A program made the translations under genes and the position numbers. The notes under the pieces were generated by a model. It saw only the letters and a list, made by a program, of their open reading frames with translations, was not told where the DNA came from and made no database searches. DNA of 59,169 nt from Spirochaetes bacterium ADurb.Bin218 (GTDB lineage Bacteria; Spirochaetota; UBA4802; UBA5550), in assembly GCA_002069965.1 (NCBI GenBank), contig MWCI01000014.1:1-59169 (forward strand). Reading direction: 5' to 3'. Of the stretch, positions 1 through 59,169 are shown piece by piece (positions within the stretch are counted from its first letter, which is position 1; every line of letters starts with the position of its first letter).

Positions 1-1
1 A

Positions 2-1096
2 ATTTACCAATCTTCCTCAACTTCTGTCCATGCAGAGGCTTATGCGAAACGCATAAAGGAGATGAGTCTCAGGCGAAAGCTCATTGAGGTAAATGAACTA
101 TCAATAGAAAAATGCTTTAATAGAACAATAACAACTGAAGAGCTTCTGGATGAAGTTGAAAGGGATATCTTCCGGGTAACAGAGCAAAGAGTTACAAGCG
201 ACTACCAGTTTATTGAACAGATCCTCTCTCAAACACTGTCAGATATTACATCATGGTATAAAACTAAAAAAGTTGTAACAGGAGTGCCCAGTGGCTTCAT
301 TGATCTTGATGAGACTCTTACTGGCTTTCATGCCTCTGAGTTGATAATTGTTGCAGCAAGGCCTGGGATGGGTAAAACAGCCTTTGCCCTTAATATAATG
401 AATAACGTTGCCATAAGAAGCAATATACCTGTTTTATTCTTTTCCCTTGAAATGCCAGCAACACAGCTTGGCATGAGAATGCTCTGCATTGAGTCGATGA
501 TAGACTCTCAGAGAGTAAGGACAGGACATATTGATCACGATGAACTCAGAAAACTCACATCCATTGCGGCTAAACTCTCCAAAGCGCCTATATACATAGA
601 TGATTCACCATCTGCAAATATACTGGAGATCAGAGCAAAAGCTCGTCGTCTTGCTCAAAAGGTTCCTCTGGGACTTATAATTGTCGATTATCTTCAACTC
701 ATAACAAGCCTATCTAAGGTTGAGCGCCATCTGCAAATTGCAGAGATCTCAAGGCTTTTAAAACAGCTTGCAAGAGAGCTTGGAATTCCTGTAATTGCTC
801 TTTCTCAGCTTTCACGTGCAGTGGAATCACGTTCTGACCAGATACCTACACTTGCAGACTTAAGGGAATCTGGAGCAATCGAGCAGGATGCTGATGTTGT
901 TATGTTTATCTACAGAGAAGAAAAAGTAAAAAAGGAAACGGAAAAAAAAGGTATTGCTACAATAATAGTAGCAAAACAAAGAAGTGGTCCCATTGGGGAC
1001 ATTGATCTTCGCTTCTGGGATAAATATACAAAGTTTGGAAATCTTACACTAACACACTCATACGAGGAGGCCTCACCAGCCAATGAGCACAATTAA
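2..1096 (+). CDS. dnaB: Replicative DNA helicase DnaB (5' truncated by window edge)
   Basis: This is the RecA-fold C-terminal half and linker of the ring helicase that unwinds DNA at the replication fork. The frame is open from base 2, so the N-terminal domain lies outside the window. Visible motifs are Walker A (ARPGMGKTAFAL), the FSLEM block, Walker B (LIIVDYLQLI), the ALSQLSRAVE block with sensor residues, and the DADVVMFIYREE block near the end. No intein interrupts the Walker A region. The stop overlaps the next start (mlaE) by 14 bases, so the two are probably translationally coupled. Identification is secure; only the true start is unknown. Confidence 0.96.
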   Translation: MYQSSSTSVHAEAYAKRIKEMSLRRKLIEVNELSIEKCFNRTITTEELLDEVERDIFRVTEQRVTSDYQFIEQILSQTLSDITSWYKTKKVVTGVPSGFIDLDETLTGFHASELIIVAARPGMGKTAFALNIMNNVAIRSNIPVLFFSLEMPATQLGMRMLCIESMIDSQRVRTGHIDHDELRKLTSIAAKLSKAPIYIDDSPSANILEIRAKARRLAQKVPLGLIIVDYLQLITSLSKVERHLQIAEISRLLKQLARELGIPVIALSQLSRAVESRSDQIPTLADLRESGAIEQDADVVMFIYREEKVKKETEKKGIATIIVAKQRSGPIGDIDLRFWDKYTKFGNLTLTHSYEEASPANEHN

Positions 1097-1862
1097 ATCA
1101 GAGGCCAGAGTTTTATCCATACTTGAGTCTGTTGGTTCGCACTTTATCCTTTTAAAAGAAACATTGGTTTCTATTTTTAGACCTCCTTTTGACGAAGAAA
1201 ATATTATAAAGCAGATGCTTGAGATTGGATATAAATCTCTCCCTGTTACCTCTGTAACATTGTTCTTCACAGGAATGGTAATGGCTCTTCAAATAGGCAG
1301 AGCCATGGATGCCTTAATGTCTGGCTCATCGATCTTTATTGGAAGCGCTGTGACTATTGCAATGTTTAGAGAGCTCTGCCCTGTTCTCACAGCTCTTTTA
1401 CTTTCAGGAAGAGTCGGTTCTTCAATAGCTGCAGAAATTGGGACCATGAAGGTAACAGAGCAGATTGATGCCCTGCGCACTCTCTTTGCAGATCCTGTGC
1501 AATATCTTGCTGTTCCAAGATTTTTAGCCTGTTTGATTATGACTCCCCTGCTTACAATTATAACAGATGTTACAGGAGTCATGGGTGGAGCAACAATCGC
1601 CTTTTTATCCCTTGGAATAACACCGGATCTATATTTTTCAAACATTCTACAGAATATACGGCTTGCAGATTTTCTTTCAGGGCTCTCCAAATCTTTCTTT
1701 TTTGGTGCAGAGATTGCAATTATATCTTGCAACAGTGGTTTCAGGACAACTGGCGGTGCTGCGGGTGTAGGCAGATCTACAATACAGGCTGTGGTAACCT
1801 CTTCAATGGTTGTTCTTATTTCTGATTATTTTCTAACATACCTCATACAATTCATTGAATAA
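1083..1862 (+). CDS. mlaE: MlaE/YrbE-family ABC transporter permease
   Basis: This is an inner-membrane permease of the Mla/MCE phospholipid-transport family, which moves lipids between inner and outer membranes. At 259 aa it has the usual length. The family signature is clear: FFTGMVMALQ (about residues 63-72), then GRVGSSIAAEIGTMKVTEQ and DALRTL (about 115-142), followed by four or five hydrophobic helices. The MlaF ATPase and MCE protein that normally accompany it are not next to it here, so they should be elsewhere in the genome. It sits between dnaB (overlap 14 bases) and pcm, apparently as part of a housekeeping operon. Confidence 0.92.
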   Translation: MSTIKSEARVLSILESVGSHFILLKETLVSIFRPPFDEENIIKQMLEIGYKSLPVTSVTLFFTGMVMALQIGRAMDALMSGSSIFIGSAVTIAMFRELCPVLTALLLSGRVGSSIAAEIGTMKVTEQIDALRTLFADPVQYLAVPRFLACLIMTPLLTIITDVTGVMGGATIAFLSLGITPDLYFSNILQNIRLADFLSGLSKSFFFGAEIAIISCNSGFRTTGGAAGVGRSTIQAVVTSSMVVLISDYFLTYLIQFIE

Positions 1863-1872
1863 GGAAGAATCT

Positions 1873-2547
1873 ATGAGTAAAAAGTCTAATGATTTCATAA
1901 AGAAAATCAAGGAACTCAATCTCAGAGAGGGCATCACTGCTGCCTTTGAATCTGTTGATCGAAATATTTTTTTTGACAGTTTCTTTAAAGATAAAATAAA
2001 TACCTTTGAACCTATACCAATCGGCTTTGGCGAATATAGCGATGATGTTAAACTACTTGCAGAGATGCTCAATATACTTGATCCACAGAAAAACTGGTCT
2101 ATCCTTGAGATAGGAACAGGAAGCGGATATGGAACAGCAATCCTTTCAACTCTTGTAAAAAAAATTGTAACAGTAGAATATCACGAGCAACTTGCAGTTG
2201 ATGCAAAAAAAAGACTTATAAACAACGGCTACTTTAATATAAAATTTCTGGCAGGGGATTGCTCTGAGCTTGATGACTCCATAGGATTCTTTGATGCTGC
2301 AATAATATATACAGGCTGCACTCATTCTCCTTATTCGGTTTTGAATTTACTAAAACCTGAAGGCCTTGCTGTATTCCCCATGGGACCTGTAACAATGCAA
2401 CAAATCACCTTATATAAAAATATTCCCGGTGATGCAATATCTCCTTTTGAGAGATATAAATTTTATGGGACATGCATTGTTCCATTTATCAAAGGCAAAT
2501 ATGGGCCATCAAATCCCGGCATTGACATAATAATTGAAAAAGAATAA
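1873..2547 (+). CDS. pcm: Protein-L-isoaspartate O-methyltransferase
   Basis: This is an SAM-dependent repair enzyme that methylates isoaspartyl residues in damaged proteins. The SAM-binding motif I is plain (LEIGTGSGYGTAIL, about residues 79-92), as is the acidic end of strand 2 (TVEYHE). The family's substrate-loop sequence is present as PIPIGFGEYS. The frame can be opened by a TTG at 1855, inside mlaE. The ATG at 1873 has an AAGGAAG ribosome site 6 bases upstream (1861-1867) and is preferred, giving 224 aa. Its position between mlaE and mazG suggests a general maintenance operon. Confidence 0.9.
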   Translation: MSKKSNDFIKKIKELNLREGITAAFESVDRNIFFDSFFKDKINTFEPIPIGFGEYSDDVKLLAEMLNILDPQKNWSILEIGTGSGYGTAILSTLVKKIVTVEYHEQLAVDAKKRLINNGYFNIKFLAGDCSELDDSIGFFDAAIIYTGCTHSPYSVLNLLKPEGLAVFPMGPVTMQQITLYKNIPGDAISPFERYKFYGTCIVPFIKGKYGPSNPGIDIIIEKE

Positions 2548-2556
2548 GGACCTTTT

Positions 2557-3342
2557 ATGGACGAAAAAAATCCACTCATTAGACTTAAAGAAATAGCAGC
2601 TATCTTGAGATCAGAAAATGGCTGTCCATGGGATAAAGAACAAAATTTTAACTCTCTAAAACCCTACCTCATAGAAGAAGCTTATGAGGTTATTGACTCC
2701 ATTGATAGTGGCAACATAGATGATTTTAAAGAGGAATTGGGAGATCTCCTCTATCAGATATATGCACACTCACAAATTGCCTCAGAGCAATCACTTTTCA
2801 CTGTTGAAGATGTTGCTCAGGGTATAGTGGAAAAACTAATAAGACGTCATCCCCACGTTTTTGGGGAGGAAAGCTTTAACAACTCAAAAGAGGTAAAAGA
2901 CAGATGGGAAGCAATCAAAAAGACTGAAAAATCAAAAAAAAGATCAGTTCTTGAAGGTATACCGAGAAATCTGCCTGCTCTTACTATGGCATACAGAGTT
3001 CAGGAAAAGGTATCTCATGTGGGGTTTGACTGGGAAAAGATTGATGATGCAATAACAAAACTTGAAGAAGAGCTCCTTGAGTTTAAAGATGCGGCATCAT
3101 CAAAAAATAAAGAAGCACTCAAAGAAGAGGCCGGAGATATACTCTTTAGCATAGTAAATGTTTTGCGATTTCAAGGTATAGATCCAGAAGACGCCTTGAG
3201 GCAAAGTGTAAATAAATTCATGAGAAGATTTAGTTATATAGAAAACAAATCCCATGAAGAAAATAAAACTCTCTCTGAAATGTCTCTGCAAGAGATGGAT
3301 AGATTGTGGGAAGAATCAAAAAACATTTCTGATGAAAAATAA
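2557..3342 (+). CDS. mazG: Nucleoside triphosphate pyrophosphohydrolase MazG
   Basis: This is a house-cleaning enzyme that hydrolyses (d)NTPs to NMPs and pyrophosphate. There are two MazG folds in tandem. The first (about residues 1-115) carries the CPWDKEQ signature and the metal-binding EEAYEVID and EELGDLLYQ helices. The second (about 150-255) carries EEELLEFKDA and EEAGDILFS. The length of 261 aa is typical of full two-domain MazG. An AAGGA ribosome site precedes the ATG, and the gene follows pcm by 9 bases, so it is probably the last gene of the dnaB-mlaE-pcm-mazG run. Confidence 0.95.
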   Translation: MDEKNPLIRLKEIAAILRSENGCPWDKEQNFNSLKPYLIEEAYEVIDSIDSGNIDDFKEELGDLLYQIYAHSQIASEQSLFTVEDVAQGIVEKLIRRHPHVFGEESFNNSKEVKDRWEAIKKTEKSKKRSVLEGIPRNLPALTMAYRVQEKVSHVGFDWEKIDDAITKLEEELLEFKDAASSKNKEALKEEAGDILFSIVNVLRFQGIDPEDALRQSVNKFMRRFSYIENKSHEENKTLSEMSLQEMDRLWEESKNISDEK

Positions 3343-3365
3343 TCTTGAAAAAAAATCCGAATTCA

Positions 3366-4424
3366 TCACCTGCTTACAGGCAAAGAGAGCAGGCTCAAGG
3401 GATCAAGATGAATCCCTCGAACATAAAGGGCAACGTGTAAATGTGGGGCTGTCGATGTGCCTGTAGATCCAACCCTTCCAATTAAATCCCCTGCTGCAAC
3501 ATGCTGTCCCTCGGAGATCTCGATGCTATCCATGTGCATATAATACGTAAAAACACCATTACCATGATCAATTATGACCATATTGCCTTCGTAAAACATT
3601 TTATAGGCAAGAACCGCCTTCCCACTGGCCATTGCAAAGACAGGAGAACCAGTGTCACCTCTAAGATCAAGCCCTCTATGAATACTTGAATGTCCAGGAA
3701 CTGCCACCTTCTTTTTAGCCTTACGCTTATATGTCATATAAACTCGTTTTTTCCAGAATTCGCTGGTTATCTTATGAATGTCTCTCGGGTGCGATAGAGA
3801 ATTTGTAATGCTATCTTCACTCATAGACCTGAAGGCCTCAGTTCGCCTCTTTGCACAATCCTCAATATATTGTTGGAACTCTTGCCTTTGAGTATATTCC
3901 TTATCAGAAAATTTACCAAGGTCAAGAGGCACTGTTGACACAGGGAATTTCACCTCCCTTATTTTCACCTCACCTTCCATGCTTTTCTGGATATTCTCTA
4001 TAGAGTAACTCAACTTCATTTTGTATAAGCCAGGCTTTAAATCAGGAGAAATAGCGAAAAATCCCCTATAGCCCCATTCAATTTTGCTTAAAGGGATGAG
4101 ACTTTCATTAAAAGCAGCTGAATCTACCGACAAATTAGATTTTAAACCTACAATTTCAATATAGCCAATATTGCCCTGTGCAAAATCCCTTGCATATATA
4201 TTGACCACAACATCACTATTACTTAAGGTCAAAGTTTCAGGAGCTTTTGGCACAAAGCCCTCTGGCTTTTTTATAATAGTCTTAGCTCTTTGCTCATATA
4301 GCCTGTAGGGAGAAATTTCCTCTTTGCTTTTTAATTCATCGCTTTTAAGCTGAGATTGACTGCAGCAGAGAGAAAAAATTAAAAAAATCACAAAAAAACA
4401 TGTGCGTTGAAATAATTTAATCAA
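3366..4424 (-). CDS. M23-family peptidase (LytM/NlpD-like), exported
   Basis: This is a predicted envelope zinc metallopeptidase acting on peptidoglycan cross-links. Residues 1-20 form a hydrophobic signal sequence ending in FSLCCSQ. This could be a relaxed lipobox, but it is not canonical. A beta-rich middle region follows. The C-terminal M23 domain (about 235-345) shows the first metal ligands in HRGLDLRGDTGSPV, then HGNGVFTYYMHM and the HLH motif (TAPHLHVAL), so the zinc site looks intact. The start is a TTG (4422-4424 on the plus strand) with a GGGGGA ribosome site 6 bases away; no in-frame ATG lies nearby. It converges with mazG, 23 bases apart. Confidence 0.88.
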   Translation of the reverse strand: MIKLFQRTCFFVIFLIFSLCCSQSQLKSDELKSKEEISPYRLYEQRAKTIIKKPEGFVPKAPETLTLSNSDVVVNIYARDFAQGNIGYIEIVGLKSNLSVDSAAFNESLIPLSKIEWGYRGFFAISPDLKPGLYKMKLSYSIENIQKSMEGEVKIREVKFPVSTVPLDLGKFSDKEYTQRQEFQQYIEDCAKRRTEAFRSMSEDSITNSLSHPRDIHKITSEFWKKRVYMTYKRKAKKKVAVPGHSSIHRGLDLRGDTGSPVFAMASGKAVLAYKMFYEGNMVIIDHGNGVFTYYMHMDSIEISEGQHVAAGDLIGRVGSTGTSTAPHLHVALYVRGIHLDPLSLLSLPVSR

Positions 4425-4441
4425 AACAAATCCCCCAGTTA

Positions 4442-4470
4442 TTGATTTAAGACAAAATATTTGCTATATT
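4442..4470 (+). promoter_or_regulatory. Candidate sigma-70-type promoter for the gene at 4573
   Basis: TTGATT (4442-4447), a 17-base spacer and TATATT (4465-4470), with TGC directly before the -10 box as in extended -10 promoters. It reads toward the hypothetical gene about 100 bases downstream. It lies in the gap between divergent genes and is judged by eye only. Confidence 0.45.
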
Positions 4471-4572
4471 AAAAAAATAATATGTAGCTCGTTATAAAAA
4501 ATAATATTAAAATACAAGCACAAAAAATAAAATAATTTCAAAGTATAAAATCCATCAGGAGAGCCATTGCAG

Positions 4573-5565
4573 ATGAAATCTATTCAGATCTTTACAGAAG
4601 AAGAAAGTCATATAACAAGCATAATCAAATCGCGACTGCAATCTCAAAAAAATATCTTTGAATATAATTTAGTAGATAAAACAGAAAAATCTCTTGTCAA
4701 ATTAGCAGATTCAATATCTGGCTATCCTTCAATTTTTGGAGAGCAGCAAATAGGAAATCACTACAGAACTCTGGAAACACTGGTGGAAAACCTCTGTTCA
4801 AAGGAGGATATACATCTTTTGATGAGCACACCAACAAAGGCTATACTTGGAAGAAGCTTTACCATGGCAAAACTAAACTTCTTTTTACTTATGAGCTACC
4901 TTTGCAAAGAAAGATATGAAATATGCGAGATGGAGTTAAATCTAAAAAAAATAATCAGACAGAATGTATTTTCAATTTTATCAGAGGATGTATTCATTTC
5001 AATAATATCCGATTTTTCCCTCAGCAATGAAATAAGAAGGCAGGCAGCATTTATGCTTGCAACTATTTGGGAAAATAGGATATATCATGGTGTGGAAAAA
5101 ATAACTCCTCTCCTTAGTGAGCTGTGGGAGGCTCGACTTGACTTTATACCTGCCTATGGGACCATGGTTGGAGTAAGTGAAATATCCGCCTTTATAATGA
5201 GGCTTAATCCAGATTTTATTGAATTTATTAATGACGATGATTTTTCTGATGATGCGAACAAATCCCTCATGGAATACTTGATGGAACTATCCTTTGAAGA
5301 ACTTATTGAGATTCAGCAATACATGACACAAAATTCACAAAGCTTATTTAAAAGCTCAGATATTGAAAAAATACTCAAAGGCAAGAGAGAGTATGAAGTC
5401 AAAAATTTTGACGACCCAAGGGAAATGTATAACTTTTATATAAGAAGGCAAGAAAAAACTATAATAAGAAAAAAATTAAACCTCCCAGGACCCAAAAGAA
5501 CAATCGAAGAGTATATAATATCTTTCATGTTGAAAAAGAAAATTATAAGGTCAGTAGCATCTTAG
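4573..5565 (+). CDS. Hypothetical alpha-helical protein
   Basis: I do not recognise this 330-residue protein. It has no signal peptide or membrane helix. It looks almost entirely alpha-helical and acidic, with a stretch (NEIRRQAAFMLATIWENR, about residues 155-172) that resembles a HEAT-type repeat helix pair. The C-terminus is basic (PGPKRTIEEYIISFMLKKK). Two starts are possible. One is TTG at 4567, 5 bases after AGGAG (4557-4561). The other is ATG at 4573, 11 bases after it. I list the ATG, but the TTG has the better spacing. A promoter-like sequence lies upstream. It is flanked by long non-coding DNA on the 3' side and appears monocistronic. Confidence 0.72.
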   Translation: MKSIQIFTEEESHITSIIKSRLQSQKNIFEYNLVDKTEKSLVKLADSISGYPSIFGEQQIGNHYRTLETLVENLCSKEDIHLLMSTPTKAILGRSFTMAKLNFFLLMSYLCKERYEICEMELNLKKIIRQNVFSILSEDVFISIISDFSLSNEIRRQAAFMLATIWENRIYHGVEKITPLLSELWEARLDFIPAYGTMVGVSEISAFIMRLNPDFIEFINDDDFSDDANKSLMEYLMELSFEELIEIQQYMTQNSQSLFKSSDIEKILKGKREYEVKNFDDPREMYNFYIRRQEKTIIRKKLNLPGPKRTIEEYIISFMLKKKIIRSVAS

Positions 5566-5882
5566 GCTGTTGTAAATTCGATTGCTTTGCTTCAATAAAA
5601 GAAAATTCTCTACTTAATTTATACTGGTAGTTCTCACCTTTTCACTATAGGCTCCAATAAATTCTTTAAAATCTTTTTTAAGAAGCTTAAGGATCTTAAA
5701 AAATTTATTGCAAAATTTATATTATCAGATATTACAATATTATTACAGTTTCTAAAAGTTACTATTTATTTTAAAGTTTGTATTACCTTTCAGGGGTAGA
5801 ATTTTTTTGTAAGCCTTTTTTACAAAGGCTGTGGATCATATCTTTTGATTAATCTATATTAAAATTTCCTGGAGATTACCAA
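5566..5882. other. Intergenic region with nested hairpins
   Basis: No convincing gene is present in these 317 bases. Two dyads stand out. A 10-bp arm pair lies at 5674-5683 and 5694-5703 (TTTTTTAAGA and its complement). A cluster at 5806-5830 can form either TTTGTAA:TTACAAA or AGCCTTT:AAAGGCT, but not both. Neither has a downstream T-run typical of an intrinsic terminator. Confidence 0.5.
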
Positions 5883-6941
5883 ATGAAAAAATTGCAATTT
5901 CTGGGGGCTTTCTTTATTATTCTCTCCCTTCTAATCTTAGCTCTTACCCATCAGGGTTTCAAAATACAAGAATTCAAAAAAAATGGAGTTATTAAAGAAG
6001 CCAGAATACATAAAAAGTATAAAAGTGAAAAATCAGAGCCCTGGGGTATCAGAAGTGTCAAACAATCACCACGCTATTCCCATATAACAAAAAGTGATTA
6101 TTATTTTGACATAAGCTTTTTCAAAGATAAAGAAGGTGAAAAAAGCATTTTCAAATTTACCAAAACTTCTTTTAAGGTAAGTGATAAAACAATTTCAAAA
6201 ATAAAGAAAGGCTCTTCAATAGAAATCATATATATTCCAGAAAATCCAGAGGGCTCAATTATTGCCTTCAAAGATTTTGAAAATAATTTTTATCAACTGC
6301 CCGAGGAGAAAATAACCCAATATAATCAAAAAGGGAAAAAGGCATCTGCAATTATTCAGGAGATAGATAAAAAGGATAAAATTGTAAAAGTAAGTTTTAT
6401 GCTTTCCTCTGTTAGTGGATTAGGAGAGCTAATATCAAGCACAATACCTGTCAGCAAGTCCATTTATGATTCTTTTAATACAGGTGATAAAATAGAAATA
6501 GTATATTTAGCAGAAGATCCTCAAATAGCTGTATCAAAAAAAATGCTTGATAGCCTGATATACTTAAATCCTTATATGGGAATACTTATAATAATAGTTT
6601 TAATTTTAATTGGTATTTACTTAATATCCAATAAGAAGCTAAACAAGAGAGAAGTTGAGGGAATAGTCAAAACCCTTGATGAAATTCAAGCTTTGTTAAT
6701 TAAAGCAAATGAAATAGAATGGGCAAAAAATATAGGTAAAATTAAGGAGGAGTTTGAATCTGCAAAACCTCAGGAAGTAAAAATATTAGCAAGAAAAACC
6801 ATAAATCTTTTTGGTGGAATGGGCTCTTTCAATGATATTGTGCTTTATGTAAATCATAAAGCAGATCCAGAACTTAATGACTTATTTAACAAATTGAAAA
6901 ATGAGCTCTTTGGTAGATTAGAAGAATTAGCAATAAACTGA
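5883..6941 (+). CDS. Membrane protein, DUF3592-like exterior and GGMGSFND cytosolic tail
   Basis: This is a 352-residue two-helix membrane protein of unknown function. TM1 (about 5-23) and TM2 (about 225-248) flank a duplicated beta-rich unit. Each copy ends in a similar phrase (IEIIYIPENPEGSI and IEIVYLAEDPQIAV), as in DUF3592-type proteins. The last 95 residues are helical and contain LFGGMGSFNDIVLYVNH. That phrase is typical, from memory, of a small-domain family (DUF6966) found near toxin/immunity-type genes. An AAATG start follows CTGGAG. The next gene downstream is another small orphan, so the two may form an accessory pair. Domain names are from recollection, not a search. Confidence 0.7.
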   Translation: MKKLQFLGAFFIILSLLILALTHQGFKIQEFKKNGVIKEARIHKKYKSEKSEPWGIRSVKQSPRYSHITKSDYYFDISFFKDKEGEKSIFKFTKTSFKVSDKTISKIKKGSSIEIIYIPENPEGSIIAFKDFENNFYQLPEEKITQYNQKGKKASAIIQEIDKKDKIVKVSFMLSSVSGLGELISSTIPVSKSIYDSFNTGDKIEIVYLAEDPQIAVSKKMLDSLIYLNPYMGILIIIVLILIGIYLISNKKLNKREVEGIVKTLDEIQALLIKANEIEWAKNIGKIKEEFESAKPQEVKILARKTINLFGGMGSFNDIVLYVNHKADPELNDLFNKLKNELFGRLEELAIN

Positions 6942-6967
6942 AAAAGTTCAAATAAATGCCTATGCCA

Positions 6968-7018
6968 TTTTTACTGACTTGGGCATCAATGATTGTAACG
7001 ATTATGCCTCAGTAAAAA
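6968..7018. repeat. 51-base imperfect hairpin
   Basis: The outer arms TTTTTACTGA (6968-6977) and TCAGTAAAAA (7009-7018) pair perfectly over 10 bp. The inner arms GGCAT (6982-6986) and ATGCC (7004-7008) continue the stem after a short bulge, leaving a 17-base loop. There is no T-tail on either strand, so it is not an ordinary terminator. It could be a folded RNA element or a remnant of an inverted-repeat element. Confidence 0.55.
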
Positions 7019-7132
7019 AAGACAGACTGAAGTGAATCATGGGGCAGGAGAAAAAAATAAAATGCTAAATAATATTTTTAAAGATAGTAAATTTTGTATA
7101 ATAAAATAGCCCCTTATAGATAAGGAGGATTT

Positions 7133-7633
7133 ATGTTAAGTATAGAATGCCCGGACTTTTTTGAGAAAATTAAGCAGAAATTTAGCTATTTGTTTGATTT
7201 ATATGGATTTGAAGTTATTTACAGTAAGTCTACACAGGGGGGACAACATTCTTTAATAATACTGGAGTCAAAAGATTGTAGAATCAAATTTTATCGTTCC
7301 AGTGGTGAGGCAAACCTTTTGTTTGGAACTTTATCAGCTCCTATTGGATGGGAAGATGTTATTGATGGAATAAGATATTGGTATTATGTATTGGGGCTAA
7401 TAGACTTTGTGCAAAAAAATCCAGTAAATGCCAAGGAGTTATTAAATAGGGCTCGAACCTCGCCTACAGAAGAACAACAACTTGCCGAATTATCTGCAAA
7501 ACTAAAGCCAATATGTGAGCAAATAATAGTGCTTTTTAAGGGAGATAATATCAAGCAATGGATTGGAGAATATGAACAATTTGAGAAAGAACAGGATGAA
7601 GAATTTCAAAGGCAATTTGAAAATTTAAAATAA
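7133..7633 (+). CDS. Hypothetical small soluble protein
   Basis: This is a 166-residue protein that I do not recognise. It begins with a strong AAGGAGG ribosome site, and a TATAAT (7097-7102) lies about 30 bases before the start. The N-terminal half (about 1-90) alternates strands and helices and is rich in aromatics (GWEDVIDGIRYWYYVLGL). The C-terminal half is a charged helix pair ending EKEQDEEFQRQFENLK. No signal peptide or membrane helix is visible. Its size, fold pattern and solitary setting after another orphan resemble immunity-type proteins, but no toxin is adjacent, so this is only a suggestion. Confidence 0.7.
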   Translation: MLSIECPDFFEKIKQKFSYLFDLYGFEVIYSKSTQGGQHSLIILESKDCRIKFYRSSGEANLLFGTLSAPIGWEDVIDGIRYWYYVLGLIDFVQKNPVNAKELLNRARTSPTEEQQLAELSAKLKPICEQIIVLFKGDNIKQWIGEYEQFEKEQDEEFQRQFENLK

Positions 7634-7944
7634 TTTTTTGAATAATAACAGCAAAATTAATTAAATCAGCCATACTAAGGCTTTAAAATATCCCCAGAGG
7701 CATGATGCTAAATTATCTTTCTGAATAATGTTATTTCAATTTTTATAAAAATACAATATTTTAACAGCCATTTCCATATTCTCTTTGTGAAATTTTCCCC
7801 AGTTGAATCTATAGACCCTTCCGTTTTTTAAAGCTAAATTTGTTATAATCAAAAAAATTCTTGTCTTTTAAGTAAAACAAATATACAAAATAATTTTCTA
7901 TAATTCACCCGAGCAAATATTGCTATATTAAGGTGTTAAATATT
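7634..7944. other. Intergenic region, no gene seen
   Basis: There are 311 AT-rich bases between the hypothetical gene and the cyclase. Two TATAAT hexamers (7844-7849 and 7899-7904) are present, but neither has a recognisable -35 box at normal spacing. No hairpin with a T-tail was found. Confidence 0.4.
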
Positions 7945-9339
7945 ATGCAAATTTTGATGAAGATATTAATGGGAATGATGTATATGGTCCCCAAAAAGAT
8001 GAGCGATAGTCTTCCAGCCATGATGATGCAAAAGGGACGAGTCTCTGAAGGTAAAAATCATCCAACAATTGCCATGAATATTACAAATATGCTTATATGT
8101 TCAAAAAATTGTGGTACCTGCCCCAGTTACCCTGGAATCAGAGGGGAAGCGCTTTTTTGTGCTTCTGGTCCAAGTAAAGCTTCAGTTACTGAAAACGGTT
8201 GCAATTGTGTAACATGCCCACTTTTTGATAGATGCAGCCCCTATAGTATAGGATATTTTTGCATTCACGGTAAGTGTAGCCCTAAGGATACGCGGACAGC
8301 AATTGCTAAATTTACAGATACAGCTAAGGCATATTTACAGCGATTCACATTTCAGGTAGATGATGAAGAGTTTATTATTGAGGATGCTGTAAAAGCTGAG
8401 ATTATTGAAGATCCTGAGGTACGAGATATAAAACTAAAATTTGTTGGTGAAAAAGAAGTTAACTCTAATTCAAACACACAAATTTTGTATGCCTCCCTTA
8501 ATGCAGGAATACCACATACACATGTATGTGGTGGCAGAGCTCGCTGCTCAACCTGTAGGGTCATAATAGAAGAGGGCCTTGAATACTGCAGACCTCGGAA
8601 TGAGAGAGAAGCGCGGCTGGCTAAAATAAAAGGATTTTCCCCTGAAGTAAGGCTTGCATGTCAGACCACTGTAGATGGGGACATCTCACTGCGCAGGTTG
8701 GTATTGGATGACCATGATATATCTGAAGCAATACGACAGGGAAGAGGTGATATCAATGATGTAGGACGAGAAGTAGATGTTACTATTTTATTTTCAGATA
8801 TACGATCATTTACTGCCTTTTCTGAAAAGGCATTGCCCTATGACGTCATTCATATCTTGAACAGGTATTTCGAAACTATAGGTAATATTATTGATATCAA
8901 TGGAGGCTACATTGATAAGTATATGGGTGATGGTATCATGGCCATCTTTGGTCTGGATAAAGAAATAAAAGATGAACATGCTTATCTGGCTGTTAAATCA
9001 TCACTGGAAATACAACATGCGATTGATGACTTTAATAATTATCTATCACAACATTTTAATCATAAATTTTCCGCAGGTGTTGGTATTCACTCCGGAACTG
9101 TTATAATCGGAAACTTAGGTTTCAGCAAAAAGAAAGAATATACTGCACTGGGTGATACAGTCAATACAGCCTCACGTATAGAATCCTTGAATAAAAAAAC
9201 TGGAACTGCAATACTGACGTCTGAAAGCACATACAAAAGGTGTCACCAGTATTTCACCTGGGGACGAAAATTTAAAACAAAGGTAAAAGGGAAGGAAGAA
9301 CCGGTAATTGTTTATGAAGCAATTGATTTTATACTGTAG
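7945..9339 (+). CDS. Adenylate cyclase with DUF2769-like and 2Fe-2S ferredoxin domains
   Basis: This is a class III nucleotide cyclase fused to redox-type modules. Residues about 40-105 are Cys-rich (CSKNCGTCPSY, CNCVTCPLFDRC, GYFCIHGKC), resembling DUF2769. About 180-240 is a plant-type 2Fe-2S domain (CGGRARCSTC with a later C, VRLACQT). About 260-440 is the cyclase. Both metal Asp residues are present (FSDIRSFT, KYMGDGIMAIFG). The Lys before MGDG and the Asp in ALGDTVNTASR point to ATP rather than GTP, and the Asn/Arg pair is intact. No membrane helix is seen. A GTG at 7933 is possible, but the ATG at 7945 has AAGGTG (7930-7935) 9 bases upstream. A hairpin terminator follows. cAMP output may depend on redox state or ligand. 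Confidence 0.88.
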   Translation: MQILMKILMGMMYMVPKKMSDSLPAMMMQKGRVSEGKNHPTIAMNITNMLICSKNCGTCPSYPGIRGEALFCASGPSKASVTENGCNCVTCPLFDRCSPYSIGYFCIHGKCSPKDTRTAIAKFTDTAKAYLQRFTFQVDDEEFIIEDAVKAEIIEDPEVRDIKLKFVGEKEVNSNSNTQILYASLNAGIPHTHVCGGRARCSTCRVIIEEGLEYCRPRNEREARLAKIKGFSPEVRLACQTTVDGDISLRRLVLDDHDISEAIRQGRGDINDVGREVDVTILFSDIRSFTAFSEKALPYDVIHILNRYFETIGNIIDINGGYIDKYMGDGIMAIFGLDKEIKDEHAYLAVKSSLEIQHAIDDFNNYLSQHFNHKFSAGVGIHSGTVIIGNLGFSKKKEYTALGDTVNTASRIESLNKKTGTAILTSESTYKRCHQYFTWGRKFKTKVKGKEEPVIVYEAIDFIL

Positions 9340-9359
9340 AAAATAAATACGCTATACTT

Positions 9360-9388
9360 AAAAGGTGAGTAAAATCCAATCACCTTTT
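9360..9388 (+). terminator. Probable rho-independent terminator of the cyclase gene
   Basis: Perfect 9-bp arms AAAAGGTGA (9360-9368) and TCACCTTTT (9380-9388) with an 11-base loop, followed by CAACTTTATCC. The T-tract partly lies within the stem, so it is weaker than a textbook terminator. It is placed 20 bases after the cyclase stop. Confidence 0.6.
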
Positions 9389-9444
9389 CAACTTTATCCT
9401 CACTTAATTATAAATTAAAAAGCAAATGCAATTTAAAAAACATG

Positions 9445-9473
9445 TAGACAGAATTAAAAAATGTTTTTATAAT
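9445..9473 (+). promoter_or_regulatory. Sigma-70-type promoter for the gene at 9504
   Basis: TAGACA (9445-9450), an exact 17-base spacer and a perfect TATAAT (9468-9473). The start codon is 31 bases further on, preceded by AAAAAAAGGAAA. Confidence 0.62.
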
Positions 9474-9503
9474 AAGTTGTAAAAAAAGGAAATTCATTAA
9501 TTT

Positions 9504-10505
9504 ATGATTGTAAATCTCTTTACCAAAAAAAATTCAGAGTTTAAAAAATTTTTTGAAAGCAAAGGTATACATTCTCAAGAAATAGATCCAAATATAAATA
9601 TTGATATTATCCCTTCAAGCATTGAAAAGAGAAAATCAAACTTTTCATTAATAGAGATTGATGCACAAACTAACAGCGAAGTTGAAGCACTGAAAAAAAA
9701 GATTAATTTTTTATATAATGAAAGCAAAGTAATAGCCATCTGTGAAAAAATTACACCCACTATAAGAACAATTTTGTTTGAAACAGGAATCATTGACTGC
9801 ATTGAAAATTTTGATAAAGAAAAAATTCTCTCCTACATACAATTCCTTCAAACCAAACCTTTACGCAAAAATGGCTCTTTCCTTATACTTGATGATAAAA
9901 TATCACACCAGAGAATCTTAACAGGGCTCATAAAAAGATTTGGATACTCAGTGGATTTTATCTTAGATACAGAAAGCTTATTTACTAAAATTGCTGAATC
10001 TAATCCTAAGATGCTTCTTATAAACATTGGCTCATCTAATCTTGATCTTCACAGCTTTATAAAAAAGACCTATGGCAACAGCGATTTTCGAAAACAGCCA
10101 TCTATCATATATAAAGACATGAGTAATGGGCTATTTATACATGAAATAATAAGTGGACTAAATCGCATTACTCGTGTTATATACTCACCAGAAGAGGTTT
10201 ATTGTTTGTTAATAGATATGCTCTTTAAAAAGGAAATCATGACACTTGCTTCAAGCCTCTACTCCTCTCTTGATTTTCAAAAATTCAGTGATTACTCAAA
10301 AAGCTCTATCTCACAAATATTTTACAAAATATACGGCCAGAATTTTGACAATGAATGTATATTTGCTCCTGAACGAATTGATTCTCTTATTAAAATAAAC
10401 GAAGATCTCACTGCATCTCTGATAAAAGTAGATGCTATAAAATGGCTCAGGCTCACTCAGGTCTCTATTGAAAAAATTATTTCCTCAATGGATGAGAAAA
10501 ATTAA
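9504..10505 (+). CDS. Protein with degenerate response-regulator receiver domain(s)
   Basis: This is a 333-residue soluble protein. The middle third (about 120-225) has receiver-fold architecture: an acidic pair after strand 1 (SFLILDDKISHQRILTGLI), then RFGYSVDFILDTESLFTKI. The strand-3 position, however, reads MLLINIGSS instead of an Asp. The N-terminal third repeats a similar strand pattern (SLIEID, VIAICE) without acidic residues. The phosphoacceptor therefore seems lost, and the protein may act as a non-phosphorylated adaptor. The C-terminal 100 residues are helical and unrecognised. A near-perfect promoter lies upstream. The 3' end overlaps the convergent cytochrome gene by 29 bases. 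Confidence 0.72.
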   Translation: MIVNLFTKKNSEFKKFFESKGIHSQEIDPNINIDIIPSSIEKRKSNFSLIEIDAQTNSEVEALKKKINFLYNESKVIAICEKITPTIRTILFETGIIDCIENFDKEKILSYIQFLQTKPLRKNGSFLILDDKISHQRILTGLIKRFGYSVDFILDTESLFTKIAESNPKMLLINIGSSNLDLHSFIKKTYGNSDFRKQPSIIYKDMSNGLFIHEIISGLNRITRVIYSPEEVYCLLIDMLFKKEIMTLASSLYSSLDFQKFSDYSKSSISQIFYKIYGQNFDNECIFAPERIDSLIKINEDLTASLIKVDAIKWLRLTQVSIEKIISSMDEKN

Positions 10506-11088
10506 CCCCATCTTTCATCAAGGAGTCAATGGTTTGAATTGGCAGCCTATATTTATATGGATTTTTAAGATCATATTCATAACATGGCCTTTTATCTGTA
10601 TGACAGGAGAGACAGAGCTTTTCCCTTCTCTTGAGCGAGTTTATGCCAAGAATAGGGTTCATCCCATGTTTAATGGCACGATTATAACCATTTTCCCTGC
10701 TGCTATAATCTACATGGATATTTGCCTTATGATATTCCTCCCCTGGGCCATGACATGCCTCACATCCCACCCCCTCAGAAAGAATGGATTTGTTTTTTCC
10801 TCCACCTGTTGCATGACACTTTAAGCACCTCACATCATCTATAGGAGAAGTAACTCCTACATTTTCTGCAATATTCTTTGCCCTATCAGTTTTAAGTGTC
10901 AAAAATGCCTTTGAATGAGGAGAAGCAAGCCATATCTTATACTGATTGCCCATAGCCTCCTGGCCATGACATTCTTTACATACAGCAACTCCAACATATC
11001 CATAATCTGCTGAAAAAATCATGCCATGATAAAAAATAACATAAGACATAATAAGAATAAAAAAACTCAAAAATATTCCATTTTTCAC
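10477..11088 (-). CDS. Tetraheme c-type cytochrome (c554-like)
   Basis: This is an exported electron-transfer protein. Residues 1-26 are a signal peptide with a long hydrophobic core. The mature part begins YVGVAVCKECHGQ, a phrase typical of cytochrome c554-like multiheme proteins. Four CX2CH heme sites are visible: CKECH, CLKCH, CEACH and CLSCH. Additional His residues (SPHSK, HVDYSS, FSHPL) could serve as distal ligands. At 203 aa it should be a periplasmic tetraheme protein. No oxidoreductase partner is adjacent. An AGAGAGG ribosome site precedes the ATG. The gene converges on the degenerate receiver gene with a 29-base overlap. Confidence 0.88.
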   Translation of the reverse strand: MKNGIFLSFFILIMSYVIFYHGMIFSADYGYVGVAVCKECHGQEAMGNQYKIWLASPHSKAFLTLKTDRAKNIAENVGVTSPIDDVRCLKCHATGGGKNKSILSEGVGCEACHGPGEEYHKANIHVDYSSRENGYNRAIKHGMNPILGINSLKRREKLCLSCHTDKRPCYEYDLKNPYKYRLPIQTIDSLMKDGVNFSHPLRK

Positions 11089-11298
11089 AAAAACCTCTCT
11101 TTTGACTTATTCACAAAAGTCATAACCCAAAATGATTATATAATTAAATTCGACCGTCGGGGGCTTATAGATAATCTCCATTTCTTAAAAAGTTAAAATA
11201 ACAGTGTAAAATCTATAATTAAATTTGATGTTGACATATTATTTTTTATATTATCGTTAAATAATTGTTTTTAACCATTGAGGATCAGGGAGAGTTAT

Positions 11299-11598
11299 AT
11301 GACAAAGTTAAATGAAAAAGATGAATATAAGATAGGTAGATTCTTCATTGAAAATGGCATAATAAATGAAGCTCAACTAAAAGAAGCTCTTGAGCTGCAA
11401 AGGGATAACAAAGATAGACTTCTTGGAGAAATTCTTGTAACAATGGGTGTTCTTTCAAAGGAAGAGCTTATCATGGCACTTGAGATGTATATGATGATGA
11501 CAGACTCAGAAGACATGACAATTGACGAATGGTTGGATCAGGAAGAAATTGACATGGTTCTTAAAAAGTTAGAGGCTCAAAAAACAAAAAATGCTTGA
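11299..11598 (+). CDS. Stand-alone MshEN-like (PilB/GspE N-terminal) domain protein
   Basis: This is a 99-residue protein consisting almost only of two tandem 24-residue motifs. Motif 1 is IGRFFIENG followed by INEAQLKEALELQ; motif 2 is LLGEILVTMG followed by LSKEELIMALEMY. This is the pattern of the MshEN domain, which binds c-di-GMP in type II secretion and type IV pilus ATPases. Here there is no ATPase attached. The first Arg of motif 1 is Lys, and the last Gln of motif 2 is Tyr. The frame can open at TTG 11278, but ATG 11299 has AGGGAGAG upstream and is chosen. The thioesterase gene follows by 32 bases. Confidence 0.75.
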   Translation: MTKLNEKDEYKIGRFFIENGIINEAQLKEALELQRDNKDRLLGEILVTMGVLSKEELIMALEMYMMMTDSEDMTIDEWLDQEEIDMVLKKLEAQKTKNA

Positions 11599-11630
11599 CA
11601 AAAGATTAGCAATCTTCAAAATAAGTGCCC

Positions 11631-12047
11631 ATGTTAGAATATGAAGATAAGATATGTTTTGGCTGCGGTCAAGAAAATGAAATCGGACTAAAGCTGGAGC
11701 TAAAATTTGATGATGATACCAAAACTGCTTATGGTGAGTTCACAGCTCATGAATTGTTAGAAGGTATTCCTAATATAATACATTCTGGCATTATTTCCAC
11801 TCTCCTTGATGAAACTATGATTACAGTAAACAAATATCTGGAAATAATGGCTGTGACAAGTGAAATTACCATAAGATATTTGCAACCAGCATTTATAGGT
11901 GAGCATCTCTACATAAGGGGCTGGTTCGTCAAAAAAAGCAAGCGTGTCATAGAAAACAGAGCCGAGATTGAAAATGAAATGGGAAAAATCGTGGCACGTG
12001 CAAAAGGGAAATATATAGAAGTTGACGAAATTCCCCAGCCTGAGTAA
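11631..12047 (+). CDS. PaaI-like hotdog-fold acyl-CoA thioesterase
   Basis: This is a predicted 4HBT-family thioesterase of 138-140 aa. The N-terminal CFGCGQ motif, and the family's HSGIISTLLDETM (His-Gly on the central helix with a catalytic acidic residue, about 55-67), are clear. They are followed by VTSEITIRYLQPAFIGE. Two starts are possible: GTG at 11625 and ATG at 11631; neither has a strong ribosome site. It lies beside a tRNA gene and upstream, in the opposite direction, of an acyl-CoA synthetase, which fits a role in acyl-CoA turnover. The substrate is unknown. Confidence 0.84.
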   Translation: MLEYEDKICFGCGQENEIGLKLELKFDDDTKTAYGEFTAHELLEGIPNIIHSGIISTLLDETMITVNKYLEIMAVTSEITIRYLQPAFIGEHLYIRGWFVKKSKRVIENRAEIENEMGKIVARAKGKYIEVDEIPQPE

Positions 12048-12078
12048 ATGGTTTCATTGAAATAATTTACCCTTAGAA

Positions 12079-12162
12079 GCCGAAGTGGTGAAATTGGTAG
12101 ACGCACCGGACTCAAAATCCGGCGGGGGCAACTCCATGAGGGTTCGAGTCCCTCCTTCGGCA
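12079..12162 (+). tRNA. tRNA-Leu (anticodon CAA)
   Basis: This is an 84-base cloverleaf with acceptor stem GCCGAAG:CTTCGGC, discriminator A, anticodon stem CCGGA:TCCGG enclosing loop CTCAAAA (anticodon CAA, reading UUG), a long variable arm as expected for class II leucine tRNA, and the T-loop GGTTCGAGTCC. CCA is not encoded; the sequence continues AAT. It is located between the thioesterase and a minus-strand terminator. Confidence 0.96.
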
Positions 12163-12179
12163 AATACTTTATACACAAC

Positions 12180-12205
12180 AAAAAATGGCGGGAGTTAATC
12201 CCGCC
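12180..12205 (-). terminator. Rho-independent terminator of the acyl-CoA synthetase gene
   Basis: Perfect 7-bp GC-rich arms GGCGGGA (12187-12193) and TCCCGCC (12199-12205) with loop GTTAA. Read on the minus strand, the stem is followed by ATTTTTTG (A-run 12180-12185 on the plus strand). It is placed about 30 bases after the synthetase stop. Confidence 0.85.
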
Positions 12206-12235
12206 CCGAAGTGTTAATCTAATCGGTTATAAAAA

Positions 12236-14077
12236 TCACTCTGCATAAATTGAATCAATAATATCTTTATATTTTGAAGATATAATTTTTCTTTTAATCT
12301 TCATGGTTGGAGTAAGCTCTCCTGTTTCTTGAGAAAACTCCTGTGGCAGAAGCACAAATTTTTTAACCTTTTCTACCTGCCCGAGCCCTTTTGTTCTCTC
12401 ATCAATTCTTTCTCTATAGAGTTTTAGTATATCTGGATGCTTTATTATCTCTTCCTTTGAAGTAAAGGGGATACCGTGCTTTTGACAATAAATCTCAAGC
12501 TGTTCAAATGAAGGCACGATGAGCGCTGATACAAATTTTTTGCCATCTCCTATTGCTATAACCTGCTCAATAAAAATGTCCTCTTTTAGCAGTGTTTCAA
12601 TCTGCTGTGGGGCAATGTACTTCCCGCCAGAAGTTTTAAACATATCCTTTAATCTATCTGTTATTAAAAGATAGCCCTCATCATCTATATACCCTATATC
12701 TCCAGTCTTTACCCATCCATCTTCTGTGAAAAGCTCTTTTGTCAGCTCAGGCTTATTCCAATAACCTTGAGTTTGACTTGGACTTGTGGCCTGAATCTCT
12801 CCCTCTGGTGAGATCCTCACCTTCATTAAAGGAACAACAGGGCCGCATGTACCAAACTTGTTATGCTCGGGATTGGCAACACAAATTACAAAGCACTCTG
12901 TAAGACCATATCCCTGAAGCAGCAACACTCCGCACCTAAAGAAAAACTCTGCAATCTCTCCAGAAAAGGCAGATCCTCCACAATTGAAGACCTTGTTTCT
13001 TCCACCAAAAAGGTTTCTGATCTTTTTCAAAACAAGGGCATCAGCAATATTGTGCTTAAATTTAAGTGACAGAGGAATTGGCTTTTTATCTTTCTTTAAG
13101 TATTGATACTGCCCTCCAATATCCAGAGCCCACTTGAATATCTTCTGCTTTTTCTCCGGTGCCTGACTTATACCATCCATAACCTTTGCATAGACCTTTT
13201 CCCACAGCCTTGGCACACTGCACATATAATGAGGCCTGGACTCTGCCAGAAACTCCATTAAAGCCTCTGGTTTTGCAATATGACAATAATCAACGCGGGC
13301 ATTGCTGCAAAGTATAAAATAGCTCCACGCTCTCTCAAAAACGTGAGCCAGAGGTAAAAATGCAAGGTTTACATCAGATTCAATTATTGGGATATGATAA
13401 CCTGTTGCAAAGAGCATTGCCAGCCAGTTCTTATGTGTAAGCATTACTCCCTTTGGTTCTCCTGTTGTGCCTGATGTATATATTAAGGTCGATAAATCTT
13501 CGCTTGTGGCCATATTAAGGCGTTCCTCAAGCTCTTTTTGTCTTCCACTTAATTTGCCCTTTTCTATAAAATCAGCAAAAAGCATCACCATTGGATTATT
13601 TTTATCATAACTTATTCTATGGTCAAATATAATGACTTTTTCTATTTTTGTCTCAGGTAGAATTGACATAGCCTTATCATAGTGTTCCTGCTTTTCCACA
13701 AATAGTATTCTTATATTGCAGTCATTTACTATATACTTTAGCTCCTCTGCCGAGTTTGATTGATATATAGGGACAGAGCATGCCCTGATTGAAAAACAGG
13801 CAAAATCAACAACAGCCCACTCAACCCTGTTGTTTGAAAATATCCCAACAAACTCTCTCTCTTTAACCCCCTCTTCCAAAAGAGCCATAGCACAGTTATC
13901 AATTAAATCAACAAAGCGCTTCCAGCTAAATTCTTCCCATTGTCCAAAGGCCTTATGCCTCACAGCAATTTTTTTATCACCAAATTTTTCTGCCCTTTTA
14001 TGGACCATCTTCCCAAGATGATCATCTTTGGACAAAAACTCAGCAAATTCCTTTTCGTAATCTACATTACTTTTCAT
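12236..14077 (-). CDS. Long-chain acyl-CoA synthetase (AMP-forming)
   Basis: This enzyme activates fatty acids with ATP and CoA for degradation or lipid synthesis. At 613 aa it matches bacterial long-chain synthetases of the FAA1/FadD-type superfamily. The ATP/AMP signature is YTSGTTGEPKGVML (about 197-210). Also visible are LPLAHVFERAW, QGYGLTECFV, the TGDIGYIDDEGYLLITDR hinge and FKTSGGKYIAPQQIE near the C-terminus, with the catalytic Lys in the final KIKRK block. It is transcribed away from a 7TM-AraC regulator. The shared 258-base region holds a large palindrome (14149-14215), a possible control site. A clear terminator follows. Confidence 0.94.
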   Translation of the reverse strand: MKSNVDYEKEFAEFLSKDDHLGKMVHKRAEKFGDKKIAVRHKAFGQWEEFSWKRFVDLIDNCAMALLEEGVKEREFVGIFSNNRVEWAVVDFACFSIRACSVPIYQSNSAEELKYIVNDCNIRILFVEKQEHYDKAMSILPETKIEKVIIFDHRISYDKNNPMVMLFADFIEKGKLSGRQKELEERLNMATSEDLSTLIYTSGTTGEPKGVMLTHKNWLAMLFATGYHIPIIESDVNLAFLPLAHVFERAWSYFILCSNARVDYCHIAKPEALMEFLAESRPHYMCSVPRLWEKVYAKVMDGISQAPEKKQKIFKWALDIGGQYQYLKKDKKPIPLSLKFKHNIADALVLKKIRNLFGGRNKVFNCGGSAFSGEIAEFFFRCGVLLLQGYGLTECFVICVANPEHNKFGTCGPVVPLMKVRISPEGEIQATSPSQTQGYWNKPELTKELFTEDGWVKTGDIGYIDDEGYLLITDRLKDMFKTSGGKYIAPQQIETLLKEDIFIEQVIAIGDGKKFVSALIVPSFEQLEIYCQKHGIPFTSKEEIIKHPDILKLYRERIDERTKGLGQVEKVKKFVLLPQEFSQETGELTPTMKIKRKIISSKYKDIIDSIYAE

Positions 14078-14148
14078 AAAAACCTCACAGATATTTCAAA
14101 TAATAGCAAAACCCATCTGTAAGGTTTTAACATAATTCATTATAAAAG

Positions 14149-14215
14149 TCTTGTCGATTTATAACTTTTAAAATTTCTTTCTTTTAAAAATTATAATTTT
14201 TAAAAAACGACAAGA
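14149..14215. repeat. Nested palindrome between acyl-CoA synthetase and AraC-type regulator
   Basis: The outer 8-bp arms are TCTTGTCG (14149-14156) and CGACAAGA (14208-14215). Within them lies a perfect 24-base palindrome at 14182-14205 (TTTTAAAAATTA and its complement). It lies in the shared upstream region of two divergent genes. It could be an operator, an RNA structure or a degenerate mobile-element tip. No T-tail is present. Confidence 0.65.
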
Positions 14216-14335
14216 TAGCTTTCAGCCAGAGGGAGTAATTCATCTCTAAACAAAATGCACTGTTAATGTATTATGATTGACATATTGAAATGACACTTTA
14301 GTCTAATTAAAAAATTAGATGCCGGACAAGCTATT

Positions 14336-15457
14336 ATGGAAAAAAGTATTCTTTATTTCTTGATGTTTTTTGGTCCAACCTTTGCAGTAGTTATTTCCAT
14401 AGGCCAGATTGTTCAGGCAAAAAAGGCATTGATCGATTACCTCTTTGCTGCCTCTTTTTTTGGAATGGCTCTGTGGATGTATCAAATATGTCTTTTAAGC
14501 ACAGATATTCTCTACCTCCATAAATATGCCTTTATCTATATAGCACTGTTTCCCTTACCTTTGATATATATAATTCCACCTATAATGGTTATGAGATATA
14601 AGTGGGTTCTTTCCAGTTCCTTTGACATAAACAAAACTCACATTGCCATCTTCTTACCTTCACTATTTTGCCTTGGATGGATTTTGTATGGGCCGATAAG
14701 GGGAATTACTTTTGATAGCACTTACTGCTGTGCCTTTCCTCTGATAGGCTCAAAATTTGCCACATTGCCCCTTTACTTTAAAATAACATATATAATAATC
14801 ATTTTGCCAAATCTCTATGTGGCAACTCTAATGTCCCCTGTTTTAATCAAAATGCTGCCAGTATGGCAAAGATATAGAAACAATCAAATATCTAAAGCTG
14901 CAAGAATGGGATACATTTCTGCCCTGTCAATTGCCATGACCAATATACTTTGCTTTATGGGCTATATATTTTCTCTCAGGCTTGTTCATATATCTGTTCT
15001 CCTGGCAAATTGTGCAACAATATATGTATACCTTGTGACTCAACGACATCCTCACTATCACAGACTACTTCGAAGTGAAACTCGAAAAGCCCATTACGAA
15101 AGATCCAGAACAAAAGGACTTGATGTAAACAAAATACTTCAGAGATTGAAAGAACTAATGGAAGAGGAAAAGATATTTGCAGATGAAGAGCTAACCTTAA
15201 AGGATTTAGCATCAGAATTAGGAATCAGTCAGCATCAACTCTCTCAAATCTTAAATGATAATCTCAAAAAAAACTTTAACACCTTTATAAATGAATACCG
15301 CATAGAAGAAGCAAAAAAAATGCTTATAGAAGAAAAAGAAAGATCCATTCTCTCTATTGGCATTGCTGTTGGATTTAACTCAAATACCGCATTTACAACT
15401 GTCTTTTCTAAAATTACAGGACTAACGCCAAGTCAATACAGAAAGCAACACTCATAA
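14336..15457 (+). CDS. AraC-family regulator with 7TM-type membrane sensor half
   Basis: The N-terminal 235 residues form about seven hydrophobic helices. The C-terminal about 95 residues are an AraC/XylS DNA-binding domain with both helix-turn-helix units (LTLKDLASELGISQHQL; SILSIGIAVGFNSNTAFTTV) and the closing GLTPSQYRKQ signature. This layout makes it a one-component membrane-bound transcription factor. The architecture is one I associate with Leptospira and relatives. Divergence from the acyl-CoA synthetase gene and the palindrome between them suggest local regulation, but this is inference. Its stop codon abuts the stop of the convergent glycosyltransferase with no spacer. Confidence 0.88.
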   Translation: MEKSILYFLMFFGPTFAVVISIGQIVQAKKALIDYLFAASFFGMALWMYQICLLSTDILYLHKYAFIYIALFPLPLIYIIPPIMVMRYKWVLSSSFDINKTHIAIFLPSLFCLGWILYGPIRGITFDSTYCCAFPLIGSKFATLPLYFKITYIIIILPNLYVATLMSPVLIKMLPVWQRYRNNQISKAARMGYISALSIAMTNILCFMGYIFSLRLVHISVLLANCATIYVYLVTQRHPHYHRLLRSETRKAHYERSRTKGLDVNKILQRLKELMEEEKIFADEELTLKDLASELGISQHQLSQILNDNLKKNFNTFINEYRIEEAKKMLIEEKERSILSIGIAVGFNSNTAFTTVFSKITGLTPSQYRKQHS

Positions 15458-17017
15458 TTATTTTAATTTATAGATAACTATTTTATCAATTTCAGCAAAC
15501 TTCTCATAATTTTTCTTTATAAACTCATCAAGCTCAATAAACTCTGAGATAGGAAATCTGTCATATCCAAAATATCCGGATGGAGAAGTATCTGCAATAA
15601 ACTTAGGCTTGTTTTTTCTTAAATCATCGCAAAGGATTGGTAAAAATTTGCCTGCAAAATTCTTTCTCTTTGCATCCGATTTATTGTCTGTGCCAAAAAC
15701 CCTTCCTGATACAAAATCCGATATAATAAAACGTGAAGCAGGCCTTCTATCGGCAAAATAATAAACAGGAGTGGCCCATCCCCATACATATATTTTATCA
15801 TTAAAAGATGAATTATTTTTTATAAACTCACCAACCCTTTTATAACTTATCTCAGATCTGTAATTGGGGTAATTTATTAATTCATAGGACTTTAGCATAT
15901 CGACTCTGCTTAAGGTTAAGATAAATACAGGCAGAGCTATCCATAGCCAGAAAAATTTTTTAAAAGCAAAGTGCTCATAAAAAAATGCACCCAGTAAAGA
16001 AAGAGGTGGGACTATTTGAATAAAATAATGTCCATATCCTCTGCCCCCCAGTGTTGCAGCATAAAATGAAAGTAAAAGCCAGCAAATAAAAAAGACAAAA
16101 AGCTCCATTCTTTCTCTTTCAATTTCTTTCCAGCGGCTGCTTTTGATGAACTCCTTTAAAAATCCAGTAGCAATACATAGCCATACCGGAAATCCAAGCA
16201 AAACAAAATAAATGCTTCTAAAAAAAATCTTAGAGACAGAGCCTGAAGCAGTGCCAGATTCTATATATCCAAAGTTATACAAAAAACCCCAAAACAAAGC
16301 ATCATCAAAAATTCCCTTTTTATAGAAAAAAAGAGACATGGCAATTATTGGAACAAAAGAAGCAACCCCTGTAATAAAAAGCTTTATGAGCAATTGCTTT
16401 ATCTTAACCCCTTCCCCTTTATAGAAAAAAAAGATAGCAATTAATGTATATATTACATACAAAATTGCAACAACAGCTGATTTGTAATTAGTCAAAATAG
16501 CAAGGCCAAGCAAAAATCCAGAGATTACATGTAGAATTATTCCTCGAAAATTTGTCCCATAAAAAAGAAAGAGATAGCATGAGGCAATTAAAGGAAGATT
16601 AATCAAAGTCTCACCATTTGTGGATATATATTTTGGCTCATAGGTGTGCATCAACAAGATAAAAGCAATTGTTCCTGCAAAGGCTGCCTTCTCTGGAGCA
16701 AATTTTTTAGCTGTAAAAAACACAAATAAGGCTGTTACAAAGACCCATATTGCTGTTACAATGTGAACAGCTATAAGGCTATAACTGCCAGTTAAAAAAT
16801 AAACAACTGCAAAAAAGAAATATGTCAATGGCGGTTTATTATCAACAACATCCACATAAGGTAATCCTCCAGAGAGAATCACCTTTGCAAATTCACTAAA
16901 TACTGTCTCATCTATATCAATTATATGCTGATAAAAAGTTGGTAATCTCAAGAGAAAAACAGCAAGGGCTATCCACAGAAAATATTTCCAATTGAACTTT
17001 ATTTTTTTCTCGTCCAT
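15458..17017 (-). CDS. GT39-like (ArnT/PMT-type) membrane glycosyltransferase
   Basis: This is a 519-residue polytopic protein with about ten hydrophobic helices. The first periplasmic loop carries the acidic pair typical of GT-C enzymes (IIDIDETVFSEF, about 32-43), followed by VDVVDNKPPLTYFFF, a family phrase. It should transfer a sugar from a polyprenyl-phosphate donor to an envelope acceptor on the outer face of the inner membrane. The C-terminal 110 residues form a soluble domain. It overlaps the preceding GT gene by 19 bases and appears to be the last gene of a permease-GT-GT operon. Donor and acceptor are unknown. Confidence 0.85.
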   Translation of the reverse strand: MDEKKIKFNWKYFLWIALAVFLLRLPTFYQHIIDIDETVFSEFAKVILSGGLPYVDVVDNKPPLTYFFFAVVYFLTGSYSLIAVHIVTAIWVFVTALFVFFTAKKFAPEKAAFAGTIAFILLMHTYEPKYISTNGETLINLPLIASCYLFLFYGTNFRGIILHVISGFLLGLAILTNYKSAVVAILYVIYTLIAIFFFYKGEGVKIKQLLIKLFITGVASFVPIIAMSLFFYKKGIFDDALFWGFLYNFGYIESGTASGSVSKIFFRSIYFVLLGFPVWLCIATGFLKEFIKSSRWKEIERERMELFVFFICWLLLSFYAATLGGRGYGHYFIQIVPPLSLLGAFFYEHFAFKKFFWLWIALPVFILTLSRVDMLKSYELINYPNYRSEISYKRVGEFIKNNSSFNDKIYVWGWATPVYYFADRRPASRFIISDFVSGRVFGTDNKSDAKRKNFAGKFLPILCDDLRKNKPKFIADTSPSGYFGYDRFPISEFIELDEFIKKNYEKFAEIDKIVIYKLK

Positions 17018-18696
17018 ATTCTTCCGTCACCAAAGTATCCTTTAAATTCATAATTTGTATTCAGGTATCTTATCACATCTGGAAAATCATCAAGTGTTGC
17101 AAAACTGCCAAAGCGAATTATAGGAGCAGTGGTGAGATCTATATAAAATGGGGGATCACTCTTTTTCCTATAAACCAGAACTTTTCTTATCATTGAGGTA
17201 CCACCTACATCAACAAAAATATCAGGTGAAAGCCTCTTTATGTCTTCAATAAAATCCCTCTGATATTTTTGATAAAAATCAATATTTCCCTTCTCTCTCT
17301 GAACTATTGCATACAAAGCTCCTTCGTTTAACCAATAGGAATATCCTGCAGAATATCTACCAGAATAATAAGTAATCTCTGTCCCCATTGGCCATGAGAG
17401 CACAGTCCAGTCTGCAGGAGTATTGTGATTAATATACTCCAAAACAGGAACAATGCTTTTGTGTGGAAGCAAATATTCCCCATGAGATGCAAGGGCTACC
17501 ATTCTGAAATAATATGCAAAATTACCTTCATTCTGTTTTAACTCTGGTGCAAAATTTCTTATGTAGGCATCTTTTACATTCCATGCAAAGAAAAATATAA
17601 CAGGAATTGTAAAGGCAAGAAAAGCCCTTTTAGAAAAAACGCCCTGTGAAATATGGAGAGTTATATACCTTCCAGAAAGAATCGCCAGAGGTGGAAGCAC
17701 AGGAATAAAATAGTGAACAGAAAGTCTTGCACCTCCAGCAAAAACAGAAATAAACAGAGTCAAAACTACAGACACCAAAAAGGCCTCTTTTTCGGTTTTT
17801 TCTCTGTCTTTAAAAAACTGAACAAGAGCAAAAAATCCTGGCACCCATAACATGCTATGATATAGCCCAAAATGAATAAAGCGCAATAAGAGCTTTCCTA
17901 TAACCATAAAGGGATTAAAACCTCTGTTTGCAACATAGCTTACCATAGGGTAAAGTTTTGCTCTTAATTTATCATAAAAAACAAAATGAGTCCAATTCCA
18001 GTCAATAACCAAAAGCATAATAAAAACTATTGAAAAAAATGCTATGAAGAGATAATATCTTTGAGGAGAAAATTTAAACCAACCCCTGTAAATAGGAAAT
18101 ACAAAAATAACATAACTCAATATTGCCAAAAGGGAAAAAATCCCCTGAGTTTTAATCATGAAAGCAGCATAAATTCCAATAGCAATGAAAGGCAAGTTAT
18201 AGAATTTTTTTTCAAAAAAAACTAAATAGGTAAAATAAAAAGCAGCCATGCAGAAAAGATTATATAACACCTCCCCATTAGTTGCGGTAAATTCCGTATT
18301 GTAAGAAGAGATTAAAAATCCATAGAGCATAGCAGCAACAATCCCACATCCCAGATTATAAATCTTTTGTGCAAGAAGAATTATAAAGACCATTGTCAAA
18401 AGTATAAAGATTATACCAACAAGATGAAATGAGGTGACAGAATCACCAAAAAATAATATGCTCCACTTCATTAAGTAGTGATTTAGCCAATTCTTATTTG
18501 GATAAAAGGGAAGTCCTGCTAAATCTCTTTTAGCAAGTATGTAGGAGGTAACCACATCTACATGAATAAAGTCTATGAATAAAGTATGAGCTCTTAAAAT
18601 AAAAGCTCCAAGAAAAACAAAGAGGAGCGATTTCCATCTCTCCCCAAAAGCTACAAAATTCCAGAATTTATCTGCCAGTTCTTGAAGTTTACTCAT
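16999..18696 (-). CDS. GT39-like membrane glycosyltransferase (second)
   Basis: This is a 565-residue polytopic protein related in plan to its downstream neighbour. An N-terminal helix is followed by a loop with an acidic residue (FIHVDVVTSYILA, about 43-55), GLPFYPNKNWLNHYLMKW, then about nine further helices and a C-terminal periplasmic domain. The canonical Asp-Glu pair of GT39 is reduced to a single Asp (HVDVV), so activity is less certain. The start overlaps the permease gene by 8 bases and the stop overlaps the next GT by 19, which is strong evidence for one operon. Confidence 0.78.
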   Translation of the reverse strand: MSKLQELADKFWNFVAFGERWKSLLFVFLGAFILRAHTLFIDFIHVDVVTSYILAKRDLAGLPFYPNKNWLNHYLMKWSILFFGDSVTSFHLVGIIFILLTMVFIILLAQKIYNLGCGIVAAMLYGFLISSYNTEFTATNGEVLYNLFCMAAFYFTYLVFFEKKFYNLPFIAIGIYAAFMIKTQGIFSLLAILSYVIFVFPIYRGWFKFSPQRYYLFIAFFSIVFIMLLVIDWNWTHFVFYDKLRAKLYPMVSYVANRGFNPFMVIGKLLLRFIHFGLYHSMLWVPGFFALVQFFKDREKTEKEAFLVSVVLTLFISVFAGGARLSVHYFIPVLPPLAILSGRYITLHISQGVFSKRAFLAFTIPVIFFFAWNVKDAYIRNFAPELKQNEGNFAYYFRMVALASHGEYLLPHKSIVPVLEYINHNTPADWTVLSWPMGTEITYYSGRYSAGYSYWLNEGALYAIVQREKGNIDFYQKYQRDFIEDIKRLSPDIFVDVGGTSMIRKVLVYRKKSDPPFYIDLTTAPIIRFGSFATLDDFPDVIRYLNTNYEFKGYFGDGRIWTRKK

Positions 18697-19882
18697 ATTT
18701 AAGTGCCTCTATGGGTTTAAGCTCTGCTGCCTTTTTTGAAGGATAATAGCCAAAGAATACTCCAACTGCAGTAGCAAAAAAAACAGAAACAAAAATTGAA
18801 GTAACAGTAAATATAAATTGCCACTTTACGAAATAAACAATAACAGCATATATCCCAATTCCAAGGCATATACCAACAATACCACCAAACATACTTAGAG
18901 AAACTGACTCAATTAAAAACTGCAGCATAATATCCTTCTTCTTTGCGCCAATTGCCATTCTTATACCAATCTCCCTTGTCCTCTCTGTAACAGAAACAAG
19001 CATTATATTCATAATGCCAACTCCTCCTACAAAAAGAGAGATAGAAGCAATGCCTGCCAGAAGTATTGCCAGGGCATTAGATATATCATTTGCCATCTTT
19101 AGCTTATCCTCACTTGTGCTTATCTCAAACCTATCTGGCTGACCCTCTGGTATTGAAAACCTATTGCGGAAATAACGGATAAGGAGCTTTTCCACCTGTG
19201 GGACATAATCTGGCTCTTTGGCCTTTACATAAATCTCATCAAAAAAAGTTCTTCCCATTATCCTCTTATTAAAAGTTGTATAAGGAATCATAACAACATT
19301 ATCAAAGTCCCTGCCTCCAAAGGCCTTCCCAACTTTTTCCATAATTCCAATTACAGTAAAAGGAACACCATTTATCAAAATTATCTCACCAATGGGATCT
19401 CTACCTTCAAAAAGCATGTTCTCCACAGTAACTCCTATTACTGCGACTTTTGCAGTAGTTATAACATCATTTTCTGATAAAAATCTCCCTCTATCTATTT
19501 TGTTACCTTTTATGTCAAAATAGGCCTCTCCAACTCCTTCCACATTTGTTTGAGTATTTTTATCTTTATAGATTGCTATAAGTCCGCTTTTTCGATCAAA
19601 GGGACTTATCTTATCTATCTGATAAAAGGTCTTTTTTAGCTCTACAAGATCTGCATCCTGTATCCATTTGCCAGTAACTCCCGATTTTGAAGAAAAGCTT
19701 ATAGCATTTGCACCAAAGGTTACAATCTTATCACGAACCTCAACCTTTGCACTATTGCCAAGGCCTATCATAACAATTACAGAGGAAATCCCTATGATGA
19801 TGCCTATGCTTGTTAAAACAGATCTCATCTTATTTTTAGAAAGAGCTCTTAAAGCTGTAATAATCAAATTGCGATAATTCAT
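18689..19882 (-). CDS. MacB/FtsX-type ABC transporter permease (no adjacent ATPase)
   Basis: This is a 397-residue permease with one N-terminal helix (LTSIGIIIGISSVIVMIGLG, about 25-44), a large periplasmic MacB-PCD domain (about 50-270) and three C-terminal helices including ISLFVGGVGIMNIMLVSVTE and RTREIGIRMAIGAKKKDI, the FtsX signature. MacB systems move lipoproteins, peptides or toxins using mechanical coupling rather than classical transport. The cognate LolD/MacB ATPase and MacA-type adaptor are missing nearby. It overlaps two downstream GT genes, so it may be tied to export or assembly of a glycosylated envelope component. Confidence 0.87.
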   Translation of the reverse strand: MNYRNLIITALRALSKNKMRSVLTSIGIIIGISSVIVMIGLGNSAKVEVRDKIVTFGANAISFSSKSGVTGKWIQDADLVELKKTFYQIDKISPFDRKSGLIAIYKDKNTQTNVEGVGEAYFDIKGNKIDRGRFLSENDVITTAKVAVIGVTVENMLFEGRDPIGEIILINGVPFTVIGIMEKVGKAFGGRDFDNVVMIPYTTFNKRIMGRTFFDEIYVKAKEPDYVPQVEKLLIRYFRNRFSIPEGQPDRFEISTSEDKLKMANDISNALAILLAGIASISLFVGGVGIMNIMLVSVTERTREIGIRMAIGAKKKDIMLQFLIESVSLSMFGGIVGICLGIGIYAVIVYFVKWQFIFTVTSIFVSVFFATAVGVFFGYYPSKKAAELKPIEALKYE

Positions 19883-19985
19883 ATATATTATATCCCGATA
19901 ATTCTAAAGATTAATAAATAAGGAAAATAGCAGTGTAAACATTGCAAGTATAATATCTATTACAAATAAGTCAAGTTTAGAATTT

Positions 19986-22319
19986 TTACTGCTTTAGTTT
20001 ATTTTTTGGGAAAACTCTATTTTTTAATGCAAGATTTTTAATATAATTATAAAACTGCCTGTGCTCTTCATCGGAAAAACTAATCTCCCTTTTTTGAGAA
20101 GCCTCTGCCCTGAAAATGCCATCAAGCATTATCTCTCCCGGGACATAAGGATAAAAAGGCCTCTGGGAAAAAACAGATAATCCCATAAATGAATTATAAT
20201 CATTAATCCTAAGTATATCACAAAATGTTGGTGCAATATCAAGATTTGTTGCATGCACATAAGTCTTTTTGCCATGGAATTTTTTTACTCCGGGAAGGTA
20301 GAGAATACAGGTAATTGTATCCTGTCGTGCTCTGTTAAAACTCTCTCCCCTTAACTTAAAGTATTTTGGATTCATAACCATGGCATGATCTGCAATAAAC
20401 AAAAGGATCGTATTGTCATAATATGGAGAATTTTTGAAGTAATCCCAGAAGATCCCAAAGGCCTGATCCGTTGAATAGACGCAATCAAAAATAGGATCAG
20501 AAAATTTTTTATCCGCCTCAGAGAGATGATAGGGTGGATGTAAATCAATTGTTGATATAGTAACCAGAAAAGGCTCCTTAAAACTTTTATCTGTAAACTT
20601 CTTTACCACATAGCGAAACAAATCCCTATCCCTTAAGCCCCATTTTAAAATTGGATCTTTTGCCATAGCTCTCATCTCTGGATTTTCAAGAGATAAAAAC
20701 TCATCAAAGCCGTGATTTTTGAATATAGTCTCTGCAGAAGCAAAATCTGAGGTTGAGCCTTGAATATGAGCACAATGGTATCCATGCTTTTTTAAGATCT
20801 CAGATAAAAAAGAAAACTTCAAGTTAGTCAATTTGTTGTTCTGGGTGATGTTGTATTTCTCCACATAATATGGAAATCCAGACATGGTGGCAATAATCCC
20901 TGTTATAGTTGGTGCTATTATGTTATACATATTCTCAAAGGTAAGAGAATGCTTCTTAAAATCGTCAAGGTTAGGTGTAAGGCCCTGAATGCCATGCATC
21001 TCTTGAGTTGTAAAATATTTTGAAAAGGACTCCGCAAAGATTATTACAATGTTTGTTCCTTCAGGAAGCTTTGGCACATCGCTCTGTTTTTTATCAGAGA
21101 CATATATGCTTCTTTTAAGTAGAGGATATTCAGTTGATACAGATTCCAGAACAATCCCTGATTTGCGACACTTTTCTTTGATTTCCTCTGAGAGTTTTAA
21201 GCCATTCTCATCCTCTTCTGGCATAAGGTAATCGTAAAGAGAAGTAAGGACATGGACTTCTGGTATCTTTAAATATATGGCAGCATCGTATTTTTTTGCA
21301 AAGGGGGATTCCATCATATAGAAAAGTATAAAATACATTAGATATACAAAGACTACTATGGAAAGGTTTACTGCCCATGCAAGTCTCCTCACATAAGCAA
21401 AATCTTTCTCTACCGGCTTCACCTTTTCAAGAAACTCTCGAAATCTTTTCGCTCTTTTGCTCATATAAACAACAAGCAAGATAAAGGCGATAATCACAAC
21501 TATTCCTGCAATACCTGATGGCGTTGTAAAAAACATAAGGTTTTCTTTATTCCAGAAGTGAGACCATATTACATGATCAACATGAGCTCCGCTATAAAGA
21601 AATGTCCCAAAATCAATAGAGCGCGCAAAGATAGAGAAAATAGCACAAATCGATATTGCAATATAAAAACAAAATCTTTTATATCTTCCCTTGACCCCCT
21701 GGAAAAAATAAAATGCCACAACAAGAGCTATTGAGAAGCCAATATAATACAACAGGAGAAGAATCATTGGGCCACGAACAACCCCTCTGTCAAAATTCTG
21801 CATATCAAGATAGATATAGGCCACCCCATAGTGCCATAGATAAAAATAAAGTGTAAGTATAATAATAAACAAAAATGGCCAGTAAAAAATAAATGGTATA
21901 TTTTTATAGCCCTCAAGTAGCTCTGGATGAAGAAACTTAAAAAGTGGAAGTAAAAAATAAAAATAAAAAGCCAAAATAGTGAAAAAAACCACAACTGCTA
22001 AAAAGTATATATTAAACAAATCACTCTTTAATATAAATTCAAGTGGATATATATTAAGCCCGATTAATGGCAAATGCGCAAATATAAAACGTCTCTGAAA
22101 TTCCTCATAATAATTGTTCTTTGCTATAAGCTTTTTAAATATGTAATTTGTAATGCCACCATATAATATTCCTGAAAGAATTGAAATCACTGTGGCAATT
22201 ATAAGTCTCTCTTGCAGATGAATATAATTATTGTAGGTATAGGCAAAATAAAACTGCGAATAAAGACCAATAGATAAAAATAAAAATATATATAGTATAA
22301 AGAAATTTCTTTTAACCAT
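19986..22319 (-). CDS. LtaS-like sulfatase-fold membrane phosphotransferase
   Basis: This is a 777-residue protein with an unusually long membrane part (about ten helices, residues 1-345) and a C-terminal extracytoplasmic alkaline-phosphatase-fold domain (about 420-740). The metal ligand Glu is in NIVIIFAESF. The likely nucleophile Thr is in NIIAPTITGI, and the Asp-His pair is in LLFIADHAM. Members of this family move phosphoglycerol or phosphoethanolamine groups onto glycans or lipids, and in diderms they decorate periplasmic or outer-membrane glycans. It lies 103 bases upstream of the permease-GT operon on the same strand. Substrate not determinable. Confidence 0.85.
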   Translation of the reverse strand: MVKRNFFILYIFLFLSIGLYSQFYFAYTYNNYIHLQERLIIATVISILSGILYGGITNYIFKKLIAKNNYYEEFQRRFIFAHLPLIGLNIYPLEFILKSDLFNIYFLAVVVFFTILAFYFYFLLPLFKFLHPELLEGYKNIPFIFYWPFLFIIILTLYFYLWHYGVAYIYLDMQNFDRGVVRGPMILLLLYYIGFSIALVVAFYFFQGVKGRYKRFCFYIAISICAIFSIFARSIDFGTFLYSGAHVDHVIWSHFWNKENLMFFTTPSGIAGIVVIIAFILLVVYMSKRAKRFREFLEKVKPVEKDFAYVRRLAWAVNLSIVVFVYLMYFILFYMMESPFAKKYDAAIYLKIPEVHVLTSLYDYLMPEEDENGLKLSEEIKEKCRKSGIVLESVSTEYPLLKRSIYVSDKKQSDVPKLPEGTNIVIIFAESFSKYFTTQEMHGIQGLTPNLDDFKKHSLTFENMYNIIAPTITGIIATMSGFPYYVEKYNITQNNKLTNLKFSFLSEILKKHGYHCAHIQGSTSDFASAETIFKNHGFDEFLSLENPEMRAMAKDPILKWGLRDRDLFRYVVKKFTDKSFKEPFLVTISTIDLHPPYHLSEADKKFSDPIFDCVYSTDQAFGIFWDYFKNSPYYDNTILLFIADHAMVMNPKYFKLRGESFNRARQDTITCILYLPGVKKFHGKKTYVHATNLDIAPTFCDILRINDYNSFMGLSVFSQRPFYPYVPGEIMLDGIFRAEASQKREISFSDEEHRQFYNYIKNLALKNRVFPKNKLKQ

Positions 22320-22476
22320 TATTCACTCCAGAGTCTGCTAAGAATTTTAACAAAAATAAAATCGGTCAATAAAAATTTTGTGATTGTGTAGGCAGATTTA
22401 ATTTTATTGACTTTTCCTGAAAACTCTTTTTTCATGTTAAAATAAAGATAGTAAGATAAAAATTCAGGAAGCCATA

Positions 22477-24057
22477 ATGAATCAACACACAACAAAATAT
22501 CTAAGTAGTCTAAAAATATATTCCCTATTAATAATTTATAGCTTTAGTGTCTTATTTTTTTGCACTACCTCATCACCTTTCTACATTTTAAACACCTGGA
22601 ATGATTCAAATGTTTTTTTTACCATGGGAAAATCCATGATGAATGGATTGGTCCCATACAGAGATCTTTTTGAGCAAAAAGGACCTCTATTATTTCTGAT
22701 AAATGGAATTGGCTATATAATTTCAAATACAACATACATTGGTATATATTTATTGCAGTGCCTTTCTCTATCCATAACTCTAATTTTTGCCTACAAACTT
22801 CTTTGCTTATATATCTCAAAAGAGAGGGCTAAACTCGGAACAATAATTCTGCCGCTGTTTATATACTATGGGACTTCCTATTGTGGAGGAGGAAATACTG
22901 CTGAAGAATACTGCTTACCATTTATGATGATAAGCCTATATTATTTTATGCTGTATTTTAAAAATACAGAAGATAACAAGCATAAGCCACTAATAATGCT
23001 TATCCATGGTTTTAATGCAGCATGTGTTTTTCTAATCAAATTTAACCTCTCAGCCTTTTGGTTTGGATTCGGTTTTATTATATTAATAAAACTTATAGCA
23101 GCTAAAGAATTCAAAAATTTATTTATTAATGTATTCTATGGATTAATAGGATTCTCAATTCCAGTTATCCCATTCATTATTTACTTCATAAATGCTAATG
23201 GTTTAAAAGATGCAATCTCGATGTATTTACTTCTAAATTTTAAATATGCTGAAGATATGTCAGTATCACCGAATAAATTCCATTTTATAAACATATTCTT
23301 TTTTACAATAGGGAAAATTATAGTAGTCCACCCTTTCTTGGTAGCAGCAATAACAATAAGTATTATTTCTGTTTCCAGAGATAACAACATTTTATCTAAA
23401 TATGGCCAGAAAGCCATTATTCTATCTGTAGTTATATTTTATCTTGCAATATATGGCAGTGGTCACAGCTCAAAATATTATATAATCCCTTTTTCTATAT
23501 TTACTATATTTGGAATTCTCTATGTAATACAAAAACTTGATAAGGTTTTACCTGCCAGGCCAACATCTCTGCTAATTATTGCTATATTTATAGCAACAGT
23601 TTTTTCAAATTATATATTTGTTTATCACTCACATTTAATTAGAAACGGCAAAAGAATTTTAGCCCAATATGCATTCGCAGAAATAATCAACAAAGAAGCC
23701 AAACCAACATTGCTTGAGCTCACAGAGCCCGGTGCAACATACAGTGATGGATTTCTTACTGCAGCAAATCTTCTTCCAGCAACTAAATATTTTTCAACTC
23801 CAAATCTACCTTATGAAAAATTCCCATATCCATTAGAAGCCCAGCTTGAACTAATTAAAAATAAAAAGATAAAATTTGTAATTGTAATGGAAAAACTAAA
23901 AAGAACAAAAGAAGAATTCAATCAACCACCTATGGGCAATCTACCAATTCATTATGAAATACAAGAAGCTCTTCTAAATAATTATAAACCAATTCAATCA
24001 ATTATACAAAAAAATGGAGCAGGTGAACATATATATACTTTATATAAATTAAAATAA
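22477..24057 (+). CDS. GT39-like membrane glycosyltransferase (third)
   Basis: This is a 526-residue polytopic protein. The first loop reads NTWNDSNVFFTMGK, then GLVPYRDLFEQKGPLLFLIN, a hallmark phrase of a PMT-like GT-C subgroup. About ten helices follow, then a C-terminal soluble stretch (about 415-526) with LLELTEPGATYSDGF. It is the only plus-strand gene inside an otherwise minus-strand envelope cluster. It converges with the YdjC-type gene 10 bases away. It begins after a CAGGAAG ribosome site. It presumably uses a polyprenyl-phosphate sugar made by the nearby GtrB-like protein, by inference. Confidence 0.82.
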   Translation: MNQHTTKYLSSLKIYSLLIIYSFSVLFFCTTSSPFYILNTWNDSNVFFTMGKSMMNGLVPYRDLFEQKGPLLFLINGIGYIISNTTYIGIYLLQCLSLSITLIFAYKLLCLYISKERAKLGTIILPLFIYYGTSYCGGGNTAEEYCLPFMMISLYYFMLYFKNTEDNKHKPLIMLIHGFNAACVFLIKFNLSAFWFGFGFIILIKLIAAKEFKNLFINVFYGLIGFSIPVIPFIIYFINANGLKDAISMYLLLNFKYAEDMSVSPNKFHFINIFFFTIGKIIVVHPFLVAAITISIISVSRDNNILSKYGQKAIILSVVIFYLAIYGSGHSSKYYIIPFSIFTIFGILYVIQKLDKVLPARPTSLLIIAIFIATVFSNYIFVYHSHLIRNGKRILAQYAFAEIINKEAKPTLLELTEPGATYSDGFLTAANLLPATKYFSTPNLPYEKFPYPLEAQLELIKNKKIKFVIVMEKLKRTKEEFNQPPMGNLPIHYEIQEALLNNYKPIQSIIQKNGAGEHIYTLYKLK

Positions 24058-24067
24058 TATCAGCATG

Positions 24068-24940
24068 TTATGAAACTTGTGCATTTAAAATCCTTTTTAA
24101 TTCATAAGCAGCAATAAATTCATCAATACGATTACAGCTTAAAAGGTGACCGGACTCTTCTAAAGGTAAGGAATTAATATATGTTTTGTCCATATCAGGA
24201 TTCCCTGGGTGTAACATAATTTCAACGGTATCATATGGCTGCTTATTTTTATTTTTGCATAAAAAAAATCTTAATAATATTTCTGGTGAAATTTTACAAC
24301 TATAAATAATGCTAAAAAAATAACCCCTGGAACTAACTCCATTTATAAAATAAAATGACTTTAAAATAAAAAATTTAACCAATCCCACAAGTATATCTTT
24401 GGCAGATTTAACTTTTCTCATTGTAAAAATAAAGCTTTCATTTATTAATCGAATATCATCTATCTGATGATAATGTGCTATTCTACGCACAACCTGAAAA
24501 ATTCCTGGAATAGTATGAATATGACGATGACTATCAATGTGGTTAATTAAGATTCCTAAATTTTTCAACTTCAAAATTTGCGCATTTAATTCTGCTTCCA
24601 CTTGCCTCAAAAATCTTTTTTTAGTAAATGGATTAATCAAATAAAAAATTATCTTTAAAAAATTTAATTTTAAAAAGCCTTCTTCATTGGCAATCATCCA
24701 GACTTCTTCTAAAGGAGCACAACACTTTCCACATGTCAAAGTAAGATGAATCCCGATAGGCATTAAAGGCACTTCTTGTCTAACAATATTCATTGCATCA
24801 TAAGTATAATTGCAATTAGGAAACAAACTTGCCCGTGAAATACACCCATCTTTATATAAATGGACAATTGCTCGATTAACCCCTGGTGAAATCCCAAAAT
24901 CATCTGCTGTTACTATTATTCTTTCTTTTAGATTTAACAT
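24068..24940 (-). CDS. YdjC/ChbG/HpnK-family carbohydrate deacetylase
   Basis: This is a 290-residue predicted metal-dependent deacetylase. The family signature is complete: VTADDFGISPGVNRAIV (metal-binding Asp pair), then GIHLTLTCG, NHIDSHRHIHTIPGI (His ligands) and EIMLHPGNP near the end. YdjC proteins remove N-acetyl groups from chitooligosaccharides, hopanoid glycolipids (HpnK) or similar substrates. Its start lies 41 bases inside the GtrB-like glycosyltransferase, so the two are almost certainly co-translated. A likely role is deacetylating the lipid-linked sugar made by that enzyme, much as ArnD acts after ArnC; that role is inference. Confidence 0.88.
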   Translation of the reverse strand: MLNLKERIIVTADDFGISPGVNRAIVHLYKDGCISRASLFPNCNYTYDAMNIVRQEVPLMPIGIHLTLTCGKCCAPLEEVWMIANEEGFLKLNFLKIIFYLINPFTKKRFLRQVEAELNAQILKLKNLGILINHIDSHRHIHTIPGIFQVVRRIAHYHQIDDIRLINESFIFTMRKVKSAKDILVGLVKFFILKSFYFINGVSSRGYFFSIIYSCKISPEILLRFFLCKNKNKQPYDTVEIMLHPGNPDMDKTYINSLPLEESGHLLSCNRIDEFIAAYELKRILNAQVS

Positions 24941-25868
24941 AATTTATTTCTTCACTTATAAGATATGTTGGCCTTCGTTTAACCTCTTCATATATTTTAG
25001 CCAAGTATTCACCGATGATACCCAAAGAGATTAATATCGACCCTCCAAGGATTCCTAACATAACAATGACTGTTGGAAAACCCTCTGCAGACTGGTTCAT
25101 AAATTTTTTATAAACAGACTCTACTATTACAACAAAGGCAAACAGACAAAAAAATAGACCTATATATGTCGGGACATGGAGAAGAGAAGACGAAAATGAA
25201 ATAATGGCATTTCTTGCGAGATTAATTAATCCTGAGGTTGACCATTTGCTTGAACCTACCAATCTCTCATGGGTTTTATATCTGACATAGCCTCTCTTAA
25301 ATCCAATCCAGGCACTCATGCCCCTAAAAAATAATGTTCTCTCTGTCATAGTTAGATAAGCATCTATGGCCTTGCGATTAAGAAGTTTAAAATCCGATGC
25401 GTGCTGCAAATTAATATTGGTTAGCTTAGAAAAAATTTTATAAAAAGATAGAGAAAGTATCTTATAAATTAAAGATTCATTCCCTCTTTCCTCTTTAATT
25501 CCATCAATGACATCTGCATCAATCTCTGACATCATTTTAAACATTTCAGGGATTACATGAGGCGGATGCTGTAAATCAGAATCCATAATTAGAACATAAT
25601 CTGTTTTTACATATTCCAAACCAGCCCTCAAAGCAGATTCTTTTCCAAAATTTCTGCTTAATCTTATACCTCTTACTGGGAAAATTGTAGAAAGATACTT
25701 AATTTTTTCCCATGTATTATCTGAACTCCCATCATCAACAATGCATATTTCATATTTCCTACAGCATTGCGATAAATAATTACAAATCTCAGATACCGCA
25801 TTTTCAATTCCATTCTCTTCATTAAAAGCAGGAAGTAACACTGTTACATTATCAACTCTTTTAGCCAT
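24900..25868 (-). CDS. GtrB/ArnC-type polyprenyl-phosphate glycosyltransferase (GT2)
   Basis: This is a 322-residue enzyme that transfers a sugar from a nucleotide donor to a polyprenyl-phosphate carrier. The N-terminal GT-A domain has VLLPAFNEENGIENAV, VDDGSSDNTWEKI and the metal-binding LIMDSDLQHPP. The C-terminus has two membrane helices (about 230-255 and 265-290) and the GEYLAKIYEEVKRRPTYL ending seen in GtrB/DPM-type proteins. It follows gtrA by 35 bases and overlaps the deacetylase by 41. Together with GtrA it should build and flip a lipid-linked monosaccharide for the GT39-type enzymes nearby. Confidence 0.93.
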   Translation of the reverse strand: MAKRVDNVTVLLPAFNEENGIENAVSEICNYLSQCCRKYEICIVDDGSSDNTWEKIKYLSTIFPVRGIRLSRNFGKESALRAGLEYVKTDYVLIMDSDLQHPPHVIPEMFKMMSEIDADVIDGIKEERGNESLIYKILSLSFYKIFSKLTNINLQHASDFKLLNRKAIDAYLTMTERTLFFRGMSAWIGFKRGYVRYKTHERLVGSSKWSTSGLINLARNAIISFSSSLLHVPTYIGLFFCLFAFVVIVESVYKKFMNQSAEGFPTVIVMLGILGGSILISLGIIGEYLAKIYEEVKRRPTYLISEEINYVKSKRKNNSNSR

Positions 25869-25903
25869 AAAAAATCCAGTCTCGTAAAATAAAATTTAAC
25901 TAT

Positions 25904-26317
25904 CTATTCATAAAAGGTCCAGAATCTGTTGCCAAGATAATTCACGCACATGGTAAAGCAAATTGTAATAAATTGAGAAAGCCATGGATGCAAATGAATT
26001 AAATCCACAAGAACAAACATCGATAAAGAATTAACGATTATTGATAAAATATTAACAAATAAAAACTTAAGAAACTTTCTGTTAGTATCGCCATAGGATT
26101 CAAAAGTCCAGCTTCTATTAAAAGCAAAACTATTTATAGTAGCAAGAATATAGGCTATTGAAGTTGCCAGCAAGTAATGTAATTTCATTACATTAAATAA
26201 TATAAAAAACAAAATAAAAAAAACAATAGTATTTAATATACCTATAAGCCCAAACTTAAATATCCTTATAAATTCTTCTCTATGTTGGTCTTTTAAAAAA
26301 AGAAAAGATTTTTCCAT
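25904..26317 (-). CDS. GtrA-family membrane protein (probable lipid-linked sugar flippase)
   Basis: This is a small four-helix protein of 137 aa. GtrA signatures are present: FKFGLIGILNTIVFFILFF at the first helix, SIAYILATINSFAFNRSWTF at the end of the second, and NYLGNRFWTFYE at the C-terminus. GtrA proteins are thought to move undecaprenyl-phosphate-sugars across the inner membrane. The open frame extends to a GTG at 26335 overlapping the upstream stop. I prefer the ATG at 26317, which has AGAGGA 9 bases before it. It is the third gene of the five-gene envelope operon. Confidence 0.9.
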   Translation of the reverse strand: MEKSFLFLKDQHREEFIRIFKFGLIGILNTIVFFILFFILFNVMKLHYLLATSIAYILATINSFAFNRSWTFESYGDTNRKFLKFLFVNILSIIVNSLSMFVLVDLIHLHPWLSQFITICFTMCVNYLGNRFWTFYE

Positions 26318-26331
26318 AACAAAACATCCTC

Positions 26332-28032
26332 TCACTTCCCAAAAATCACAATCTCTTCAGTAACATAATCAGCTCTAAAGGGCCATGGGACACTATGAGT
26401 AAATACTATCTTTTTATTATACTCTGTTTTACCTGCAAACAATTTTCGTATAAAATCTCCCTGCTGTGAGGTTTTGAAATTTAAATCCCTCTCGGAAATT
26501 TTTTTCCCGTCTTCTATGGATAAATCAATTTCCTTGAAAAATCGTCTATACCATTTGGATGATATTATTATATAATCGGGATTACGCTGTGCTATATTGT
26601 CAAAATCTTTCTTTATTCTATATTCTCTTATATTTTCAGGAAATTGAGGAAGATATACATAATCCTCATAATGCTCTATCTTTGTTCCAGATGATAAATT
26701 TTCTTTCATCCACTCAGTCACTTCATATCTCTTATCAAGCAGTAGATTAACATTTACATTTACTGCGAAAATAAACATATATAAAATCATAGGAGAAAAA
26801 ATAATCCAAAAAACATTTTTATTTAACTTTTCATAAAGCAATGCAAAAGTATATCCACCATAGACAGTAAGCAAAATTGAAGGAGCAAGTATAAATCTAT
26901 GATCTGATCTTTTGACAACCATCACAAAAAAGATAATAAAAGAAAGACCTGAAAAAAGTGGGAGCAAACTTAATACAAAAGACTTATCCTTTTTCTCCAA
27001 AATAAAAAGAAACAAAATCCCAACAAGAGTAGCTATGGCAACAGGCAAGGATACTATCTGTTTTATATAAACAGGAAGCAAGTCTTTAAAGAGAGAAGCA
27101 TAGCCAGCCAGAGAGGTTACATAAGGAGTATAACCTTCTGTATTTTCACCAGTCATGGTTTTAATTCTCAATATAAAACCACTATAGTTTAATATTAAAT
27201 TCTCAACAATGATAAATCCTACTATAAAAAAAGTGGTGAAGAATAAAAAATTTCTTTTATATATTTGCCAGAATGATTTATCCCTACTTTTAAAAATAGG
27301 GATAATAATCAAATAGATAATAAATGGAATAACGAAGAGAGCATACCCCTGATCCTTTGTTCCAAAGCAAAGAACTGTTGTTATTGCACAATATATATAA
27401 TTCTCTTTTTTATTATATTTTACTGCCAGCACAAGATGGTAAAGTGCAAAAAGTCCCCAAAATATATATGGAACATCAAGATTTGCCGTATGGGAATAAT
27501 AGTTAAACGAAGCATTAAAAGTAAGCAAAGCAGCTGAAAACAAAGCCTTTTTTTCATCAAATATTTCTTTAACAATTTTGTATGTAAAGTAAACAATCCC
27601 TATACTCATAAAAAGAGATACAATATTCCCTATAAGTATTATAGCAGATGTATAATACTTAATAGGCAAAATAGTCTGAACAAGCTCCCATTGTTCAAGT
27701 GGAGGGAGAGTCTTTGTTTTAGCTACAAGCACCTTAATCTCTGATGGCGAGTGTAAAACAAGAGCATGAATAGCCCCAATAATTAAAATTGGCAAAATCA
27801 AAATAGCAAGTATAACAAGATGAGCCATGGGATAATGATAGACAAAACCAAAAGAAAAACCCTTCGCAAGGCCTTTAAGCACACCAGAGGGCACAACAGC
27901 ATCAATTGCCCATGAATCAAAATTAGGCAAGCCCCATGTAATCCCTATGCCATGAATAAGCAAATTAACTCCCAAAATGGCAGAAAGAATTTTATTTGAA
28001 TTAACAAATTCTCTAAGATTTTTTAAAATCAT
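26332..28032 (-). CDS. GT39-like membrane glycosyltransferase (fourth)
   Basis: This is a 566-residue polytopic protein with about eleven helices. The first loop has GLPNFDSWAIDAVVP (about 34-48), providing the acidic residues expected of a GT-C enzyme. Then come the long second loop and LTFNASFNYYSHTANLDVPY (about 170-190), a phrase seen in dolichyl-phosphate-mannose transferase relatives. The C-terminal 130 residues form a soluble domain. It begins 26 bases after the sulfatase gene and is followed 14 bases later by gtrA. That makes it the best candidate for the transferase that uses the sugar made by the GtrB-like protein. Confidence 0.83.
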   Translation of the reverse strand: MILKNLREFVNSNKILSAILGVNLLIHGIGITWGLPNFDSWAIDAVVPSGVLKGLAKGFSFGFVYHYPMAHLVILAILILPILIIGAIHALVLHSPSEIKVLVAKTKTLPPLEQWELVQTILPIKYYTSAIILIGNIVSLFMSIGIVYFTYKIVKEIFDEKKALFSAALLTFNASFNYYSHTANLDVPYIFWGLFALYHLVLAVKYNKKENYIYCAITTVLCFGTKDQGYALFVIPFIIYLIIIPIFKSRDKSFWQIYKRNFLFFTTFFIVGFIIVENLILNYSGFILRIKTMTGENTEGYTPYVTSLAGYASLFKDLLPVYIKQIVSLPVAIATLVGILFLFILEKKDKSFVLSLLPLFSGLSFIIFFVMVVKRSDHRFILAPSILLTVYGGYTFALLYEKLNKNVFWIIFSPMILYMFIFAVNVNVNLLLDKRYEVTEWMKENLSSGTKIEHYEDYVYLPQFPENIREYRIKKDFDNIAQRNPDYIIISSKWYRRFFKEIDLSIEDGKKISERDLNFKTSQQGDFIRKLFAGKTEYNKKIVFTHSVPWPFRADYVTEEIVIFGK

Positions 28033-28058
28033 AATAACCCCGCAAAAATACGCTATCG

Positions 28059-29738
28059 CTATTTTGTATATTCCATAAGTTCAGGATCTATATATTTTGT
28101 GAAATCAGGATCAACCTTTTTGAGAATATGCTTGCCGTATCTTACATTCCCTTCGCAATAGCCAACAGGTTCTGTCATTTTATCAAGAAGAGTTTTGTAA
28201 TATCTCTGCGTTACAATTTCTTTATCATATCCCATCAAATAAAGGATTGTGGGGAAAATCTGATAATGAGAGCATTTGTTATAATTCACAGCAACCATAT
28301 CGGCAAAAACTTTTTTAAGATCCTTATCATGAGTAAAGATCATCATTGGCACAATAGCCTCTTGCGGTATTGAATTTTTACTTCTTCCATGAAGCAGCAT
28401 AGTATCTCTAAAGCTGTCATCAAAGAGGTTTTGCCCATGATCTGATGTATAGATTATTATTGTATTTTCTAATGATAAATCCTTTAATAAAATTTTAAAG
28501 AATTCATTAACAGTCCAGCGTATAGAATTTCTGTACGAATTAACAAGCTTTTGTCTATCCTTTGTAGGAAATCCCTTTTCCATTACAGGTTTGAATATTC
28601 TCTCCCTATCGGGATAAGTATTCTCATAATGAAAATGAGCACCTGATTTTACAAGGTAAATAAACTTTTTACCAGGTGAATTTATAAGTTCTCTCAGCTT
28701 CCATGCTGCTGCATGATCGCTTGATTCTTTACCATCACGACTTTTTATCCACAGCAATGTATCTATATGAGCAGCCTCTGCATCATCCATATAATCATTG
28801 TAGCTGCTCTTTTGAGCATCAAGGTAAATTGCTCTGTATCCTGCTTTGCGTGCATATTGCCATATCAATGGATTTGTAAAAAGATTCCTTCCATCTGGAC
28901 CTGTAAACTCCTCTGGCCCTATACCCATACGCAAAATTGCATTGCTACCATTGCTTCTATTATACGAAGACATCGCAAGACCATAATTTATAATCTCTTC
29001 TTTGATAGTCAGCAAATATGGTGTAGTTTTTCTATTATAGTTGAGATCGATAAAATCACCTCTGATACTTTCATCTACTATCAAAATAATATTATCAATC
29101 TTTGAATGAGAGGTAACTGGTATTGATACTTCTTTCCGAGGAGTAATTTTATATTCCAGTGTAACCTTGGTCATTGCAGCAAAGAAAGGGATAAGTGAAA
29201 CATGGACAGGTAAACCATCAATCCCTTTACCGTCAATACTTGCAGAAACTTCAAAGACAAAAAGAATACTCAACAAAAAGGAAATAGTTCTTCTCCAGCC
29301 AGAAAATATTTTAAAATCAGATCCAGATGGGATAAAAGATACAACAAGAAAAATAATCAAGCGAATGAGTGGCCAAAGTCCCAGCTGCCAGTACATGGTC
29401 AAAGCCTCAGATGCATAGCTTTTTTCACTCCACAAAAATGACATAGACTCCACAGTAAGACAATCTCCCATTATTGTGTAGTGGAGATCCAGAGCAAATC
29501 CAGAAATACCCAGTAGTGTCACAACAATAATTTTTGAAGGAGAATTCTTTTTAAAGGCAAAAGCAATAATAGCAAAAATGGATACAGCCCAGATTAAGAG
29601 AAAATAGAAAAACTGAAATTTGCTCTCAAAAAAATACTCAGTGGCAACTCTGACAGTAGAGCCAGTGGAAAAATACATTATTGCAATAACTGCAAAAATT
29701 TTTAACAAATCTATAAACTTTTCAAAAGATTTTCTCAT
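28059..29738 (-). CDS. EptA-like sulfatase-fold (phosphoethanolamine-transferase-type) membrane enzyme
   Basis: This is a 559-residue protein with five N-terminal membrane helices (residues 1-190) and a periplasmic alkaline-phosphatase-fold domain. Metal-site residues appear in IILIVDESIRGDF and TSDHGQNLFDD. The region that carries the nucleophile in EptA (a Thr) reads AMSSYNRSNGSNAILRMG, so a Ser or another residue would have to serve. EptA relatives attach phosphoethanolamine to lipid A or glycans. As first gene of an operon with GT39, GtrA, GtrB-like and YdjC-like proteins, it suggests a combined sugar and phospho-group modification of the envelope. Confidence 0.82.
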   Translation of the reverse strand: MRKSFEKFIDLLKIFAVIAIMYFSTGSTVRVATEYFFESKFQFFYFLLIWAVSIFAIIAFAFKKNSPSKIIVVTLLGISGFALDLHYTIMGDCLTVESMSFLWSEKSYASEALTMYWQLGLWPLIRLIIFLVVSFIPSGSDFKIFSGWRRTISFLLSILFVFEVSASIDGKGIDGLPVHVSLIPFFAAMTKVTLEYKITPRKEVSIPVTSHSKIDNIILIVDESIRGDFIDLNYNRKTTPYLLTIKEEIINYGLAMSSYNRSNGSNAILRMGIGPEEFTGPDGRNLFTNPLIWQYARKAGYRAIYLDAQKSSYNDYMDDAEAAHIDTLLWIKSRDGKESSDHAAAWKLRELINSPGKKFIYLVKSGAHFHYENTYPDRERIFKPVMEKGFPTKDRQKLVNSYRNSIRWTVNEFFKILLKDLSLENTIIIYTSDHGQNLFDDSFRDTMLLHGRSKNSIPQEAIVPMMIFTHDKDLKKVFADMVAVNYNKCSHYQIFPTILYLMGYDKEIVTQRYYKTLLDKMTEPVGYCEGNVRYGKHILKKVDPDFTKYIDPELMEYTK

Positions 29739-29781
29739 TAAAGATCAACACCTCATATAAAATTGATACATTTAAAAAACT

Positions 29782-29812
29782 AATATAGAATTTTTTGAAT
29801 TGAATATGTCAA
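29782..29812 (-). promoter_or_regulatory. Candidate promoter of the five-gene envelope operon
   Basis: On the minus strand there is TTGACA (29807-29812), a 19-base spacer and TATATT (29782-29787), about 45 bases before the start of the EptA-like gene. The spacer is longer than ideal. The -35 box overlaps the end of the upstream response-regulator gene. Confidence 0.4.
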
Positions 29813-30183
29813 GAAAAAGATGCTCCTTTATAGTTTTCCTCCAGAAACTTTTTAATCTCTGCAGGGTCCTTTGGCAAAATTCCATCACAACCTGAAGCAA
29901 GCAAAGCATTAGCTGTTTCCTCTGAGCCAGAAATAGCATAAATCTTCACATCAACTCGATACTTCCTTATCTTGTTAACTAAAGCAGTGCCATCATTTAT
30001 ACCTGCAAGAAAAAAATCCACAAGAACAAGGCCTATATTTTCACTCCCCAGCAGCTTCAAGGCTTCAGAAACAGTATCAGCAAAGAAGAGAGTAAATCCG
30101 CTCTTTGAAAGAACGGATTTAAGCAATGTCTGCTCAATCCGGGAATCATCTACAATGAGAATATTATGTGTATCTCGTTTCAT
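29809..30183 (-). CDS. Single-domain response regulator (receiver only)
   Basis: This is a 124-residue receiver domain with no output domain. The acidic pair (ILIVDDSRIEQTLL), phosphoacceptor Asp (LVLVDFFL), switch Ser (YAISGSEE) and conserved Lys (ILPKDPAE) are all present, so it should be phosphorylatable. An odd detail is a Phe pair after the phosphoacceptor, where many receivers have a Met/Pro loop. It lies 70 bases upstream of the envelope operon on the same strand and could be co-transcribed with it. No kinase is adjacent; the nearest one is at 37875-39674. Confidence 0.92.
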   Translation of the reverse strand: MKRDTHNILIVDDSRIEQTLLKSVLSKSGFTLFFADTVSEALKLLGSENIGLVLVDFFLAGINDGTALVNKIRKYRVDVKIYAISGSEETANALLASGCDGILPKDPAEIKKFLEENYKGASFS

Positions 30184-30337
30184 GAATTTACACTCTCAAA
30201 AAATAAAATATCATTAGTTACTTGACATAAAACAGCCTTTTAAAAAGGCTACTACTAAAAGAGCTAAAAATTAACAACATAAAAATCTTTGGTCAAATAT
30301 TTTTTACAATATAAAACTAATCCTTAAAAAGGTAAAA

Positions 30338-31948
30338 ATGGGCATAAAAAAAGAAATCGAAAAACGCAAAACTTTTGCAATAATAAGCCACCCTGATGCT
30401 GGGAAAACAACTCTTACAGAAAAGCTACTCCTTTACAGTGGGGCAATACAAATAGCCGGAGCTGTTAAGTCAAACAAAATCAAGAAGACTGCCACATCAG
30501 ACTTTATGGAAATAGAAAGGCAAAGAGGAATTTCTGTTTCCACTTCTGTATTGTCCTTTAATTACAAAGGCTATATTATCAATCTGCTGGATACCCCGGG
30601 ACACAAAGATTTTGCAGAGGATACATATAGAACTCTCACTGCTGTTGACAGTGTTATACTCGTAATTGACAGCGTAAAAGGAGTTGAAGAGCAAACAAGA
30701 AAACTTATGGAAGTTTGCCGCATGAGAAACTATCCTGTTATAGTTTTTATAAACAAATTAGACAGAGAAGGGAAAGAACCTATTGAACTCCTTGATGAGA
30801 TAGAAAAAGAGCTCAACATCAAAGTAAGACCTCTCACCTGGCCTGTAGGAATGGGGAGCAGATTTAAAGGAGTATATAACATATACAAGAGCACCTTCAA
30901 CTTCTTTAAATCTGGCAAAACAGTGGTGGAGGAAGAGGTAACAACATTTAAAGATCTAAGCGATCCAGATATAGACAAAGCCATAGGCCACAATGAGGCC
31001 ATGGCACTAAGGGATGACATTGAACTCATAGACACAATATATGAAAACTTTAAACTTGAGAGCTATCTAAATGGAGATATTGCTCCTGTATTCTTTGGGA
31101 GTGCCGTAAATAACTTTGGGGTCAAGGAGCTTCTTGATACCTTTGTAGAAATTGCACCATGCCCGGGCCCCAGAGAAGCTACATGTGGGCTTGTTGAACC
31201 TTCTACAGAAAAATTTAGTGGATTTGTATTTAAAATACATGCAAATATAGATCCCAGGCACAGGGACCGTATTGCTTTTTTTAGAGTGTGCTCTGGAAAA
31301 TTTGAAAGGAATAAATTCTATCATCATGTCCGTCTTGGCAGGGATATAAAATTTCCAAATCCTGCAAATTTTATGGCTCAGGATAAAAGTATAATAGAAG
31401 AAGCCTTCCCTGGAGATGTTATAGGTTTATATGACTCTGGAATTTTTAAAATAGGTGACACTCTCACAGAAGGAGAGGCCTTTATGTATAAGGGGGTGCC
31501 AAGGTTTTCTCCAGAGCATTTCTGTGAGGTGCAAAACACAGATCCCTTTAAATCAAAGCAACTGGAAAAGGGTCTTATGCAACTTACAGACGAAGGACTT
31601 GCTCAGCTTTTTTTACAAAATCCTGGCAACAGACGAATTCTCGGTGTTGTTGGCACACTGCAGTTTGATGTTATCAAATACAGACTCCTCCATGAGTTCG
31701 GTGCAAACTGCAAATTCTCTCCAATAAATGGATATAAAGCTGTCTGGGTAAAATTTAAAAATCCAAAGGATATAGAGGATCTCACAACTTACAGATACCA
31801 CTCGCTGTTTTATGACAAAAACAACAATCTTGTATTTATCCCAGAAAGCAAATTCATATTGCAGCTTGCAAAAGAAAAAAATCCTCAGGCAGAATTTCTT
31901 GAAAACATGGAACACAATGATGAGACCTTGGAACTTGAGGCCTCTTAA
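30338..31948 (+). CDS. prfC: Peptide chain release factor 3
   Basis: This is a translational GTPase that recycles RF1/RF2 after termination. G1 ([15 protein letters not shown]), the switch region ([14 protein letters not shown]), G3 ([14 protein letters not shown]) and G4 (INKLDRE) are all as expected. The C-terminal domains extend to 536 aa, close to the usual RF3 length. The [13 protein letters not shown] phrase near residue 440 is typical of RF3. The gene stands alone on the plus strand with a weak GGTAAAA leader, and it converges on the methyltransferase gene. A hairpin between the two is a probable shared terminator. Confidence 0.96.
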
Positions 31949-31961
31949 AAAAAGCATTAAG

Positions 31962-31996
31962 AAGGTCGGGGTTATTTCCTGACCTTTGGCTTTTTC
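31962..31996. terminator. Possible bidirectional terminator between prfC and the methyltransferase
   Basis: Arms AAGGTC (31962-31967) and GACCTT (31981-31986), with further GG:CC pairing inside, are followed on the plus strand by TGGCTTTTTC. On the minus strand the T-run is GCTTTTTTTA. The stem overlaps the methyltransferase stop codon, so it is not perfect. Confidence 0.45.
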
Positions 31997-32667
31997 ATTA
32001 TAAATAGATAGTTAAAACCTCTCAGATAGAAGTTTCCCTCGTCTGCTGCCTTGCGATAATTTCCCATGGAAAGGGTTTTATTGTGGCGAACTACAGAAAT
32101 TATATCCACAGTTTCAAATCGCAAAGAGAGAATCTGATAAAGACGAAAGCCTATTGGAACAAATCCCTTTTTTTTATCAAAATAGTCACATACATAAAGT
32201 CCCATATATTTCCCAGGCTTTAATATTCTATAGATCTCTCCTATAACTTTTTCCATTTCTGTAAAGTAAGACTCTTCATAAGCGGGCAGTTTGCCTATGC
32301 AATTTGGGTTATCAGAATAATCTATATTATCACCATAGGGGGGATCAACAAAGACAAAATCGACCTTTCCATCTTCCAGTGGAAGTTTGCGCGCATCTGC
32401 TCTGAATATGTCACTGCGAAAAGGATTGATGTCATAGCCCAAAACTCTTCTATTTGTATCCCTGCATACATCAATGGTAGTTCCGCTTCCACACATGGGA
32501 TCTACAACTAAATCCTTTTCTTTTGTATATCTCATGAGCAAATTCCATATAATATACGAAGGAGTTGCGCCCTTATAATTTTTGTCTCCCTGGTCTTCCT
32601 TCCCATAATTTTGGGAAGGATAGTCCCAGAGAGTAGTAACCTGTCTATGCAATTTTGGTTTTGGCAT
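31972..32667 (-). CDS. Solitary DNA (N4-cytosine/N6-adenine type) methyltransferase
   Basis: This is a 231-residue SAM-dependent methyltransferase. The SAM-site motif VVDPMCGSGTT (about 57-67) precedes the catalytic DPPYGDNIDYSD (about 109-120). That order is opposite to the beta class and like the gamma class or TRM11-type proteins. No separate target-recognition domain is visible, and no restriction endonuclease is adjacent. It could methylate DNA as an orphan regulator or modify RNA. It is followed by the convergent prfC and preceded, 16 bases upstream, by pyruvate carboxylase on the same strand, so it may be co-transcribed. Confidence 0.82.
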   Translation of the reverse strand: MPKPKLHRQVTTLWDYPSQNYGKEDQGDKNYKGATPSYIIWNLLMRYTKEKDLVVDPMCGSGTTIDVCRDTNRRVLGYDINPFRSDIFRADARKLPLEDGKVDFVFVDPPYGDNIDYSDNPNCIGKLPAYEESYFTEMEKVIGEIYRILKPGKYMGLYVCDYFDKKKGFVPIGFRLYQILSLRFETVDIISVVRHNKTLSMGNYRKAADEGNFYLRGFNYLFIMKKPKVRK

Positions 32668-32683
32668 AATTTCCCTAATTCAA

Positions 32684-35600
32684 TTACTGAATCTTTAAAA
32701 GAAGCTCGCCAGTTTTAACCCTCTGGCCTTCCTTTACACAAATTTCAGTAACAGTTCCTCTTATAGGAGAAACAACATTTGTCTCCATTTTCATGGCCTC
32801 TATTATAAGCAAGCTATCACCCTCTTTAACCTCATCACCCTCTTTTACAAGAATTCTAAAGACATTACCTGGTATGCTTGCACCAATTTCACCTGGCTTT
32901 TGAGGATCTGCCATTTGAGTAAAGGTCACAACCTTTTCTGCTCTATAGGTTTTATCAGGAATCTTTATTTCTCTTCTGTTACCATTGACCTCAAAAACTA
33001 CAGGCCTCATGCCTTCGTTATCAAGCTTGCCAATCTGGACAAGCTGTATAATATAGATCTTACCATCCTCAAGCTCAACCTCAGCAGGCACACCTCTTTT
33101 TAATCCTTCAAAGAATAGAGGAGTTTCCATTCTACTGAAATCTCCATATTCCTTAATAAAGGCAATGTACTCATCAAAGACCTTCGGATAGAGAGCAAAG
33201 CTTAATAAATCCTGCTTTGTTGGCTTAAATCCATGCTTCTTTTCAATAGAAGCTGCAAGCTCTTCGAAATTGACAGGAGGCAAAAGTTCTCCCGGTCTGC
33301 ATGTAATTGGCTCTTTGCCTTTAAGTACTATCTGTTGGAGATCAGTTGAAAAACCACCTTCTGGCTGTCCCATCATACCTTCAAAATAAGATACAACAGA
33401 ATCAGGAAAAGCCAGGTCCTTCCCTTTTTCAAGTATATTCTCAGGGGTGAGCTCGTTTTTTACCATAAATATCGCAAGATCGCCAACCATCTTTGATGAA
33501 GGAGTTACCTTCACAATATCTCCCATCATAAAGTTGACTTTCATATACATCTCTTTTACTTCTTTAAACTTATGACCAAGTCCAAAGCTCTCAACCTGAG
33601 ACTTAAGGTTAGAATACTGACCACCTGGAATTTCGTATTTATAAACTTCTGCTGTTCCAGACTTAAGATCAGACTCAAATTGAGAATACATTGGACGAAC
33701 ATCTTCCCAGTAATCAGCAATTTCTTGAAGAGCATCAAGATCAAAGCCAGGGTCCCTTTCTGTATGTTTAAGCGCTGCAACGATTGAATTAAGTGCAGGC
33801 TGGCTTGTAACACCTGACATATTATTAAAGCAAGCATCAACAATATCAACCCCGGCTTCAGCAGCAAGAAGCACTGTTGCCACTGCATTTCCACTTGTAT
33901 CATGAGTATGAAGATGGATAGGAATTCCTATCTCTTGCTTAAGAGTTTTAATAAGCTTTTCTGCAGCATAAGGCTTTAAAAGTCCAGACATATCCTTTAT
34001 GCCAAGGATATGAGTGCCCATCTTCTCAAGCTCTTTTGCTTTCTTCACATAATATTCAAGGGTATACTTGTCTCTTCTTGGATCCAGTATATCTCCTGTA
34101 TAGCATATACAGGCCTCTGCAATTTTACCTGTTTTTAATGTCTCGTCAAGAGCGACCTCCATACCCTTAATCCAGTTAAGTGAATCAAAAATTCTAAAAA
34201 CATCAATGCCAGCTGCAGCAGCCTCCCTTATAAACTCTCTTACAAGATTATCAGGATAATTTGTATAACCTACAGCATTGGCTCCACGCAAAAGCATCTG
34301 AAAGAGTATGTTTGGAATTTTTTTACGCAATTCCTCCAATCGTTTCCATGGATCCTCTTTGAGAAATCTATAGGCAACATCATAGGTTGCACCTCCCCAC
34401 ATCTCCACAGAAAACAAATCCGAGGCAATATAAGAGACTGCTCTGGAAATCTTAAGCATATCATAAGTTCTAAGCCTTGTTGCCATCAAAGATTGATGGG
34501 CATCTCTAAAGGAAGTATCTGTCATTAGAAGTTTAGACTGACTCTTAATCCATCTAACAACTCCATCAGGGCCTTCTTTATCCAGAATCTGTTTGGTCCC
34601 ATTTTTTTCAAAATGCTCTGGGACATGAGGAACATAGGGCACATTGTATTCTTTTGTGTTTCCCTTTGTCTCGTTAACAGCCTTTTCACCAAAGTATTTT
34701 AAAAGCCTTACCTCCTTATCGTCCTTTGGTGCAATGTCAAAAAGTTCTGGAGTCTGCTCTATAAAATTTGTCCCACAGTTACCACTGACAAAGGTTGGAT
34801 GAGACAACACATTTAGCAAAAATCCATCATTTGTCTTCACACCAGAGACAACAAGCTCTCGAATTGATCTCTTGGCCTTATTTATAGCATCTTCAAAGGT
34901 TCTGGAAAAGGATATAATCTTCACAAGGAGAGAATCATAATATGGACTTATAACTGAACCTGTATATCCATTGCCTCCATCAAGCCTGATTCCTGGGCCA
35001 GAACCTGTTCTGTAAACATCTATACGTCCTGTATCTGGAGCAAAACTATTTGCAGGATCCTCTGTTGTAATACGACACTGTATAGCATAACCGCGGGGCT
35101 TTATAAACTCTTGAGATTTTATACCAACCTCTTCGGAATCAAGTCTGTAGCCTTGAGCAATTAAAATCTGGCTCTGAACAATATCAATGCCTGTAACCAT
35201 TTCTGTTATGGTATGCTCTACCTGAATTCTTGGATTCATCTCAATAAAATAATGTTGACCACTGCTATCTACAAGGAACTCCACTGTTCCAGCATTTCTG
35301 TAATTCACCGCCTTTGCGATCTTAAGTGCATCTGCACATATTGCCTCACGCTGTTTATCAGATATTGATAAAGCAGGAGTAAACTCTATTACCTTCTGAT
35401 GGCGTCGTTGAATTGAACAATCTCTTTCATATAGATGAACCAGATTGCCGTAATTATCACCAAGAATCTGCACCTCTATATGCTTTGGATTATCCAGATA
35501 CTTTTCCATAAAAATATCATCATTGCCAAAGGCCTTCCGCGCCTCATTACGAGCATTATGCAATCCTGCAAGGAGTTCCTTTTCATCACGAACAATCCTC

Positions 35601-36112
35601 ATACCACGGCCACCGCCTCCAGCTGAGGCCTTAAGCATTATAGGAAACCCACAGGCCCTGGCAAATTCAATAGCCTCTTCGTCACTCTTTATTGGTCTTT
35701 CCACTCCGGGGATAGTAGGAACGTTGACACTTTTTGCTACAATCTTGGACTGAATTTTATCACCTAAGTTATTTATCATTTCTGCTGTTGGACCAATAAA
35801 GGTAATGCCAGACTTTTCACACTTTGCAGAAAAATCCGCATTCTCTGCTAAAAAGCCATAGCCAGGATGAATTGCATCAACTCCTTTTTTAAGAGCAAGG
35901 CCTATTATTTCATCTATTCCCAAATAAGCCTCAATCGGGCCTTTATTCTTTCCAATAAGATAGGACTCATCTGACTTTGTTCTAAATAGAGCATATCTGT
36001 CTTCATAAGAATATATGGCAACTGTTCTTATGCCAAGCTCATGACAGGCTCTTATAATCCTTATTGCTATTTCTCCTCTGTTTGCAATAAGCACCTTCTT
36101 GAAATTTTTCAT
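32684..36112 (-). CDS. pyc: Pyruvate carboxylase
   Basis: This is a biotin-dependent enzyme making oxaloacetate from pyruvate, bicarbonate and ATP. All three parts are in one 1142-aa chain. The biotin carboxylase (about 1-450) has SAGGGGRGMRIV and EMNPRIQVEHTITE. The carboxyltransferase (about 530-800) has TDTSFRDAHQSLMATRLR and metal His in HLHTHDTSGN. The biotin carrier is at the C-terminus, with the EAMKMET lysine at about residue 1107. This single-chain form is the usual bacterial one. The 5' leader on the minus strand can fold into a hairpin. An anaplerotic role fits an organism lacking visible respiratory complexes here. Confidence 0.97.
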   Translation of the reverse strand: MKNFKKVLIANRGEIAIRIIRACHELGIRTVAIYSYEDRYALFRTKSDESYLIGKNKGPIEAYLGIDEIIGLALKKGVDAIHPGYGFLAENADFSAKCEKSGITFIGPTAEMINNLGDKIQSKIVAKSVNVPTIPGVERPIKSDEEAIEFARACGFPIMLKASAGGGGRGMRIVRDEKELLAGLHNARNEARKAFGNDDIFMEKYLDNPKHIEVQILGDNYGNLVHLYERDCSIQRRHQKVIEFTPALSISDKQREAICADALKIAKAVNYRNAGTVEFLVDSSGQHYFIEMNPRIQVEHTITEMVTGIDIVQSQILIAQGYRLDSEEVGIKSQEFIKPRGYAIQCRITTEDPANSFAPDTGRIDVYRTGSGPGIRLDGGNGYTGSVISPYYDSLLVKIISFSRTFEDAINKAKRSIRELVVSGVKTNDGFLLNVLSHPTFVSGNCGTNFIEQTPELFDIAPKDDKEVRLLKYFGEKAVNETKGNTKEYNVPYVPHVPEHFEKNGTKQILDKEGPDGVVRWIKSQSKLLMTDTSFRDAHQSLMATRLRTYDMLKISRAVSYIASDLFSVEMWGGATYDVAYRFLKEDPWKRLEELRKKIPNILFQMLLRGANAVGYTNYPDNLVREFIREAAAAGIDVFRIFDSLNWIKGMEVALDETLKTGKIAEACICYTGDILDPRRDKYTLEYYVKKAKELEKMGTHILGIKDMSGLLKPYAAEKLIKTLKQEIGIPIHLHTHDTSGNAVATVLLAAEAGVDIVDACFNNMSGVTSQPALNSIVAALKHTERDPGFDLDALQEIADYWEDVRPMYSQFESDLKSGTAEVYKYEIPGGQYSNLKSQVESFGLGHKFKEVKEMYMKVNFMMGDIVKVTPSSKMVGDLAIFMVKNELTPENILEKGKDLAFPDSVVSYFEGMMGQPEGGFSTDLQQIVLKGKEPITCRPGELLPPVNFEELAASIEKKHGFKPTKQDLLSFALYPKVFDEYIAFIKEYGDFSRMETPLFFEGLKRGVPAEVELEDGKIYIIQLVQIGKLDNEGMRPVVFEVNGNRREIKIPDKTYRAEKVVTFTQMADPQKPGEIGASIPGNVFRILVKEGDEVKEGDSLLIIEAMKMETNVVSPIRGTVTEICVKEGQRVKTGELLLKIQ

Positions 36113-36148
36113 AATCGATCTCCATTAAAATAAAATTTTTAAAATAAG

Positions 36149-36192
36149 CACAGAAACTTTCCCTGAAGAAGGTTAGAAGGGATATGTCTGTG
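36149..36192 (-). promoter_or_regulatory. Leader hairpin upstream of pyc
   Basis: Outer arms CACAGA (36149-36154) and TCTGTG (36187-36192) and inner arms TCCCT (36160-36164) and AGGGA (36178-36182) leave a 13-base loop with small internal loops. It sits about 40-80 bases before the pyc start on the minus strand. The stem is followed there by CTTATTTTAAAAATTTT, so it may act as an attenuator-like leader. Confidence 0.4.
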
Positions 36193-36259
36193 TAAAAAAT
36201 CAGAGATTATCCAAATTGTATCTATGTCAACGACAAAAAATACATATAAAAAAATAAAT

Positions 36260-36287
36260 TTGACCTGTTAGATTAAAGCTATATATT
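36260..36287 (+). promoter_or_regulatory. Candidate promoter for the hydrogenase-type gene
   Basis: TTGACC (36260-36265), a 16-base spacer and TATATT (36282-36287) lie 29 bases before the chosen start at 36317. Confidence 0.5.
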
Positions 36288-36316
36288 AAAATCATCAAAA
36301 TATCATGGAGGTTTAT

Positions 36317-37867
36317 ATGCCAGAGCTTAAACGACTCAATATATTTGAAAAAATGCGCGGTCTTCATACAGATATAATGGAAATAAGAAGAAAAACCCTT
36401 ATAGAAATAGCAAAGATGATCCTGGAAGATAAACCACCTGAATACGTTGAAATGATTCCATACAATGTCATACAAAGAGATGTCCCAACTTATAGAGATT
36501 CAGTTTTCGCAGAAAGGGCCATTATCCGCGAAAGAGTTCGCCTTGGATTTGGACTGGATCTGCAAGAATTTGGCAAACACTCACCTGTTCTTTTTGATGT
36601 CCATGAGGCTTTTACAGATAAAAAGATAATTAAAAAACCAATAGTCAACGTCATAAAAATAGGATGTGAAAGGTGCCCAACAGATTCATTCATGGTTTCG
36701 AATTTATGCAGAGCCTGCATTGCCCATCCATGCACACTTGTTTGCCCCAAAAACTGCATAGAGAAAAAAGACTCAGGTGCAGTCATTGATCAAGATCTAT
36801 GTATCAAATGTGGTAGATGCGCTCAGGTCTGTCCATACAATGCAATTATATACAGAGAGCGCCCCTGCTCTGCAGCCTGTGGAGTCAATGCGATTGGATC
36901 TGATCAATATGGATTTGCAGATATCGATCAAGAAAAATGTGTCAGTTGTGGTCAATGTATTGTCTCATGCCCCTTTGGTGCTATAGGTGAAAAGTCTGAA
37001 ATTGTCCAGATTCTCCTTGCACTAAAAAATTCAAAAAAAGGAGGAAAATCAGTATATGCAGAGATAGCTCCAAGCTTTACAGGTCAACTGGGCGACAATG
37101 TATCTCCAGGGAAGATAGTTACTGCTCTAAAAAAGCTTGGATTCAAAGAAGTTTTTGAAGTTGCCTATGGTGCGGATGTGGATGTTTTGCATATATCCCA
37201 TGAATTATGTGAAATCATAAAATCAGGAAATAGGAAAAGATTTATTGGCACAAGCTGCTGCCCATCATGGGCAATGGCTGCAAAAAAGAATTTCCCTGAG
37301 TTTAGAGATAACATCAGCAAATCCTCAACCCCAATGGTGGAGACAGCTAAAAAAATAAAAATCATGGATAAAGATTCAGTAATAGTATTCATCGGACCAT
37401 GTATATCAAAAAAACATGAATGCTTTGATGAAGAGGTTGCAGAGCTTGTTGATTACATAATGACCTTTGAAGAGCTCAGTGCACTTGTCATTGCAGAAGG
37501 AATTGAACTGCAATCTTTACCCGAAGAAAAAACTCTCTGTGAGGGCTCAAAAAGCGGTAGAAGTTTTCCTGTGGCAGGAGGAGTGGCCTCTGCCATAATT
37601 GCACAAACTCAAAGAATGTTAAAAGAAAACTTCGAGATTCCCTTTTCAAGTGCAGACACCCTTGCAGCTTGTCTGAAACTTTTAAAGGATGTAAAATCAG
37701 GAAAGCTAAAACCTGCACCTCTACTTATTGAGGGAATGGCATGCCCCTTTGGATGCATTGGAGGACCTGGGACAATGAGCACTTTAATTAAGGCAAAGAA
37801 AAGCGTAAGTGATTTTGCTCAAAAAGCAGAATATGATTTGCCATCGGATTATATATCGGAGAGCTAA
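36317..37867 (+). CDS. Monomeric [FeFe]-hydrogenase-type protein (group B-like)
   Basis: This is a 516-residue iron-sulfur protein. The N-terminal part has four-cysteine ferredoxin motifs (CRACIAHPCTLVCP, CIKCGRCAQVCP, CVSCGQCIVSCP) and an additional CSAACG. The catalytic domain has the three H-cluster loops: TSCCPSW, IGPCISKKHE and EGMACPFGCIGGPG. The second and third differ from the group A forms (MPC..KK.E and GGGQP). This suggests the group B family of fermentative or hydrogen-sensing enzymes. The frame can open at ATG 36305, but GGAGG lies 5 bases before ATG 36317. A TTGACC/TATATT promoter is upstream. Maturases HydEFG are not in the window. Confidence 0.88.
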   Translation: MPELKRLNIFEKMRGLHTDIMEIRRKTLIEIAKMILEDKPPEYVEMIPYNVIQRDVPTYRDSVFAERAIIRERVRLGFGLDLQEFGKHSPVLFDVHEAFTDKKIIKKPIVNVIKIGCERCPTDSFMVSNLCRACIAHPCTLVCPKNCIEKKDSGAVIDQDLCIKCGRCAQVCPYNAIIYRERPCSAACGVNAIGSDQYGFADIDQEKCVSCGQCIVSCPFGAIGEKSEIVQILLALKNSKKGGKSVYAEIAPSFTGQLGDNVSPGKIVTALKKLGFKEVFEVAYGADVDVLHISHELCEIIKSGNRKRFIGTSCCPSWAMAAKKNFPEFRDNISKSSTPMVETAKKIKIMDKDSVIVFIGPCISKKHECFDEEVAELVDYIMTFEELSALVIAEGIELQSLPEEKTLCEGSKSGRSFPVAGGVASAIIAQTQRMLKENFEIPFSSADTLAACLKLLKDVKSGKLKPAPLLIEGMACPFGCIGGPGTMSTLIKAKKSVSDFAQKAEYDLPSDYISES

Positions 37868-37874
37868 ATTGAAT

Positions 37875-39674
37875 TCACACCATAAAATCTATCTTAAACT
37901 CTGTACCTCCATTTTTGACTATGGAGAGTTTACCTTTAAGTTGCTGCACAAGCATATTCACTACGGAAAGTCCAAAGCAACTCTTGCCAAACATTTCACA
38001 GGCATCAGGGAGACCAACTCCATTATCCTTAACAGAAATCTGCACAGTTCTTGCAGTCTTTCTAATCATCTTTACATGAATAGTTCCTGATGCTTGCTTG
38101 GGGAAAGCATATTTAAAAGCATTGGTAAGAAGCTCATTTATGATTATGCCTGAGGGGAATAAGATAGAAGAATCAAGTTTAAAATCCTCAATCTCTTTCA
38201 AAACCTTAATATAACCACCAGGGTTATAGCTCTCAGATATCTTATCTATGAGATCTGAAACATAGGCAAAAACAGGCACACTTCTGTAATCCTCAGATCT
38301 ATATAGCATCTCGTAAATACTCATCATGCTTATAACTCTGTTCCTTGCATCCTGAATTGCCACAATTGCAGCAGGATCCTGCAAGGTATCTCTCTGCAAA
38401 TAGAGCAAAGATGCTATTGACCCCATGTTATTTTTAACTCTATGATGAACCTCTTTAAGAAGTAGTTCCTTTTCTTTAAGGAGCTCAACTATCTGAGCCT
38501 CAGAGCTTTTCTGTTCTGTTATATCTATAGTCATGGAAAAAAATCCAATGATCTCACCACTGCTTATATGAGGGACATACTCAACCCTGAGTATACGCCT
38601 GTCTCCATTTTTGTCAAAGATGTAGTTTTCATAAACAACAGACTCACCACTTAAGGCTTTTTTAATGTAGGGATAAGCTCTTTCCAGATAGTCAGGTGGC
38701 ACAATATCAGATATCTTTCTTCCACAAAAATCATCTTTATCCATGCCATACCACTGAGCATAGGATTTGTTCACATATACATAGGACTCCTCTTTATCTA
38801 AAAAGGCAATATATGCAGGAACTCCATCAATAATAATCTGCAACTTCTCTTCGCTATCTTGTAACTGTTTTGCTGAATTATACTCAGAGGTAATATCTCT
38901 AAAGACTATCACCCTCCCTCTTATGTCACCATTCTCATTACGTATTGGAGAACTACTTTTATCAATACGGAAGACTTCGCCACTTCGTGAAAAGAGGATA
39001 AGCTTTTTTCTCCATTCCCCCTGAGGATCAAAATTAATAATGTGATGTTCAGAGTCTTTATCTGGTTGATTCTCCTTTATATCCATAACTCTAAAGACAT
39101 CGTAAAGAGGCCTACCATAGGCCCCATGAAGTTTCCATCCAGTGAGCTGTTCTGCAGATCTGTTCATTCTAAGGATTTTCCCTTGCTCATCTGTTGCTAT
39201 AACTCCATCAAGTATTGAATGCAACGTAACATCCAGATAAATTTCCCTTTCTTTTGTTTGCCTCTGAGCCTCAAATAACTCAAAAGCCATTTCAATAGAT
39301 GATAGCAAGACAAACTCCCCAGAATTTTTGACAACATATCCATAGCGGGTAATGTCTTTAACCCGATTAACAGTTTCCCTACCTGCATGGGCTGTTAAAA
39401 AAACAATAGGGATATCCCTTTTCTTTAAAATTTCCTCAGCAACTTTAGTTCCATCTGTGCCGTTACCCAGATCTATATCCATAAGAATTAGATCAATGGA
39501 GTCATCATTTACAGCAATGGCCATAGCATCATGTCCATTATACACCTGAATAACATCATATCCATTTGAAGAGAGGAACTCAGCCTGAGCCATAGCAATA
39601 ATTACCTCATCTTCAACAAGGAGTATGGTTTTTTTATTTTTTAAGTCTTGCTGTGTTGATGGTATATTTTTCAT
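37875..39674 (-). CDS. Hybrid-type sensor kinase: REC-PAS-PAS-HisKA_2-HATPase
   Basis: This is a 599-residue cytosolic protein with no membrane helix. The N-terminal receiver (about 14-130) has VEDEVI, phosphoacceptor MDIDLG, FLTAHA and VVKN. Two PAS domains follow (about 150-275 and 280-400). The HisKA_2 dimerisation helix reads LLLKEVHHRVKNNMGSI with the phosphorylatable His, and the HATPase has INELLTNAFKYAFP and VKDNGVGLP. An N-terminal receiver on a HisKA_2 kinase implies that phosphorelay from another kinase gates its activity. It converges on the hydrogenase gene, 7 bases apart. PAS sensing of redox or gas is plausible but not demonstrated. Confidence 0.92.
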   Translation of the reverse strand: MKNIPSTQQDLKNKKTILLVEDEVIIAMAQAEFLSSNGYDVIQVYNGHDAMAIAVNDDSIDLILMDIDLGNGTDGTKVAEEILKKRDIPIVFLTAHAGRETVNRVKDITRYGYVVKNSGEFVLLSSIEMAFELFEAQRQTKEREIYLDVTLHSILDGVIATDEQGKILRMNRSAEQLTGWKLHGAYGRPLYDVFRVMDIKENQPDKDSEHHIINFDPQGEWRKKLILFSRSGEVFRIDKSSSPIRNENGDIRGRVIVFRDITSEYNSAKQLQDSEEKLQIIIDGVPAYIAFLDKEESYVYVNKSYAQWYGMDKDDFCGRKISDIVPPDYLERAYPYIKKALSGESVVYENYIFDKNGDRRILRVEYVPHISSGEIIGFFSMTIDITEQKSSEAQIVELLKEKELLLKEVHHRVKNNMGSIASLLYLQRDTLQDPAAIVAIQDARNRVISMMSIYEMLYRSEDYRSVPVFAYVSDLIDKISESYNPGGYIKVLKEIEDFKLDSSILFPSGIIINELLTNAFKYAFPKQASGTIHVKMIRKTARTVQISVKDNGVGLPDACEMFGKSCFGLSVVNMLVQQLKGKLSIVKNGGTEFKIDFMV

Positions 39675-39870
39675 AAAATAAACTTCTAATTTTGGATTTT
39701 AAAAAAACTATTCAAATTTACTATCTGAGACATGTAATCCTTTTTTGTTAAAAATCAAGGTAAAAATGTATTGAAATTATAAAATTTATAAAGTTACTGT
39801 AAAGACTATTGTGGAAAATTTGATAGGTCAAGATTTACACTAAAAAAATTTAAGCAAACTATTATATATA

Positions 39871-39894
39871 TTATATAAAAAAATTTTTATATAA
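39871..39894. repeat. AT-rich palindrome upstream of the signal-peptidase-like gene
   Basis: Arms TTATATAAAAA (39871-39881) and TTTTTATATAA (39884-39894) are separated by two bases. It lies 18 bases before the TTG start at 39913, between the kinase and the signal-peptidase-like gene. Confidence 0.5.
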
Positions 39895-39912
39895 AATTAC
39901 AAGGATAGAGCT

Positions 39913-40800
39913 TTGACAAAAAAAATAATTACCTCTTCTATAAACAAAAGATCTAAACCCCTCAAGGCAGCAATTCTCTCTTTGTTACTTATTGGTCTTG
40001 GTGAAACATATACTGGCTCTCCTTTCATAGGAGCATCATTGCTGCTTTTGAGAAGTTTTATTCTTCTCTCTGCTGCATTTTATTCATACCTTAATCCTCA
40101 TGTAAATGCTAAATATGCAGTCATCATATCACTGTTACTTACAATTTTTGTTTCTTTTATATCTCCTGCAATTGCTTATATAAAAGCCAGAGAAATAAAG
40201 GTCCTAAAATGGTATAATAGCTATATTTTTTATCTATCATTTGCAGCTATCTCTCTTATTACAACCTTCACAGCAGCAGTCATATATTTCTCATTTTTTT
40301 ACTTTTATAAGGCAGACATAGACTACCCTCCACTTATAGCAAAAGGCGATATTCTCTTAATACAAAAATACTGCCCCCTCTATACCTATGGTGATTTAAT
40401 TCTAATCCCCTCAGAACCATACGCTATCATAGGGAGAATTATAGGGCTCCCGGGGGAGACAGTTGAATATTCCTCTGGAAGATTTATTGTAAATGAATCC
40501 CATCTACATCTTTCTGTATTTTCTGAGGAAGATCTAAAAAACTTTTCCTTAACAGATTACGATATCTATGCAGAAAAAAACAGCAATATATATTATCCAG
40601 TGATAAAAAATAGTAATTTCAAATTAAATAAAACAAAATGCTCTCCTCAGGAATACTTTCTGGCGCCAGATAACCGCAACCTAAGTAATTTTTTTATAAA
40701 AGCCACAGAAGATAAATTTTATGGAAAAATTCTTGCCACTGTCTATTCCATACGAGGCTTTGTGCTGTTTAAAAATTTTTCTATTACAGAAAAAGATTAA
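39913..40800 (+). CDS. Signal-peptidase-I-like membrane protein, probably inactive
   Basis: This is a 295-residue protein with four hydrophobic helices in residues 18-140 and an S26-type beta domain after them. Family boxes are recognisable: GDILLIQKYCPLYTYGDLILIP, RIIGLPGETVEY and YFLAPDNRNLS. The Ser of the usual S-M-x-P motif is absent (ADIDYPPLIAKGD). The Lys that normally precedes R-x-x-G-L-P-G is Gly (IIGRIIGLPGE). Both catalytic residues are thus missing, so peptidase activity is unlikely. The start is TTG with AAGGA at 39901-39905, 7 bases away; no nearby in-frame ATG exists. Function unknown; perhaps a substrate-binding or chaperone-like relative. Confidence 0.8.
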   Translation: MTKKIITSSINKRSKPLKAAILSLLLIGLGETYTGSPFIGASLLLLRSFILLSAAFYSYLNPHVNAKYAVIISLLLTIFVSFISPAIAYIKAREIKVLKWYNSYIFYLSFAAISLITTFTAAVIYFSFFYFYKADIDYPPLIAKGDILLIQKYCPLYTYGDLILIPSEPYAIIGRIIGLPGETVEYSSGRFIVNESHLHLSVFSEEDLKNFSLTDYDIYAEKNSNIYYPVIKNSNFKLNKTKCSPQEYFLAPDNRNLSNFFIKATEDKFYGKILATVYSIRGFVLFKNFSITEKD

Positions 40801-40856
40801 CTTTCTCCATAAAGTATTCATAACAACACTTTATAATTATACAAATTTTATTTAAC

Positions 40857-40885
40857 TTGACTTAAATTCTATAAGAAGTTATAAT
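40857..40885 (+). promoter_or_regulatory. Near-consensus sigma-70-type promoter
   Basis: TTGACT (40857-40862), an exact 17-base spacer and a perfect TATAAT (40880-40885). The epimerase start lies 53 bases beyond, behind a GAGGGGG ribosome site. Confidence 0.8.
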
Positions 40886-40938
40886 TAGATCCACATTGTT
40901 TTTAAAGCATCCTTTAAAAATAAAAAGAGGGGGATTTT

Positions 40939-41922
40939 ATGATATTAATAACCGGTTCTAATTCACTTTTAGGTCAGGCTATTTTAAAAAAATTTGTTCA
41001 AAATGGAGAAAAGGTCAGGTGCTACGACATGTATAAGCCTGAGTCCTTACCAAAGGATGTTGAATTCATTCAAGGGGATCTCTTTACATTCAAGAAACTC
41101 ATAAGTGCCTGCAAGGGAGTGGACACAATAATTCATCTCATGGACAAAAGCCGCTCACAAAAGGTCGGCAGAAGAAAGATGAAAAAAATAAACATTAACG
41201 GTACTCTTAACCTCATGATTGCAGCAAAAAGAGTAAATGTACCAAGGTTCATATTTCTCTCCACCTATGGAGTTTATGGTAAAACAGATTCCTTCCCCCT
41301 CAAGGAAGAAGATCGTAAAAAGCCATACACCCCCTATGGGAAAGATAAGCTCAAGGCAGAACAATTGTGCACAGCCTATGCAAAAAAACACAATATCAAT
41401 CTCACAATTGTAAGACCATCTCTTATAGCAGGCCCTGGGGTTCGTAATACCTCAATATTAATAACACTTTATCTTGCAATGGGTCTTGGCAATGATAATG
41501 TAATGTATATGTCTGGTAATGGTGATACAAGATTTCAGCTTCTTGATCCTGAGGATGCTGCAGAGGCTTTTTACAAGATATATAAAGCAGGGAAAAAATC
41601 CTATGGAGAGATCTTCAATATCGGTTCAGATAATGTTCCAACTCAGATGGAACAAATTGTAAAAATAAAAGAAACATGCAAACTCGATTTTGCCGTTAAG
41701 CACATAAGTCCAATTAAGGCATGGCTTTACTCCCTTTTATTTAAGCCATCAAATGTAAACTACTTTACAAGGGAACATAGACTCTTTATCTTTCACAGTG
41801 TTTATCTTGACTGCCAGAAAATAAAAACATTGATAGGATGGCATCCCAAAAAAGATAATATTGAGATACTCACAGAAACAGTTAAGTGGTATAAAGAAAA
41901 GCTTGGCAATATAAAAAATTAA
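40939..41922 (+). CDS. NAD(P)-dependent epimerase/dehydratase (extended SDR)
   Basis: This is a 327-residue extended short-chain dehydrogenase. The Rossmann glycine motif is ITGSNSLLGQAIL. The catalytic region has STYGVYG with the Tyr/Lys pair in YTPYGKDKLKAE, and IVRPSLIAGPG follows. These features place it among nucleotide-sugar epimerase-like proteins, but the substrate cannot be told from the sequence. It has its own strong promoter and AGAGGGGG ribosome site, so it is likely well expressed as a single gene. The stop is 2 bases from the stop of the convergent VWA gene. Confidence 0.87.
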   Translation: MILITGSNSLLGQAILKKFVQNGEKVRCYDMYKPESLPKDVEFIQGDLFTFKKLISACKGVDTIIHLMDKSRSQKVGRRKMKKININGTLNLMIAAKRVNVPRFIFLSTYGVYGKTDSFPLKEEDRKKPYTPYGKDKLKAEQLCTAYAKKHNINLTIVRPSLIAGPGVRNTSILITLYLAMGLGNDNVMYMSGNGDTRFQLLDPEDAAEAFYKIYKAGKKSYGEIFNIGSDNVPTQMEQIVKIKETCKLDFAVKHISPIKAWLYSLLFKPSNVNYFTREHRLFIFHSVYLDCQKIKTLIGWHPKKDNIEILTETVKWYKEKLGNIKN

Positions 41923-41924
41923 AT

Positions 41925-43604
41925 CTATCTCTTAATTGTTTTTTTCACCTTACCATCATAATATTCAATGGCGCTAAATTTTTCTCCCTGCTCTTTTTTA
42001 AAAATAGAGGAGGGAGACTTTATAATCTGCAATAAAAACTGTCCTAACTTTATAAAAAGCAGCAGAAGAAGCTTCCCTATACTACCCTCTCCAATCTGAA
42101 AGCTAAAGGTAAGCTGAGCTCTCTTCATCTCATCAATAGTTATCTTATGCTTATTTAATGACATCTGCTTCATTAGTTTGCGAGCTTCCTTTCTATCAAG
42201 CTTAAGCTTCTTTTTATCCTCATGATATTTACCAGATTTTGTAATCATAAGGAAGAGCTCTGTGTCCTTCATGAGATCTGATTTAATCTTTTCAATCCTT
42301 TCATAAAGAGCTTTTAGCTCAACCATATTTGTTTTGCCATATTCCATTAGCATTTTTATATACTGTCCCAAAAAATAGGTCTGCTTATAAAGCCGTTCTT
42401 TTTCATCCCCTGTGAAATATTTAATATTTGTGCTTTCAAGCTTTTTAATCCAATGAAATATATTTTCAAGATTCTCATAAGACACATCATATAGATGATC
42501 TACCTTAAGATCCCCTACCTCTATATAATTTTTTGATACTCTCTTAAGATCCTTAAACATCTTATTTGAATAATCCATAATTAGCCTGTATGCTCGCTTC
42601 TCAAAAGTTGAAAGTGGCTTTTCTGAATTATCCGGATCTTTAAGAATATTTTTTATATCCTTCATTTTTATAGAGGTTGGATCAAAATCAATACCCTCTC
42701 CTGCAAAAGCAGCCTTTATGTCATAAAAATCTGGTTCTGGCATTTCATCTCCAATTTTTAATATATGGAGCTTAATGTTGCCGAGTTTTTCCAGCATATC
42801 CTCGGGATCTATTCTGCTAACTCCATCAGTGACAACCAGTATTTCTGCATTAGCCATTTCCTTTGAATAATTTATATCATCCACAGCCTGGAAAACAGCC
42901 TTCTGGAGATTTGTGCTTACCCCACCTGTTGTTGCCAGAAGAACCTTTTCTATGAGCCTTGGGAAGTCCTCTTTCTTCTCAATTTTAAAAAGTTCCCCAG
43001 TCTGAGTATCAAAGGTTCTAAAAAAAAGCTTTGCATTGGTCTGAAACTTTCTCCTCAAAAATTCAGCAACAAGACATTTGGAATAAAAATTCCTCATGTG
43101 CATATCCATGGATCTTGATGTATCAAGGAGAATATAAAATATCTGCTCAAATTTATTGGCATCCCTTCCACTTTCATTTTGCAGGGTATTCACTGGCTTA
43201 AAGTGATCTGAATCTGACTCATAGTGTTTTTGCACCATGAGAGTTTTTGTAAAGAGCTTGGCATCAAATATATCATCATCCTGAGCAAGCTCACGGGGAA
43301 GAGCACGTTTGAGATCCTTAATATCTTTATATGCCTCAATCTCCATCTTATCACTGAGAGGCGCAAGGTGTTCTATGCGGTTTATGGATATACTCTTTTC
43401 CCTCTCTGGAATATATAGAGGCTCTTCTTTGGTTATTTCTTCAATCGCATTAAGGGCATCAGCATTTTCTCTCTGGGTAAAGAGATTGCGTGCAATTTCA
43501 AAGAGTATAAAAAACTTAGGAGGCAAAATAAGCTGTATATTATCAAAAAGCCCCAGCTCATCCCAGTACTCAAAAAAATCCTCTCCATCAAAGTGAGATG
43601 ACAT
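41925..43604 (-). CDS. VWA-domain protein (CoxE/ViaA-like)
   Basis: This is a 559-residue cytosolic protein. A von Willebrand A domain (about 158-320) has a full MIDAS: DTSRSMDMH, a Thr in TTGGVSTNLQKA and the Asp in VVTDGVSRI. The C-terminal 230 residues are helical, with several charged stretches, and end in a hydrophobic helix (GKLLLLLFIKLGQFLLQII) plus a basic tail. VWA proteins of this kind pair with MoxR-type AAA+ ATPases in RavA-ViaA-like chaperone systems. The MoxR-type gene is directly upstream (9 bases). It is the last gene of the probable four-gene operon. Confidence 0.88.
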   Translation of the reverse strand: MSSHFDGEDFFEYWDELGLFDNIQLILPPKFFILFEIARNLFTQRENADALNAIEEITKEEPLYIPEREKSISINRIEHLAPLSDKMEIEAYKDIKDLKRALPRELAQDDDIFDAKLFTKTLMVQKHYESDSDHFKPVNTLQNESGRDANKFEQIFYILLDTSRSMDMHMRNFYSKCLVAEFLRRKFQTNAKLFFRTFDTQTGELFKIEKKEDFPRLIEKVLLATTGGVSTNLQKAVFQAVDDINYSKEMANAEILVVTDGVSRIDPEDMLEKLGNIKLHILKIGDEMPEPDFYDIKAAFAGEGIDFDPTSIKMKDIKNILKDPDNSEKPLSTFEKRAYRLIMDYSNKMFKDLKRVSKNYIEVGDLKVDHLYDVSYENLENIFHWIKKLESTNIKYFTGDEKERLYKQTYFLGQYIKMLMEYGKTNMVELKALYERIEKIKSDLMKDTELFLMITKSGKYHEDKKKLKLDRKEARKLMKQMSLNKHKITIDEMKRAQLTFSFQIGEGSIGKLLLLLFIKLGQFLLQIIKSPSSIFKKEQGEKFSAIEYYDGKVKKTIKR

Positions 43605-43613
43605 TTTTATACC

Positions 43614-45074
43614 CTACATCAAGTCTCTGTAATCTTTCAAAATGCCGTTTTTCAGTTCATTTACCTCTTCAACTGACGAATTAACTTCAAAAACGCTTTT
43701 CTTTAGATATTCCAGTGTAAGGTTTTCCTCTTCTCCTTCACGACGTCTCCCTGCAAAAACCATCTTCAAGAGATTTTTCAACCCCTCAAGAAGCGAACTT
43801 TTCTTTAAAATCTGTTCACGCTTGTCTGGATCGCTTTTTATCTCTTCAAAAATTTTTCTTATATTCAAAAGAAATTCTATTTGCGCAAGTGCCCCATTTG
43901 CCTTAAAGTGATTCATTGTCTTTTGAAAAACATCAAGATATAAATCCTTCTCGGATTTATCCATGTTTTTCATAGAAACAAAACTATTTAAGGTACACAG
44001 AGCAATATGCATGTCTCTAAGGTCATCCATTGTAACCTCAAAGCGATTATTTATAATTGCAGAGGCTCTCAAGAAATCACCCAGCTTTGCCTGCTTTCTT
44101 GGGCTTATAAAAAACTTTGAGTCGTTTTTGCGCATTTCGCTAATATACTTTGTAATAAAGACATTTTTCATAAAATAAATAAAATCAGGAACATTAACCT
44201 TAATATCCCTGTGATTGTTTGTAATAATCTCATTTAAAAAGAGTATCTGGTTAAAATATATCTTCTTATCAGGATCTACCGGCTTGCCCCTCTTTGCAGT
44301 ATAGGTTTCATCAATGAGTAACTGATTATAAACATTATTGTCCTCTGGTATAATTGCCTTATAGGTAAACCTGTCAAGAACAGCCTCTGTAACCTCATTC
44401 ATCCTCATATAGTTGGCAGTTGCAATAGCTGTATGGACAACAGCATCTATTTGCTCTGATCCATTTATGAACTTCCTTTCATTAAGGACAGAGAGAAGAG
44501 ATCTCAAGACAACATCGCTGGCATCAAAAAACTCATCTAAAAAAACAAGGTTAGCCTCAATGATAGACCCCTTGATATTATGCCTTATTCTTCCTTTACG
44601 AAACTCTTCAATATTGTAAGGCCCAAAATAGTTATCCGGAGTTTGATCTTTGCTAGCCTGAGAAGAAAAAACTCGTGCTCCCTCAAATATATTAAAAATT
44701 GAGCTTGCAAGATAAGATTTTGCCATACCTGTTCGGCTAAGCAATAACATATGCTCCCCTGTAAGTATTGCAAAAATCGCCTGCCTGATTATATCCTCTC
44801 GCCCAATTACAGCCTGACTGATATTATTCATGTGCCAGTTGAGATATTCAACAATAGTTGGAATATCATGCTCACCATCAGGTATCATCTTTACAACATC
44901 GCCAACTGCAAGAGTACCTGTTCTCCTGATTACATCTTTTGCTCCAAAGGAATCGTCATTTATGGACTTCTTCTGCTTTAGATCAAAGGAGTCTCCTGTT
45001 CTATCATCAGGAGTAATTATTCTGTAGCCGTCTCTCTCAAAAATGCTTTTTACTTCTTCACGGTTGCTTAACAT
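43614..45074 (-). CDS. MoxR/RavA-type AAA+ ATPase
   Basis: This is a 486-residue hexameric-type ATPase. The AAA+ core lies at about 85-345. Walker A is LLLSRTGMAKSYLA, with the first Gly replaced by Ser, a MoxR-type variation. Walker B is LVFLDEFFDA, the sensor-1 phrase is AIATANY, and the arginine-finger phrase is VLDRFTYKAIIPED. The N-terminal 80 residues are charged and not recognised. The C-terminal 130 residues are helical. It is followed 9 bases later by the VWA gene and preceded 16 bases earlier by a PAS kinase-like gene, an unusual partner for MoxR. It should remodel or assemble a target protein with the VWA partner. Confidence 0.9.
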   Translation of the reverse strand: MLSNREEVKSIFERDGYRIITPDDRTGDSFDLKQKKSINDDSFGAKDVIRRTGTLAVGDVVKMIPDGEHDIPTIVEYLNWHMNNISQAVIGREDIIRQAIFAILTGEHMLLLSRTGMAKSYLASSIFNIFEGARVFSSQASKDQTPDNYFGPYNIEEFRKGRIRHNIKGSIIEANLVFLDEFFDASDVVLRSLLSVLNERKFINGSEQIDAVVHTAIATANYMRMNEVTEAVLDRFTYKAIIPEDNNVYNQLLIDETYTAKRGKPVDPDKKIYFNQILFLNEIITNNHRDIKVNVPDFIYFMKNVFITKYISEMRKNDSKFFISPRKQAKLGDFLRASAIINNRFEVTMDDLRDMHIALCTLNSFVSMKNMDKSEKDLYLDVFQKTMNHFKANGALAQIEFLLNIRKIFEEIKSDPDKREQILKKSSLLEGLKNLLKMVFAGRRREGEEENLTLEYLKKSVFEVNSSVEEVNELKNGILKDYRDLM

Positions 45075-45090
45075 TTCTTATCTCCCTCTA

Positions 45091-46695
45091 TTACCTTTTT
45101 TGAGGAAAAACCATTCTAAAAGAAGTTCCTTCTCCAGGAGCAGTTTTTACACCAATTGTCCCTCCGAGATTGTTCACTATATTTGCAACAATCATCATGC
45201 CAAGTCCAGTTCCGTGTTTACCCTTTGTTGTAAAAAATGGCTGAAAAATCTTTTCTATATTTTCTTCAGGTATACCCATGCCATTGTCACTTACTGTTAG
45301 CACTGCATAGAAATCATTCTCTGTAACAACCGAATCAACTGATATTTCTATTTTCCCACCAGGGTCAACAGCATCCTCTGCATTTTCCAGAAGCTGAATT
45401 AAAATTTGCTGAACCTGATTTGGAGATGCTAAGATCTGAGGCCCCTCTTCCGGAAGATTTATTACAACATTATAGCCCTCGCTGCTGAGTCTATTTGTAA
45501 TAACATCAATGGGATGATTAGTGACAATCTTATTGAGATCACAGACTTCTTTATCTCTTTCATCTATAACAGAAAGAGCTAAAAGCTGTTCAGAAATAGT
45601 CTTTATCCTTTCCAATTCTTTTTTTAAAGAATCGACATACTCTTCAGCGGGGCTATGTTCTTCAACATTGGAATCAACAAAGTTAAGGTCCATAACCATC
45701 TTGTTTATGTGGCTTTTTAGCTCTGAGGCAACACCTGATGCCAGCAATCCCAGTGCACTCATCTTCTCTGTCCTGCTTGCCCTCTGACGGGTCTGAACCT
45801 GCTCTGTAACATCCTCAATCATTACAAGGACTCTTTCAACTACACCGGATCTACTCAGGATGGGGTCAAAAGTGGCATTGACAACTATCTCAGCCACACC
45901 TGAAAGAGGCATATATCGAACCTCTCTTGCCTTAACTGTTTTTTTGGTTAATAGCACTTCTTCAAACATAGCTGTAAAACCGGATTCGATAAATCCGGAA
46001 TACTTAATTATATTTACGCCCACAAGGGTATTGGGCTCTCTCATCATAATTCTACTCAGGGAAGGATTTTCGTTTATAACAACACCAGATGGATCTATCA
46101 TAAACATCCCAATGGGAGCATTTTTTATAATCTCATCATTTAAATCTCTAAGGTTTCTTAATTCCTCTGCCTGACGGATCTGCTCCTGAACTTTCTCTTC
46201 AAGGATTTTTGCATTCTCCTTGAGTTTTTTTTGCATTAAATACTGTTCAGTATAATTTCTCATTATACCAATAAGAGCAATAATCTCTCCGCTTTTTGTC
46301 TTAATGGGCGAAAAGTTAGTCATGAAATAATAGGGCTTACCATTTTCATATATCTTGAGAATTTCGTTTCTAAAAATCTGCCCCTTCTTCAGAACAGATT
46401 CAACTACAAAATTGCCCCTCTCAAGTTCTATCTCCTGCAGATAATCTGTATAGAGTCTTCCAGGAGTTGAGTCCCTTGATGAAAGGGTCTCCTTCCAGGC
46501 ATTGTTTGTATACTGTATTCTCATATCTTTGTTTATCACAAAGATAATATCATAGGCTGACTCAACTATTGTTCTAAAATCTATGGATTTTATCTCACCC
46601 ATATCATCAATGGAGATCTCATATTGCTGACCTAATTTTTCAATTACATCAAGCAACTCCTCACGGGATAGCTTTCCTAATTTTTCTAGATCCAT
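45091..46695 (-). CDS. PAS-PAS histidine-kinase-like protein lacking the phosphoacceptor His
   Basis: This is a 534-residue cytosolic protein. PAS domains lie at about 45-160 and 200-300, with a coiled segment between. The dimerisation helix reads SALGLLASGVASELKSHI, where active kinases have V-A-H-E/D; here the His is Ser (TCA codon, plus strand 45724-45726). The HATPase domain is complete, with LLENAEDAV, VSDNGMGIPEE, and FFTTKGKHGTGLGM. ATP binding should persist while autophosphorylation at the usual site is lost. It precedes MoxR by 16 bases. It may sense redox or a ligand and pass a conformational signal to the MoxR/VWA pair; that is inference. Confidence 0.88.
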   Translation of the reverse strand: MDLEKLGKLSREELLDVIEKLGQQYEISIDDMGEIKSIDFRTIVESAYDIIFVINKDMRIQYTNNAWKETLSSRDSTPGRLYTDYLQEIELERGNFVVESVLKKGQIFRNEILKIYENGKPYYFMTNFSPIKTKSGEIIALIGIMRNYTEQYLMQKKLKENAKILEEKVQEQIRQAEELRNLRDLNDEIIKNAPIGMFMIDPSGVVINENPSLSRIMMREPNTLVGVNIIKYSGFIESGFTAMFEEVLLTKKTVKAREVRYMPLSGVAEIVVNATFDPILSRSGVVERVLVMIEDVTEQVQTRQRASRTEKMSALGLLASGVASELKSHINKMVMDLNFVDSNVEEHSPAEEYVDSLKKELERIKTISEQLLALSVIDERDKEVCDLNKIVTNHPIDVITNRLSSEGYNVVINLPEEGPQILASPNQVQQILIQLLENAEDAVDPGGKIEISVDSVVTENDFYAVLTVSDNGMGIPEENIEKIFQPFFTTKGKHGTGLGMMIVANIVNNLGGTIGVKTAPGEGTSFRMVFPQKR

Positions 46696-46728
46696 ATATT
46701 ACACCTGCCGGTATCTCATGATGAGGTC

Positions 46729-47109
46729 TTAGCCCTCCCTGGAAATAGCTCTGTAAAACCATAGTTCAATAACAGCACTCATGGAAAGAGCAACAAGGAG
46801 GGAAATAACAAACCAGGTCACATTAAATTCCACCATAAAATATATCGCAGAAACAAAAACAAGAAAAACAATAAATTTAACAAAAAACCATTTATATGTG
46901 ACCTTAAGAAGCTTAATGGCATGGGCACCAAAGGAATTCTTCACCTGAACAAGCCAGATAACAGAAAGAATAATTCCAAGAAGAGTCCCTACAAAATACC
47001 CCATAAAATCATACTTAGAAAAACTTAGAAAAAACCACAGTGACACACAGATATTTACAAAAGCAGGTATAAACGTGAGCATAACCGCCATTTTGTATTG
47101 TTTTTCCAT
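46729..47109 (-). CDS. Small four-helix membrane protein
   Basis: This is a 126-residue protein with four predicted membrane helices (AVMLTFIPAFVNICVSLWFF; YFVGTLLGIILSVIWLV; FFVKFIVFLVFVSAIYFMV; TWFVISLLVALSMSAVIEL). The size and layout recall ATP synthase subunit I-like or small scaffold proteins, but I do not assign a family. The frame opens at a GTG (47118). The ATG at 47109 has AAAGAG 8 bases upstream and is chosen. It precedes the kinase-like gene by 33 bases, so it is likely the first gene of that operon. Confidence 0.75.
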   Translation of the reverse strand: MEKQYKMAVMLTFIPAFVNICVSLWFFLSFSKYDFMGYFVGTLLGIILSVIWLVQVKNSFGAHAIKLLKVTYKWFFVKFIVFLVFVSAIYFMVEFNVTWFVISLLVALSMSAVIELWFYRAISREG

Positions 47110-47192
47110 AACACACACTCTTTATATATTTTTACTATTTACACAGTATAAGACATCTAACATAGTTTTTTATCAATGTCAATAAAAAACAG

Positions 47193-47444
47193 CTATTTTA
47201 CATGACAACCCTTTCCATTACATCCCTTTATAGCACTATATTTTTTACCATTTAATTTGCCATCTTTTATCTGACCTTTTTGTTGAGGTATATTAAGACC
47301 TGGCGTATGGCAGTATGCACAATTGATAGGCTTGCCATCTTGAGACATATTTGCATGCTTGCCCATTATTACAGGGGTTGCATTGAGAGATATTGAAAAG
47401 ATAAACACAATTAAAGCTGAAAAAATATAAGTAAAAATTTTCAT
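47193..47444 (-). CDS. Small c-type cytochrome with CX2CH and CX4CH heme motifs
   Basis: This is an 83-residue exported protein. Residues 1-22 are a signal peptide. The mature part has CAYCH and, near the C-terminus, CNGKGCH, which is a CX4CH heme motif like that of some tetraheme c3-type cytochromes. Other His residues (GKHANMS) could be distal ligands. It probably binds two hemes and shuttles electrons in the periplasm. An AAGGAGG ribosome site precedes it. A strong hairpin lies just upstream, which separates it from adenylate kinase. Confidence 0.8.
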   Translation of the reverse strand: MKIFTYIFSALIVFIFSISLNATPVIMGKHANMSQDGKPINCAYCHTPGLNIPQQKGQIKDGKLNGKKYSAIKGCNGKGCHVK

Positions 47445-47473
47445 AAGAACCTCCTTTTTTTAGCAATTATAAC

Positions 47474-47503
47474 AAAAAAAGGCTTTTATGAAAGCCTTTT
47501 TTT
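47474..47503 (-). terminator. Bidirectional-type rho-independent terminator after adk
   Basis: Perfect 13-bp arms AAAAAAAGGCTTT (47474-47486) and AAAGCCTTTTTTT (47491-47503) flank a TATG loop. T-runs occur on both strands. It sits about 60 bases after the adk stop (minus strand) and before the cytochrome gene, so it should end adk transcripts. Confidence 0.88.
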
Positions 47504-47565
47504 GTTTGAAATTAAAAATTATTTAATTTTTTAAAAAGTAAGACTTAAGCAGCAAAAGAGAAGCT

Positions 47566-48252
47566 TTACTGCAAAGCCTTTTCCATATTTTCAGTCACTG
47601 ATTTAACACTGGGAGTTCCATCCAGTTCAATAAACTTCATACCTTTTTGCGCAGCAATTCTTTTAAAATAATTAACTGCAGCCATTGTCCCATTTACGGA
47701 ATCATAATATATGTCGTGGCGTTTATTAATAGCAGCCTCATCCTGATCATCTGCCCGTGTTGAAAGCTTGCCACCACAGACCCTACAAACAAGCTCTCCA
47801 TTTTTTTCTGCAGGCTTGATCTCATCAATATAAATATTATTGGGATGATTATTATCATTCTCGCATAATCTCCTGCCCATAATCCTCTTTCGCGCAGTTT
47901 CTCTGTCAAGAGAAAGCTCAATTATATAATCCAGAACTATCCCTGCCTCCTCAAGAGCCTTTTCAAGAGCAACAGCCTGCTCAGGATTACGGGGAAATCC
48001 ATCAAGAAGCCAGCCATTTTTACAATCATCCTTTTTAAGCCTGTCAAGGATCATAGGTATGGTTATTGAATCAGGAACCAAATCTCCTCTGTCAATATAC
48101 TCCTTTGCTTTTTTGCCAAGCTCTGTTCCGCCCTTAATGTTTTCCCTGAAAAGAGCTCCAGACTCAACATGAGTAATGTTAAATTTTTTTTGAACAACTG
48201 CGCCCTGAGTCCCTTTACCACTGCCGTTGGGACCAAAAATTAGAATATTCAT
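47566..48252 (-). CDS. adk: Adenylate kinase
   Basis: This enzyme interconverts ATP, AMP and ADP. The P-loop is FGPNGSGKGTQG, the AMP-binding segment is ESGALFRENI, and LLDGFPRNPEQ and GRRLCENDNNHPNNIY follow. The LID contains cysteines (LCENDNNHP, CRVCGG) suggestive of a metal-binding lid, although the set differs from the classical four-Cys form. The open frame extends 21 codons upstream, but ATG at 48252 has GGAGG 7 bases before it, giving 228 aa starting MNILIFGPNG. A strong terminator follows. Confidence 0.96.
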   Translation of the reverse strand: MNILIFGPNGSGKGTQGAVVQKKFNITHVESGALFRENIKGGTELGKKAKEYIDRGDLVPDSITIPMILDRLKKDDCKNGWLLDGFPRNPEQAVALEKALEEAGIVLDYIIELSLDRETARKRIMGRRLCENDNNHPNNIYIDEIKPAEKNGELVCRVCGGKLSTRADDQDEAAINKRHDIYYDSVNGTMAAVNYFKRIAAQKGMKFIELDGTPSVKSVTENMEKALQ

Positions 48253-48334
48253 TAAATATCCTCCGGGATTATTTTTTTGAGCGATTCTTTTGACTATGTT
48301 TTTTTTGTAAAGCAAGTTTTTATATACAAAAATT

Positions 48335-48395
48335 CCAAAAAAGAGCTACTGAGGATAAAATACTCCTACCCAAAAAAGAGCTTAGGGGATAATAG
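48335..48395. repeat. Imperfect direct repeat between adk and paaK
   Basis: CCAAAAAAGAGCT occurs exactly at 48335-48347 and 48370-48382, and the following bases (ACTGAGGATAAA and TAGGGGATAATA) remain similar, so the unit is about 26 bases with a 35-base period. The two copies lie in the 272-base divergent promoter region and could be tandem operator sites. Confidence 0.55.
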
Positions 48396-48524
48396 TTTCT
48401 TGATTTTACACTAAAAATTATATTTAAGAATAATTACTTAATATTTTTAGCTTATGGATAAAAGAACTTATTGACAGAGAAAAACATTGATGGTTTCTTT
48501 TTAAAAAAATTTCTGGAGTAAAAA

Positions 48525-49820
48525 ATGTATTTTCAAAAGGATATAGAAACAATCTCAAAAAACGCTCTTCACCTTCTACAATCTGAAAGGCTTAAAAAGA
48601 CTCTGGAGGCTGCTGCAACAACTCCTTACTATGGCAAGTTATTTCAAGAAAAAAAAATAGACATCTCAAAAATAAAGACTGTTGAGCATTTAAAAGATCT
48701 ACCATTTACAACAAAAAATGATCTGCGTTTGAGTTATCCTGATGGAATGGTTGCAGTCCCAAGGTCAGAGATTGTTCGCATCCATGCCTCCTCTGGCACA
48801 ACTGGCAAATCCACTGTTATATTCTATACCATGAAAGATATTGATAACTGGGCAACACTCGTTGCACGGGCAATGTATAGCACAGGTGCAAGACGGGAAG
48901 ACGTTTTTCAAAATATGATGGGATATGGGCTTTTTACTGGTGGGCTGGGGCTTCATTATGGCGCAGAAAAACTTGGATGTATGGTAATCCCTTCATCAAC
49001 AGGTAACAGTCTAAAACAACTTCAACTCATGCAGGATTTCCAGACGACGTTGATTCACATTACCCCAAGCTATGCTCTTCACCTTGTTGAGGTGATAAAA
49101 GAAAATGGGATCAACCCCCATGACCTCTCTGTTAAAAAGGCTTACTTTGGGGCAGAGCCTTATTCTGAATCCACAAGAAAAAAGCTGGAAGAGCAATGGG
49201 GCCTGGATGCATATAACTGCTATGGGCTCTCTGAGATGAATGGCCCGGGGGTTGCGATGGAGTGTATAAACAAAGCTGGAATGCACATAGCTGAAGATTA
49301 CTACATCGCAGAGATAATAAATCCAGAAACTGGCGAGCCTCTTCCAGATGGAGAAGAGGGAGAACTGGTTCTTACTCACATAAACAGAGAAGCCATGCCA
49401 ATAATCAGATACAGGACACGGGATCTCACACGCATAATACCAGAGCCTTGTTCTTGCGGAAGAACTCATAGACGAATTGAAAGAATTAAAGGCAGAACCG
49501 ATGACATGCTCATAGTGGGTGGCGTAAATGTATTCCCATCTCAAATTGAATCAGTGCTTATGACAATACCTGAGGTGGGCAACAACTACCGCATAGTTCT
49601 TGATAGAGAAGAGGGCCTTGATAGAATGCACATTCAAGTGGAGCTTTACTCCAAGCTATTCCAGGGTGATATGAAGGCTCTTAAAAAGCTCAATAAGGAG
49701 ATTGTTGAAAAATTACGAGCTCTAATTACAATAAATCCACGAATCGAATTTATGGAACCAGGTTCTCTTCCTCCAAGTGAGGGCAAAGCCAAAAGGGTTA
49801 TAGATAACAGAGAAATATAG
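48525..49820 (+). CDS. paaK: Phenylacetate-CoA ligase family protein
   Basis: This is an AMP-forming aryl-CoA ligase of 431 aa, typical for PaaK. The nucleotide-binding motif is HASSGTTGKSTVIFYT. Then come FGAEPYSE, NCYGLSEMNGPG, RYRTRDLTRI and the hinge GRTDDMLIVGGVNVFPSQIE. In anaerobes this protein often activates phenylacetate or indoleacetate released from aromatic amino acids. Directly downstream (9 bases) is an ACT-domain protein, a frequent partner of such ligases. A TCTGGAG ribosome site precedes the ATG. Confidence 0.93.
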   Translation: MYFQKDIETISKNALHLLQSERLKKTLEAAATTPYYGKLFQEKKIDISKIKTVEHLKDLPFTTKNDLRLSYPDGMVAVPRSEIVRIHASSGTTGKSTVIFYTMKDIDNWATLVARAMYSTGARREDVFQNMMGYGLFTGGLGLHYGAEKLGCMVIPSSTGNSLKQLQLMQDFQTTLIHITPSYALHLVEVIKENGINPHDLSVKKAYFGAEPYSESTRKKLEEQWGLDAYNCYGLSEMNGPGVAMECINKAGMHIAEDYYIAEIINPETGEPLPDGEEGELVLTHINREAMPIIRYRTRDLTRIIPEPCSCGRTHRRIERIKGRTDDMLIVGGVNVFPSQIESVLMTIPEVGNNYRIVLDREEGLDRMHIQVELYSKLFQGDMKALKKLNKEIVEKLRALITINPRIEFMEPGSLPPSEGKAKRVIDNREI

Positions 49821-49829
49821 GAGGTCATT

Positions 49830-50258
49830 ATGCCACATCAAGTTTCAGTTTTTGCAGAAAATAAGCCAGGTAAAATAAGCAGAATTACTGAGGTGTTGAG
49901 CAAAAATGATATAAACATAAGAGCGATAACAATCTCTGACTCAGGAGATTATGGAATAATTAAGCTATTGCTGGATAAGCCAGAGTTTGGTAACGAATGT
50001 CTCAAGAATGCTGGACTTGCAGCAACACTTAAAAGCATAGTTGCTATAAAGATTGATGATTCACCTGGAGGCTTGCACAAGGCTGCCTCTGCTATTGCAA
50101 AAGAAAATATTAACATCGAAGACGCCTATGGATTTACCATAAGGGAAAAAAATCAGGCGGTATTTGTATTTCAGGTTGAAGATATAGCTCATACAGAGAA
50201 AATCTTAAAGAATGCAGGATTTGAGGTAATATCCGATAAAGAGCTTTATTATCTATAA
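49830..50258 (+). CDS. Tandem ACT-domain protein
   Basis: This is a 142-residue protein of two ACT domains. The first (about 1-65) starts VSVFAENKPGKISRITEVL, and the second (about 70-140) starts AIKIDDSPGGLHKAASAI. ACT domains bind amino acids; here they probably sense an aromatic amino acid and regulate the PaaK-type ligase encoded just upstream, but this is inference. A GGAGG ribosome site precedes the ATG. Its stop is followed immediately by the ATG of a glycosyltransferase. Confidence 0.9.
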   Translation: MPHQVSVFAENKPGKISRITEVLSKNDINIRAITISDSGDYGIIKLLLDKPEFGNECLKNAGLAATLKSIVAIKIDDSPGGLHKAASAIAKENINIEDAYGFTIREKNQAVFVFQVEDIAHTEKILKNAGFEVISDKELYYL

Positions 50259-51155
50259 ATGCCTTATTTCTCTGTAATAATTCCATCATTTAACAGAAGG
50301 CAAAAACTCTGCAGGGCAATTGATTCTGTTTTGTCTCAATCTTTTAGAGATTACGAGCTCATTATAATTGACGATGGCTCAACAGATGGAACAGACTCCA
50401 TTGCTTTGCAATATAAAGGAAAAATCTCCTATTTTTTCCAGGAAAATCAAGGCGTGAGCTCTGCAAGAAATAAGGGTATTTCTGTTTCCAACTCCCCCTT
50501 TATTGCCTTTCTTGATTCTGACGATACATGGGATAAAAGAAAACTTGCACGCCACAAAGAGTATATTGAAAGCAACCCTCACATCCTTATTCATCAGACA
50601 GAGGATATATGGATAAGAAACGACAGGTTTGTGAATCCACAAAAAAAACATCTCAAAAGAGAAGGCGATATTTTTGAACAGTCACTGCATCTGTGCATGA
50701 TAAGCCCATCGTCAGTTGTCATGTCAAGAGAGATCTTAGATAAATATGGATATTTCGATGAAGAATTGCCAGCCTGTGAAGATTACGATTTATGGCTTAG
50801 AATAACGCCCTTTGAATACATAGGCCTTATTAAAGAAAAACTCATAACACGATATGCAGGCCACAGCGATCAGCTATCAGCTTCCTTTGAACTTATGGAT
50901 AGATTTAGAGTTTATTCCATCATGAAACTTCTTGAAATACACAAAGACAAACTATCGCCAGAGCAATATAAAAAGGCACAGACCGTGGCAATTGAAAAGA
51001 CAAAAATATTACTGCAGGGTTCCATAAAAAGAGAAGACTTCACAAAAGCTCAAATTCTCCAGAGAATACTTAATTCTCTGGAAAGTGAAATCTATAAGAA
51101 AAAAGACTATCAGATCCTCTTACAACTACATAATCCCCACGGACATAAGAGTTGA
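50259..51155 (+). CDS. Family 2 glycosyltransferase
   Basis: This is a 298-residue GT-A-fold enzyme. The family motifs are VIIPSFNRRQKLCRAIDSV, IDDGSTDGTDS and the metal-binding FLDSDDTWDKRKL; EEDYDLWLRI-like sequence (CEDYDLWLRI) follows near residue 177. There is no membrane helix. It starts directly after the ACT gene (stop and start adjacent) and so is translationally coupled to the paaK-ACT pair, although its activity is not obviously related. Its final 86 bases overlap the convergent propeller-like gene, an unusually long convergent overlap. Confidence 0.88.
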   Translation: MPYFSVIIPSFNRRQKLCRAIDSVLSQSFRDYELIIIDDGSTDGTDSIALQYKGKISYFFQENQGVSSARNKGISVSNSPFIAFLDSDDTWDKRKLARHKEYIESNPHILIHQTEDIWIRNDRFVNPQKKHLKREGDIFEQSLHLCMISPSSVVMSREILDKYGYFDEELPACEDYDLWLRITPFEYIGLIKEKLITRYAGHSDQLSASFELMDRFRVYSIMKLLEIHKDKLSPEQYKKAQTVAIEKTKILLQGSIKREDFTKAQILQRILNSLESEIYKKKDYQILLQLHNPHGHKS

Positions 51156-52140
51156 GAAAGGATTCAGCAGAAAACTCCCTCTGGAAAAAAAGCCTGCCCT
51201 TTGTATCAAAAACGAAAATCTGCGATCCTCCAGTCATTTTTGTATAACAGAGGAAAAAATAATTCCCTATAAGAGATAGGGAAGATTGACCTGCTTTTTT
51301 TTCTGGTATTGCTACAGAGAAAACCTCATCAGCGTCATCATCAACAACAATAAACTTTTTAAGGTCAATACATGCTGCAAAGCCTCTATCATCTATAGCA
51401 AGAGCTGTCTTCATGTGATGGGCAGAGCCCAATTTTGTATCTGACCACTTTTTTTTCTCCAGATTAACAACTCTCAAGAAATCTGCATCAGCATTACCAT
51501 AATGAACAAGGCCAAATTTTCCTCTGGAGCTTACTTTCATGCCCTTAACTACATTACCCGCAGGGGTATTGCCTTTATTTATGACATTGCCATTTTCGTC
51601 AATAAACCAATAGCTTCCATCTGCAAAACCACAGGCCCCAAAATCTGATAGCTCAGAAAATTCAATTGTTGTGCAAAGCCTTCCAGAAATTTCGCCAACC
51701 CCTAAAACATTACCATTTATGTCTATAATGCGTATCTTGCTATGATCCCCATTTAAAAGAAAAATCATTTTCCCATTATAAGAGATCAGAGGCTTCTCCC
51801 TTGAGAGCAAATTCCAGAATCTTTCCCCCTTTGAGGAATTCAACTCAATAGATTTCCCTGTATATCCATATTTGATATAGTAATCCCCTTTCGCAGAAAA
51901 TTCATATACATCAGGTGTTGAATCAAATTTTTTGAAAAGCTCCCCCTGAGGAGAAACAAGATAAAAAATCTTCCCATAGGGGACAACAATCACTTCTTTT
52001 AAAGAAGGATTACTTTGTGCAAAATCAAAAGAGGATATTTTGCTAAAAAAAGTTTCATAAATTTCAGTCGCAGGCTCTCCTGTAAAAAGAAAGAGGCTTA
52101 TTAAAGCCCCAACAACAAAACCAGAAATTATATATCTCAT
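51070..52140 (-). CDS. Membrane-anchored beta-propeller-like protein
   Basis: This is a 356-residue protein I cannot assign to a family. An N-terminal hydrophobic segment (about 4-22) is a signal anchor. The rest consists of repeated strands with phrases such as YLVSPQGELF, RIIDINGNVLG, WFIDENGNVI and FVFDTKGRLFF. The pattern resembles WD40/PQQ-like blades, probably six or seven, located outside the cytoplasm. It is the last gene of the STAS-LysM-sigma operon (11 bases after the sigma gene). The C-terminal part overlaps the convergent GT2 gene by 86 bases. Confidence 0.75.
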   Translation of the reverse strand: MRYIISGFVVGALISLFLFTGEPATEIYETFFSKISSFDFAQSNPSLKEVIVVPYGKIFYLVSPQGELFKKFDSTPDVYEFSAKGDYYIKYGYTGKSIELNSSKGERFWNLLSREKPLISYNGKMIFLLNGDHSKIRIIDINGNVLGVGEISGRLCTTIEFSELSDFGACGFADGSYWFIDENGNVINKGNTPAGNVVKGMKVSSRGKFGLVHYGNADADFLRVVNLEKKKWSDTKLGSAHHMKTALAIDDRGFAACIDLKKFIVVDDDADEVFSVAIPEKKAGQSSLSLIGNYFFLCYTKMTGGSQIFVFDTKGRLFFQREFSAESFLNSYVRGDYVVVRGSDSLFSYRFHFPEN

Positions 52141-52151
52141 AAATAACCCAT

Positions 52152-53144
52152 TTAATCCTGAATAAAACTTTTCAGTTTAGAACTCCTTAAGGGATGTCTT
52201 AATTTTCTTATAGCCTTCTTTTCTATCTGTCTGATCCTCTCTTTTGAAAGATTAAACTTATCACCTATCTGCTGGAGAGACATTGGCTCATATCCATTAA
52301 GACCATATCTCATGCAAAGAATTGTTCTCTCTGCCTCAGTAAGAGTATTAAGCACTTCATTAAGAGAGTTCGAAAGAGATTCTTCTACAACATAGCTATC
52401 AGGGGAATCGGTTTTAGAATCAACAACCATATCTATTATAGCCGTATCATCTGAGTCACCTAAGGTTGAGTCAAGGGAGACAAAATCCTGAGTAATCCTC
52501 CGCAAATGATTTATTTCCTCATTGTCCATATCAAGCTCTTCGGCTATCTCTGCAGGAGAAGGTTCCCTTCCCAATTTGCTTTCAAGGCTTTTGTGAACCC
52601 TTTCTATCTTTTGAAGATCTGCAGTTCTATTAAGAGGCAACCTTATAAGCGAGGCCTTCTGAGAAATAGCAAGCATTATTGACTGTCGAATCCACCATAC
52701 AGCATAGGAAATAAAATGGAAACCCCTATCTGGATCAAACTTTTCTGCAGCCTTGATTAAACCAAGATTCCCCTCATTAATTAGATCAAGGAGTGAAATG
52801 CCACTTGTTTGATACTTCTTTGCAATGGAAACGACAAAGCGCAAATTTGATTTAATCAATTTTTCTTTGGCCTTTTCGTCCCCATCGCGAGCTGCTCTGG
52901 CAAGAGCATCTTCCTCCTCTCTTGTAAGTAGAGGTATTTTATTAATCTGTTCTAAATACCAGGAAATTGAAGAGTCAGTAAAATCCTTTGAGCTTTCTCG
53001 GGAGAGATCATCATTTCGCAAATCATAATCCTCCCCTTCATCTGCTTCTTCACTCAATAACTCAGTCTCAGCACTATCAAGGATATCCTGCTGAGAAGGC
53101 TTTTCCTCTTCAAATTTTTTATCTTGCTTATATTTCAGATTCAT
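52152..53144 (-). CDS. RNA polymerase sigma-70 family factor, group 2-type (RpoD/RpoS-like)
   Basis: This is a 330-residue sigma factor. An acidic N-terminus (1-55) is followed by region 1.2 (ISWYLEQINKIPLL), region 2 (SNLRFVVSIAKKY; SYAVWWIRQSI), region 3 and region 4 (LTEAERTILCMRYGLNG; LSKERIRQIEKKAIRKL). The short length suggests an alternative (RpoS-like) factor rather than the primary one. It is the third gene of an operon starting with a STAS-domain protein, so it could be under partner-switching control; no anti-sigma kinase is adjacent. Confidence 0.93.
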   Translation of the reverse strand: MNLKYKQDKKFEEEKPSQQDILDSAETELLSEEADEGEDYDLRNDDLSRESSKDFTDSSISWYLEQINKIPLLTREEEDALARAARDGDEKAKEKLIKSNLRFVVSIAKKYQTSGISLLDLINEGNLGLIKAAEKFDPDRGFHFISYAVWWIRQSIMLAISQKASLIRLPLNRTADLQKIERVHKSLESKLGREPSPAEIAEELDMDNEEINHLRRITQDFVSLDSTLGDSDDTAIIDMVVDSKTDSPDSYVVEESLSNSLNEVLNTLTEAERTILCMRYGLNGYEPMSLQQIGDKFNLSKERIRQIEKKAIRKLRHPLRSSKLKSFIQD

Positions 53145-53170
53145 CTCTTTTTAATGTCTATTCTTATTCC

Positions 53171-54445
53171 TTATTTTCTTTTTGGCACTTTTATAATCCA
53201 GCCTGGTTGAATGAGATCCGGGTTTTTAATCTTATCACTATTTGCCTTATGTATAATAGTCCACAGCTTTGCATTCTTATAAAATTCCTCAGCAATTCTG
53301 GAGAGGCACTCCTGATACTTTTCCCATGTCTTCACTTTGTAATAGTAATAGTTTTCATCTTCATCAACCACACCACCTTTAGAAGAGACCTTTTTCTTCT
53401 TAACTTCTTCTGTTTTGGAAGTAGAATCATCAACAGTGGTCTTATCCTTTTCTGAGGATTTTGCAGCCAGATTCTTTTCCTGCTCTGCCTTAACCTTTGC
53501 AGCAATTGCAGCTTTACCACCCTCTGTTATAACCTCATTAGAGAGCTTAATTGCCTCTGAGGAATATCTAATGGACTCTTCATAGTTCCCACTTTCCTTA
53601 AGCTTTTTTGCATTGGCTAAAGCTTCTTTTGCTGCAGCAAGATCATCAGCAGCATAAGTAGCTCCATCACAACTTGAAGCCTCATCTACAGCCTCAGCAG
53701 CAACTGAAAGTTTTGCTGTAGCCTCTCCAGAAAGTGTTAAATTATAAGCCTCCTCTGCATTACTCCTTGCTATCTCCACATTTTCAAAGCCAGATTTCAG
53801 ATTATTGCTATTATAATCCTGTGCTGCAAGCTCAACTTTGTCCTTTGCCATATTATATCTTTCAGGAGCATATTCCATGTAATCATATTTTTCAACTCTG
53901 GATAGTATAAGGTTGACCTCTTCGATCTTTGACTGCAATTGATATTTGTTATCAAGGGACTCATCTTTTGCCTTAAGTGCTTTTTTGTAAGCCTCTTCTG
54001 CAAGAGAGTGACTCATTACATAATCCTTTGATTCAAACTTTTCGTTAGCACTGTTGTAAAAATCTTTTGCCTGAGTAAAATTTTCTGGCGAAAGTTTTTC
54101 TGCATAGAGAAGATCAGCCTCTGCAATTGCATCATCAGCTTTTTTAAGAGCATCACCTGCATACAACACTGCAGATCTGTTATATGCCTCCATTGCCTTT
54201 GTGTAGGCAAGTTCAGCACTCTTCACAGAGTCCTCAAGCTTTTCATCTTTAATGATAAGTTCATGGGCCTTAATCAGAGCCTCATCTGCAGCCTTAAGTT
54301 CTTCAGGGCTATATTTCTCTGCATCAACTGATTTTGCAAGAGCTATTGCATCTTTTGCCTTTGTGAGTTCATTTATTGGAATTTTCTTCTCACAGGCAAC
54401 TAAGGTTATAATGACACTTAAAAAAACTAATAATATTTTTCTCAT
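53171..54445 (-). CDS. LysM lipoprotein with tandem helical repeats
   Basis: This is a 424-residue exported protein. The lipobox is ITLVAC, giving Cys18 as the lipid-modified residue. Residues 25-320 are Ala/Lys/Glu-rich helices arranged in about five repeats of the form A-K-x-A ... Y-S/A-P-E (for example KYSPEELKAADEAL, KLSPENFTQAKDF, EYAPERYNMAKDK, DDLAAAKEALANAKKL), which look like coiled-coil or DUF4398-type units. A charged linker leads to a LysM domain (about 365-422, ending LIQPGWIIKVPKRK) that should bind peptidoglycan. A structural or envelope-sensing role is likely. Confidence 0.87.
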   Translation of the reverse strand: MRKILLVFLSVIITLVACEKKIPINELTKAKDAIALAKSVDAEKYSPEELKAADEALIKAHELIIKDEKLEDSVKSAELAYTKAMEAYNRSAVLYAGDALKKADDAIAEADLLYAEKLSPENFTQAKDFYNSANEKFESKDYVMSHSLAEEAYKKALKAKDESLDNKYQLQSKIEEVNLILSRVEKYDYMEYAPERYNMAKDKVELAAQDYNSNNLKSGFENVEIARSNAEEAYNLTLSGEATAKLSVAAEAVDEASSCDGATYAADDLAAAKEALANAKKLKESGNYEESIRYSSEAIKLSNEVITEGGKAAIAAKVKAEQEKNLAAKSSEKDKTTVDDSTSKTEEVKKKKVSSKGGVVDEDENYYYYKVKTWEKYQECLSRIAEEFYKNAKLWTIIHKANSDKIKNPDLIQPGWIIKVPKRK

Positions 54446-54476
54446 AAAAACCTCTACTTTTAAATTTAGTTATTTG

Positions 54477-54812
54477 TTATTGAAAAGCTTTGACAGCTTC
54501 CTCTTCGCTGTCATATATTTCAAAAAAAGATGTCAATTTCGTAAGCTCAAAAACCTTTTTGACAGAAGCAAATACGTTGATAATTTTCAATCCTCCCTGA
54601 TACTTTTTTAGATTAGAAAGACTGGAAATAAGAGCACCTATACCGGAGGAGTCAATGTATGATACACCTTTTAAATTTATTATTACATTATATTTTTTTT
54701 GTTCAATTAACTTATTTATTGCATCTTTTATTTCTGGTGCATTATAGAGATCTATTTCCCCCGAAATGTCAAGAATAACGACATCCCCTCTTACTCTTGA
54801 ACTGATATCCAT
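54477..54812 (-). CDS. STAS-domain protein (anti-anti-sigma factor type)
   Basis: This is a 111-residue STAS protein of the SpoIIAA/RsbV type. The conserved phosphorylatable Ser is in SYIDSSGIGAL, and the N-terminal DVVILDISGEIDLYNAPEI is typical. Such proteins bind and release anti-sigma kinases when dephosphorylated. The STAS gene is first in an operon with a LysM lipoprotein, a sigma factor and a propeller-like protein. An AAGGAGGAG ribosome site and a good promoter precede it. A partner anti-sigma kinase is not in the window. Confidence 0.93.
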   Translation of the reverse strand: MDISSRVRGDVVILDISGEIDLYNAPEIKDAINKLIEQKKYNVIINLKGVSYIDSSGIGALISSLSNLKKYQGGLKIINVFASVKKVFELTKLTSFFEIYDSEEEAVKAFQ

Positions 54813-54851
54813 AAAAAATGACTCCTCCTTAGAAAACAGCTAATAAGAGGC

Positions 54852-54881
54852 ACTATAAACCTATATTTACAAGATTGTCAA
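54852..54881 (-). promoter_or_regulatory. Sigma-70-type promoter of the STAS-LysM-sigma operon
   Basis: On the minus strand there is TTGACA (54876-54881), an 18-base spacer and TATAGT (54852-54857). The STAS start is 40 bases further on, behind AAGGAGGAG. Confidence 0.75.
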
Positions 54882-54933
54882 GCTTTATTAAAATTAAGTG
54901 CCAAAAGTGTAATTTTAGTTTCAAAAAACACAA

Positions 54934-56052
54934 TTATTCTGAAGCAAAAACCTTGCTCCATTTACAATATGTCTCATTAAATGTATCTGAGAGAATAGAA
55001 GTCCTTATTTCATCCATAAAAGTCTTCATAAAATAAAGATTGTGGTAGGTATTATATATAAGAGAGGCTATTTCCCCAGCTTTAAATATGTGACGCAGAT
55101 AGGCCTTTGTAAAATTTTTGCATACATAGCAGTCGCAGAGAGGGTCAAGAGAGGTAAAATCCTTCTCATATTGTGATGCCTTTATATTTACCCTTCCCTG
55201 AGAAGTATATAAGGTCCCATTGCGGGCAATTCGAGTTGGCATAACGCAATCAAACATATCAACCCCTTGCTTTATGGCAAAGAGTATTTCCATTGGGCTA
55301 CCAACTCCCATCATATACCTTGGTCTGTCATAAGGCATAAATGGCAATAAATACTCAGTTATTTCTCTATAAAGCTCCTTTGGCTCTCCAACAGAAAGTC
55401 CGCCAATGGCATATCCTGGCAAATCAAGCTCTGCGAGCCTCTCTGCACATTCTTTTCTTAGATCGCTATAAACGCTCCCTTGAATAATAGCGAAGCAAGC
55501 CTGAGATTCTGTATCAAAAGTTTCTTTATAATATCTGGCGGATTTTTTTGCCCAATCAATTGTTCTTTCCATTGCAGCACGGGCTTGTGCTTTTTCTATG
55601 GGGTAATCACTACACTGATCCAGAACCATCATTATATCGGATCCAATTATTCTCTGGATATCCAGAACCTTCTCTGGAGTAAAAAAATGCTTTGAGCCAT
55701 CAAGATGGGAATTAAAATCCACACCGTCATCCCTTACCTTGCACAAATTGCTCAAAGAAAACACCTGGAAACCACCGGAATCTGTCAAAAAGGAACCATG
55801 ATAGTTCATAAAATTATGAAGACCCCCTGCAGCAGCTATAACATCCATCCCTGGCCTCATATAGAGATGATAGGTATTGGAAAGAATTATATCAAAACCT
55901 ATTGACTGCAAATCAGAAAGGGTCATTGCTCTAATGGCAGCACGAGTTGCAACTGGCATAAAAACAGGGGTTTTAATTACACTATGCCCTGTGGTTATCT
56001 CACAGGCTCTTGCTGCAGAATTATTATCTTTTTTTATCAATTTAAAATTCAT
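54934..56052 (-). CDS. tgt: tRNA-guanine transglycosylase (queuine tRNA-ribosyltransferase)
   Basis: This enzyme exchanges guanine-34 of GUN-anticodon tRNAs for preQ1 (bacterial queuosine pathway). The substrate-binding LTDSGGFQVFSL, the catalytic-Asp phrase DMFDCVMPTRIARNGTL, and the zinc site (DCYVCKNF with CDC upstream, and a later His in YHNLYFM) are all visible. The 372-aa length is standard. The gap to the upstream rmd gene is 39 bases; no preQ1 riboswitch was recognised in it. Confidence 0.97.
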   Translation of the reverse strand: MNFKLIKKDNNSAARACEITTGHSVIKTPVFMPVATRAAIRAMTLSDLQSIGFDIILSNTYHLYMRPGMDVIAAAGGLHNFMNYHGSFLTDSGGFQVFSLSNLCKVRDDGVDFNSHLDGSKHFFTPEKVLDIQRIIGSDIMMVLDQCSDYPIEKAQARAAMERTIDWAKKSARYYKETFDTESQACFAIIQGSVYSDLRKECAERLAELDLPGYAIGGLSVGEPKELYREITEYLLPFMPYDRPRYMMGVGSPMEILFAIKQGVDMFDCVMPTRIARNGTLYTSQGRVNIKASQYEKDFTSLDPLCDCYVCKNFTKAYLRHIFKAGEIASLIYNTYHNLYFMKTFMDEIRTSILSDTFNETYCKWSKVFASE

Positions 56053-56091
56053 AGGGCAAAGCTAATAGATGACAATAAACTGTCAAGGATT

Positions 56092-56985
56092 TCACAATCC
56101 CAGCATCCACCTGAGAGTTTCTTCTATTTTGTGGATAGGCCGCCAATCTGTTTGGGACTTTAGTCTTTCATAGCTACCAACTATACTCTTTATCTCGTTT
56201 TTTCGTAGGAGAGATGGCTCTATATCAATCCTGGGTTTATGACCAGTAAGAGTCTCAAGCATTAAAAGAATCTCTCTTATGGAATAGCCTATTCCTGAAG
56301 AAACATTAAAAATATTTCCGCTGAGTTTCTTGGAATTTTCGATCATGAGCCTATAGGCATAAACAACATCTCTCACATCAAGAAATTCCCTCACAACATC
56401 AATATTGCCCAGTTTAAGTGATTCCTGCTTTGTCACAAAGGCTTCTGCTATTTTGGGGATAACAAAGTCCACAGTCTGCCCTTTGCCGGTATGATTAAAT
56501 GGACGAGCTATAACATACGGAATTTCATTTTCCATACAAAAGGCAGAGACTATATGTTCACAGGAAGCCTTACTTGCGCCATAGTGATTTACAGGAGCAA
56601 TAGCAACAGTTTCATCAATGAGACCTTTCTGCGAACTATCAAAACTTCCATAAACCTGAGCTGAGCTTACAAATAAAAAGCTTGTTTTTAAATCAACTGA
56701 AGTAATTGCAGAGAGTAGATTTATAGTTCCCCCTATATTTGTTTCATAAAGAAGAGAATAGTTGCTAAAAGCAACCCTTGATATTGCAGCAAGATGGATA
56801 ATCCCATCAGGTCTGTGTGCACTGAGTATTTCCTTGAGCAAAGGAAAATCAGAAAGATCGCATAATATATCCTTTGCCATAGTTTTTTTTACATCAATCC
56901 CAATGACCTCATGACCTGCCTTTTCCAGTTCTCTCCTAAGATGAGTTCCAACAAAACCTGCAGATCCTGTGAGCAAAATATTCAT
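56092..56985 (-). CDS. rmd: GDP-6-deoxy-hexose 4-reductase-like SDR (Rmd-type)
   Basis: This is a 297-residue extended SDR. The N-terminal glycine motif is [17 protein letters not shown]. The catalytic part shows VSSAQVYG and [11 protein letters not shown] (Tyr/Lys). [18 protein letters not shown] is a phrase characteristic of GDP-4-keto-6-deoxymannose reductases. It overlaps the gmd gene by 4 bases (ATGA), so the pair should convert GDP-mannose to a GDP-6-deoxysugar (GDP-D-rhamnose or an epimer) for surface glycans. The precise stereochemistry cannot be read from the sequence. Confidence 0.85.
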
Positions 56986-57995
56986 TTATTCCTCTCAATA
57001 TCTCTTTTTAGCATTATCTCCGCAAGCTCTTTATATTTAACCTCTGGCTCCCAACCAAGTTCTTTCTTTGCCTTAGAATAATCACCTATAAGAAGATCAA
57101 CCTCTGCTGGTCTAAAATATTCTGGATTAACATTGACAAGAATATCCCCTGTTTTACTGTCAATTCCCCTCTCGTTAACTCCTTCCCCTTCCCAGTGAAT
57201 TTCTCTGTCAATAAAGTTAAAACATACCTCTATCCATTCTCTCACTGAATGAGTTTCATTTGTGGCAAGGACATAGTTATCTGGATGATCCGCCTGCAAT
57301 ATCCTCCACATTCCCTCTACATATTCCTTTGCATAACCCCAATCCCTTTTTGCATCTAAGTTCCCTATATCAAAGCACTTTTGCTTACCACAGTATATCT
57401 TTGCAACTGCATCTGTTATTTTACGTGTAACAAACTCAACTCCCCTCAATGGCGACTCGTGATTAAATAATATGCCAGTGGAAGCAAACATACCATAGGA
57501 CTCTCTATAATTTATTGTCATCCAGTGGCCATAAAGCTTTGCAACCGCATAGGGGCTGCGCGGATAAAAGGGAGTTGTCTCTTTCTGAGGAATCTCCTGA
57601 ACCTTGCCATAAAGCTCTGATGTTGACGCCTGATAAAACTTAATGCTTTTGTCCACAAGCCTTATTGACTCAAGGAGATTTGTTACTCCAAGGGCTGTAA
57701 CATGACCTGTTAAAACTGGATTTTTAAATGAATGTGCCACAAAGCTTTGTGCCGCAAGATTATATACCTCATCAGGTCTTATCTCACTTAATACTCTTGC
57801 AAGATTTCCTGCATCCAGTAAATCTATTTCAACAAGGGTAACCTTATCTGTTATGTCAAGTTCATCAAGTCTCCAAAAATTTGGAGTGCTCAGCCTTCTA
57901 AAACCACCATAGACTTTATACCCCTTATTTAAAAGTAACTGTGCTAAATAGGCCCCATCCTGGCCTGTTATTCCTGTTATAAAGGCTCTCTTCAT
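56982..57995 (-). CDS. gmd: GDP-mannose 4,6-dehydratase
   Basis: This enzyme makes GDP-4-keto-6-deoxymannose from GDP-mannose. It starts with the family signature [20 protein letters not shown] and has [31 protein letters not shown] (Tyr/Lys), [16 protein letters not shown] and [16 protein letters not shown]. Length is 337 aa, as expected. The downstream Rmd-type gene overlaps by 4 bases. Dyads at 58058-58088 lie in its upstream region. The product feeds glycan synthesis, perhaps for the GT39/GT2 enzymes in this window. Confidence 0.96.
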
Positions 57996-58318
57996 TTAAT
58001 CCTCTCTTGACTTTTGTTTATGAATATTACAGCCAATGCTTTTATGTTACCACTGACAAATGTTTACATTTATTTAACGCAAACATTTTCCATGTGGAAA
58101 GATTTGTCTATAATTAATTTCTGTTCTACCTATCATCTTAAATCCATCAAACTGTATTTTAGCGCAACAGATAGTATTTTATAGTTATTCCATATAAAGA
58201 TTAATGAATCAACATCGATGAAATTTGCAAAGATAATTCATAAAAGGTCATTGATATTATTTTAAAAACTGCTGGACAAAAATAAAAATTTTGTTACAGT
58301 AAAGTCACGAGGTAAAAG
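57996..58318. other. Divergent intergenic region with dyads
   Basis: These 323 bases between gmd (-) and the AAA-ATPase gene (+) have no gene. AAATGTTTACATTT (58058-58071) is a palindrome. Its left half, AAATGTTT (58058-58065), also pairs with AAACATTT (58081-58088). A possible weak promoter toward the AAA-ATPase gene is TGGACA (58273-58278), 16 bases, TACAGT (58295-58300). Confidence 0.4.
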
Positions 58319-59169
58319 ATGAAGAAGCTACCAATAGGTATACAGACCTTTAAGGATATAAGAAGTGATGACTATATATACATAGACAAGACAGAAATAG
58401 CTTTAGACATAGTAAAAAGCTATCGCTATGTATTTCTATCCCGCCCAAGGAGATTTGGTAAATCCCTTTTTCTGGACACATTGCGCAATATATTTGAGGG
58501 GAAAAAAGAATTATTCAAAGGCCTTGCAATATATGACAAATGGAACTGGGAAGAGACCTACCCAGTGATAAAGATAAGCTTTAAGGGTAGTCTCCATGGT
58601 AAAGAGGAGATCGAAGAAAGGTTAAGAGGTATATTGAGGAATAACGAGGAAGATTTAGATGTTAAATGCAATGAGAAAGTAGCGGTTTATGAATTTTTTG
58701 CTGAGTTAATAAAAAAAGCAAGCCAGAGGTATAATCAAAAAGTTGTAATACTTATAGATGAATACGATAAAGCAATACTTGACAACATAGAGGACCTTAA
58801 AAAGGCAGAGGAGGCAAGGGATGTTTTGCGAGCCTTTTACTCAGTTATAAAAGATAGTGATGAGTATATTCGTTTTGCCTTTTTAACAGGTGTGACAAGG
58901 TTTTCCAAAGCCTCAATATTCAGTGGCCTTAATATGCTCACAGACATAACTCTTGATGAGAGATATGGCAATGTATGTGGATACACACAAAAGGATCTGG
59001 AGGAGAGTTTTAAGGAGTATTTAAATAAGATAAATGGGGATCTGGAAAAGATAAAGGAATGGTATAATGGATATTATTTTTTAAAGGATAAGTTGTATAA
59101 TCCCTTTGATATATTGCAGTTTTTTGACAAAAATGGATTGTTTGATAATTACTGGTTTGAAACAGGGAC
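58319..59169 (+). CDS. AAA-ATPase-like/PD-(D/E)XK nuclease family protein (DUF1703 type), 3' truncated by window edge
   Basis: This is the N-terminal 283 residues of a protein that continues past the window. The start MKKLPIGIQTFKDIRSDDYIYIDKT, then the Walker A-like SRPRRFGKSLFLDTL, the Walker B VVILIDEYDKAIL and LTGVTRFSKASIFSGLNML are hallmarks of the AAA-ATPase-like family with a C-terminal PD-(D/E)XK nuclease-like domain. Such genes are often multi-copy in anaerobes and of unclear function, possibly mobile or defence-linked. A GAGGT ribosome site precedes the ATG. It extends to the last base with no stop. Confidence 0.88.
   Translation, partial: MKKLPIGIQTFKDIRSDDYIYIDKTEIALDIVKSYRYVFLSRPRRFGKSLFLDTLRNIFEGKKELFKGLAIYDKWNWEETYPVIKISFKGSLHGKEEIEERLRGILRNNEEDLDVKCNEKVAVYEFFAELIKKASQRYNQKVVILIDEYDKAILDNIEDLKKAEEARDVLRAFYSVIKDSDEYIRFAFLTGVTRFSKASIFSGLNMLTDITLDERYGNVCGYTQKDLEESFKEYLNKINGDLEKIKEWYNGYYFLKDKLYNPFDILQFFDKNGLFDNYWFETG

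Follow-up and report, generated by a model that had tools for sequence, protein, structure and literature searches.

A histidine-less PAS kinase-like protein co-encoded with a MoxR-VWA pair in an uncultured Spirochaetota order: a candidate sensor for a chaperone

In the 59,169-nucleotide contig MWCI01000014.1 of Spirochaetes bacterium ADurb.Bin218 (assembly GCA_002069965.1; the whole stretch is called the window below), genes for a PAS-domain pseudo-histidine kinase (HK), a MoxR AAA+ ATPase and a VWA-domain protein form a unit that recurs within one uncultured Spirochaetota order. We consider it reasonably probable that the three products make up a sensor-gated chaperone, in which a non-phosphorylating PAS/nucleotide pseudo-kinase contacts and gates the MoxR ring in a NifL-like manner. 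An earlier note on this DNA had described such a signal-to-remodelling route as being outside the standard models; this overstates the case, since a non-phosphorylating PAS-GHKL protein that binds and gates an AAA+ ATPase is already known from the solved NifL-NifA system, and DivL offers a pseudo-kinase with Tyr in place of His. The control principle is thus already known, while MoxR-VWA as its target is new. We know of no earlier description of a MoxR chaperone that has a non-phosphorylating sensor kinase built in.

The cluster comprises four minus-strand genes, the fourth of which encodes a short membrane protein, TM4 (Table 1). Gaps of 9 bases between the VWA and MoxR genes, 16 between MoxR and HK, and 33 between HK and TM4 agree exactly with the gene order and spacing given in the earlier note, and the protein types it had assigned (membrane protein, PAS-PAS-HATPase protein, MoxR, VWA protein with full MIDAS) were all confirmed. 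Scans for promoters (29 vs 20.9 by chance, sd 4.0) and terminators (3 vs 3.4 by chance) stayed close to the chance level or slightly exceeded it and were uninformative on transcript units, and Rfam gave no match at 39500-50500. Between adk and TM4 lies a gene for an 83-aa protein (47193-47444, minus strand) whose sequence contains a single CxxCH haem motif, CAYCH, together with an odd CNGKGCH; at this spot it was BLAST-detectable only in L002, L003 and L004. Elsewhere in the window, judged by eye, a plus-strand gene (7933-9339) encodes a Cys-rich N-terminal part followed by 2Fe-2S ferredoxin-like and nucleotide-cyclase-like domains, and at 36305-39674 an iron-hydrogenase-like protein with many ferredoxin motifs is convergent with a REC-PAS-PAS-HisKA_2 histidine kinase.

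Table 1. Features of the cluster, with positions in the window
Feature	Position	Strand	Basis or remark
VWA-domain protein, 559 aa	41925..43604	-	ORF, Foldseek VWA fold, MIDAS alignment
VWA-protein layout, from the N-terminus: a short helical part, the LPRELA motif, a predicted beta-hairpin, the VWA domain and a helical C-terminal region			
MIDAS D161-x-S163-x-S165, T231, D260	42825..43124	-	invariant in 21 aligned sequences
ViaA-like pre-VWA segment LPRELA...KLFTKTLMVQ..YES and predicted beta-hairpin	43227..43301	-	candidate pore 'finger'
MoxR AAA+ ATPase, RavA-like, 486 aa	43614..45074	-	Pfam, RavA comparison
Walker A variant SRTGMAKS, with Ser in place of the first Gly	44715..44738	-	
MoxR N-terminal motif VKSIFERDGYRIITPDD	45003..45053	-	in HK-bearing loci checked; candidate HK docking segment
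PAS-PAS-DHp-HATPase pseudo-histidine kinase (HK), 534 aa, without membrane segment	45091..46695	-	
H-box phospho-acceptor position, Ser324 (GVA-S-ELK), codon TCA	45724..45726	-	
TM4, four-helix membrane protein, 126 aa, weakly ATP-synthase-I-like	46729..47109	-	dissociable conserved neighbour

About 34 other species have the genes in the order HK-MoxR-VWA as well, so the arrangement is not due to chance. Searching about 85,000 genomes with MoxR, a scan that detects close relatives only, returned 30 loci, nearly all of them in Spirochaetota MAGs. When profiles were run against 393 Spirochaetota genomes, VWA and MoxR orthologues were each found in 36 of the 46 genomes of a single uncultured order. 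Outside it, the VWA profile gave nothing at threshold and the MoxR profile revealed three weak relatives (the RavA-like loci L137-L139 of other spirochaetes), at which motif inspection detected no kinase-like ORF beside the motor. The neighbourhood is conserved, and the claim of the earlier note thereby survives the refuting condition it had set, a gene order kept in no relative. The usual arrangement is adk-TM4-HK-MoxR-VWA followed by a convergent epimerase gene; in L011, L023 and L027, TM4 was missed by BLAST and is present as an ORF. Because adk and the epimerase stay in place too, the synteny within this order is partly inherited.

Exceptions to this arrangement define the unit. In genome G077 adk-TM4 adjoins the epimerase gene with no trio between them (L099), and HK-MoxR-VWA is found on a different contig, unaccompanied by TM4 or adk (L031/L098). 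The same site is also empty of the trio in G207 (L101), a genome that is 72% complete and whose trio may lie elsewhere, while in G170 the trio occupies yet another setting, again lacking TM4 (L024/L097). Since HK, MoxR and VWA have moved or disappeared from the site together in these genomes, the unit is HK-MoxR-VWA; the four genes treated as one in the earlier note reduce to three that travel together and a TM4 gene that dissociates. A profile search with HK in 12 genomes found it in three only, each time beside MoxR-VWA. It was absent from eight genomes without detected MoxR (two of the eight only 72-73% complete), and in G020, where MoxR-VWA is present, no HK orthologue was found. The persistence of MoxR-VWA without HK in one genome indicates that the pair can do without the sensor.

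TM4 was rejected as a core part, the trio occurring without it in two genomes and adk-TM4|epimerase occurring without the trio in two. The protein has four hydrophobic stretches. The family signal met most often among its relatives, a weak one, is that of ATP synthase I chain (AtpI, PF03899), with 7 of 19 sequences reaching E<=1 (best 0.0022; window TM4: E 0.12, 13.2 bits vs a cut-off of 25.1). It could be a displaced AtpI. An assignment to SLATT_5 was discarded, as only one of the 19 members matched, at E 0.0041 and far below cut-off. At an F-type ATP synthase locus (L135, G000:C90), inspection by eye places an AtpZ-like ORF ahead of atpB, and no AtpI-like ORF was seen between the two.

In Pfam searches the window HK matches HATPase_c (1.6e-25) and two PAS domains; no match to HisKA was found. 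At the phospho-acceptor position of the H-box, occupied by Ser324 in the window, the family has Ser, Tyr, Leu, Glu or Val, and His in none of 35 species; the N, G1, F and G2 boxes of HATPase_c are conserved. The earlier description of a sensor lacking the usual His and bearing an ATP pocket thus holds in every species seen. Among other histidine kinases of the same genome, all 24 that could be aligned at this site keep His. Tyr is found in about half of the family, its carriers forming one group on the MoxR tree, and at least four changes among non-His states are needed; Ser is encoded by all four TCN codons across the family. The rarer residues include Val in L031, from G077 with its displaced trio, and Leu in L096 (G143) and L007. 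In HisKA phosphatases the position four residues past the H-site is Thr or Asn; in the HK family this residue varies between species. A different histidine, His394 (45514-45516), at the start of the ATP-binding domain, is nearly invariant (TSHP in most relatives) and is replaced by Leu in L031.

Pairwise comparisons (NG86) gave omega values of 0.040, 0.008, 0.067, 0.062, 0.167 and 0.083 for HK in the six pairs whose dS was finite; another two were saturated. By this measure HK is under purifying selection. When the protein was divided at fixed bounds (positions 300 and 380, which makes the domain split approximate), DHp showed a lower omega than either PAS or CA in four of five computable pairs (L011/L027, L016/L020, L020/L026 and L015/L013). 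The exception was L002/L003 (PAS 0.021, DHp 0.037, CA 0.095); in L008/L009 DHp dS was saturated and DHp dN was the lowest of the three. This pattern suggests that DHp may be retained for contacts despite the loss of the phospho-acceptor.

The structural model of HK has a mean pLDDT of 81. Its second hit among PDB structures (Foldseek) was NifL in the NifL-NifA complex 9qq6 (E 7.9e-27), with low TM-scores of 0.26-0.28; E-values were comparable for WalK and LOV kinases, which are ordinary PAS kinases, and DivL (4q20) was also among the matches. The sequence of HK is nearer to AtoS-type kinases than to NifL, so HK may work like NifL and is not a NifL. A plasmid search with HK retrieved nothing but ordinary PAS kinases, with identities of about 25%.

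The putative motor, MoxR, matches bpMoxR (1.2e-31) and also AAA_5 in Pfam. It shares 26% identity with RavA over 273 aa (hhalign probability 99%); against the whole-RavA model (NCBIfam PRK13531) it scores 84.8 bits, with a cut-off of 681, and the match stops at model position 301 of 498. Walker B, Asn221 and Arg235 are invariant, and from general AAA+ knowledge we take the latter two to be sensor 1 and the Arg finger. The N-terminal motif was considered as a leftover receiver domain and rejected, the alpha1-beta2 likeness being by eye and Pfam giving no Response_reg match.

The VWA protein matches VWA_CoxE, VWA_3 and VWA in Pfam below curated cut-offs, and a search of its sequence against PDB gave nothing relevant. 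Its AlphaFold2 model matches many solved VWA domains (Foldseek). The LPxELA segment ahead of the MIDAS is also found in E. coli ViaA and in the VWA gene of another spirochaete; direct comparison with ViaA by hhalign gave a probability of 0.9% and E 0.059. Finger-in-pore arrangements are known from NorQD (PMC9976466, PMC13036017), and the hairpin predicted at residues 113-126, where model confidence is low, could serve as such a pore finger.

Genome G020 (L030/L100), with TM4-MoxR-VWA and HK gone, can be viewed as a natural knock-out: the motor is changed and the sensor lost. Its MoxR has no N-terminal motif around 'IFExDGYxI', a type of motif that is present, with some variation, in the 29 HK-bearing MoxR loci compared and in L096. 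The canonical P-loop, GRTGMAKS, was found only in G020, every other readable locus having SRTGMAKS. Median identity to the family is reduced in G020 relative to other genomes for the MoxR core (52.7 vs 72.9) and VWA (34.3 vs 48.2); it is ordinary for adk (78.8 vs 78.3) and nearly so for TM4 (32.3 vs 37.4), all these correlates of HK loss coming from one lineage only. As HK and the MoxR N-terminus are contiguous, a single deletion could explain both losses, but it would leave the P-loop difference and the faster change of VWA unexplained. Several genomic signs thus couple the sensor to MoxR, in line with the pairing that the earlier note had proposed.

Such coupling could also arise in other ways. 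HK might be a pseudo-kinase of the DivL type that takes its signal from a response regulator or another kinase, its tie to MoxR-VWA being indirect, through reporting or co-regulation. DivL, in which Tyr replaces the usual His, uses its HK region to sense a phosphorylated regulator (PMC4211667), and both the frequency of Tyr in our family and the fold match to 4q20 are in keeping with this. We nevertheless regard it as unlikely, given that the usual neighbours of the trio at the locus itself (adk, TM4 and the epimerase) include no response regulator, that HK was never found without MoxR-VWA in the 12 genomes searched for it, and that MoxR is altered where HK is lost. It is also improbable that HK is a client remodelled by MoxR-VWA, not their controller. 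In favour of this reading, RavA-ViaA and NorQ-NorD work on specific partners, and a dedicated client would be expected to be co-encoded and co-lost; against it, MoxR-VWA survive without HK in G020, and two PAS domains with a kept ATP pocket are more natural as an input than as a client. We see very little chance that HK is still a kinase acting on another residue, either Ser/Tyr at the H-site or a different histidine such as His394. Although most species have a hydroxyl residue at the H-site, with Ser reached via all four TCN codons, some have Leu, Val or Glu; His394, for all its near-invariance, belongs to the beginning of the ATP-binding domain, and L031 has Leu there. Finally, inherited synteny of neighbours without a functional link is scarcely credible. 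The adjacency of adk and the epimerase, which most species preserve too, fits it, but the trio moves or goes missing as a block apart from them and TM4, and change is coupled on the HK-less branch.

We therefore favour the sensor-gated three-protein chaperone. MoxR, a RavA-like AAA+ protein, would be the motor, and the VWA protein its adaptor, which would insert its hairpin into the ring pore and hold the client through the MIDAS. HK would be incapable of the usual phosphate transfer and would bind ATP or ADP, and its PAS domains would sense a cytosolic cue. Its DHp/CA module would touch MoxR, possibly at the MoxR N-terminal motif, and this contact would either allow or prevent assembly of the ring or hydrolysis of ATP. 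HK would act on the MoxR chaperone as NifL does on the transcription activator NifA. The sequences themselves show the gene unit, the lost His, the kept ATP pocket, the purifying selection and the genetic coupling, whereas nucleotide binding, physical contact and the direction of control are the steps of this scheme that we infer. As a tentative refinement, which we hold to be rather evenly poised, the MoxR N-terminal motif might dock on DHp/CA, with the nucleotide and PAS-ligand state setting ring assembly or ATPase activity and the Ser-type P-loop being part of this dependence.

Among known systems, the trio resembles NifL-NifA in that a PAS-PAS-DHp-GHKL protein is encoded with an AAA+ ATPase and in the fold match of HK to NifL in 9qq6. 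The GHKL/DHp part of NifL contacts the AAA+ domain of NifA and blocks the hexamer without phosphotransfer (PMC12998174, PMC9866876), and the NifL H-domain keeps its conserved His (review, PMC9866876). In contrast, the putative target of HK is not a sigma-54 activator but a MoxR chaperone accompanied by VWA, and HK falls below the curated cut-off of TIGR02938 (101.2 vs 242.45 bits). Caulobacter DivL shares with HK the PAS domains, the kept HK boxes and a non-His H-site; it binds a response regulator, whereas none is among the usual neighbours of HK-MoxR-VWA.

With RavA-ViaA the window system shares a RavA-type MoxR core, an adjoining VWA gene and LPxELA ahead of the MIDAS as in ViaA. It differs in having no match to the C-terminal (LARA) part of RavA, a variant P-loop, a VWA domain situated mid-protein with a C-terminal helical region, and an extra co-encoded sensor. 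NorQ-NorD and CbbQ-CbbO likewise combine a MoxR ring with a VWA partner, and the predicted hairpin is a possible pore finger of the same kind; their VWA architecture is different, and the parts of the literature consulted report no co-encoded pseudo-kinase sensor. The MoxR-vWA ternary conflict systems (eLife 2020, PMC7159879) are similar in the bpMoxR match and in having a third component beside MoxR and vWA, but Pfam detected no VMAP, iSTAND, FtsH or beta-propeller component and no effector domain. That survey lists no histidine kinase domains among vWA-associated effectors (PMC7159879), and no description of a pseudo-kinase co-encoded with a MoxR-VWA pair was found in the open-access literature. 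A defence-system reading was dropped, there being no PADLOC match.

Little is known about how the activity of MoxR chaperones is turned on and off, and a co-inherited pseudo-kinase that accompanies a MoxR-VWA pair throughout an order makes this question accessible with three proteins. If the proposed reading is true, NifL-type control by contact would extend from transcription activators to protein remodelling.
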